Source: Symploca sp. SIO2E6 (GTDB taxonomy: Bacteria > Cyanobacteriota > Cyanobacteriia > Cyanobacteriales > Coleofasciculaceae). From it: a stretch of 35,311 nt of DNA. The stretch covers positions 11,089-46,399 of the forward strand of contig JAAHGR010000017.1 in the NCBI GenBank assembly GCA_010672425.1, written 5' to 3'. The notes under the pieces were generated by a model, which did not search any database, had not been told where the DNA came from, and was given only the letters and a program-made list of their open reading frames with translations. Within the stretch, counting starts at the first letter, position 1; every line of letters starts with the position of its first letter. Positions 1-35,311 of this stretch are shown here, piece by piece. The translations under genes and the position numbers were made by a program.

Positions 1-34
1 TTGGGTAAAATCGGTAACTGTAAGCTTTCTCCAT
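1..34 (-). CDS. tnpB: TnpB (IS200/IS605 OrfB) N-terminus, runs off the left edge
   Basis: Reading leftward from an ATG at 34, the first eleven codons give MEKAYSYRFYP. This closely matches the start of IS200/IS605-family TnpB proteins, the RNA-guided nucleases carried by these elements, which commonly begin M-x-K-A-Y-K-Y-R-x-Y-P. The rest of the gene lies outside the window, so intactness cannot be judged. The ATG sits in the 3' arm of a perfect 10-bp hairpin (29-38 with 50-59), which could limit translation. The call rests on only eleven residues plus the adjacent element-end hairpins. Confidence 0.6.
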   Translation of the reverse strand, partial: MEKAYSYRFYP

Positions 35-122
35 GTCTCACATTTTAGCAGACATGGAGTGAAATGCTAAAATTAAATAGTAAAGCCGTCCTAGAAGGAC
101 GGGGTTTCAGACCCAATTTTTT
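1..122 (-). mobile_element. End of an IS200/IS605-family insertion sequence (partial)
   Basis: The segment holds the tnpB start and two hairpins of the kind found at the ends of these single-strand-transposing elements. One is a 10-bp perfect stem at 29-38/50-59 with an 11-nt loop. The other is a 6-bp perfect stem at 86-91/97-102 (CCGTCC, GGACGG) with a 5-nt loop. IS200/IS605 elements lack terminal inverted repeats and make no target duplication, so the exact edge cannot be read. It is placed near 110-125, where the protein similarity of the interrupted membrane gene stops. The other end lies outside the window. Confidence 0.55.
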
Positions 123-476
123 GATGAAATCTGCACAGATAAATACCGAGTTGACACTGCCATGCAGAATAATCGTCTGCATATAAAAAAAAGCTGTTTT
201 ATTGCTGCGCCAACAGTAGAGAATGACTGCTGCTGTTACTAGTGCATTAGTCAGGATGAAGTAGCCACTTAAAGAATCGACAACTAAGGTAACGCCAAAA
301 CTATCCAATAACTGTAAGGTTTGAGGAGTCGAGTTGGGTAGTACTCGTTCTAACCCATAGCCAAAGGAAACCAGCGCTACACCTAGTGCAAGATAGCGAT
401 CAAGCTTAGGGATAAGATAAATGCTAAACCCGACAAAAAAGGGCAGGGCAATCCAGCCAACTGTGATCGTACTCAT
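45..476 (-). pseudogene. 5' fragment of a proton-pumping NADH dehydrogenase / Mrp-antiporter-type membrane subunit
   Basis: The first ~118 residues are hydrophobic, with about three predicted membrane segments. They end in a motif typical of the ND2/ND4/ND5/MrpD family (F-Y-x-Q-x-I-I-L-H-G-S-V-N-x-V-F-x-C-A-D). These proteins form the proton or cation channel of complex I-like enzymes and Mrp antiporters in the membrane and are normally about 450-600 residues long. After CADFI the reading frame passes into insertion-sequence DNA and stops 20 residues later, so at least three quarters of the protein is missing. Whether it was an NdhD/NdhF-type or an MrpD-type subunit cannot be settled from the N-terminus. 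The remainder may lie beyond the inserted element to the left. Confidence 0.6.
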
Positions 477-587
477 GATGTGTTATTGTCTTCGATTAGA
501 ACATGGGAATTGCTCGGTGGGTAAGGTTTAGACTGTGCTCATGGTATGGTAGTCTGTTGAATAAGTTTGGTAAATGACAAATTTACA

Positions 588-636
588 TCATAGACTTAAG
601 TCTATGAATAAAGAGTTATCCATCTACTTAAGTCTA
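588..636. promoter_or_regulatory. 20-bp perfect palindrome plus partial repeat; operator-like
   Basis: Positions 588-607 read TCATAGACTTAAGTCTATGA, a perfect inverted repeat. An 11-base part of it (ACTTAAGTCTA) recurs at 626-636, 32 bp after the same bases at 594-604, which is close to three helical turns. It lies upstream of the truncated NADH dehydrogenase-type gene (minus strand). The arrangement resembles a double operator site, but no regulator is identified and a cruciform or transposon remnant is equally possible. Confidence 0.35.
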
Positions 637-893
637 ACCATAAACCACTTTGAGTGTGATCACCATCGGTGCGATCATTTTTGATGGATAGGAAAAGAAA
701 AACTTATCCTTGCTTAGGTATGTTCTAAGTCAGATCTTGCACGCCTGCCGAAAACATACCTGTGGAGATAGGGAAAAGGCAACAGCTCATCTGGCAACAG
801 GCAACAGTGATAAGATTTGACTGTTTCAGTATTGGAATTGATTGCTCTGATTGATATTATTAGGTATTTATGATGCATAGTGCAAGATATGAT

Positions 894-1017
894 ATCAATT
901 CCGGCTATATTGGTATAATATTCATGACGTAGGGGCGCAATGCTTGCGCCCGCCAGCGTCTATGTTTTCTAACCAAAAAGCCAAATTATTAATCATTCCG
1001 ATACAACCGGAATTGAT
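894..1017. mobile_element. MITE, 124 bp, with terminal inverted repeats and 5-bp target duplication
   Basis: The ends are perfect 11-bp inverted repeats (ATCAATTCCGG at 894-904, CCGGAATTGAT at 1007-1017). Similarity between the ends continues, with mismatches, for about 30 bp. The 5-bp direct repeat ATGAT flanks both sides (889-893 and 1018-1022). No coding capacity is present. A GGGCGCA/TGCGCCC palindrome lies inside. This is the structure of a non-autonomous element mobilised in trans; the transposase family is unknown. Confidence 0.6.
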
Positions 1018-1133
1018 ATGATTCGAAGTCTTGTTAAGGCTCAAATCCTGAACTGACGAGGAGTGTGGGAGGTATGGGTTGAATCAAGAATCCCCCGTCA
1101 AGCTAACGCTGTGACGAGGGAGTGTCAATTATA

Positions 1134-1283
1134 CAAACAACAAACAACAAACAACCAACGACAAACAACAAACAACAAACAACAAACAACCAATAACCAA
1201 CGACAAACAACAAACAACAAACAACAAACAACCAATAACCAACGACAAACAACAAACAACAAACAACAAACAACCAACGACTA
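1134..1283. repeat. Low-complexity array of CAAACAA-type units
   Basis: CAAACAA units are organised into longer blocks punctuated by CCAACGA or CCAATAACC. The array ends eight bases from the stop codon of the small secreted-protein gene on the opposite strand. A shorter array of the same kind occurs at 34362-34394. Confidence 0.8.
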
Positions 1284-1291
1284 ATAACTTT

Positions 1292-1573
1292 TTAAGCACC
1301 TACTTGAGCCGGTTTTGTCAAATGCCCACAATAGCGATCGCTTACAATTGTTGAGTGAATCTTTACCGGTTGCATCTGAGATGATTTGGGCATTGGTTGT
1401 TGTTTTGGATGGGTAACAATTTGCTTGCACACCACTTGATTACTACCTACGTAGGGATATCCCCAAGTGTACAACTCTAAATCAGTGGTGGTTGCCTTAA
1501 CTGGAGAGAAGATAAAGTTAGTTGTTAAAACTAATCCCAGAGTTGCCAAAGCTATAATTACAGTTCTTAACAT
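1292..1573 (-). CDS. Small hypothetical secreted protein (93 aa)
   Basis: I do not recognise a family. Residues 1-27 form a clear Sec-type signal: an Arg at position 3, a hydrophobic core of about 18 residues, and an A-like cleavage site after VKA. The mature part of about 66 residues is polar and has two cysteines (in QVVCKQ and RYCGH) that could form one disulfide, and a Gln/Met/Pro-rich linker. It is predicted to be exported to the periplasm or beyond. The gene stands alone, ending directly at the CAAACAA array. Its base composition matches the surroundings. The signal peptide supports a real gene. Confidence 0.5.
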   Translation of the reverse strand: MLRTVIIALATLGLVLTTNFIFSPVKATTTDLELYTWGYPYVGSNQVVCKQIVTHPKQQPMPKSSQMQPVKIHSTIVSDRYCGHLTKPAQVGA

Positions 1574-2408
1574 GGACTTTTCCAGAGACTATCAATTGAT
1601 TTCATTCGGCTAAAGCAGGCTATCAAGGTAGGTGTTAGGTGTTTATGTCTGTGGTATACCTAATAACAGCGACAATTTCCCGCTTGATAGCCGGTCGCTC
1701 TATCCCATGATATAATTATAGGCGCAGCGAAAAATTTGATATCCTCCCTATGGTAGCAAATCTGAACAAATTGGGGAGAGCTGGGGAGGGCTGACAAGGG
1801 TAGTTTTTTTACTTTCTGGTTGGGACAAGACAAGGTGGACAAGGTAACAAGGGAGAAAAACCGAACATAATTACTCACCGTTCGTCCATTTTGAAATAAG
1901 GTTATAAAAATTGGGAGTAGAAATTGTAGGGTGTGAAAGCGCGAAGCGTAACAATCAAATGAACTTCACCCCAGAAGTAACAAAGACTCCTTCAGGAGCC
2001 TTCGCCAAAACTCTGGTTTTGGTGTTCAGAACGTCTTTACCGGAATTCCTCGACCTTTTGAGGTAACGGGATGTCATGCGTGCTGCATGTCTGCTGCATC
2101 CATATTTAGAGTATAGTTCAAGGCCATAGACATGTCAACCTCTAGCTCAAAATATTAAAATATAGTTAGAAGAGTTAGGCTTGAGATTGAGGTTATGGTA
2201 AGGAAGTTATCAGGAATAGACAAAGACAAAATAGGTTTAGCTGGAGTCAAGGAGCCATTAGCATTGCCTTATGACTGAGTGCCTGTAGTCAGACTCAAGT
2301 CTCCCAAACTACTCAAGAATCTAGAGATATGGATATCTGGGATTAATTTGAGTATATTTGCCGAAAGTCAATTCCCAATTCCCAATTCCCAATTCCCAAT
2401 TACAATAA
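1574..2408. other. Intergenic region without a supported gene
   Basis: The region contains scattered hairpins (CTCCTTCAGGAG near 1988, a CCAAAAC/GTTTTGG pair near 2013-2030) and purine-rich or pyrimidine-rich stretches. A minus-strand open frame at 1660-1878 is composed largely of simple sequence. A 40-codon minus-strand frame (1955-2077) spans the hairpins but has no recognised family. A 16-base sequence at 1871-1886 recurs at 34244-34259. The last 33 bases before the next gene are an AATTCCC array. Confidence 0.5.
2369..2401. repeat. AATTCCC heptamer array (about 4 copies)
   Basis: Tandem 7-bp units end eight bases before the start codon of the DUF1838 gene, so no normal ribosome-binding site precedes that gene. 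The same unit occurs at 24248-24338 and, as the complement, at 8214-8358. Confidence 0.8.
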
Positions 2409-3209
2409 ATGAAAGATTATTCTGCTGACTACGAATACAACACCCTAGATTTTTACAGAAAGAATCATGGGTCACAGCTTTATTACAATTGGGAAGGGGA
2501 AATTTGGTGGATAGAAACACCAGGCAAGCCAAAAGAGAAATTGTTCTCGATTATTGGCATGAATGCGACTAAAGTATTCCTCAAGCCTCATCCTGAGTAT
2601 GGGGAAGTAGGATATCGACTCAACCGGGAAATCGGGTTATTTTGTGACCCAGAGACCAAAGAAATTTTGCATTACTGGAAGCCAAAAGCAGCTAGTCAAG
2701 CTGTAGCAGTTGTGCATATTACTAACCGCATGGTACAAGGTTCAGTACGTCCCAGAAAGATCGTTATTCCGCAAAACTCTGGTTATGTTACCAAAGTTAA
2801 TGAGATTCCCTTAGAATATCCCCATCCCTTGGCCGGAGATGACAAATATAGAGACTACTGTCCAGGGGAAACCTTCAAGGGAGTTGAGTATTTCACCTCT
2901 AGTTTTTCTCGACCCGATGTCAAAGACGCACCACCGGCTACCTGGGCAAGAGATTGTCCCTGGATGCCTTGGATGAAGTTAGGTTATGGTCATCCGGCTC
3001 AATTGAGGTATGAGACTACTATAGCCAGAGTTGAGTCCTTCGAGCAGCTCAATCCCAAGTTAGTCAAGCTAGTAAGGGAAAAGTTACCCATCTACGAATT
3101 CACTCCTGATGAATGTGATGAGCCTAACATGACCAGTATTCTTTATTTTAAGAAACATTTTGATTTGTATTTAAAAGGAGAAGTGTTTCCAGTGGCAGAA
3201 AAGGAGTAG
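2409..3209 (+). CDS. DUF1838 family protein (266 aa)
   Basis: The pattern fits the DUF1838 family, whose function is unknown: a W-x-G-x-I-W segment near residue 30, GMNATKV near 50, a stretch reading as D-P-E-T-K-E-I-L-x-x-W near 80-90, and a conserved-looking Trp-rich segment (CPWMPWMKLGYG) near 185-195. Length matches the family's usual 250-300 residues. There is no signal peptide or membrane segment, so it is probably cytoplasmic. It is monocistronic. The ATG follows a heptamer array and lacks a visible Shine-Dalgarno sequence. The family call is from memory of the pattern and is moderately sure. Confidence 0.7.
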   Translation: MKDYSADYEYNTLDFYRKNHGSQLYYNWEGEIWWIETPGKPKEKLFSIIGMNATKVFLKPHPEYGEVGYRLNREIGLFCDPETKEILHYWKPKAASQAVAVVHITNRMVQGSVRPRKIVIPQNSGYVTKVNEIPLEYPHPLAGDDKYRDYCPGETFKGVEYFTSSFSRPDVKDAPPATWARDCPWMPWMKLGYGHPAQLRYETTIARVESFEQLNPKLVKLVREKLPIYEFTPDECDEPNMTSILYFKKHFDLYLKGEVFPVAEKE

Positions 3210-3436
3210 TGATTATCTATTGCTCAAAACTTATTTCTCTTGAGAAAAAAGGCAGAAGTCTCCAGGGCAAAAGGCAGAAGTTTCTAAGGGAAACTTACTT
3301 GTTTCTCTTCTTCAATTGGCGGCGAGAAGTGCTCCTCAGGAGCTTTTGAGAAAGAAGGCAACAGGCAACAGGCAATAGTCAACAAGTCCTGTACAAATGA
3401 AGGCGTGTAAAGTACTTTATTGGGTCAATCTTGGCA

Positions 3437-3775
3437 TTAACCACACAATTTTGAACTTACATAACGGTTAAGACTTACACCTAATTCAGAAGCTTTAATC
3501 GCTAATGAACGGTGTTGTTCTGGTGGTATTCTCACTTGAAATTTACCGCTATAGGTTTTATCAGAAAATGGTTCGGGAATAGATTCATCGTTAGCTTCCA
3601 TATCTTCAAGAACTTCTTGTATTAAATTGTAAATACCCTCAAAGGCGGCTAGACGAGAGTTATCTAGGTAAGATAGGCTTGGGAATTCAGCACATTGTCC
3701 TACAAACTCTTCATCTTCACTAGACCATGTTACGCGATAGGTGTAGTGTTCAGGATTAATCTTCATCACTTTCAT
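3437..3775 (-). CDS. hicB: HicB-type antitoxin (112 aa)
   Basis: This is the antitoxin of a type II HicA/HicB pair. It should bind and block the HicA RNase and repress the operon. Residues ~10-70 form a partial RNase H-like HicB fold (YTYRVTWSSEDEEFVGQCAE, then FPSLSYLDNSRLAAFEGI). The C-terminus (KFQVRIPPEQHRSLAIKASE, then LGVSLNRYVSSKL) is a ribbon-helix-helix DNA-binding domain, the usual layout of HicB proteins with a C-terminal RHH. Its start overlaps the end of the toxin gene by 20 bp, so the two are translationally coupled. The order is toxin first, as is typical for this family. Confidence 0.85.
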   Translation of the reverse strand: MKVMKINPEHYTYRVTWSSEDEEFVGQCAEFPSLSYLDNSRLAAFEGIYNLIQEVLEDMEANDESIPEPFSDKTYSGKFQVRIPPEQHRSLAIKASELGVSLNRYVSSKLCG

Positions 3776-4022
3776 TCATCTCCTCCAGCTTTTCTATAGC
3801 ACTTAAAACTTGCCGAACTTGATAGGTTTTAGCTTTCCCATTTTTTCCTTCTTGGATATTGATACGTGGGTCTCCCACCCAGGGCGTTTTGTAAACTAGA
3901 TGGGATGTCTTATTCTGTCTAGCTTCCCCAAAATAATGGGTGCAAACTTTTTTCAAGTCAACAAAACGAACATCACAAGGATTCTGCTGCATAACAGCAA
4001 TAATTTTGCTTATTTTAGCCAT
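3756..4022 (-). CDS. hicA: HicA-type toxin (88 aa)
   Basis: This is a small basic protein with a double-stranded-RNA-binding-like fold that acts as a translation-independent mRNA interferase in the family. The segment VRFVDLKKVCTHYFGEARQN, followed by KTSHLVYKTPW, contains the expected catalytic His (residue 41) after Ser, matching the G/S-x-H signature of HicA. The C-terminal GKAKTYQVRQVLSAIE fits the last strand and helix. The protein is somewhat longer than the minimal ~60-residue HicA, as is common in cyanobacteria. It is the first gene of the hicAB operon and has a near-consensus promoter immediately upstream. Confidence 0.85.
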   Translation of the reverse strand: MAKISKIIAVMQQNPCDVRFVDLKKVCTHYFGEARQNKTSHLVYKTPWVGDPRINIQEGKNGKAKTYQVRQVLSAIEKLEEMNESDED

Positions 4023-4039
4023 GCCTAATCCCTAGTGTC

Positions 4040-4068
4040 ATTATTGATACTATAATCGATTTTGTCAA
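4040..4068 (-). promoter_or_regulatory. Predicted sigma-70 promoter of hicAB
   Basis: On the minus strand TTGACA (4068-4063) is followed after 17 bp by AATAAT (4045-4040), which matches the -10 consensus at five of six positions. The implied start site is about ten bases before the hicA ATG, giving a very short leader. HicB autoregulation would be expected to act here, but no operator was identified. Confidence 0.5.
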
Positions 4069-4188
4069 TAGCTGGAGTATTTCACTCAGTCAATGGATAG
4101 AAACCTTTAAATCCCACATTCCGCACGACATAGTGTATTATAAACGAATTACATGGTAAAATGATATAGATTATAGCTCTTGAGAAAC

Positions 4189-4218
4189 TAAAAATGAAAA
4201 GGGATGACTGAATCCCTT
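4189..4218 (-). terminator. Predicted intrinsic terminator after the LysR gene
   Basis: A perfect 7-bp stem (AAGGGAT 4199-4205 with ATCCCTT 4212-4218, 6-nt loop) is followed on the minus strand by TTCATTTTT. It lies 53 bp beyond the LysR stop codon. Confidence 0.45.
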
Positions 4219-4270
4219 GATATGACTAGTTTATGTCTTCTTTTTGTGGCGCAAGTCCCTCTAACGCTCA

Positions 4271-5170
4271 TTACTCATTACTCATTCCTCCAAAGCGCTC
4301 TTGGAGAAATTGAGTAAACAATTGTACCTTAGTGGAAAGATGGCGATTTACAGGATAAATTACACACAAGGTTAATTCTGGTAATTGATGATTAGGCAAA
4401 ATAACTTGTAACTCTCCTCGCTTAATTTCTTGCTCCACAATAAAACTGGGCAGCAGGACAATTCCCAATCCTTTGACAGCAGCATCTCTCAAAACCTCTC
4501 CGTTATTGCAACAAAATACTTTATCTACGGCAACTCGCTCTTCTTGTCCTTGATGGGTGAATTGCCACTGCTGACCTGTGGCTAAATAACCATAGTGTAA
4601 ACAAGAATGCTTTTTTAACTCATCAGCATTGTGAGGAATTCCTCTGACTCTCAAGTAACTAGGTGCTGCACAAATAACCCGAGGAATGACGGTAATGGCA
4701 TGAGTTACCAAACTAGGAGATGTTGTGGGGGAGCCAATCCGGATGACTAAGTCATAGCCTTCATCGATGGGATCAACAAAACGGTCTTCTAGGGTCAATT
4801 GAATTTTAATGTCTGTATAGCGAGTCATAAACTCAGCAATTGTTGCACCTAAAGAAGAGATCCCGAAAGACATCGGAGCATTAATTTTGAGAGTCCCTTT
4901 AGGTTGACTGTTTTGCTGTGAGATCGCTAATTCCGCTTCTTCTAAATTGCTGAGGATATTGATACAGCGCTCATAGAAGGCTCGTCCATTATCTGTGGGT
5001 GTAACTTGGCGAGTCGTGCGATAGAGCAATTGCACTCCTAAGTGATTTTCCAAGTTAATGACTAGCTTATTGACAGCAGAGCGAGATAGCTGCATTTTTC
5101 TGGCAGCAGCAGCAAAGCTTCCCTCTTCGATGACTTGAGTGAAGGCATACATGCTTTCAAACTTATCCAT
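4271..5170 (-). CDS. LysR-family transcriptional regulator (299 aa)
   Basis: Residues 1-60 form the winged helix-turn-helix of LysR regulators ([20 protein letters not shown], then [20 protein letters not shown]). The rest is a periplasmic-binding-protein-like effector domain. Length is normal for the family, and the N-terminal pattern ([19 protein letters not shown]) is typical of the CrgA-like subgroup. LysR proteins usually act on a divergently transcribed neighbour, but the region upstream (5171-5910) has no convincing divergent gene, so the target is unknown. The last four residues (MSNE) and the stop codon are encoded by CTCATTA heptamer repeat DNA, so the native C-terminus may have been replaced. 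Confidence 0.9.
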
Positions 5171-5910
5171 AATCCTAGATTAGTACTCTGAAGGCAGCTC
5201 CCTTGGAAAAATTTTCACCACCAGGTGATTGACAATTTGCTCAATGATATTAATAATAGCAGTCGGGGTAGCAGAAGCAATGTTGCTTCTTGCAACCCTA
5301 ATAGTCGCAGCATTGATACAACCCAACTAGCAGCTCTATCAATTATCTTTGAGGTGGTTGAGGGTGTTAGTAATACGGAATGTACGAGTGCAAGACTTGA
5401 CAGGAGTCATTCCCTCCTTCATACTAACTAATCATTTGCATGAAATGGATTGTTGCCAGCTAGCAAAGGCAGAAAATTTTTCTGCCACACTAGTGGACTA
5501 AGGTTCCAAGGCAGGAGACCTTAATGTCTATGGTATCTGCTTTTCGTCTATTGATGAGTGAAGGTGGGTGATTACCACCGCGCTACACTAGCTTGGCTGC
5601 CAAATATCATGTTAATTTACAAAAAGTGTAAATATTCTGTAATAATACAGAGTAAGTAATGAAGAAAACCATTAGCTTCAATCCGAGCCAATCGCCAACC
5701 CAAGGTCAAAATAAGGTTGGCGATCGCTAAAGATGGATGGTATTGAGGAATTTGATTTTATTGCATCAGTTTGTTTTGTTGAGCTTGGTAAGGGTCGTCA
5801 GAAGATTGTCTGAACGCAAAAGTCGTTCGTCAATCAAATCTACTCTAGGCCAGGACAAATTGCTGGTGCGCACAAGTTTGTTTGAATCTAAATCTGGAGG
5901 TAATCCAAAT
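5171..5910. other. Intergenic region and probable leader of the RRM gene
   Basis: A 68-codon open frame at 5225-5431 has no recognised family or ribosome-binding site and is not called. A 9-bp perfect hairpin occurs at 5468-5486 (GGCAGAAAA/TTTTCTGCC). A 10-bp perfect stem (ATCGCCAACC 5691-5700 with GGTTGGCGAT 5715-5724) lies about 190 bp before the RRM gene start and overlaps a HIP1 octamer. It may belong to that gene's 5' untranslated region. Confidence 0.4.
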
Positions 5911-6378
5911 ATGTCCGTTCGTCTTTATGTAGGCAACTTGCCCAAAGAACAGGTAAACCGCGATGAACTGCACGCGCTTTTTGCTGAAATGGATCAATCC
6001 ATTACCACAAAACTGATTAAGGAGCGTAAAACAGGTAAATGTCGGGGTTTTGCCTTTGTCACTGTTCCCACAGATGAGCTAGCTGAACAAATCATTGAGA
6101 AGTTCAACGGTCACGCTTTCCAAAGTGTTGCCCTGAAAATTGAAAAAGCACAACCTAAGGCAAAGAATCAGGAGGAGGAACAAAACAAAGAACAGAAACC
6201 AGCTAATAGTAGCAATAGCAATAACTCTGGGCGTCGTGGAGGCGGCAAAAAGCCCTCCAAACGCAGTTCCTCCAACGCAACGGGATCTAACTCCAATCAA
6301 ATTCAGCCAGATCCCCGTTGGGCAGAACAGTTGGCAATTCTGAAGGAACGTTTATCGGCTCAATCTACTAATTCTTAA
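5911..6378 (+). CDS. RRM-type RNA-binding protein (Rbp family, 155 aa)
   Basis: The gene encodes a single RNA recognition motif of the cyanobacterial Rbp family, which is often cold- or stress-regulated and linked to mRNA localisation and stability. RNP2 is RLYVGNL (residues 4-10) and RNP1 is KCRGFAFV (43-50). After about residue 85 a charged and then Gly/Ser/Asn-rich tail follows (QEEEQNKEQK, SGRRGGGKKPSKRSSS), ending in a short helix (DPRWAEQLAILKERL). The start at 5911 is chosen because GGAGG at 5896-5900 precedes it at good distance and the RRM begins immediately. The frame is open further upstream to 5737, but those residues have no RRM similarity and are probably untranslated leader. 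Confidence 0.9.
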   Translation: MSVRLYVGNLPKEQVNRDELHALFAEMDQSITTKLIKERKTGKCRGFAFVTVPTDELAEQIIEKFNGHAFQSVALKIEKAQPKAKNQEEEQNKEQKPANSSNSNNSGRRGGGKKPSKRSSSNATGSNSNQIQPDPRWAEQLAILKERLSAQSTNS

Positions 6379-6469
6379 CTTCAACCACACCAAACCCGTC
6401 TCCATACCTATAAGGTTGGAGAGGGGATAAATGGTGGTTAGCATCTTCTTAGAACCGATTTAGGGATAC

Positions 6470-6581
6470 TATAGCAGTTCTCGCGTCCGTGAGGTAAATC
6501 CAATTTTGATGAACCTATTCCCAATTCCCAATTCCCCAAAACCAGGATCTTTGTGCCTCATCAATCATGAGAAACGCTATA
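6470..6581. mobile_element. MITE-like element (112 bp) directly upstream of the ABC exporter gene
   Basis: The ends are imperfect inverted repeats: TATAGCAGTTCTC at 6470-6482, and the complement of the right end (6569-6581) reads TATAGCGTTTCTC, 11 of 13 identical. Weaker similarity continues inward (GTGAGGTAAATCC against ATGAGGCACAAAGATCC). Both ends carry TA at the border, as for IS630/Tc1-mariner derivatives. A short AATTCCC array lies inside. The right end is only 10 bp from the start codon of the following gene, so the element probably contributes that gene's leader. Confidence 0.45.
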
Positions 6582-6591
6582 TAAATTTGAG

Positions 6592-8220
6592 ATGAATCTG
6601 CTGTCCTTTCTTGTGCGCTACTCCTGGAAAACGGTAGCAGTAGCGATCGCTACTGGTTTTGTGAGTGGTGGTAGTAGTGCTGGACTGATTGCTCTGATTA
6701 GTCGTGTCTTTAGCCAAAGCGATTCTTCTTCGCCGACATTACTCGCCTGGGGTTTTGTGGGATTGACTGTGGTAGCACTAATGACCAGTATTATTACCAG
6801 AGTAATCCTGATTCACCTCTCTCAAGACGCAATTTTCCATCTACAGATGCGTCTGAGCCGTCAAATTCTAGCGTCGGAGTTGAGTCATCTAGAACAGTTG
6901 GGCTCCCCTCGCCTATTGGCAACCCTAACAGAAGATGTGCAAACAATTGCTAATGCTGTGTTTGTTGTACCCTTCCTCTGTATTAATGTAGCAATTGTAA
7001 TTGGGTGTCTGGTTTACATCAGTTGGCTCTCTGGGAAAGTATTGCTGATGGTTTTGGGCTTATCAGCGATCGCGATGGGTAGTTGTAGGGCACTGTTGAA
7101 AAAAGCAAGTCAGTTACTTGCCCTTGGTAGAGAAGAGCAAGACTTACTATTCAAGCATTTTCGTACCATAACCGAAGGTGTCAAGGAACTCAAACTACAT
7201 TATCACCGGCGCCAAGATTTCCTCACCGAAGAACTACAGACAACAGCTGCCAAGTTCCGTCGTCATAATGTTTACGGTCTAACCCTGTTCGCCGCCACTG
7301 ATAGTTGGGGCAAGTTCATCTTTTTTTTTGCAGTCGGCTTCGTGATGTTTGTTCTCCCCCATTGGGTTGTCATCGACTCTCAAACCCTTTCTGGTTATGT
7401 CTTGACTTTTACCTATCTGATTGGGCCAATGGAAAATATTATCAACAAACTGCCAATCCTGAGTCGAGCTAATGTTGCTTTAAATAAGATTGAGACTCTT
7501 GGCTTATCCCTAGCCAGTCGAGCCGAGGTAGCAACATTTCCACCTGAGATATTGTCTGAATGGCACTTTTTGGAACTCAAGGGGGTAACTAATACTTACT
7601 ATAGTGAGCAAGAAGATGTTAACTTTACCCTTGGTCCGATTGATCTGAGGCTGCAACCAGGAGAAATAGTATTTATCATTGGTGGTAATGGCAGCGGTAA
7701 ATCTACCCTAGCTAAGTTGATTACCGGACTCTACATTCCAGAATCGGGAGAAATTTGGTTAGACAAGCAGCCCATTAACCAAGAGAATCGAGAGTGGTAT
7801 CGCCAACATTTTTCCGTGGTTTTCTCTGACTTCTATTTGTTTGAACGGCTCCTAGGGTTGCAGCAAATTAATTTAGATACTCAAGCTCAAGAGTATCTTC
7901 AGCAACTTCAGCTTGAGCATAAAGTCAAGGTCAAAGAGGGAGAACTTTCCACTACTGCTCTGTCTCAAGGACAGCGTAAACGACTAGCTCTACTTACAGC
8001 TTACCTGGAAGACCGACCAATTTATCTATTTGATGAATGGGCAGCGGATCAAGACCCCATATTTAAGGACATCTTTTATACAGAGTTTCTACCCAAGCTC
8101 AGAGAGCAGGGCAAAATGATACTGGTAATCAGTCATGATGACCATTACTTTCATTGCGCAGACCGAATTGTCAAGTTGGACTATGGTCAAGTTGAGTATA
8201 ACAGGGAAATTAAGAATTGA
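6592..8220 (+). CDS. Cyclic-peptide-export-type ABC transporter, permease-ATPase fusion (542 aa)
   Basis: This is a half-transporter with an N-terminal membrane domain (residues ~1-310, about six helices) and a C-terminal nucleotide-binding domain. Walker A is GGNGSGKST, the signature is [12 protein letters not shown], and Walker B is [12 protein letters not shown], followed by the H-loop ISHDD. The DEWAADQDP and ISHDDHYF wording is characteristic of the cyclic peptide transporter family (SyrD/PvdE-like), which exports peptides or siderophores across the inner membrane. All ATPase motifs are intact. No peptide synthetase or precursor gene is nearby, so the substrate is unknown. The final codons (REIKN, stop) merge into the downstream heptamer array. 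Confidence 0.85.
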
Positions 8221-8358
8221 GAATTGGGAATTGGGAATTGGGAATTGGGTATTGGGAATTGGGAATTGGGTATTGGGTATTGGGTATTGGGTATTGGGAA
8301 TTGGGAATTGGGTATTGGGTATTGGGTATTGGGTATTGGGTATTGGGTATTGGGAATT
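8214..8358. repeat. TTGGGAA/TTGGGTA heptamer array (about 20 copies)
   Basis: A 7-bp tandem array with two interspersed unit variants begins inside the last codons of the ABC exporter gene. Because 7 is not a multiple of 3 it is open in several frames on both strands, which creates spurious open frames of ~90-110 codons. It is followed at 8362-8405 by an octamer array (CCTTGTAT and variants). Confidence 0.85.
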
Positions 8359-8426
8359 CTTCCTTGTATCCTTGTATCCTTGTATCCTTGTCTCCCTTGT
8401 CTCCCTGCTCTCTGCTCCCTTACTTT

Positions 8427-9248
8427 TCACCGCTTACCATTAGTCACCCGCTCAATCAGGGCCACAACAGCAGAACGAGTAAGCTTCTCTTGACCATTAT
8501 CTAAAACATCAAGAGTTGCATGAGCCAAAGTAAGCGGAATTTGGCAAAAGCCTAAAGCCGGTCCATTGGGTAGAGCCTTGGTATAGGCATCAGCAAGAGC
8601 TAGATTCCGGCGAGCATAAGCTTGCATATCATCTTCAGTCCAGCCATTGGGAAAAAAATCGACCCCCCTTACTCGGTCTTCCTTATAGTTCCGTAAAATA
8701 TTGACAGCCTGTAAGCCCCTACCAAAACCAATAGCATGGAGACGGTTAGTTTGGGTATCATCATACCAAGCCCATAAGTCAGAAAGTAACAAGCCGACTG
8801 CACCTGCTACTCCAAACGTATAGCGATCTAAATCAGCTTCGGTATCAATTTCCCAATTATGCTCAGCCCAATAAGCCATTCTATCTGCCATGGCAGCTGT
8901 AGCATCCCAAATCCGAGGCGCAATGGTCTCAGGTGCTAATTTTGCCCATTCTCCCACTCGAATAGTTACTTCCGCTAGCTGACTATCGTAGCTACTAAAT
9001 CCTAAGAACATTTGATCAAGGGTGAAGCCGTCAACCGCAGCCTGTAAGTTTGTGCTAATCGTGCGTAACAGTTTTGCCTTCGTGAAGTTATCCAGTTTTG
9101 GATGGTCTTCAATTTCATCAATAGCACGCATACAAAGATAAGCTGATGCCACTGCTTCCTTGAGTCTTAGAGGTAAACGATTGATAGGGATGTAAAAAGT
9201 CCGACTAGTTTCTTTAAGAATCTCCAATGCATCTTTACAGACATTCAT
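8427..9248 (-). CDS. Squalene/phytoene synthase family protein (273 aa)
   Basis: The family is head-to-head prenyl transferases that join two C15 or C20 diphosphates to make squalene- or phytoene-type products. The first aspartate-rich motif is DEIED (residues 44-48), preceded by SRTFY (15-19). The second region reads [13 protein letters not shown] (183-195), in which the usual first Asp is Asn187 while Asp191 is kept; related proteins with FFPNGW-type continuation seem to share this. At 273 residues it is shorter than typical CrtB (~310), so it is more likely a squalene/dehydrosqualene-like or uncharacterised branch than the main phytoene synthase. The gene is soluble-type, monocistronic and followed by repeats. 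Confidence 0.8.
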
Positions 9249-9633
9249 CTATATGAGCTCCTCACACAAATTGCTTTTATAACATAAATTTCCCTAACCA
9301 ATAAGACTCCTTATGGAGAAAATAGCTTAGGGAGTAGGGAGTAGGGAGCAGGGAGCAGGGAGCTTCGGAATAGTCTCATTTCATGCATAGCGGTGAAGTT
9401 TTTTCATGAGGACTAACTGTAAGTAGGACTTGACTTCTTTTTGGACTGAAGTCCTACTACTGCTCATTACTCATTACTCATTACTCATTACTCATTACTT
9501 CAAAACGCTTTCCCAGTAGACTTATTCTCCCAAGCCCTAAGTAGGCAACAGGCAACTTCTGCTGAATCTACTTTCAGTGAATTTTTTTTCAAAGGAAGTT
9601 GCCTTGGAGCCTTGGAGTTAACTTGCAGAACAA
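9249..9633. other. Intergenic repeats between murA and the prenyl-synthase gene
   Basis: The region contains a GGGAGTA/GGGAGCA array at 9328-9363, five CTCATTA copies at 9463-9497, and a 10-bp perfect inverted repeat (AGTAGGACTT 9422-9431 with AAGTCCTACT 9449-9458). The hairpin lies downstream of murA but lacks a following U-tract, so it is not called as a terminator. Confidence 0.6.
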
Positions 9634-11052
9634 TTACTGCTGCCCTATAGCTATTTTGCTTTGAGCCGTCGCAGTTTCTTCTGGCTCTGACTCATTCTCT
9701 TCCTTTACTCGCTTGATGTTTGCTCCCAAGTTCCGCAATTTCTCCTCCAAATTGTCGTAACCTCGGTCTAAATGATGCAATCCCTTAATCGTGGTTTTTC
9801 CTTGGGCAGCTAACCCTGCTAGTACTAATGCGGCTGATGCTCGTAAGTCTGTTGCCATTACAGGGGCTCCAGATAGCATTGGCACTCCTCGGACAATTGC
9901 ATTATTCCCTTTGACACGAATATCTGCACCCATGCGACTGAGTTCTGGAACATGCCCTAGCCGATTTTCAAATACTGTTTCGGTAATGACACTGTCTCCT
10001 TCACTCAAAGTTAACAAAGCCATGAACGGCGCTTGCATATCGGTGGGAAATCCAGGAAAAGGCAAAGTTTCAATATCTATTGCCTGTATTTTGTCAGGAA
10101 CAATCCGCAGACGATTTGTTCCCTCCATAATCACCTGAGAACCAGTTTCTCGCAGCTTGGCAATAACTGCACTAAGATGGTCGGGTCTTACCGGGGAAAG
10201 GGTAATTTCCGATTGGGTAATGGCACCGGCAATCAATAATGTTCCAGCCTCAATGCGATCGGGAATGACCGAGTATTCCACAGAATGTAAGCTAGGTACG
10301 CCATTAATGATGATTTTATTAGTGCCAGCACCATCAATTTTAGCTCCCATTGCTTTACAAAAATTTGCCAAATCTGCCACTTCTGGCTCTTGGGCAGCAT
10401 TTTCAATCGTTGTTTCTCCTTCTGCTAGCGTCGCCGCCATCATTAGGGTTTCTGTGGCTCCCACACTTGGGTAGTCCAGGTAAATTTTTGCCCCCTTTAA
10501 TTTTTTGCTCCCGCTGCCACTGATATAGGCATTAACCATGCCATGTTCAATATGTACTTGGGCTCCCAGGGATTGTAAGCCACGAACATGGAGATCTACA
10601 GGTCTAGCACCAATGGCACAACCTCCAGGTAGGGGTATCCGTACAGCTCCCAATCTCGCTAGTAATGGACCAATAGCGAAAAAGCTGGCTCGTAGCTGGC
10701 TGACCAACTCGTAGGGAGCAGTGGAATGTCCAAGATCGCTAGCATTGATGTCCAAGATATCACCATTTCTTTCCACCTTGACACCCAGAGCACAGAGAAT
10801 TTGGCTCATCTTCTTGATGTCTACGAGGGAGGGGACATTGTGCAGTCGGCAATCTTGAGGACAAAGTAAAGTTCCTGCCATAATTGCCAATGCAGAGTTT
10901 TTGGCTCCGCTAATCTTTACTTCTCCTTCTAGGGAAGCTCTGCCACAAATCTGTAAAACGGATTGGTCTTTCTTGGGCAGAGAGTCTTTATCTTTCGAGA
11001 TCACAGGGTGATTAATGGGTCTAACCTCCAGAATCAGGGAATTAGTTTGCAT
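9634..11052 (-). CDS. murA: UDP-N-acetylglucosamine 1-carboxyvinyltransferase
   Basis: The enzyme transfers enolpyruvate from phosphoenolpyruvate to UDP-GlcNAc, the first committed step of peptidoglycan synthesis in the cytoplasm. The substrate-binding SGAKNSAL (residues 48-55) and the catalytic Cys145 in [14 protein letters not shown] are present. The active-site Cys is the fosfomycin target, and keeping Cys rather than Asp predicts sensitivity. The two-lobed EPSP-synthase fold spans residues ~33-445. Compared with ~420-residue homologs there is an N-terminal extension of about 30 residues and a short acidic C-terminal tail. A later start is possible, but the given ATG has no better rival. 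It is transcribed alone. Confidence 0.96.
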
Positions 11053-11372
11053 TTTTTAAAATTTGCTACTGATTCTACCTGAAAGATGGTAAATGTCTAG
11101 TTTGTTAATTACGATGATTGGCCTGAAAATTTACTATTATACTTGGTTGCAGTTTAAATGGAGCAGGGAATAGGGAACAGGGAGTAGGGAGTGTTTCTTC
11201 CATCGGGATACCAGGAGTCACGCTTGTTGCCCACACTTACAACTTGGTTGTAGTGTGGGAGTATGTCACGCTTGTGGCAATCGACGCCAGTGGGATGCTC
11301 CTATCGGAATAAGTTGACTAATGTCGTAGATTGCTGCATGATGATAAACTACAAGGAAATTAACTTGAGAGA
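11053..11372. other. Intergenic region upstream of tRNA-Leu with repeat-flanked hairpin
   Basis: The region holds a GGGAATA-type array (11161-11192). It also holds a strong hairpin (CCCACACTTACAAC 11230-11243 with GTTGTAGTGTGGG 11247-11259, one bulged base) flanked by near-identical direct repeats GTCACGCTTGTTGCC (11217-11231) and GTCACGCTTGTGGCA (11265-11279), and the tRNA promoter. No gene is seen. Confidence 0.5.
11314..11342 (+). promoter_or_regulatory. Predicted sigma-70 promoter of tRNA-Leu
   Basis: TTGACT (11314-11319) is separated by 17 bp from CATGAT (11337-11342), a four-of-six match to the -10 consensus. The implied start is about 25 bases before the mature tRNA. Confidence 0.4.
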
Positions 11373-11456
11373 GCGGAACTGGCGGAATTGGTAGACGCGC
11401 TAGATTCAGGTTCTAGTGTTCGCAAGAACTTCCGGGTTCAAGTCCCGGGTTCCGCA
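11373..11456 (+). tRNA. tRNA-Leu(CAG)
   Basis: The 7-bp acceptor stem GCGGAAC pairs with GTTCCGC. The anticodon stem CTAGA/TCTAG encloses loop TTCAGGT with anticodon CAG at 11407-11409. A class II long variable arm (GTTCGCAAGAAC) and a T arm with GTTCAAG are present. The discriminator base is A at 11456. CCA is not encoded, and there is no intron. Confidence 0.97.
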
Positions 11457-11508
11457 TACCTAATTTTGGATTTTGGATTCCCTGTCGATTCAAAAAGCTA
11501 AGATTGTT

Positions 11509-12324
11509 ATGCTCACCAGTACTCAGAACCTTCTGATCAAACAAATTAGGAAACTACAAAAAGCCAAGGGTAGACAGGAACAAGATTTATTCTTGCTGGA
11601 GGGTACACACCTGTTGGCGGAAGCTTGTGCGGTGGATTACCCCCTGGTAACAGTTTGCTATACACCAGAATGGCAAAAATGTCACCAGCAACTTTGTCAG
11701 GATGCCATTAGTCAGTGCCAACGAGCAGAATTAGTCAGTCAGTCGGTACTCAAAGCGATCGCGACTACAGTCCAACCTGATGGGGTTGTGGCAACGGCAC
11801 AGCGAACAGTCATTTCCCCTAATTGTTTTGGGTCTTTATCTCTTGGTTTAGCGCTGGAGACAATACAAGATCCAGGTAACCTGGGAACAATAATTCGGAC
11901 TGCTGCTGCTGCTGCTGTTGAAGGTTTGTGGTTGAGCAGAGATAGTGTAGATTTAGATAACCCGAAAGTGTTGAGGGCATCAGCTGGTCAGTGGTTCCGG
12001 CTACCAATGGCAGTGAGTAGCCATTTGCCAGATGTGGTGCGCCAGTGTCAGGCTCAAGGAATACAGGTAGTAGCAACTGTGCCTGATGCGACTATGAGTT
12101 ATTGGGAACTCAACTTACAACCTCCCACATTGATTATGCTGGGTAACGAAGCAGCAGGTTTGAGAGCTGAGTTGGTGACCCTAGCAGATGAACAAGTAAA
12201 AATTCCCCTCATGCCAGGAGTAGAATCTTTGAATGTTGCGATCGCTGCTGCTTTAATTTTGTATGAAGCTCAACGTCAGCGTTTAGGGAATGGAGGGAGA
12301 AGAAGTGGAGCGATTACCGAATAA
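11509..12324 (+). CDS. TrmH/SpoU-family RNA methyltransferase (271 aa)
   Basis: This is an S-adenosylmethionine-dependent 2'-O-ribose methyltransferase with the SPOUT knotted fold, probably acting on tRNA or 23S rRNA. The N-terminal substrate-binding part (NLLIKQIRKLQKAKGRQEQD, then LFLLEGTHLLAEA) matches the TsnR/RlmB-like SpoU substrate-binding domain. Motif 1 is ETIQDPGNLGTIIRTAAAA, motif 2 is LIMLGNEAAGL, and motif 3 is IPLMPGVESLNVAIAAALIL, all intact. ATG 11509 is preferred over a TTG 36 bases upstream because similarity begins with MLTSTQN. The gene starts 52 bases after tRNA-Leu and could be co-transcribed with it. The exact target nucleotide is not predictable. Confidence 0.9.
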   Translation: MLTSTQNLLIKQIRKLQKAKGRQEQDLFLLEGTHLLAEACAVDYPLVTVCYTPEWQKCHQQLCQDAISQCQRAELVSQSVLKAIATTVQPDGVVATAQRTVISPNCFGSLSLGLALETIQDPGNLGTIIRTAAAAAVEGLWLSRDSVDLDNPKVLRASAGQWFRLPMAVSSHLPDVVRQCQAQGIQVVATVPDATMSYWELNLQPPTLIMLGNEAAGLRAELVTLADEQVKIPLMPGVESLNVAIAAALILYEAQRQRLGNGGRRSGAITE

Positions 12325-12395
12325 GTAACAAGTAATAAGTAATAAGCGTTAGAAGGCAGGAGGCAGGAGGCAGGAAGTGAGGAAGGCGGAAGTCC

Positions 12396-12430
12396 CTCAT
12401 TACTCATTACTCATTACTCATTACTCATTT
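12396..12430. repeat. CTCATTA heptamer array (about 4.5 copies)
   Basis: The final CTCATTT unit contains, on the minus strand, the TGA stop codon of the response-regulator gene. A GGCAGGA array (12356-12376) lies just before it. The two genes converge here. Confidence 0.8.
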
Positions 12431-14272
12431 TTGATGAATCTTAGACAACTTTTCCAACACTACCCGATCACCTCCTTCTTCTTTAGCTTTAGATAGTGCA
12501 TGATTAGCTGCTTCTAGAAGTATTTTGGGAGAAGACTCTAGAGGCGGTACTATACTAGCCACACCTAAACTCAGAGTGATATACCGATTTACTGGAGAAC
12601 TGAAATTGGCTAACTTCAGTTGCTTGACAATTCCCCGCATCTTTTGAGCAATCCAAACTCCTCCAGGAGCATTGGTATTAGGCAAAATCACCCCAAACTC
12701 CTGTTCACCGTAGCGAGCCACTAAATCTGTTGGGTGCTCGACTGCTTGGCGGATAGCGTTGGCAACTTGTTGCAAACAGTCATCTCTAGCTTGATTACCA
12801 TAAGTGTCGTTAAATTCTTGGAAAAAGTCAATATCAGCCACAATTAAAGTTAGAGGAGATTGCTCTTGTGCCAATCTTTGCCATTCGCAGTCTAGATAGT
12901 CTTCAAACCAACTGCGACTAGCCAGCTGGGTTAAACCATCGGCACAGGTAAGATATTCTAATTGTTGATCGGCTTTTGCTAATTTTTGAACAAGTTCCGC
13001 TTTCTCAAGAGCAACACCAACTTGGTTAGCTAGTTGTTGAAGGAATTCAATCTGCCACTGTGACCATTGTCGAGGCGCACTACAATGATGGCAAATTAGT
13101 AACCCCCACAAATGCTCCCCTGTTAGCAGGGGAACTACTACTTTAGATCTAATACTGAAGAACTCTAGGAACCTAAGCTGTCCTTGATCAAGATCTGCTT
13201 TGTAGGTATCCTCAATTACTCTAACTTGTCCCTGCTGGTACTGAGCAAGGTAATTGGGTTCAGCAATCCAAGGATCGCGTCCCTCCCATCCCAGCAAGCA
13301 AAGCAAATCAGCGTCTACTGACTCAGCTACCACTGAGCCACTACCATCTACACCGAAGCGATAAATGACTACCTGATCATTCCCCAGTAACTGGCGCACT
13401 TGAGTTACTGTTATGTTCAGAATTTCCTCTAAGTTTAAAGATTGGCGAAGGCGTTGGGAAAAGTCTGCGACTAACTTCTCTTGCTTGCCCCATTGTTGCT
13501 CGTTTTCCTGTGCCTGTTGCTGCTCACTCATATCCTGAAAAACGATCATGCTGCCAATAGCCTCACCCTTATTATTTTTGATTGGGGTGGCTGTACTATT
13601 AATTGGTATTTCTTGACCATTTTTGGTTTTTAACAGGTAATTGCTTGACAAATTTACCTGGATACCCTGTTGCATGGCCTGCATCAGAGGGTTCTTGATT
13701 TGTGTGTGGGTTTGTGCCTGAATAAAAGTCAGCACTTGATTGGCATTTTTACCTAAAACCTCTGGTAGAGACCAATCAGTGAGAGACTCAGCAGCACGAT
13801 TCATTGACAAAATGCAACCCCGATCATCTGTAACAATGGTCGGCTCCCCGATACTGATGAGAGTGTTAACTATTTGTTGTTTGATCTCCTGCGAGCGTTT
13901 TTCTAGCTGATGTCGGCGCAGAGCAATTTCAATGGTTGTCTGTAACTCTCGCTCCTGAAAAGGTTTGACAAGATAACCATAGGGGTTGGTGCTAATGGCT
14001 CTCTGCCAGGTATATTCATCAGTATGAGCTGTGAGATAGATAATTGGGATATCAAAGCGATCGCGGATTTGTCCAGCGGCGGTGATACCATCCATCTCAT
14101 CTTCGAGTCGAATATCCATTAAGACCAGATCTGGTTTGATGGCAGCAGGAATTTGGATGGCTTCTGCTCCAGAGGTCACATTAGCTACCACCTTATAACC
14201 TAACTGTTCTAAGGTTTCTTGAATATCCCAGGCAACAACGCTCTCATCTTCTACAATTAATATTTTGATCAT
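12425..14272 (-). CDS. Response regulator REC-PAS-GAF-GGDEF with degenerate GGDEF (615 aa)
   Basis: The receiver domain (residues 1-120) has Asp53 as phosphoacceptor, Thr81 and Lys103. A PAS domain (~135-250), a phytochrome-like GAF (~275-430) and a GGDEF domain (~450-610) follow. The GGDEF metal site is present (DIDFFQEFND, 480-489), but the signature is GEQEF (522-526) instead of GGDEF/GGEEF, so diguanylate cyclase activity is doubtful. The GAF lacks cysteines at the bilin-attachment positions. The start at 14272 is chosen because the 50 upstream codons (to 14422) are only translated GGAGAAT repeats and the receiver begins at once with MIKILIVEDE. It follows a sensor kinase gene on the same strand and is its likely partner. 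Confidence 0.88.
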   Translation of the reverse strand: MIKILIVEDESVVAWDIQETLEQLGYKVVANVTSGAEAIQIPAAIKPDLVLMDIRLEDEMDGITAAGQIRDRFDIPIIYLTAHTDEYTWQRAISTNPYGYLVKPFQERELQTTIEIALRRHQLEKRSQEIKQQIVNTLISIGEPTIVTDDRGCILSMNRAAESLTDWSLPEVLGKNANQVLTFIQAQTHTQIKNPLMQAMQQGIQVNLSSNYLLKTKNGQEIPINSTATPIKNNKGEAIGSMIVFQDMSEQQQAQENEQQWGKQEKLVADFSQRLRQSLNLEEILNITVTQVRQLLGNDQVVIYRFGVDGSGSVVAESVDADLLCLLGWEGRDPWIAEPNYLAQYQQGQVRVIEDTYKADLDQGQLRFLEFFSIRSKVVVPLLTGEHLWGLLICHHCSAPRQWSQWQIEFLQQLANQVGVALEKAELVQKLAKADQQLEYLTCADGLTQLASRSWFEDYLDCEWQRLAQEQSPLTLIVADIDFFQEFNDTYGNQARDDCLQQVANAIRQAVEHPTDLVARYGEQEFGVILPNTNAPGGVWIAQKMRGIVKQLKLANFSSPVNRYITLSLGVASIVPPLESSPKILLEAANHALSKAKEEGGDRVVLEKLSKIHQK

Positions 14273-14288
14273 GATTTTATGAAAAAAT

Positions 14289-14395
14289 AAGGAATAGGGA
14301 ATGGAGAATAGAGAATGGAGAATAGAGAATGGAGAATGGAGAATGGAGAATGGAGAATGGGGAATAGGGAATGGGGAATAGGGAATGGGGAATGT
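14289..14395. repeat. GGAGAAT/GGGGAAT heptamer array
   Basis: About 15 imperfect 7-bp units lie between the sensor kinase gene and the response-regulator start codon. They occupy the place where the regulator's ribosome-binding site would be and extend its open frame artificially. Confidence 0.8.
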
Positions 14396-14444
14396 CGAAT
14401 TATTATATGACAAAGATGACATTCTTAGGTCTACAGACTTCTAT

Positions 14445-16436
14445 CTAGCCTGAGGCAATAAAAGTAATCTTGAAAATTGTGCCCTCATCTTTCTCAAGTT
14501 CAATTTTACCTTTTAGCTGCTTCACCAAGGTCAGAACTAGCTTAAACCCCATCGATTGGACTGTGTATAGGTCAAAATCTCTAGGGAGTGGCTCACCGTT
14601 ATTACCAACTGTTAAGATTAGTTGATTGTTCGTACTGGCTTCCAGCTTGACAAACACTTCACCTGTTCGCCGCTGGCGAAAACCATGTTTCAGAGCATTG
14701 GTAACTAGTTCATTAATAATCAATCCGCAGGGGACAGCTTGAGCAAGGTTAATAAAGATTTTATGCTCGACAATAACCTTAAAAGCAATAGTACCAGACT
14801 TGATATTGTAAATCTTGAATAAGTTACTTGTCAGATTGCGCACATATTCGGTAAAATTGATGCGGCTTAAGTCTCCAGAATGATACAAATTCTCGTGTAC
14901 CAGTGCCATTGATTCTACTCGGTTGCGGCACTCTTGCAGAGCAGTTTTGGCTTGAGAGTCCTGGACACGATTGGCTTGCAACCGTAGCAGGCTGGCAATA
15001 ATTTGTAAGTTGTTTTTCACCCGATGGTGGATTTCTTTTAGTAAGACTTCTTTTTCCTTGAGGGAAGTCCGAATTTTTTCCTCTGAGAGTTTGCGTTCCG
15101 TTACATCTTCAGCAATTCCGGCAAGGCGGTATACTTCACCTAGTTCATTATAAATAGGAAAGGTGCGCTCGTAGATCCAGCGAATTCCCCCATCCGGTCG
15201 CACAATACGATATTCTTTAGTGGTTGACTCTCCCTGCCGCTGTCGGTCAAAATCAGCGATCGCGATTAACCGATCTTCTGGATGTAAAGTCTTTATCCAT
15301 TTATAAAGAGCAGCTGACAACTTCCTGCAAGAGTATCCCATAATTCTCTCATAGGCAGGACTTACATAGAGCAACCGTTCACTATCTAGGGAAAATAACC
15401 AGAAAATATCTTCTATATTGTCTGCCAATTGGCGGAACCGCTCCTCACTTTCCCGTAATGCTGTTGCTGCCTGTAGACGTTCCGTGACATCTCGCAAAGC
15501 AACTACATAGACTGATGTTCCTTGCCAACTAGTTTCCTTTACCCTCATCTCCCCGATAACTAGTCCTCTGTCCGGGTGATTAATTCCCAACTCCGCCGTT
15601 TCTGACACCACTATTGGCTCGCCAAAATCGTGCTCCAGCAAATCTTCTGGCTCCTTGCCAAACAGCTTAGCTACTGCTGGGTTAGCAAAACATACCTTAC
15701 CTTGGAGATCCACTAGTAGGATACCATCGGAGATACTGTTAACAATCGTATGTAGCCGTGCTTCACTTTCCCACAAAGCGCTCTGAATGAACTTGTGTTC
15801 AGTAATATCCTGAGCGGTGCCAATAATTTGCTCTGGCATACTGTCAGGAGTTCTAGTAAATACCACATTCCGGCTACGAAACCAACGCCAAGAAGCATCA
15901 CTGTGCTGAAGTCGGAATTCCTGCTCAATTACTTCCCCATCACTGACTTGAGCAAAGCGCTGAGGCAGTGATTGAAACAGAGGTAAATCATCTGGGTGCA
16001 ATCTCTCCAGAAAAAATTCTGTTCCTAGTTGCTCAGGTGAGGAGGAAGCAAAGCCTAACATCTGAAAAATTTGACGATTCATGTAGATGTTGTACTCAGC
16101 AATCAAGTCGTAGATATACAACAGCTGGGGCATTGTATCAGCAATGCGCTGCACCATCAGCTGGTTACGACTTAGTGCCTCTTTAACTAAGGCAACCTCC
16201 ATCTGTTGATGCTCTTTCACCTCAGTTTGCAGTTGAGCGTGGGAGTATTCTAATTCTGATGCTAGCTGCTTCTGATTTCTCTCCATCCCTTGCAAGCTAG
16301 TATAGAGTTCCTCAAAGACTTGTCTTAGCCATTGGGATTGCTCTGGAGTTTGAGGTAATTCCTTGACCCCTTGTTGTAGTACACTTAAGCGATAGCGCAG
16401 ATCATCTGTCGTTTGAGCAAACTTGTTTTTATTCAT
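14445..16436 (-). CDS. PAS-domain sensor histidine kinase, HisKA_2 type (663 aa)
   Basis: This is a soluble kinase with no membrane segments. An N-terminal coiled coil (~30-90) is followed by three PAS domains (~92-215, 222-322, 330-448). The HisKA_2 dimerisation domain has its phosphoacceptor His470 in LLKEIHHRVKNNLQ, and an HATPase domain follows (~560-663). The N-box is GLIINELVTNALKHG. The G1 box reads NNGEPLP, with Asn in place of the usual Asp of D-N-G, so ATP binding may be altered, although variants of this box occur in HisKA_2 kinases. The gene lies 172 bp upstream of the REC-PAS-GAF-GGDEF gene on the same strand, and the two probably form a two-component system. The signal is unknown. 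Confidence 0.88.
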   Translation of the reverse strand: MNKNKFAQTTDDLRYRLSVLQQGVKELPQTPEQSQWLRQVFEELYTSLQGMERNQKQLASELEYSHAQLQTEVKEHQQMEVALVKEALSRNQLMVQRIADTMPQLLYIYDLIAEYNIYMNRQIFQMLGFASSSPEQLGTEFFLERLHPDDLPLFQSLPQRFAQVSDGEVIEQEFRLQHSDASWRWFRSRNVVFTRTPDSMPEQIIGTAQDITEHKFIQSALWESEARLHTIVNSISDGILLVDLQGKVCFANPAVAKLFGKEPEDLLEHDFGEPIVVSETAELGINHPDRGLVIGEMRVKETSWQGTSVYVVALRDVTERLQAATALRESEERFRQLADNIEDIFWLFSLDSERLLYVSPAYERIMGYSCRKLSAALYKWIKTLHPEDRLIAIADFDRQRQGESTTKEYRIVRPDGGIRWIYERTFPIYNELGEVYRLAGIAEDVTERKLSEEKIRTSLKEKEVLLKEIHHRVKNNLQIIASLLRLQANRVQDSQAKTALQECRNRVESMALVHENLYHSGDLSRINFTEYVRNLTSNLFKIYNIKSGTIAFKVIVEHKIFINLAQAVPCGLIINELVTNALKHGFRQRRTGEVFVKLEASTNNQLILTVGNNGEPLPRDFDLYTVQSMGFKLVLTLVKQLKGKIELEKDEGTIFKITFIASG

Positions 16437-17292
16437 CCGTGAGTTACACCAAGCAGTTGATACCCTAATCTGTAATACCTAATGTTAAGTGGTTTGTGGA
16501 ATTAGCAAGAGTGAAGCTCCCCGACTTTTTAAAGGATACTGCTGGCGAATGGGGTTATGACCCCCTATTCAACTACTTACACCTTGGTGACAATAAGGCA
16601 GAAAGCTCCAAGGCAGACGGTAGAAGTAAAAGAGCAAGGTTGCAAGGTGGAAGGATATGATAAGTATTTAGCCGGATTTGATATAATTGAGGTCTTCCAA
16701 TTTCTAGGTGAGCGAGGGGATGAAGTACAATTATTCCTAAGACTACAAGCCCTACAAGTATGACGGTCAAAGCTGACGGGGTGACAACTATAGCTACAAC
16801 CTTTGTTTAGCAATGATTATAGCTTCCTAGCAATTAAAAAAATAAAAGGCGAAGGCTGATTTGACCTAAACCTCTCAACGATTTTATAGGCTTTGGGGAG
16901 GTTTCATGGGGAATGATTTACCCGCTCATGAGAAAAAAACGCCTATTTTTCCTCTATCGGTGCTCGGTAAAAGCATTGATATACAATAGTTTCAGCTATT
17001 ATTGTCACCCGGTCAGGTTGTGGCAAGCTCGCAGTTACTATCAAGATTATCTTGAAGGAAAACTGAGTCGCCAAGCTCTTTGTGACCAACGAGAAAGTGT
17101 AGAAGCTTCCCTCAAAAAAGTATGTGAAGAGACAGAGCAAACTGCTGTATCACCAAGAGAAGTTTCGGTAAAGATGAGCTGGGGGAGAAGAATTGGGGCT
17201 TATCCGAGCAGTATTGATCACTGACCTAGAAAAAAGTTTCGCACTGGGAACGATAAACTAGAAACCAGTAAGCCTCCATATTACTTCAGCTG
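16437..17292. other. Long intergenic region between divergent genes
   Basis: No gene is well supported here. A 103-codon frame at 16913-17224 is listed separately as a weak candidate. Open frames at 16557-16813 on both strands overlap one another and show no family features. The segment is AT-rich and carries no heptamer arrays, unlike most intergenic regions in the window. It must hold the promoters for both the PAS kinase (leftward) and the DUF255 gene (rightward), but no clear consensus was seen. Confidence 0.45.
16913..17224 (+). CDS. Weak hypothetical protein candidate (103 aa)
   Basis: No family is recognised. The middle part (SYYQDYLEGKLSRQALCDQR, then ESVEASLKKVCEETEQ) looks like a real helical, charged protein segment. 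The N-terminal 25 residues are basic and aromatic and the C-terminus is low in structure, so this may be the remnant of a longer gene. No ribosome-binding site is obvious. It lies upstream of the DUF255 gene in the same direction. Confidence 0.25.
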   Translation: MIYPLMRKKRLFFLYRCSVKALIYNSFSYYCHPVRLWQARSYYQDYLEGKLSRQALCDQRESVEASLKKVCEETEQTAVSPREVSVKMSWGRRIGAYPSSIDH

Positions 17293-19386
17293 ATGACTAA
17301 TCGCCTTGCCCAATCCCAAAGCCTGTATCTGTATAAACACGCTGAGAATCCCATCGATTGGTGGCCCTGGTGTGATGAGGCGCTGGCAACGGCAAAGACG
17401 GAAAATAAGCCGATTTTCCTCTCCATTGGTTACTCCAGTTGCCATTGGTGCACAGTAATGGAAGGAGAAGCATTTTCTAATGAGGCGATCGCTCAGTATA
17501 TGAATACTAATTTCTTACCTATCAAGGTAGACCGGGAAGAGCGACCGGATATTGATAGTATTTATATGCAAGCATTGCAGATGATGACTGGTCAAGGAGG
17601 TTGGCCTCTCAATATCTTCCTTGCTCCTGATGACCTAGTACCATTTTACGGTGGCACTTACTTTCCTGTCGAACCTCGCTATGGACGTCCAGGGTTTTTG
17701 CAATTACTGCAATCGATTCGTCACTTCTACGATGGGGAAAAAGGTAAGCTACAAACCTTCAAAGAAGAGATTCTGGGTTATCTCCAGCAAGCAGCGGTGT
17801 TATCGGGAGCACAGCAGTTGAGTGATGATTTACTCCAGCTGGGTTTAGCAGCGAATACTCGTGTTATTAGTAATGTCACTCCTGGCCCCAGCTTCCCGAT
17901 GATCCCCTATAGTGGGCTAGCATTGCGGAGTACTCGCTTTGAGGGTACAGCTGCCGATACGGCTCACCAAGCTTGCACCCAGCGGGGATTAGACTTGGCG
18001 ATGGGTGGCATTTACGATCACGTTGCTGGTGGTTTTCACCGCTATACTGTAGATGCTACCTGGACAGTGCCTCATTTTGAAAAAATGCTCTACGATAATG
18101 GGCAGATTGTCGAGTACTTAGCAGACTTGTGGAGTGCGGGGATTCAGAAACCAGCCTTTACCAGAGCAATCGCAGGTACTGTCCAATGGCTGAAGCGGGA
18201 AATGACTTCCCCCCAAGGTTTCTTTTATGCGGCTCAGGATGCGGATAACTTTACTAGTCCCACTGCTGCAGAACCCGAGGAAGGGGAGTTTTATGTCTGG
18301 GACTATAGCCAATTAGAGCAACTCCTCACCTCTGGAGAGTTAGCGGAGTTCCAAAAAGAATTTACTGTTACTGTAGAGGGTAACTTTGAAGGCCACAACG
18401 TTTTGCAGCGCCGCTCCTGGGAGCAGTTAAGTGATAGTTTGGAAACAGCTTTGGCTAAACTGTTTGAGGTTCGTTATGGCTCCTCACCAGACACCATAGC
18501 AACTTTTCCCCCAGCTAGGAATAATCAAGAGGCAAAAACCCTTAACTGGTCTGGTCGCATTCCGCCGGTAACGGATACTAAAATGATTGTAGCCTGGAAT
18601 AGCTTGATGATTTCTGGTCTGGCCAAAGCTTACACTATCTTCTCGGAGCCAGAATATTGGCAATTAGCAACAACTGCTGCCAACTTCATCCTAGAACATC
18701 AATGGGTAGAAGAGCGTTTCTACCGCCTCAACTACAATAATCAACCAGCGGTACTGGCTCAATCAGAGGATTATGCCCTATTTATTAAAGCCTTGCTCGA
18801 TTTGCATCAAGCTACTTTGAGATTAGGGACTGGGGAAACAGCACCACCAGTCCTAACTAGTAACTTCTGGTTAGAGCAAGCCATTAAAGTACAAGAAGAA
18901 TTTGATGAATTCCTCTGGAGTGTAGAATTAGGAGGATACTACAACAGTGCCAGTGATCGTAGTGATGACTTATTAGTGCGGGAGCGTAGCTATATTGACA
19001 ATGCTACCCCTTCTGCCAATGGAGTTGCGATCGCGAATTTGGTAAGGCTGGCTTTACTCACTGAAAACTTACAATATCTTGACCGAGCCGAGCAAGCTTT
19101 ACAAGTTTTCAGCAGTATCATGAACCAATCTCCCCAAGCTTGTCCCAGTTTATTTACGGCACTAGATTGGTATCGCAATTCTACCTTAATTAGTTCGACT
19201 GCTGACCCAATAACCACCTTAATTACCCAGTACCTTCCTACTAGTGTCTTTACCTTAGCCACCAAGCTACCGGAAGATACCGTAGGTTTAGTCTGCCAAG
19301 CACTCAATTGCAAACCACCAGCACGTACTACTGAGCAGTTATTGGCACAAGTAAAGAAAAGTCAAACTAGAGCATCGATTAGTTAG
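17293..19386 (+). CDS. DUF255 thioredoxin-like / YyaL (SPATA20-type) protein (697 aa)
   Basis: The N-terminal ~170 residues form the thioredoxin-like DUF255 domain with the characteristic SSCHWC motif (Cys50 and Cys53) and the downstream [10 protein letters not shown] and GGWPLNIFL blocks. The remainder is an (alpha/alpha)6-barrel of the kind seen in N-acylglucosamine epimerase-like and six-hairpin glycosidase proteins ([43 protein letters not shown]). Length of about 690 is the family norm and nothing is missing. The biochemical role is not established; a redox or sugar-related role is inferred from the domains. It is cytoplasmic. The gene is monocistronic and ends at a TTAGGTG/TTAGGTC array. 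Confidence 0.92.
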
Positions 19387-19420
19387 GTGTTAGGTCTTAG
19401 GTGTTAGGTCTTAGGTCTTC
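19383..19420. repeat. TTAGGTG/TTAGGTC heptamer array
   Basis: Five 7-bp units overlap the stop codon of the DUF255 gene. A single related unit follows the stop codon of the gene ending at 25936. Confidence 0.7.
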
Positions 19421-19433
19421 TAGACTAGCTATA

Positions 19434-19611
19434 AGTGGTCGGACAAAAGTAAATCGCACTTAGAAAAATTCTGGGAGGCGATCGCTTGTGTATAATATAT
19501 TATATCTTGATCTCCCTTGTCCCCCCATCTCCCCACTCCTTTTTTCCCTCACCCCTGGCATTACCTTACTGTTGGGGGACGTGATCGCGGATAATAAAGG
19601 TTCTGACCACT
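19434..19611. mobile_element. Possible MITE between the DUF255 gene and fabD
   Basis: AGTGGTCGGA at 19434-19443 is mirrored by TTCTGACCACT at 19601-19611 (one mismatch over ten bases). The 178-bp interior is non-coding and includes a HIP1 octamer, the palindrome TATAATATATTATA (19491-19504) and a pyrimidine-rich array. There is no clear target duplication, so the element call is tentative. The TATAAT inside could serve as a -10 box for fabD. Confidence 0.3.
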
Positions 19612-19626
19612 AATTAGTAATGAGTA

Positions 19627-20547
19627 ATGACTAAAACCGTATGGGTTTTTCCCGGACAGGGTTCTCAAGCCGTCGGCATGGGAACGAAATTAATCGACTT
19701 GCCTGATGCTCAAACTAGGTTTGAGCAAGCTGAGGAAATTTTAGGCTGGTCTGTTTTAGATATTTGCCACCACGAAGACAAATTATCCCGCACCCTCTAT
19801 ACTCAGCCTTGCCTATACGTCATCGAAAGCATCCTGGCTGACTTACTCTTGAAGCAAGGTTATACCCCCAATCTAGTAGCTGGCCATAGTTTGGGAGAAT
19901 ATGTTGCCCTCTACACCGCTAGGGTATTTGATTTTGAGGCTGGACTGCGCTTAGTTAAGCGTCGAGCCGAATTAATGGATAGTGCTTCTGACGGCATGAT
20001 GGCTGCTTTAATTGGGTTTGACCGCCAAGAGCTCGAAACTCAAATCCAGCAAACACCGAATGTTGTCCTCGCTAATGATAATAGTCCTGCTCAAGTAGTA
20101 ATTTCTGGAACACCAGAAGCGGTTCAGGAAGTCTTATCCCAAATCAAAGTTAAACGCGCTACTCCCTTAAAGGTGTCAGGAGCCTTCCACTCTCCCTTAA
20201 TGGCTCCAGCAGCTACAGAATTTCAAGCAGATTTGGCATCTGCTCCTTTTGCAGATGCTCAAGTGCCAGTACTATCAAATGTGGAACCAGTCCCAGCCGT
20301 TGCAGCTTCTGTCTTAAAAGATCGCCTCCAGAGACAGATGACTGGGAAAGTCCGCTGGCAGGAAATCTGCCGGCAAATGCCAGTGGAAGGAATTGAGCGA
20401 GTAGTGGAAATCGGTCCTGGTAAAGTCCTCACAGGTCTCGTGAAGCGCATTTGTGGGGATTTGCTCTTAGAAAATGTCAGTAGTCCTGAGCAGGTTAAAA
20501 CTCTCTTTCAAGAAGCAAGGGAGCAGGGAGCAGGGAATAGGGAATAG
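19627..20547 (+). CDS. fabD: Malonyl-CoA:ACP transacylase
   Basis: The enzyme loads malonyl groups from CoA to acyl carrier protein for fatty-acid elongation in the cytoplasm. FPGQGSQ (residues 8-14), the catalytic GHSLGEY with Ser88, and GAFHSPLM with the catalytic His are all present. Length is normal (~300). The C-terminal residues EQGAGNRE are encoded by the GGGAGCA/GGGAATA heptamer array that runs on past the stop, so the natural C-terminus has been overwritten by repeat DNA, apparently tolerated. The gene precedes plsC, a conserved cyanobacterial pair, but plsX and fabH, which often stand upstream in cyanobacteria, are not here. Confidence 0.96.
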   Translation: MTKTVWVFPGQGSQAVGMGTKLIDLPDAQTRFEQAEEILGWSVLDICHHEDKLSRTLYTQPCLYVIESILADLLLKQGYTPNLVAGHSLGEYVALYTARVFDFEAGLRLVKRRAELMDSASDGMMAALIGFDRQELETQIQQTPNVVLANDNSPAQVVISGTPEAVQEVLSQIKVKRATPLKVSGAFHSPLMAPAATEFQADLASAPFADAQVPVLSNVEPVPAVAASVLKDRLQRQMTGKVRWQEICRQMPVEGIERVVEIGPGKVLTGLVKRICGDLLLENVSSPEQVKTLFQEAREQGAGNRE

Positions 20548-20606
20548 GGAATAGGGAATTGAGAATTGGGAATTGGGAATTGAGAATTGAGAATTGGGAA
20601 CAGTGA
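20518..20606. repeat. GGGAGCA/GGGAATA/TTGAGAA heptamer array overlapping the fabD 3' end
   Basis: The 7-bp units change sequence gradually along the array. The first four or so units are translated as the end of FabD, and the rest lies in the fabD-plsC spacer. Confidence 0.75.
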
Positions 20607-20612
20607 GTTGAC

Positions 20613-20745
20613 CTCATTACTCATTACTCATTACTCATTACTCATTACTCATTACTCATTACTCATTACTCATTACTCATTACTCATTACTCATTACTCA
20701 TTACTCATTACTCATTACTCATTACTCATTACTCATTACTCATTT
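20613..20745. repeat. CTCATTA heptamer array, 18 perfect copies plus one variant
   Basis: This is the longest and most uniform array in the window: units start every 7 bp from 20613, and the 19th (20739-20745) ends in T instead of A. Read in the plsC frame it would encode a seven-residue repeat (LLITHYS), which explains the apparent long N-terminus of PlsC. It ends nine bases before the likely GTG start of plsC. Confidence 0.9.
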
Positions 20746-20754
20746 AGTCATTTT

Positions 20755-21393
20755 GTGAGCAGAAATCGCGAACCACTTTCCAATCTTATCCTCTACCACA
20801 CCTTCAAATGGTCGGTAGTCAGTCCAGTATTTCACACTTATCTTCGGGGTCGTATCTATGGTGCTGAGCAAGTTCCTCAGGAGGGACCACTAGTGGTGGT
20901 AAGTAACCATGCTAATGCTTTAGACCCCCCGCTTCTTTCCAATTGTGTGGGACGTCCCGTGGCCTTCATGGCTAAAGAGGAATTATTCCATGTGCCATTA
21001 CTAAAGCAAGCAATTAAGTTATACGGAGCTTATCCGGTAAAACGCGGGTCTGCTGACCGTAGTGCCATTCGCTCTGCTCTCGAATATCTCTCAGGTGACT
21101 GGGCTGTTGGTCTATTTGTATCAGGAACTCGGACAACTGATGGCCGCATTCCTGATCCAAAATTAGGTGCTGCTTTGATTGCAGCTAAAGCTAAAGCGCC
21201 ACTCTTACCTGTCAGTTTGTGGGGCACTCAGGCAATTTTCCAGAAAGGTTCTTCTCTACCGCGCTCTGTACCGGTAACAGTCAGGATTGGTCAGTTAATC
21301 GAGGCTCCTACCTCAACTAAACGGGAAGAATTGGAAGCATCAATACAACATTGTACGGCAGAAATTCATCGCCTACACGACTTAGGGCGCTAA
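20755..21393 (+). CDS. plsC: 1-acyl-sn-glycerol-3-phosphate acyltransferase family protein (212 aa)
   Basis: This is a membrane-associated acyltransferase that converts lysophosphatidic acid to phosphatidic acid. The catalytic H-x4-D motif is NHANALD. The acyl-acceptor motif, usually E-G-T-R, reads SGTR here, so the acidic residue is missing; this may be a lineage trait or change specificity. The P-V-K-R block (AYPVKRGSADRSA) and the late L-P-V-S-L-W motif are present. The GTG start at 20755 (MSRNREPLSNLIL) is chosen because upstream codons to 20587 are only the CTCATTA array. No Shine-Dalgarno sequence is visible. It follows fabD with a 207-bp repeat-filled gap. Confidence 0.85.
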   Translation: MSRNREPLSNLILYHTFKWSVVSPVFHTYLRGRIYGAEQVPQEGPLVVVSNHANALDPPLLSNCVGRPVAFMAKEELFHVPLLKQAIKLYGAYPVKRGSADRSAIRSALEYLSGDWAVGLFVSGTRTTDGRIPDPKLGAALIAAKAKAPLLPVSLWGTQAIFQKGSSLPRSVPVTVRIGQLIEAPTSTKREELEASIQHCTAEIHRLHDLGR

Positions 21394-21400
21394 ATAGCTC

Positions 21401-21460
21401 GTCATTTGTCATTTGTCATTGGTCATTGGTCATTGGTCATTGGTCATTGGTCATTGGTCA
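21401..21460. repeat. GTCATTG/GTCATTT heptamer array (about 8 copies)
   Basis: The array lies between the convergent plsC and LOV-kinase genes. On the minus strand it encodes the last residues (TNDQ) and the stop codon of the kinase. Confidence 0.85.
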
Positions 21461-23885
21461 GAGTTTGAGCCGTATCTATGTTAGGAATTTCCACCACAAA
21501 CTCAGTACCTTTTCCTAGTTCTGACAAACACTGTATACTTCCCCCATGTTTTTCAACAACAATTTGATAGCTGATAGCTAATCCTAAACCAGTACCTTTT
21601 CCTACAGGTTTAGTGGTGAAGAAGTGGTCAAAAATTCGTTGCCGGAGTTCTTCTGGAATACCAGGACCGTTATCGGCAATTCTGATGACAACGCTATTAC
21701 TGATTTGGGGTAAATCACGCCTGAAACCGTCTGTTGAACTACTGTTAAATAGCTCGGTGGAGATGGTAATAGTGCTGCGATCGCGACTATAACTTTTCTC
21801 CAAATCATATTCTTCTAAAGCATCAATAGCATTATTTAGAATATTCATAAAAACTTGATTAAGCTGTCCTGCATAACATTCTACTAGGGGCAAGTTACCA
21901 TAGTTTTTAATAAGCTTAATGTTTGCCGCTGCAGGCTTAAAGCGATGTTGTAAAATCATGAGGGTATTCTCAATACCCTCATGAATATCTACAGCTTTAC
22001 GCTCTGCTTCTTCCAACCGTGAGAAATTTTTTAAACTTTGCACAATCTGGCGAATACGTTCTGCGCCCATATCCATTGACTTCAAGAGTCTAGGGAAATC
22101 TTCTACCAAAAAATCGAAATCAATATCCTTAGTGAAATCATCAATTTCCTTGACGGGTAGGGGATAGTACTGATTATAAAGTTGTACCAATTTCAACAAA
22201 TCATCAGCATAGTACTCCGCATGAGAGATATTACCGTGGATAAAGGTCACTGGGTTATTAATTTCATGGGCAACACCAGCAACCAATTGTCCCAAGCTCG
22301 ACATTTTTTCCGTCTGAATCAGCTGTAATTGAGTTTGTTTAAGTTGGTAGAGAGTTGCTTCTAGCTTGGTTCTTTGCTCAATTAGAGTTGCTTCCGACTC
22401 TCGCAGGGCAGCTTCAGCAGCAGAGCGCTCTTTAAGTTCACCTGCTAGCTGCTCGAATAATGCTGCTTGCTGAATAGCTACACTTAACTGTATGCTTAAC
22501 TGTCTGAGCAATTCTACTGAAGATTTTTGCCATTTCCTTGGTTGATGACAGTGATGAGCAATCAACAGCCCCCAAAGCTGATCTTGTTGTAGAATGGGAA
22601 CCATCAGGTTGGCTCTTACCTGAAACTGCTCAAGCATTTTTACATAACACTTTTGCAAATCCGCATTATATATATCTTCAACGACTCGAATCCCACCTTG
22701 TCGGAAATAAGGAGCTTTGGTTTTGTGAAAACAGTTATCCTGAATCTGCTCTTCCAGAATGGACTTACACTCTTCACTCACTGATTCGACTACCATTGTT
22801 CCGGTAAGATCTGGGTTAAAGCGGTAGATGATTGCTCGATCGCAAGCAAGAAATTGTCGCACTTCTTCTACCGCCGTGTTAAGCACTTCTTCCAGGTTCA
22901 ACGTCTGGCGAATACGCTGATTCATTTCCCCCAGCAATTGTTCCCTCTCAGCTTGTCTCCTAAGTCTGGCTTCAGTCTGTTTGCGCTGGGTGATATCACG
23001 GAAAGAGCAGATTCTGCCGTAGCAGTCACCATTAGGTGATAATACGGGAGTTGAGTAACAATCAAATACTCTGCCGTCATTGAGATTGACTTCATTGCGG
23101 CTGGCAGTAGTGGGGTTCTCTTGGAGGTGCTTGACTTGAAACAAAACCTCTTCCGGCTCAGCGAGCAACAGGAGGATACAGTTGATGATTTTTTCCTGAT
23201 TACCAAAACGCATCAACTCCTCGGGTATGTGCCACATTTCACAAAACTGGCGATTGTAGCTAGTAATTGCTCCTTGTTCATCAATTACTAGTACACCATC
23301 AAGATCAGCTTCTTGTCGTGCTCTCAGCAAAGCCTTACTACGTTCAAGAGCCTGTTGAGCTTGCTTAGGTTTAGTGATATCTGTCTGAATGCTGATAAAG
23401 TGGGTTAAACAACCATTGGCGTCTCTGATCGGCGAAATTTTTAGCTCATTCCAGAAAGGCTTGCCATCCTTGCGATAATTTTTTAGTACAACTTGGCATT
23501 CTTTCCCTTCTTTGAGAGACTGGCGGATTTGCTTAAGTGCCTGTGGATCAGTATCTGATCCTTGTAAAAACCGGCAGTTCTTACCAATTATCTCCTCTTG
23601 GGAATAACCGGTAATTTTCTCAAAAGCAGGATTGCAATAGATTACCGGAATATCGGGTTGGCGAGCATCACTGATGACAATGCCACAGCTAGTGGCTGCT
23701 AGGGCACGTTTATATAACCAGAATACCCCCATATCCACTTGTCCCACTATGTTCTCTTTAGCTGTTTCTAACTCACCATAAATGGCTGGCTTGCTTGCCT
23801 TTAAATTCATAGCACTAAATAAACTAAGGGATATTGACTTAGCTAGTTGTTCTGCACCCTGATATCTTGGTTTCTGTAAAAGCAT
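21444..23885 (-). CDS. LOV-PAS-GAF sensor histidine kinase, putative dual photoreceptor (813 aa)
   Basis: Residues ~62-172 are a LOV domain: GKNCRFLQG with photoadduct Cys104, plus [26 protein letters not shown] and the final Gln of SIQTDIT, so every flavin-contacting position I can check is kept. A second PAS (~190-300) and a GAF (~326-476) follow. The GAF has Cys385 in a D-N-C-F motif and Cys413 in [16 protein letters not shown], 28 residues apart, as in DXCF cyanobacteriochromes, although Tyr rather than His follows Cys413. The kinase core has His540 (GVAHEINNP), N-box [22 protein letters not shown] and GKGTGLGLA, all intact. There are no membrane segments. The LOV assignment is firm; bilin binding is inference. 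No response regulator is adjacent. The last four residues come from repeat DNA. Confidence 0.92.
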
Positions 23886-24379
23886 TAAAGTCTCTTGGAT
23901 ATGACGCTAGCTAGCCACTGGTTTTTGAGCTCTCCTGGTGAACATTGATATTTTTGATCTAAATGACACTATAGTTATCAGGTTTTTGAGCCCTACTGCA
24001 TAGCTGATACTCGACTTTTACGCAAGTCCCTAGCTACGTAATTTACTCATAAGCTTATTGTATTGCATTTTACTAAACTAGTATAGATTTTTGTAAAGTT
24101 ATATTGAGTCTTATGGTAATTATGAAAACTATAAGTAAAACTTAATCAAGATCTACCATGGAAGTTTTATATTCTGATTTGTAAGTAGGGAGTAGGGGGT
24201 AGGGAGTAGGGAGCAATGAAATTATTTATTGGGACTATCTGGTAAACAATTCCCAATTCCCAATTCCCAATTCCCAATTCCCAATTCCCAATTCCCAATT
24301 CCCAATTCCCAATTCCCAATTCCCAATTCCCAGTTCCCGATTTTCAAGCTAGTTATCGAGAAATTCTAGATTTTCCTCA
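23886..24379. other. Divergent intergenic region
   Basis: The AT-rich region should contain the promoters of the LOV kinase (leftward) and of the 24380 gene (rightward). TATAGA near 24080 is a possible -10 box for the latter, but no confident -35 was seen. A GGGAGTA array (24185-24212) and an AATTCCC array (24248-24338) fill the right part. No gene is seen. Confidence 0.5.
24248..24338. repeat. AATTCCC heptamer array, 12 perfect copies plus one variant
   Basis: Units start every 7 bp from 24248, and the last (24332) reads AGTTCCC. The array ends 41 bp before the next start codon and therefore probably lies in that gene's leader. Confidence 0.9.
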
Positions 24380-25936
24380 ATGTCAGCCCCAACCGCAACC
24401 AAGAAAAAATCACTCCAACCCATTGATCGTGTGGCTTTGGGAGTAATGATTGTGCTGAGTCTTTTGATTAGCATATTGTTATTGAGCGGCAATCATACTA
24501 AGCCCCGGGTTAGGGATTTCAGTTGGCAGGAAAGACAAATAGGGGCTGAAGATACTGGCTTTGTCCTGACTTTTAGCCGCCCCATGAACCATGCTAGCGT
24601 TAAAGACCATCTCAAGGTCAATCAACTGCTCCCTGGAGTAAAGCCACCCCAGCCAGAAGGTGAGCCTATTGAGGGAAAAATTAGCTGGGCTGGGCGTCGG
24701 ATGGCTTTTACCTTCAACTCCCCCTTACCCTATGGCAGCGCATATCAAGTGCAATTAGAAGGGGCAAAAGACGATTTACCTAATCTTAGGGATGAAGAGC
24801 GGGGAACCGAGATGGAACCATTCAACGCTGTCTTCCGCACTCGCGATCGCATTTTTGCCTATATTGGTGTAGAAGCTGAAGAGGAAGGACGATTAATTCT
24901 CTACAACCTGACTCAACAGCAAAAAACACCCCTGACACCCCAAGATTTGTTAGTTAAGGATTTTAAGATTTACCCAGATGGGGAGCAAATCTTGTTTTCT
25001 GCTACTGATCCTTTGAGTCAGAGTCGAGGGTTACTCGCAGAGCAACTTTATACTGTGACCACAGGAATATCTTTTCAAACCTCAAACAAAAAGTCCAAGT
25101 TGCCAGAACCCCCAGGTAAAATTAATCGGGTTTTGGATAATCAAGCCTACCAAAATATGCAATTTGACTTGTCTAATGACGGTGAGACGATTGTTGTTCA
25201 GCGAGTGAACCGAGACAATCCTGCTGACTTTGGTTTGTGGACTATAGAGCCTGATGCCAAACCACAACCACTGGAAAATGAGCCAGGAGGTAATTTTTTG
25301 ATTACCCCTGATGGTAACTCCATTGCTGTTGCTCAGGGGACAGGGGGAATAGCAATTTTACCCTTGACACCAGCAGCTGAACCTCTAGATTTTCTACCTA
25401 AATTTGGAGTAGTTCTGAGTTTTGCTCGGGACGGTTCAGCCGCAACCATGGTCAAGTTTAACGCTGACTACACGCGATCGCTATTTTTGGTAACTAACCA
25501 AGGAGATGAGACAGAATTGCTGCGCACTACTGGTTCCATAAATAGCTGCGAATTTAATCCTAACAAAGAAATTCTCTACTGCTTGCTGACCCAATTGATT
25601 GAAGGAGAAGAATACGTAGAAGAACCATTCATCGCTGCTATTGCCCTAGAAGCTGCCAAGAATCAAGAGAAGTTGCCAGTCAAACCTTTGGTGGTTTTAC
25701 CTGAGCAACGGGATATTAAAGTAAGTTTATCCTCAGACGGCTTAGCCTTACTCTTTGATCAGATAGTCAGCACCGCACCCTCAGCCAATAGCACCTTAAG
25801 ATCAGATGAAGGACAAGCCATCACCGACGCAGTGCTGTGGCTATTACCTGTAGTTGATTCCACCTCCTCCCAAACCCCAGTTCAGCTACAACCAGAGAAG
25901 TTGCTACCAGGCTTCAAGCCTCGCTGGTTACCCTAG
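24380..25936 (+). CDS. Membrane-anchored Ig-like / beta-propeller-like protein (518 aa)
   Basis: A basic N-terminus is followed by one membrane helix (residues ~18-36, VALGVMIVLSLLISILLL), giving a type II anchor with the bulk outside the cytoplasm. Residues ~45-155 resemble a bacterial Ig-like (Big_5/SbsA-type) domain (FVLTFSRPMNHASVKDHLKV, SPLPYGSAYQVQLEG). The rest (~160-510) has recurring strands with S-x-D-G or D-x-G-x-x-I-x-V patterns (LSNDGETIVVQRV, ITPDGNSIAVAQG, LSSDGLALLFDQ), suggesting a TolB/WD40-like propeller. It is probably a periplasmic or lumen-facing protein conserved in cyanobacteria. The function is unknown, perhaps protein interaction at the envelope. Confidence 0.65.
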   Translation: MSAPTATKKKSLQPIDRVALGVMIVLSLLISILLLSGNHTKPRVRDFSWQERQIGAEDTGFVLTFSRPMNHASVKDHLKVNQLLPGVKPPQPEGEPIEGKISWAGRRMAFTFNSPLPYGSAYQVQLEGAKDDLPNLRDEERGTEMEPFNAVFRTRDRIFAYIGVEAEEEGRLILYNLTQQQKTPLTPQDLLVKDFKIYPDGEQILFSATDPLSQSRGLLAEQLYTVTTGISFQTSNKKSKLPEPPGKINRVLDNQAYQNMQFDLSNDGETIVVQRVNRDNPADFGLWTIEPDAKPQPLENEPGGNFLITPDGNSIAVAQGTGGIAILPLTPAAEPLDFLPKFGVVLSFARDGSAATMVKFNADYTRSLFLVTNQGDETELLRTTGSINSCEFNPNKEILYCLLTQLIEGEEYVEEPFIAAIALEAAKNQEKLPVKPLVVLPEQRDIKVSLSSDGLALLFDQIVSTAPSANSTLRSDEGQAITDAVLWLLPVVDSTSSQTPVQLQPEKLLPGFKPRWLP

Positions 25937-25982
25937 TTAGGTGTTAGGCATTGGTGACAAATTTAAGGCTGTGAACTAATTG

Positions 25983-26030
25983 TCAACTCGCTATTTACAA
26001 TTTGCAACAAATACGTAAAAAGCGAGTTGA
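25983..26030. repeat. 10-bp perfect inverted repeat between two genes
   Basis: TCAACTCGCT (25983-25992) pairs with AGCGAGTTGA (26021-26030) across a 28-nt loop. No U-tract follows, so it may be a weak terminator for the upstream gene or a regulatory site before the AAA-like locus. Both are guesses. Confidence 0.4.
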
Positions 26031-26180
26031 GTAAATAAGTTCAGAGCTAAGTAATCCCGAATTTTTCTCTAATTTATTGCTGTCACCGACTTATCACTAA
26101 CTTGTTACTGAGTTCACTTTTTGAGCAGAAAAAACAGCTATGCTTGGAGCAAGGTCTGATTAGCTTGCCTGAGATGAACC

Positions 26181-27065
26181 ATGCCCAAGTCTCTTAAAGT
26201 GTCTCAACAGTACATTACCAAGGTGAAACATGCCCTTCACCGTAATGGTTTTGGCCGTCAGATAGATTTAGCAGTCGATTTGGAGTTATGTACCGACACT
26301 ATCAGAAAGTTTTGCAACGGCTATCCCGTCAGTTGTAATAATTTTATGGAAATTTGTCACCGCTTGGCTCTGGATGTGAAGGACATTGCTGATTTTGGGG
26401 AGGAACCAGAAAGTCAGGGTGCAGTTCCAATAGGAACTGTTCGTAGTACAGAGGATGGTAAGTCTGCATTGGATGCTCAGTTATACGTGGAACGTCCTCC
26501 CATTGAAGCAGATTGTTACCAAGGGATATTGCAGCCTGGAGCACTGATTCGGATTAAAGCACCCAAGCAGATGGGAAAAACTTGGCTGATGGACAAGATT
26601 TTGCATCAGGCGGCGAGTCAGGGTTACCAAGCAGTGCCGTTAAATCTGTTACAAGCAGAGCAAGGAGTGATGGCTCATCTGGATAAGTTCCTCCGTTGGT
26701 TATGTACTAGGGTGAGTCGGCGGTTACGGCTGCCTAATCAGATAGTGGATTATTGGGATGAAGGGATTGGCAGTAATGATAACTGCACCGCTTACTTTGA
26801 AGAGGCGATTTTGGCCAAGATTGACAGTCCTCTAGTGTTGGGCTTAGATAATGTGGATCAGGTATTCGGTTATCGGGAAGTTGCCCCAGACTTCTTTCGT
26901 TTGCTCCGTTCCTGGTACGAGGATGCCAGAATTCTAGAAGTTTGGCAAAAGCTGCGGTTGGTGGTAGCTCATTCCACGGAAGCTTATAAGTCTCTGGATA
27001 TCAACCACTCTCCCTTTAATGTAGGATTACCGATTGAGTTGCCGGAATTTACCGGCGATGGGTAG
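26181..27065 (+). pseudogene. N-terminal half of an AAA-like (AAA_35-type) ATPase, truncated at the C-terminus
   Basis: Residues 1-70 form a small helix-turn-helix-like domain (GFGRQIDLAVDLELCTDTIR, then KFCNGYPV). From ~100 comes the AAA-like domain common in cyanobacteria: LYVERPPIE, Walker A KAPKQMGKTWL, Walker B LVLGLDNVD, then a stretch ending GLPIELPEFT. Homologs continue from LPEFT for another ~200 residues, but here the frame ends four codons later (GDG, stop). From the same point a different AAA-like paralog continues in another frame. I infer a deletion that joined two paralogs and truncated this one. The ATP-binding half is intact, so a partial protein could still be made. The stop overlaps the ATG of the next frame by 8 bp. 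Confidence 0.65.
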
Positions 27066-28434
27066 CCAGGTGAGTCCCGATGAGTGGTATAAGGGTATCG
27101 TCTACCGAATTATGAGAAGTTTGGGGTTTGACCGCAAGGTTAACTGGCGCAGTTGGTGGGAGAAATTGGATTTTTTATCCCCAGTACAGCGGTTGAGTGA
27201 GTTTGTGGATGAGGTGTTGCTGGAGTCGGTGGCGCAACAGCTGGCTGGGGAAGGGAAAGGAAAGATTGTTATTTTTGTGGATGAAATTGATAGTGTGCTG
27301 AGTTTTCCTTTCCCCACAGATGATTTTTTTGCTCTAATTCGCGCTTGCTATAACCAAAGGGTAGATAATCCAGCTTACAATCGCCTCACGTTTTGTCTGC
27401 TGGGGGTAGCGACACCATCAAATTTGATTGAGGATAAACGACGAACACCTTTTAATATTGGTCGAGCAATTGAATTGAATGGTTTTGAGTTGGCAGCAGC
27501 TCAACAAGGGTTAGCACCAGGATTGGCACAGAAGGTGGATGAACCGGAAATGATGTTGGCAGAAATCTTGGCTTGGACAGGGGGACAGCCATTTTTAACA
27601 CAGAAATTGTGTCAGTTGGTAGTATTGAAGGCAGAAAGTAGGAAGCCGAAGGTATCTGAGTTAGTACAACAATATCTGATCAAAAATTGGGAATCCCAGG
27701 ATGAGCCAGAGCATTTAAGAACAATTCGCGATCGCCTTCTCAAAAATGAGCAACAAGCTGCTCAACTATTAGGTCTGTATCAACAAATTTTGCAGTGGGG
27801 TAAAGTGAAAGCAGATGATAGTCCTGAACAAATGGAATTGCGCTTATCAGGGCTGGTAGTTAGCCAGCAGGGTCAACTAAAAGTATATAACCGTATTTAC
27901 GAGTTTGTTTTTGATCACCATTGGCTTGCCCAAACGCTAGCAGATTTGCAACCCTATGCCCAGCCCCTAGCTGCCTGGTTAGCTTCCAATCGTCAGGATG
28001 ATTCTTGCTTGTTGAATGGGCAATCCTTAAAGAAGGCATTGGAATGGGCAGCTGAGAGAAGGTTGAGTATAGAAGAGCATAATTTTTTGTTTGCTAGTCA
28101 AGCATCGGACATACAAAAAAGGGTTCCTCTTGTATTGCAAGAATTACAACAAGAGGCTGTACAGACTCCTGAAACATTGGGTAAGCAGTTTTCCGCATCT
28201 ACTTCATCTCCGTGGAAACGACTCAGACGTAGTCAAATTACTATTGATGAAGCACTGCAATTTTTAGTTGACCCTCAAGGAATTGTCAATCAGGGCAATT
28301 TAGATCCAGAAGTTAGCTATCGGTTTTACCGCAATTTTCCCTATGATTTTCGCCCTGTCATTCGGGAGCATCCCATTTTGGAAAAAACATTGCCAAAAAA
28401 ACGACATGGCAAGGGTTTCAGCTATATTAAATGA
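27058..28434 (+). pseudogene. AAA-like C-terminal half fused to the N-terminus of a GspE/PilB-type ATPase; ends inside a MITE
   Basis: The frame begins inside an AAA_35-type domain of the kind often fused to WD40 repeats: GSQVSPDEWYKGIVYRI, IVIFVDEIDSVLSF (Walker B), DDFFALIRACYNQR, LLGVATPSNLIEDKRRTPFN and WTGGQPFLTQKLCQLV. The preceding P-loop portion is absent. From ~380 the sequence changes to SSPWKRLRRSQITIDEALQF and SYRFYRNFPYDFRPVI, which continues in frame into the downstream ATPase once the inserted MITE (28364-28461 plus one 8-bp duplication) is removed. The last 23 residues and the stop codon come from the MITE. ATG 27058 is used; a TTG at 27034 extends it by eight codons. Confidence 0.65.
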
Positions 28435-28461
28435 GACAACTCGCCAAAATGGGATGCTCCC
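28364..28461. mobile_element. MITE, 98 bp, 18-bp perfect terminal inverted repeats, 8-bp target duplication
   Basis: The termini are GGGAGCATCCCATTTTGG (28364-28381) and its exact complement (28444-28461). TGTCATTC is duplicated on both sides (28356-28363 and 28462-28469). An 8-bp duplication is compatible with ISL3- or IS66-type transposition. The interior of 62 bp has a small hairpin (TTGCCA/TGGCAA) and no gene. The perfect ends and duplication suggest a recent insertion. It lies inside coding DNA. Confidence 0.85.
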
Positions 28462-29926
28462 TGTCATTCCTCTATTGCTGTGGCGAAACTGCTACTATCT
28501 GGGAAGCTCTACAAATGTATCGTCTGCTAAAATTCATCAGCTACAAGCTCGTACTGGCACTGATATCGAAGTAATTACCATTGCGGAGGAGAGCTATCGC
28601 GACTGGCTGTATAAGCAAAAGATTGATACTGTTTGTGTTAATTCCACACACTTACTTGAGTTTTTTAAAGTAAAAGAAGAAATAGAAGACATTAGTACTT
28701 TTGTTGAGATGTATCTCTTAAAAAGTAAGGACACGACTGAACAACTCAACGTCCTGATTGCTAGTGCAATGTATAACCGTGCCAGTGATATTCATCTAGA
28801 ACCCACCGACAAGGGTTTAAGAATTCGCTACCGCATTGATGGTATGTTGCGGAATATTGTTAATTCGCCTCAGGGAATTAGCCGCAAACTAATTACTGCT
28901 CTCAAGGTTATGTCCGAGATTGACATTACTGAAGTTCGTCTTCCCCAAGATGGAAGAATCATGAAGAACTACATAGCTAGCTCAGATACAGAATTACGGT
29001 TAGATATGCGGGTCAGTACCGTTCCCTGTATGCATGGAGAAAAGGCTGTGATTCGTTTACTGCCCCAGAAAAATCCCTTTAGTAGCCTCCAAGATTTAGG
29101 ATTTACGCAACTGGCTTTAGCAAAGTACAACAATTGGCTCAGACAAGCTCAAGGATTAGTTATTATCACTGGACCTACCGGTTCTGGCAAAACCACGACT
29201 CTCTACACCAGTTTGCAAGCTGTGAATGAGGAATTTGTCAATGTAGTGACGATCGAAGATCCAGTAGAGTATGTATTATCTGGAATTACCCAAATTCAAG
29301 TAAATGAGACAGTGGGTATGACCTTATACACTGGGTTAAGAAGTATTTTGCGTCAAGACCCAGACATTGTTATGGTGGGAGAAATCCGGGATGAAGAAAC
29401 AGCAGAGACCGCAATTCGAGCAGCACTAACTGGTCACCTAGTTTTTACCACCCTACATACGAATGATGCAATTTCTGCTATCCCAAGGATCAAAGGTCTC
29501 AAAGTTGATCCCTACTTGATTAACGATGCACTCCTCGGAATTACTGCCCAAAGATTAGTCCGAAAAGTTTGTCCACACTGCGCAGAACCCTACAAACCGA
29601 CTGAAGAAGACTTGCGGTATCTAGGCATAGAACGAAAGCAGGCTCAGCCAGAAAAATGGCGCAAGGGTCGAGGTTGTGCCAACTGCTTTAATTCAGGATA
29701 TTTGGGACGGCAAGCAATCATTGAACTGCTCAACATAGATCCAAGAGTGAAGAAATTTATCGAAGGTCAGACAATGACAATACAGGATTATCTTAACCAA
29801 AGTAACTTTAACTCGTTTCGGGTGGCAGCAATTGAAAAGGTAACAACTGGGGTGACCACTATAGAAGAGTTGCAACGGGTGTTACCTGAGAATGCCATAG
29901 ATAGTGGTTGTAAATTGGATAATTAA
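28406..29926 (+). CDS. GspE/PilB-type secretion or pilus assembly ATPase, 5' part replaced by a MITE (506 aa)
   Basis: This is a hexameric ATPase powering type II secretion or type IV pilus assembly at the inner membrane. Walker A is GPTGSGKT (residues 256-263), the Asp box is TIEDPVEY, Walker B is DPDIVMVGEIRD, the His box is LTGHLVFTTLHTNDA, and the zinc-binding cysteines are C389/C392 and C424/C427. The catalytic core is complete. The first ~18 codons (MARVSAILNETTRQNGM) are encoded by the inserted MITE, which supplies the ATG at 28406. Native sequence starts at LPVIPLLLWRNCYYLGS, and the true N-terminus is in the upstream frame. The gene is an orphan without other pil or gsp genes nearby. 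Loss of the N-terminal domain may abolish docking to the partner protein. Confidence 0.85.
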   Translation: MARVSAILNETTRQNGMLPVIPLLLWRNCYYLGSSTNVSSAKIHQLQARTGTDIEVITIAEESYRDWLYKQKIDTVCVNSTHLLEFFKVKEEIEDISTFVEMYLLKSKDTTEQLNVLIASAMYNRASDIHLEPTDKGLRIRYRIDGMLRNIVNSPQGISRKLITALKVMSEIDITEVRLPQDGRIMKNYIASSDTELRLDMRVSTVPCMHGEKAVIRLLPQKNPFSSLQDLGFTQLALAKYNNWLRQAQGLVIITGPTGSGKTTTLYTSLQAVNEEFVNVVTIEDPVEYVLSGITQIQVNETVGMTLYTGLRSILRQDPDIVMVGEIRDEETAETAIRAALTGHLVFTTLHTNDAISAIPRIKGLKVDPYLINDALLGITAQRLVRKVCPHCAEPYKPTEEDLRYLGIERKQAQPEKWRKGRGCANCFNSGYLGRQAIIELLNIDPRVKKFIEGQTMTIQDYLNQSNFNSFRVAAIEKVTTGVTTIEELQRVLPENAIDSGCKLDN

Positions 29927-29947
29927 GCTACATATAGCTTAATTTTT
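29921..29947 (+). terminator. Predicted intrinsic terminator of the GspE/PilB-type gene
   Basis: A 10-bp perfect stem (AATTAAGCTA 29921-29930 with TAGCTTAATT 29935-29944, 4-nt loop) runs into TTTTT. The gene's TAA stop codon is part of the stem. Confidence 0.5.
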
Positions 29948-30159
29948 GAGTTAGTCTAATTGGCGATCACTAACACAACAAGGTGATAGTCAGAGACAAC
30001 AACCATTAATTCGCCATATTTAGTGGTTTAAAAAATAACTACACTATATATATGGCTTGACAAATTTCACCTCACTTTAACTGGTCACCAATGTGTTAAG
30101 TTTTAGGTTTTATTACCAAATCCGGGGAGAGCCAGTCCTCTTCAATGTCTATAGGTTTC

Positions 30160-30972
30160 TCAAACAAAAACCCGATGTTGTAAGGAGGGCATTTGGCGAC
30201 GCACTTGCTGTAGACGATCCGGATTAATTTCCGCGATTGCTACTCCTGGTGTATCAGAAGCATCAGCTAAGATAGTGCCCCAGGGATCAACGATCATAGC
30301 GTGACCGTGGGTTTGACGCATGGCATAATGACGCCCAGTTTGGGCAGGTGCAATGACATAGCAGGTATTTTCAATTGCTCTGGCTTGGAGGAGCACTTGC
30401 CAGTGGTCTTTACCAGTGTAGGCAGTGAAGGCAGCAGGAACAAATAAAATGTTAGCGCCTTGATGAGCCAAGTGGCGGTAAAGTTCTGGGAAGCGGATAT
30501 CGTAGCACACAGACAGTCCCAAGTTTCCCAGTTGCTCAGATGAGTAAACCGACGGCAACTCTGTACCAGACATTACTGTGCTGGATTCTCGGTAGGTGTT
30601 ACCGTCAGGCAAATTAACATCAAATAGATGTACCTTATGGTAACGGGCTAGTTCTACACCGTTGGGAGCGATGAGTAAAGCAGTGTTATAGACTTTGTCT
30701 TTAGTTACAGGTACAGGGAAGCCACCACCGAGAATGGTCACCTGAAAACGCTGTGCCATAGTTTTGAGAAATTTTTCACTTGCTTGGGCAATTATCTGAG
30801 CCTGAGCAATCTTATCTTCCTCTGTGCCTATAAAGGAGAAGTTTTCCGGTAAGCTCACTAGTTCTGCACCCTGACGAACTGCAAGTTCTATAAGTGCTTC
30901 TGCCTCAAACAGGTTTTTGTCAAGCTCTGACAAGCTAGTCATTTGAATTGCCGCAGCCAGGTAGGACTTCAT
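30160..30972 (-). CDS. Carbon-nitrogen hydrolase, Nit1/deaminated-glutathione-amidase-like (270 aa)
   Basis: This is a nitrilase-superfamily amidase with the complete Glu-Lys-Cys triad: Glu43 in LPENFSF, Lys113 in RYHKVHLFD, and Cys156 in SVCYDIRFPELYR. The pattern R-Y-H-K-x-H-L-F-D plus C-Y-D-x-R-F-P-E-L matches the Nit1/Nit2 branch, in which members hydrolyse deaminated glutathione or omega-amides. Length is typical and there is no signal peptide. It lies 31 bp downstream of the TPR gene on the same strand, so the two are likely co-transcribed, but a functional link is not evident. Substrate assignment is by subfamily resemblance only. Confidence 0.88.
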   Translation of the reverse strand: MKSYLAAAIQMTSLSELDKNLFEAEALIELAVRQGAELVSLPENFSFIGTEEDKIAQAQIIAQASEKFLKTMAQRFQVTILGGGFPVPVTKDKVYNTALLIAPNGVELARYHKVHLFDVNLPDGNTYRESSTVMSGTELPSVYSSEQLGNLGLSVCYDIRFPELYRHLAHQGANILFVPAAFTAYTGKDHWQVLLQARAIENTCYVIAPAQTGRHYAMRQTHGHAMIVDPWGTILADASDTPGVAIAEINPDRLQQVRRQMPSLQHRVFV

Positions 30973-31003
30973 CTAACCTTTTATTTATTGTTAAGTTAAG
31001 CAA

Positions 31004-32998
31004 TTATTCTACATCAGACAGATAGTTTTTTAGTAAATTAATAGGGCTATTTGTCTCTATAAATTGGCTGGGATCTCGCAAGCGTCTCTTCCAGTAAGCA
31101 ATAGCTGGCTCATCTGGCTCTACATTTGCCCATGTTCCCAACCAAGAACGAGCGCCTTTAAGCTCTTTTTTCGCTAGGCACAGTTCAATTTGAGTCTGAC
31201 AAAAGAGGGCAAATTCTTGGAAGTGGAATTTTTTTCGCTGAAGTATCGGTTTGAGAAGTGCTTCTGCTGCTTCGTAATCTTTGTTCTTGGTGTGGAATTT
31301 TGCTAAACTAATCTGAGCAAATACATAATCCGGGTGTTGTTGGTGTACTAGTTGGATTAGTTCATAAGCTTCTTGATCACGCTTCTGTTGTTCATAAGTA
31401 TTGGCCAGATTAAACATTAAATCAGGAGCATCGGGTTCAATGGCTAAAGCCTGTTTCAGCAGTGGCTCAGCTTCTTCTGGATCACCATATTTTAAAGCAT
31501 CTATCGCTTCCATCAGCAAATCTTCCACCTCAGGTTGATGACTCCTACTTGGTTCGTTGTTGATTTCCATCCCCATCAACATCACCTCTTGCCATTCGCT
31601 CCTGAGCCACATCCGCACTTTTCCATGGGGAAAAAGTCCAGCACCGGAAGCCACTTGAGCTGCCTGTTGCCGCATTTCATCAGGTCCACAGTTACTCAGA
31701 GCAAAGTTCCGCAGAGCCTCTAACATTGCCGGTGTTTCTGCCATCATGGCAAGGCTCAAAGCAAACTCCCTACCTTGGGGGTCTCCCCGCTCGAGTAATA
31801 GAGGAACCAAAGTCACTATTTCTGGATGCTTTTGCAAATACTGCTCGATTTTATCAGCATAAGATACCTTTTTACCTTTTCCTTGGGGCTTCTCTGTAAT
31901 CTCCACTAGGTCTTCAATAGCTTGTTGGGTAATCCAGTTAGCTACGCTAAAAGCCCAAGGAGCGTGACGATTGCTGATAGGTTGTTTGAGGTCATCTAAG
32001 TTCTCATGGGCAGTCTCAAATTCTGGGTCAGTTTCCAGAGCTTGCTGCCACAGTTGACGAGCTTTTTTTTCTTGCCCTAAACGCATTTGGGCAGCTGCAA
32101 CTAGATGATAGAAGACTGGAGGAGCTAGATCCAAATCACCTGATTCTTCAACAGTGGTGAAAGTATTTACAATACCTTGGTCATCTCCTATATAGGAAAA
32201 TGCTTCTGCTTTTTTTATCCAAAAATCTACCACATTCTCGTCAATAGCTTTGAGTTTTTGAGCAGTTTGGATTGCTTCTGCCAATTGACCATTCAAGCAA
32301 AGAAAACGAGTGAGATTGGAGTAGGCATGAAAATTATGAGGGTCGATGTCGATAACGTGATTAGCTGTAGCGATCGCTTCATTAATGTTACCTTCTCGCC
32401 AATAGGACAAACTGATGTTATTCAAAGCGGGGGTAAAATTGGGACGGTTCTCTAAGACCTGTTCTTCTAATTGACGTGCCTTGGTGAAGTTGCCTTGCTC
32501 AAAACAGGATGTAGCTTCTTCATGCAGAATTGCTAAAGGGAGAGTATTTTCCCCCTCTAACCCCATATTAGCCCGAATAACGTCTGATCTTGCTTCTAGA
32601 TCAGCCACGATTTTCTTTACCTTCTCCATCTGTTTATGGTTGGGAAATTGAGCGAGAAAGTGGCGAAAAGCCCTCAGTGCTAACAGAGGATGAACATTGC
32701 CCAAGTATGCTTCCCCTAATCTCAAATGGGCTTCAGGATTATCTTGGTCAACTTGCACTAGGCGCTCAGAGGCTTCCTGATAGCCAGTGGTGTCGTCGAT
32801 TTCGTAGCAAAAATCCGCTAAATGAATTAGCACTTTTGGATGGTTAGGATAGCGCTCTTCGAGAGATTGAAGCTGTTTGAGCGCCTTTGACCATTCTTGG
32901 TGGCGCATCAGATACTCAAGTTTAGCTAAGGCAACTTCTAACGCTTGAGCATTGAAACCGAAACCTTGAGCCGCTTTTTGGCGTTTCTTCTTTGGCAT
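31004..32998 (-). CDS. Tetratricopeptide-repeat protein (664 aa)
   Basis: The protein is built of many TPR units, e.g. PEAHLRLGEAYLGNVHPLLA (~85-105), FTPALNNISLSYWREGNINE (~190), and a C-terminal set including PDLMFNLANTYEQQKRDQEA (~525-545). A basic N-terminus (MPKKKRQKAAQGF) and no signal or membrane segment suggest a cytoplasmic scaffold. The ATG at 32998 is preferred over a TTG ten codons upstream. It is divergent from rplU and probably co-transcribed with the downstream nitrilase gene. TPR proteins mediate protein-protein contacts; the partner is unknown. Confidence 0.85.
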   Translation of the reverse strand: MPKKKRQKAAQGFGFNAQALEVALAKLEYLMRHQEWSKALKQLQSLEERYPNHPKVLIHLADFCYEIDDTTGYQEASERLVQVDQDNPEAHLRLGEAYLGNVHPLLALRAFRHFLAQFPNHKQMEKVKKIVADLEARSDVIRANMGLEGENTLPLAILHEEATSCFEQGNFTKARQLEEQVLENRPNFTPALNNISLSYWREGNINEAIATANHVIDIDPHNFHAYSNLTRFLCLNGQLAEAIQTAQKLKAIDENVVDFWIKKAEAFSYIGDDQGIVNTFTTVEESGDLDLAPPVFYHLVAAAQMRLGQEKKARQLWQQALETDPEFETAHENLDDLKQPISNRHAPWAFSVANWITQQAIEDLVEITEKPQGKGKKVSYADKIEQYLQKHPEIVTLVPLLLERGDPQGREFALSLAMMAETPAMLEALRNFALSNCGPDEMRQQAAQVASGAGLFPHGKVRMWLRSEWQEVMLMGMEINNEPSRSHQPEVEDLLMEAIDALKYGDPEEAEPLLKQALAIEPDAPDLMFNLANTYEQQKRDQEAYELIQLVHQQHPDYVFAQISLAKFHTKNKDYEAAEALLKPILQRKKFHFQEFALFCQTQIELCLAKKELKGARSWLGTWANVEPDEPAIAYWKRRLRDPSQFIETNSPINLLKNYLSDVE

Positions 32999-33082
32999 AG
33001 GATTAACTTTTGGGAATCCTCTTACCAATCATAGTTACACAAGAACTATCATTTGCGATCTTAAGAGTTTAAAAAAATCAAC

Positions 33083-33111
33083 TTGACTTTTAAGTCTCAA
33101 CAACAGATAAT
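33083..33111 (+). promoter_or_regulatory. Predicted sigma-70 promoter of rplU-rpmA
   Basis: TTGACT (33083-33088), a 17-bp spacer and GATAAT (33106-33111) match the consensus at ten of twelve positions. The implied transcript has a leader of about 120 nt before rplU, which could host ribosomal-protein feedback control, though no specific structure was recognised. Confidence 0.6.
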
Positions 33112-33238
33112 CAGAGATTGTGTGTCTAATCTAGCTCGGATCAGGTTCAGACATCGCTAAAGCTGAAAAATGAGAGTGGTGTCAAATTGATACCCACATT
33201 AACTAGCTACCTGTACGGCAACATTCAAGGACAATCCC

Positions 33239-33694
33239 ATGAGTTATGCAATTATCGAAACTGGTGGCAAACAACTGCGAGTAGAGCCAGGTCGTTTTTA
33301 CGACATTGAGCTGCTGCCAGTTGAACCAGACGAGAAGGTTACAATAGACAAAGTCTTATTGGTAAATCACGACGGTGAAGTCACAATTGGTCAACCGGTG
33401 ATTGAAGGGGCGATCGTTGAAGGGACGGTGATGCAACATTATCGTGGTCGCAAAATCATCGTCTACAAGATGCAACCCAAGAAGAAAACTCGCAAGAAGC
33501 GCGGACATCGGCAGGAAATTACTCGCCTGATGATTGACTCTATCAGTATAAATGGTTCTGTTGTTGCCTCTTTTGATCTGGAGTCAGATGAGGAGGTATC
33601 AATAGAGGATCAAGCTACTGCTGAAGTTGCTGCTATTGAAGAAACGGTAGAAGTTGCGGCTACCGAAGAGACAGTTGAAGCTGCCGCGACTTAA
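33239..33694 (+). CDS. rplU: 50S ribosomal protein L21 with truncated acidic C-terminal tail
   Basis: Residues 1-104 are a complete bL21 (MSYAIIETGGKQLRVEPG at the start, QPKKKTRKKRGHRQEITRLM in the RNA-binding part), a component of the large subunit bound to 23S rRNA. After it comes an unusual acidic Ala/Glu/Thr-rich tail built of nine-residue repeats (EETVEVAAT, EETVEAAAT). The reading frame is stopped by TAA at 33692-33694 exactly where the repeat calls for GAA. The same frame continues after the stop with two more repeats to a second TAA at 33752-33754. The tail is therefore probably a truncated version of a longer one (151 rather than 171 residues). It is first in the operon with rpmA. 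Confidence 0.95.
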   Translation: MSYAIIETGGKQLRVEPGRFYDIELLPVEPDEKVTIDKVLLVNHDGEVTIGQPVIEGAIVEGTVMQHYRGRKIIVYKMQPKKKTRKKRGHRQEITRLMIDSISINGSVVASFDLESDEEVSIEDQATAEVAAIEETVEVAATEETVEAAAT

Positions 33695-33745
33695 GAAATA
33701 GTTGAAGCTGCTGCTACTGAAGAAACGGCAGAAGATTCCACGAAT
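33638..33745 (+). repeat. Four tandem 27-bp repeats in and beyond the rplU 3' end
   Basis: Units start at 33638, 33665, 33692 and 33719. Each encodes a nine-residue block of the type E-E-T-V-E-A-A-A-T. The third begins with TAA in place of GAA and ends the gene; the fourth has diverged (EETAEDSTN). An in-frame TAA follows at 33752-33754. Confidence 0.75.
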
Positions 33746-33786
33746 GAAGAATAAGAACTGATTCAAAACATACTTAGGAGGACACG

Positions 33787-34053
33787 ATGGCTCATAAGAA
33801 AGGAACTGGTAGTACTCGCAATGGTCGTGATTCTAATGCTCAAAGGCTAGGGGTCAAACGCTATGGTGGTCAGTTAGTAAAAGCTGGCAACATTTTAGTG
33901 CGTCAGCGGGGAACTACATTCCACCCTGGCACAAATGTTGGTTGTGGCAATGACTATACTCTGTTTTCCTTAATTGATGGTGTGGTTAAATTTGAGAGAA
34001 AGGACAGATCTCGCCAGAAAGTCAGCGTTTATCCTCTAGCCACTGAGGCTTAA
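33787..34053 (+). CDS. rpmA: 50S ribosomal protein L27
   Basis: This is a complete bL27 (88 aa), which reaches toward the peptidyl-transferase centre of the ribosome. The N-terminus [20 protein letters not shown] and [17 protein letters not shown] are hallmark sequences. It begins MAHKKG directly, so no Firmicutes-type cleavable N-terminal extension is present. A strong ribosome-binding site (AGGAGG 33776-33781) precedes the ATG by five bases. It lies 92 bp after the present rplU stop, or 32 bp after the ancestral one, and is co-transcribed with rplU. Confidence 0.97.
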
Positions 34054-34402
34054 GGGAGTGAGCGAAAAAAGGGTTGGGGGAACAATCAAGAAGCAGACGC
34101 ACCGGACGCGGAGACGCACCGGACGCGGAGACGAGGAGAAGAGAAATCCCAACCAAAATTTCGTTCACCCGGCTTAAGGAAACTTAGACATTAATATTGG
34201 GTAAGGAATTTTCTTTACCCACAACCCTTTTTTGTTTACCTTATTACTCACCGTTCGTCTATACGGTGAGAGACAACTTAACAGAACTTTACTTATCTAG
34301 AGAGTGAAGTGATAAAACAACGCTTCAAACTATATAACACACTTTTTTCCAATTCTCAAACGACAAACAACAAACAACAAACAACAAACAACAAATGGCA
34401 AA
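34054..34402. other. Intergenic region with inverted repeat and GC-rich duplicate
   Basis: A 12-bp perfect inverted repeat (AAAAAAGGGTTG 34065-34076, CAACCCTTTTTT 34222-34233) encloses two copies of a GC-rich 17-bp unit (GACGCACCGGACGCGGA at 34096 and 34113). Further on, an 8-bp hairpin CTCACCGT/ACGGTGAG begins near 34248; part of it repeats the sequence at 1871-1886. A CAAACAA array occupies 34362-34394. No gene is seen. Transcription from rpmA and from the J-domain gene converges here. Confidence 0.5.
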
Positions 34403-35104
34403 TTAAACAAAATCTTTAATAGCATCATGAGCCTCATAACGTAGGTTAGTGGCAATTCTGAAAAGTTCTTGACCGATGTGCAGGTAGTGGTCGTCATAAT
34501 TGAGAGTAAATAATTCTAACTCTTCTATACCATCCCCTAATTGATTGAGGCAGTAGTAGAGGCTAGCGGCTGCACTAGCAATATTAGTGGGGTTGGGTTG
34601 AGAATTAAATGATAGTTGAGCTTGATTGAGGTAGTTACGACAATCTTCTAGATAAGCCTGGAATTCTGCCATGAGTTCGTCATCAAAGGGGTCGGCAGCA
34701 AGTTCGTCAATTTGTTCCTCTAAAGGATTAACGATACAACTAATCAAATGGTTGACAGGCTTGTATACCTGCTGCAACCAATCACTAAGTTGAGTATCAG
34801 TAGATTTTGAAGTACGCCGATAATGCTGGTAAGATTGTTGAGCCTGAGCCGTTCGGTTGTGGTGCTTACGGGACTGAGTTTGAGACTTTTGGTATTGTAG
34901 TTGTCGATCATAAGACTGGCGGCGTTGAGCATCCCTGAGTACCTCGTAGGCAGCATTCACCTGGATAATTTTTTCCGAGTCTGCTGTTTCACGCTTGCTA
35001 TCGGGGTGAAAGAGTTTGGCTAGATGCCGGTAGGCTTGTTTGATTTCTGCAAGGGTTGCACTACGGCTGACATTGAGAGTGTCGTAGTGATTGGAGTTTG
35101 GCAT
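34403..35104 (-). CDS. J-domain protein (DnaJ-like co-chaperone, 233 aa)
   Basis: An N-terminal J domain (residues ~6-70) carries the essential HPD motif (33-35) in LAKLFHPDSKRE, and YEVLRDAQRRQSYDRQL closes the domain. It should stimulate an Hsp70 (DnaK) ATPase. A Gln/Lys/Ser-rich linker (~70-100) leads to a C-terminal helical region without the Gly/Phe-rich, zinc-finger or CTD parts of classical DnaJ, making it a type III J protein with an unknown client. There is no membrane segment. It is transcribed alone, convergent with rplU-rpmA and downstream of the rRNA operon terminator on the same strand. Confidence 0.88.
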   Translation of the reverse strand: MPNSNHYDTLNVSRSATLAEIKQAYRHLAKLFHPDSKRETADSEKIIQVNAAYEVLRDAQRRQSYDRQLQYQKSQTQSRKHHNRTAQAQQSYQHYRRTSKSTDTQLSDWLQQVYKPVNHLISCIVNPLEEQIDELAADPFDDELMAEFQAYLEDCRNYLNQAQLSFNSQPNPTNIASAAASLYYCLNQLGDGIEELELFTLNYDDHYLHIGQELFRIATNLRYEAHDAIKDFV

Positions 35105-35190
35105 TTAATTGGGAATATTGAAAATTGAGAACGGTGCTACAATCTTTACAATATCAGCGATCGATTGCATACGACCTCAATTTGCATACA

Positions 35191-35230
35191 GAAAAACCCC
35201 CAGTTGTGAGAGAAACAAAGGGGGTTTTTC
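35191..35230 (-). terminator. Intrinsic terminator of the rRNA operon
   Basis: An 11-bp perfect stem (GAAAAACCCCC 35191-35201 with GGGGGTTTTTC 35220-35230) with an 18-nt loop lies immediately after the 5S rRNA 3' end on the minus strand. The stem itself ends in a U-run. Confidence 0.8.
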
Positions 35231-35240
35231 GAGAGTATTA

Positions 35241-35311
35241 ACCTGGCACTGAGCTATTTTCCCGTGGGGCAACCCCCAAAGTATCTTCGCCGCTGCAACG
35301 TTTCACTACCG
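35241..35311 (-). rRNA. rrf: 5S ribosomal RNA, 3' part (runs off the right edge)
   Basis: On the minus strand the sequence reads GTGAAACGTTGCAGCGGCGA, then GATACTTTGGGGGTTGCCCC, then AAAATAGCTCAGTGCCAGGT. This is the 3' ~71 nt of a cyanobacterial 5S rRNA (about 118-120 nt in full). The 3' end GCCAGGT would pair with the 5' end outside the window. 23S and 16S genes are expected further right. Confidence 0.92.

Follow-up and report, generated by a model that had tools for sequence, protein, structure and literature searches.

The window analysed here, a stretch of 35,311 nucleotides from Symploca sp. SIO2E6, carries on its reverse strand an open reading frame (ORF) for a protein of 813 residues, in which a LOV domain (Cys104), a PAS domain, a GAF domain (Cys385 in a DNCF motif, and Cys413) and a histidine kinase follow each other (Table 1). 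Pfam assigned PAS_9 to residues 67-172, PAS_7 to 196-305, GAF to 330-471, HisKA from residue 531 and HATPase_c to 674-801; both HisKA and HATPase_c scored above the Pfam cut-off and His540 lies in an AHEINNP motif, as expected for a sensor histidine kinase. Pfam gave no match to a PHY domain in the kinase, as in cyanobacteriochromes (CBCRs), where a bilin-binding GAF domain stands without PHY. The maximum Kyte-Doolittle value over 19-residue windows was 1.52, so there is no obvious membrane segment, in agreement with the soluble protein proposed in an earlier note on this DNA.

Table 1. Features of the LOV-PAS-GAF-histidine kinase gene and its surroundings (window positions; residue numbers refer to the 813-residue ORF)
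Feature	Position	Strand	Basis or remark
LOV-PAS-GAF-histidine kinase gene	21444..23885	-	813 aa; ORF list, Pfam
Met26, probable true start	23808..23810	-	L061/L062 orthologues start at the matching Met
LOV domain, residues 58-183	23337..23714	-	Pfam, PDB matches, structure model
Cys104, predicted flavin-adduct cysteine	23574..23576	-	In GKNCRFLQG
Second PAS domain, residues 190-305	22971..23318	-	PAS_7-like, without LOV cysteine
CBCR-type GAF domain, residues 326-479	22449..22910	-	PDB matches, trees, model
Cys385, second cysteine	22731..22733	-	DXCF motif (DNCF)
Cys413, canonical bilin cysteine	22647..22649	-	By alignment
Tyr414	22644..22646	-	Follows the bilin Cys, where His is usual
His540, predicted phospho-accepting histidine	22266..22268	-	AHEINNP
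HATPase_c catalytic domain, residues 674-801	21483..21866	-	Pfam
7-bp tandem repeat (GTCATTG)	21401..21460		Gives last codons and stop of the kinase gene
Divergent neighbour	24380..25936	+	Big_5 domain

The two Symploca orthologues (L061 and L062) are 86.7-88.2% identical to the window kinase, and their N-termini suggest that Met26, at window position 23810, is its real start, in which case Cys104 would be renumbered Cys79. Both also end before the last dozen residues of the window protein, which run into the 7-bp array that supplies the stop codon. Values of omega against these orthologues were 0.08 for the LOV domain and 0.06-0.07 for the GAF domain, indicating strong purifying selection. 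Many 7-bp tandem arrays, mostly intergenic, are present in the window (1133-1278, 8214-8358, 20613-20744, 21401-21460, 24247-24342 and others), and some enter gene ends, as at the 3' end of the kinase gene and in the apparent LLITHYS repeats that start the acyltransferase ORF at 20587-21393. The same divergent arrangement of Big_5-domain gene and LOV-CBCR gene is seen in L061, L062, L064, L065 and L233.

The earlier note had read GKNCRFLQG, with Cys104, as the core of an intact LOV domain, and this was borne out. Searches against PDB LOV domains gave E-values down to 1e-43, with phototropin LOV1 among the matches, and the GKNCRFLQ motif and residues N103, R105, Q108, R121, N136, N146 and Q167, which we take to be the flavin contacts and which are all present, align with phototropin LOV1. 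The LOV cysteine was retained in all eight rows of alignment A2. In an AlphaFold2 model of the LOV-PAS-GAF region (residues 54-478, mean pLDDT 85.5), the LOV domain matched Meiothermus LOV 9vf7 with Z 21.4 (rmsd 1.9 over 140) and Chloroflexus CagFbFP with rmsd 0.6 over 105, while a Foldseek search with the whole model returned the Brucella LOV-PAS kinase in the top rows.

The leading PDB matches of the GAF domain were all CBCRs, namely PPHK (5e-55), miRFP670nano, which derives from NpR3784 (3e-39), RcaE, an XRG GAF (6bhn) and TePixJ (2e-33), the protein names for entries 6OAP, 7CKV, 3W2Z and 5DFX being those given in the available text of PMC11480761, and that of TePixJ being taken from PMC6955287. 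Residues 260-423 of the model matched the CBCR structure 6xhh with Z 21.3. Cys413 aligns with the bilin-binding cysteine of PPHK, miRFP670nano and TePixJ, and Cys385 precedes it by 28 residues, exactly the distance between C494 and C522 of TePixJ (PMC6955287); the cysteine pair and the TePixJ-like spacing that had been noted earlier (DNCF, then KCYVKML...FQVRANL) were thus confirmed. In a tree of 79 GAF domains, the query grouped with the GAF domains of Symploca and Coleofasciculus LOV-CBCR proteins (support 98/94) and then with other kinase-linked DXCF GAFs, while TePixJ and the red/green GAFs were placed elsewhere and PPHK and NpR3784 formed a separate branch. The earlier note had named a position outside the CBCR clade, together with a lack of covalent bilin, as one ground for abandoning its reading, and when outgroups were included in a tree of 52 rows, the 44 CBCR rows, with the query among them, split from three phytochrome GAFs at 99/95, with weaker support (84/60) for the separation of CBCRs and phytochromes from other GAFs. 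On these alignments and trees the query GAF is placed inside the CBCR radiation, in a kinase-linked DXCF lineage. TePixJ is therefore not the closest model: the spacing is shared, but PPHK is the best solved match, and TePixJ and the query sit on different branches of the 79-GAF tree. Since DXCF GAFs occur in several CBCR lineages according to the available text of PMC11284453, where the subfamily is defined by a reversible adduct at C10 and isomerisation of PCB to PVB, a GAF off the TePixJ branch can still be of the DXCF type.

The tyrosine that follows the canonical cysteine had been considered odd, and this view was not sustained. The GAFs compared, 141 distinct ones, were chosen for their similarity to the query and do not amount to a census; 83 were dual-Cys, having both the DXCF and the canonical cysteine, and of these 63 had Cys-His, 19 Cys-Tyr and one Cys-Leu. 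In the genome of the window itself, where 39 of 103 matching GAFs were inspected, Cys-Tyr occurred in 5 of the 18 that are dual-Cys. In miRFP670nano, an engineered CBCR, H87Y adjoins the bilin-binding Cys86, and the crystal structure has the tyrosine stacked on covalently bound biliverdin (PMC6336887). Tyr414 is, as far as these comparisons go, an ordinary and recurrent natural variant compatible with covalent bilin attachment, and not an abnormality. The changes from His to Tyr at 414 and from Gln526 of TePixJ (by alignment) to Met417 do alter residues near the bilin.

A DXCF motif alone is not proof of a bilin site, as 10 of the 141 GAFs have the DXCF cysteine and lack the canonical one. In one kinase-linked GAF clade (L045, L049, L050, L054, L058 and L060) the DXCF cysteine is kept and the canonical bilin cysteine absent. 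Throughout the close LOV-CBCR clade the DXCF cysteine is retained, with the exception of L071, a near relative in which the motif reads DNFF and the canonical cysteine is kept. The window also contains, at 12425-14422, a REC-PAS-GAF-GGDEF regulator next to a PAS kinase (14445-16436). As its GAF (L016) has no such cysteines, the earlier note had concluded that the pair is not just a feature of the GAF type. The absence was confirmed (DPWI and QGQ at the two sites), but in the tree this domain is placed close to RcaE, within the CBCR radiation, and so seems to be a degenerate member of the group and not a GAF of unrelated type.

The genome encodes three ferredoxin-bilin reductases and two heme oxygenases, which makes it very likely that PCB is available. 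Elsewhere (G000 C580), two bilin-reductase genes (L142 and L143) are adjacent, and a GAF-domain gene (L030) lies nearby. No response regulator gene adjoins the window kinase gene, nor was one seen in the flanks read of its close orthologues, and the GGDEF regulator at 12425 was rejected as cognate partner because it adjoins the different kinase at 14445.

When named genomes were scanned with the LOV alignment, 80 relatives out of 351 were kept, and in 10 of these 80 a dual-Cys GAF was present in the same ORF as the LOV domain (two Symploca, two Coleofasciculus, UBA8803, UBA11370, Trichocoleus, Kastovskya, Pseudanabaena and Hydrococcus). Within the family of the window organism, the combination was found in 10 of 20 genomes, a count that leaves out two weaker matches (G396 and G397), and one further genome has the canonical cysteine only. 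Sixteen further long candidate regions added no ORF with both a LOV cysteine and a dual-Cys GAF, five loci with wide coverage (L164-L168) lack the LOV cysteine, no record in the plasmid collection covered 80% of the query, and PADLOC gave no match. LOV plus dual-Cys-CBCR proteins are, by these sequence counts, a recurrent class across cyanobacteria, and the recurrence of relatives of the same build implies that one molecule probably compares light colours.

A second lineage was found in the family that includes Pseudanabaena 'Roaring Creek' (38 genomes), of which 29 encode a PAS-LOV-PAS-GAF-kinase at E<1e-220, mostly of 920-976 aa with two shorter ORFs. The LOV cysteine is present in 29/29 of these proteins, the DXCF cysteine in 26/29, the canonical cysteine in 26/29 and both GAF cysteines in 25/29, so that LOV and a dual-Cys GAF are combined in 25 of the 38 genomes. 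In the remaining four (L174, L197, L201 and L211) one or both bilin cysteines are lost and the LOV cysteine is kept, and these could serve as natural controls for the role of the bilin. The GAFs of this family form branches apart from the window-type GAFs, so in the GAF tree the LOV-CBCR pairing is not one inherited block: it needs seven label changes, two of them forced by starred branches, which supports two separate GAF lineages. The LOV tree holds both clades and leaves the deep branching without resolution. In 26 of 28 loci checked (L174-L201), a response-regulator-like ORF starts 8-245 bases after the kinase, the same pattern not finding one in L188 and L190, and Pfam assigned REC-GGDEF-EAL to all four following regulators submitted (L218-L221). 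This adjacency makes c-di-GMP the likely output in this lineage, and suggests that its LOV-CBCR kinases exert light control over c-di-GMP.

Chance occurrence of the cysteines in the window kinase is ruled out by the trees, the conservation and the omega values, together with the PDB matches of the LOV (E = 1e-43) and GAF (E = 5e-55) domains. The distances between the functional residues are also conserved. In all eight loci with the window architecture, 226 residues separate the LOV cysteine from one and the same position of the GAF domain that follows. Compared with this distance, the five loci with extra PAS differ by 119, 112 and twice 126 residues, each divisible by seven, and by 240 (L067), which is not; the two loci without the PAS (L040 and L056) differ by -128, likewise not a multiple. 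The distance from the bilin cysteine to the kinase histidine is 127 residues in 14 of 15 loci of this set (146 in L056). In the Pseudanabaena-containing family 25 of 28 loci have 115 residues here, one has 122 and two have 108, which are steps of seven, and the LOV-to-GAF distance is 225 in 25/28. On these descriptive counts, the spacing of LOV cysteine, bilin cysteine and kinase histidine appears constant or mostly shifted by sevens, as would be needed for signal transfer along a stiff helix, in which multiples of seven are expected. Coiled-coil linkers are considered a likely route for the integration of serial sensors in the available text of a review (PMC6798134).

We propose, with a probability of about 0.7, that the window gene encodes a soluble two-chromophore histidine kinase which combines blue light, sensed through a flavin adduct, with a colour ratio sensed through a bilin. 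The LOV and GAF domains are identified by sequence, and chromophores, colours and signalling logic are taken here from their families. The LOV domain would bind FMN and form an adduct with Cys104 in blue light, which would decay in the dark. At Cys413 the GAF would carry covalently bound PCB or its product PVB, and a reversible bond between Cys385 and C10 would produce a 15Z state that absorbs blue light and a 15E state absorbing at longer wavelengths. Blue light may thus drive both sensors and green-to-orange light reset the bilin alone, so that kinase output would follow the blue dose plus the colour history. A helix of constant length would carry the signal to His540 of a presumed dimer, from which the phosphoryl group would pass to a response regulator. 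The interpretation of the earlier note is therefore supported in part: at sequence level it held throughout (LOV domain, GAF tree, bilin synthesis genes, kinase motifs and conserved pairing), its side points on TePixJ, Tyr414 and the neighbouring GAF are revised, and the bound bilin, the colours and their integration are still proposals.

The main doubt concerns the addition of Cys385 to C10, since PPHK, the closest solved GAF, has a tyrosine at this position; it lacks the DXCF cysteine and absorbs green light with PCB, and a dual-Cys photocycle is hence not guaranteed. PCB could be held by Cys413 alone, with Cys385 unreactive and the GAF switching between green and red or between red and orange, as do PPHK and NpR3784, while the LOV domain senses blue light. 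PPHK (D-x-Y-F, with a PCB state at 562 nm) and NpR3784/miRFP670nano do without a second cysteine, Tyr414 and Met417 differ from TePixJ, and L071 lives with DNFF; we nevertheless consider this unlikely, as the query GAF groups with DXCF GAFs and not with PPHK, and the DXCF cysteine is otherwise kept in the close LOV-CBCR clade and in 26/29 of the Pseudanabaena-family proteins. Still less probable is a GAF that carries no bilin and serves as a structural relay in a kinase sensing blue light through LOV only. The His-to-Tyr change at 414 could be read in this way, and bilin cysteines do get lost, both in Cys-less GAFs inside the CBCR radiation (L016 and others) and, singly or together, in 4/29 of the Pseudanabaena-family LOV-CBCRs; the window GAF, however, retains both cysteines under an omega of 0.06-0.07, and Cys-Tyr, often seen where a GAF is otherwise complete, binds biliverdin covalently in miRFP670nano. 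That the LOV domain is a redox or scaffold PAS and the bilin the sole light sensor is very improbable, for although there are PAS domains whose bound flavin does not work through an adduct and CcaS has a possible flavin in its PAS (PMC10513317), here the adduct cysteine and flavin contacts are complete and the LOV cysteine is present in 29/29 Pseudanabaena-family proteins and in 8/8 rows of A2.

LOV kinases, DXCF CBCRs and two-sensor kinases such as PPHK and Ppr are each already known. PPHK from Leptolyngbya sp. JSC-1 (6OAP/6OAQ/6OB8) resembles the window kinase in having a PCB-binding CBCR GAF, the closest solved one, in a dual-input histidine kinase (PMC11480761); it differs in that its second input is, from its name and PDB titles, phosphorylation and not light, and in the tyrosine that replaces the DXCF cysteine. 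TePixJ shares both cysteines and their spacing (PMC6955287), but lies on a different branch, has His after the bilin cysteine and is a chemoreceptor, with no LOV domain in the solved construct. CcaS of the Highlighter system is a CBCR kinase whose PAS may bind flavin and so account for a blue response; that PAS is termed no more than LOV-like, the CBCR is of the green/red type, and the flavin role is proposed and not proven in the available text of PMC10513317. Bacterial LOV histidine kinases such as Brucella LOV-PAS-HK (6PH4), which gave the top Foldseek matches, have the same LOV-PAS order and kinase output but no CBCR GAF. Two photosensor chemistries are likewise united in one protein in plant neochromes and in Ppr, the PYP-phytochrome-HK protein of Rhodospirillum centenum (PMC5812497, PMC9614035). 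These use PYP or full phytochrome modules, whereas the window kinase has LOV and a stand-alone CBCR GAF. In the available text of PMC9614035, a review from 2022, the natural receptors given for several light stimuli are neochromes, Ppr and CBCR arrays, and two-chromophore receptors of differing chemistry are rare in the reviews cited, as far as their available text goes, with Ppr as the bacterial example. No LOV-CBCR hybrid protein was found in the available text of the open-licence literature searched, subscription papers lying outside that search.

A broader reading, which we hold with less than even confidence, is that cyanobacteria have, in the LOV-CBCR kinases, a widespread counterpart of neochromes; at least two lineages would have independently fused LOV and a dual-Cys GAF on a phase-locked helix as a gate for blue dose and colour ratio, one of them wired to REC-GGDEF-EAL and c-di-GMP. 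A conserved natural LOV-CBCR kinase lets the summing of two light signals by one helix be tested directly and represents a ready-made two-colour optogenetic kinase. The REC-GGDEF-EAL neighbour in the Pseudanabaena-containing family offers a concrete output to assay. In Hydrococcus rivularis (L139:2264-5197) the order is GAF-GAF-LOV on a methyl-accepting chemotaxis protein, with both GAFs of the dual-Cys type, which may represent a two-chromophore phototaxis receptor.

Follow-up and report, generated by a model that had tools for sequence, protein, structure and literature searches.

Can the insertion of a 98-bp MITE make two genes out of one? The question is raised by a locus in the window analysed here, a stretch of 35,311 nucleotides from the cyanobacterium Symploca sp. 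SIO2E6, in which such an element interrupts a frame that joins an AAA_35 gene fragment to a GspE/PilB-like ATPase. The initial annotation saw in this a recent insertion that had turned a single gene into two overlapping ones, a possible route to domain separation. Its sequence observation is confirmed, and its interpretation is partly supported. Very probably the locus shows no more than insertional truncation of the ordinary kind, in a rearranged region and at the expense of an accessory ATPase that the cell can do without.

The element lies at 28364-28461 (features are given on the forward strand of the window, the duplications having no strand). Re-reading of the sequence bears out the reported terminal inverted repeats (TIRs) and flanking duplication: 28364-28381 and 28444-28461 are 18 nt long and 100% complementary, and the 8-bp target-site duplication TGTCATTC is present at 28356-28363 and again at 28462-28469. 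The element contains no coding gene, 98 bp being below the size of a transposase gene. The further copies that the annotation had proposed to look for were readily found. A search of the same genome gave 40 matches, of which about 30 are additional full or near-full copies with 85-97% identity, and nearly all the complete ones among them have the identical 98-bp boundaries, followed by exact 8-bp duplications whose sequence differs from copy to copy. These copies, duplications and shared boundaries place it beyond doubt that the element is real. The family is also present in both same-genus genomes and in several genomes of the same taxonomic family, the latter copies being mostly more diverged. 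One copy in the window's own genome (L016 1-130, contig C730) has 12-bp flanks, accattgtaatg and cattacaatggt, that are mutually reverse complementary, with no direct duplication, reflecting either recombination or an assembly artefact. Another (L252 168-731, contig C25) lies inside an ISKra4-type transposase fragment and has no matching duplication.

The ends of the element point to its origin. Extended to 24 bp, the TIR bounds two 1,773-bp elements in one sister genome (G017) and one 1,471-bp element in another (G002), all flanked by 8-bp repeats and carrying a transposase whose frames are broken or overlap. The C-terminus of this transposase, SIGSGAVESAVKQIS...QLRCAYLNGQLAI, was recognised by eye as that of a fragment in the window's own genome. 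This 147-aa fragment, which lies beside the TIR, matches the ISKra4 model NF033572 with E = 1.7e-32, a partial match that is under the full-length cut-off. In the ISMich2 group the transposase is encoded in two frames (PMC3942029), by way of two ORFs and a -1 frameshift; in one damaged copy here, no intact one having been found, the transposase ORFs overlap in a -1 relation. Cyanobacteria are among the hosts of the p-MULT 4 elements (ISAzba1, ISMich2 and ISKra4), whose ends are 18-39 bp long and whose repeats measure 8 or 9 bp (PMC3942029); the repeats here are 8 bp and the TIR is at least 18 bp. Since its ends match those of ISKra4/ISMich2-like insertion sequences in sister genomes, the element can be classed on sequence grounds as a MITE of the ISKra4/ISMich2 (p-MULT 4) group, and would be moved in trans by a transposase of that type. 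The copies document a MITE family with such ends in one cyanobacterial lineage.

What the insertion does to the reading frame is largely as had been reported. Once 28364-28469 (106 bp) is deleted, the stretch from 27058 to 29926 reads through as 921 codons in one frame, with a single stop at its end. The insert thus adds 106 bp, or 1 mod 3, and shifts the frame. The upstream frame runs into its first in-frame stop at 28432-28434, position 69 of the element; the annotation had this position right, but the codon reads TGA, not TAA. It had also placed the start of the downstream ATPase at the ATG at 28406-28408, which is indeed in frame with the ATPase but is not the sole candidate, because a second ATG within the MITE (28454-28456) and one in host DNA outside it (28343-28345) are in frame too. 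From the MITE-borne starts an N-truncated product could be made. The gain of a stop on entry together with an ATG in the exit frame is not remarkable, since mononucleotide-shuffled elements provide both in 18% of cases. What is supported is that a mobile MITE, by an insertion that is recent in the evolutionary sense, shifted the frame and truncated both sides.

Was the rejoined frame ever one gene? The ATPase itself is clearly recognisable. In the part that remains downstream of the MITE (28470-29926), Pfam PF00437 (T2SSE) matches with E about 1e-122 over profile positions 10-370 of 370, the Walker A motif (GPTGSGKT), the Walker B region and the CxxC motifs of the conserved tetracysteine arrangement are intact, and PDB matches of the catalytic part are to GspE and PilB/PilF; the score is below every NCBIfam equivalog cut-off. 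Upstream of the MITE, at 28177-28360, lies the severed N-terminal region of the same ATPase family (TLGKQFSASTSSPWKRL...FRPVI), so that the first ~60 residues of the subfamily's N-terminal region have been cut off. A TTG at 28177 aligns with the position of the relatives' start codons. The 33 ATPase homologues, found in relatives and elsewhere in the same genome, are without exception separate genes. Measured between stops they span 540-628 aa; they start ~60 residues ahead of the point where the MITE inserted, and share the conserved N-terminal region 'S-W--L---I---EAL--LVD--G-----LD--V--RFFR-F-----LPPVIPLLLWR'. None of the 33 is fused to an AAA_35 domain. An AlphaFold model of the full-length Trichocoleus ATPase, considered for the fold of this N-terminal region, had a mean pLDDT of 39 and was discarded.

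The same answer is given by a 121-residue probe that covers the end of the AAA_35 part and the N-terminal region of the ATPase. Its matches in relatives are of AAA_35 type or of ATPase type, separately, and no single protein among them spans both. As far as the genomes examined show, the rejoined frame from 27058 to 29926 is a private chimera. Position 27058 marks the edge of a fragment and no ancestral start, and the frame of 921 codons does not represent an ancestral gene. Since one cannot tell whether the fusion or the MITE came first, it may be that a single gene of 921 codons was at no time expressed, or did not even exist. The claim that two genes were made out of one is not supported by these results, nor is the suggested route to domain separation, the ATPase standing alone in all 33 homologues. 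Separate genes in relatives that lack the element were what the annotation had itself named as evidence against its reading; the other such sign that it had named, homologues that naturally start at MARVSAIL, was seen in none of the 33. That the two sides of a MITE fit together perfectly in frame does not make them the halves of a former single gene, and here it is the homologues that reveal the chimera.

The upstream part of the locus is itself composite. The gene designated A' (26181-27065) belongs to AAA_35 but follows the 331-position profile only as far as position 202, where it is truncated. DNA similarity to its paralogues ends at ~27053, where it abuts B' (27058-28159), an AAA_35 fragment joined in frame to the ATPase. 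B' matches the AAA_35 profile only from position 79 on: ~80 N-terminal residues are missing, and with them the P-loop (paralogues have NSRQMGKSS upstream), as is any C-terminal effector. Of the parts that A' and B' lack, AAA_35 paralogues of this genome have both in full. Apparently a deletion formed the A'/B' join at ~27053 (within 27040-27065), removing the C-terminal third of the first gene and the ~80 N-terminal residues of the second. Homology of B' extends to ~28159, and ATPase homology starts within ~20-45 bp of there. Together with the limit at ~27053, this means that the MITE is not the only event to have shaped the locus, and that there have been two joins or more, among them A'/B' and B'/ATPase. 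AAA_35 matches number about 50 or more in this genome, and many form neighbouring A-B pairs in which the B genes often have varied C-terminal effectors, such as WD40 repeats or periplasmic-binding-like domains; this pair system is worth separate study.

Comparison with relatives places these genes on an accessory island. In a same-genus genome, G001 (L245), the whole A'-B'-MITE-ATPase island (window 25937-30156) is missing: the same flanking genes are present, and a low-complexity spacer of ~0.4 kb separates them. In G002, no DNA match to the island was found downstream of the upstream neighbour, and a nitrilase gene lies near the contig end. The search for an empty site that the initial annotation had recommended thus gave no exact DNA-level empty site in these close relatives. 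The spacing in G001 marks the island as accessory, and the ATPase gene seems dispensable. An intact ATPase paralogue is present in the same genome (contig C499), and the orthologue in G020 has been broken by another element, with loss of its middle part (L147 4054-7177). From its MerR-like recombinase and TnpB-like ORFs we interpret that element as IS607-like; a search by inverted repeats for the ends of this insertion gave none. Elsewhere in the window, short tandem repeats at 8135-8443, 14280-14422 and 20587-20750, which translate to repetitive peptides, look like the typical cyanobacterial kind.

The favoured account of the locus runs as follows. A MITE that is not autonomous, and that a transposase of the ISKra4/ISMich2 type would have moved in trans, landed in an accessory GspE/PilB-like ATPase gene, within the sequence that codes for the N-terminal part, and duplicated 8 bp there. 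Owing to the frame shift, the upstream frame now stops at the TGA within the element and the ATPase has lost its conserved first ~60 residues. Other events, before or after the MITE, also degraded the locus, with an apparent deletion joining the neighbouring AAA_35 genes A' and B', and B' becoming joined to the ATPase. The outcome would most likely be loss or reduction of function in a redundant gene. Two observations count against this account. The window's own genome was found to hold no intact autonomous insertion sequence, only five transposase fragments. In addition, the catalytic region bears no signs of decay: it has no stops, its motifs are intact, its pairwise dN/dS against the paralogue is ~0.16 (with dS near saturation), and the ATPase branch is no longer than its sister's. 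A catalytic part that is still constrained implies either that the damage is recent or that the truncated product is still useful, and recent damage is favoured.

In a rival account the MITE provides a working new start, so that an N-truncated ATPase is made from 28406, 28454 or 28343 and keeps some function. The in-frame ATGs, the uninterrupted frame and the intact catalytic motifs allow for this, and there is a weak promoter-like match (9/12) at 28401-28428. That match, however, would initiate transcripts downstream of the 28406 ATG, and the number of promoter-like matches in the region (n = 3) is not clearly above that in shuffles (mean 1.2, sd 0.9). The long TIR hairpin in the RNA (z = -4.7) could hamper translation, random sequence yields a stop and start as often as noted above, and ~60 residues conserved in the family are gone; we consider a working new start unlikely. 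A broader proposal, that the element carries ‘portable start codons’ in its ends and that insertions of its family regularly create new N-termini, here that of a working N-truncated motor ATPase, is more doubtful still, though five of the six exit frames of the MITE have an ATG that is open to the element end. If it were true, a working motor ATPase would here have been freed of its own N-terminal region.

The constraint on the catalytic region would also be expected if a single functional AAA_35-ATPase gene had been split by the MITE into two overlapping, translationally coupled genes. The frame does rejoin exactly, and the overlap geometry of ATG 28406 and TGA 28432 could permit coupling. 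Nevertheless, the fused gene occurs in no relative, the AAA_35 half has neither P-loop nor N-terminus, the whole locus is missing from a same-genus genome, and no Shine-Dalgarno-like motif was apparent by eye before 28406, which makes this the least probable of the explanations and a highly implausible one. It is also very improbable that assembly error produced the insertion or the join between A' and B'. The genome is in 1,437 contigs and has many AAA_35 paralogues and MITE copies, but the exact 8-bp duplication on both sides of the MITE points to a true insertion, and A' and B' meet at positions that are non-homologous, in a join not repeated elsewhere. Insertional truncation thus stays the preferred reading of the locus.

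How does this locus compare with known systems? Its ATPase shows a strong likeness in the catalytic part to the GspE/PilB assembly ATPases, and differs in having its N-terminus cut by the MITE. The element's family resembles the ISMich2 and ISKra4 groups of p-MULT 4 in the conserved terminal cytosine at its ends and in its cyanobacterial hosts (PMC3942029), whilst the element itself has no transposase and has the ends alone in common with those insertion sequences. Nezha and other cyanobacterial MITEs, as they are cited in PMC10969869, are similar to it in kind, and according to the same review in-frame fusions caused by MITEs within genes are no rarity (PMC10969869). A close functional parallel is MITEAba12 of Acinetobacter, also a small MITE that disrupts genes and introduces premature stops (PMC6382973). 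Its ends match ISAba12, its duplications are of 9 bp and its sequence is unrelated to that of the element here. It is mobilised by a co-resident insertion sequence and its near-end start codons could make fusions (PMC6382973). MITEAba12 thus has the same double property, of a stop together with a start, as the element within the ATPase gene.
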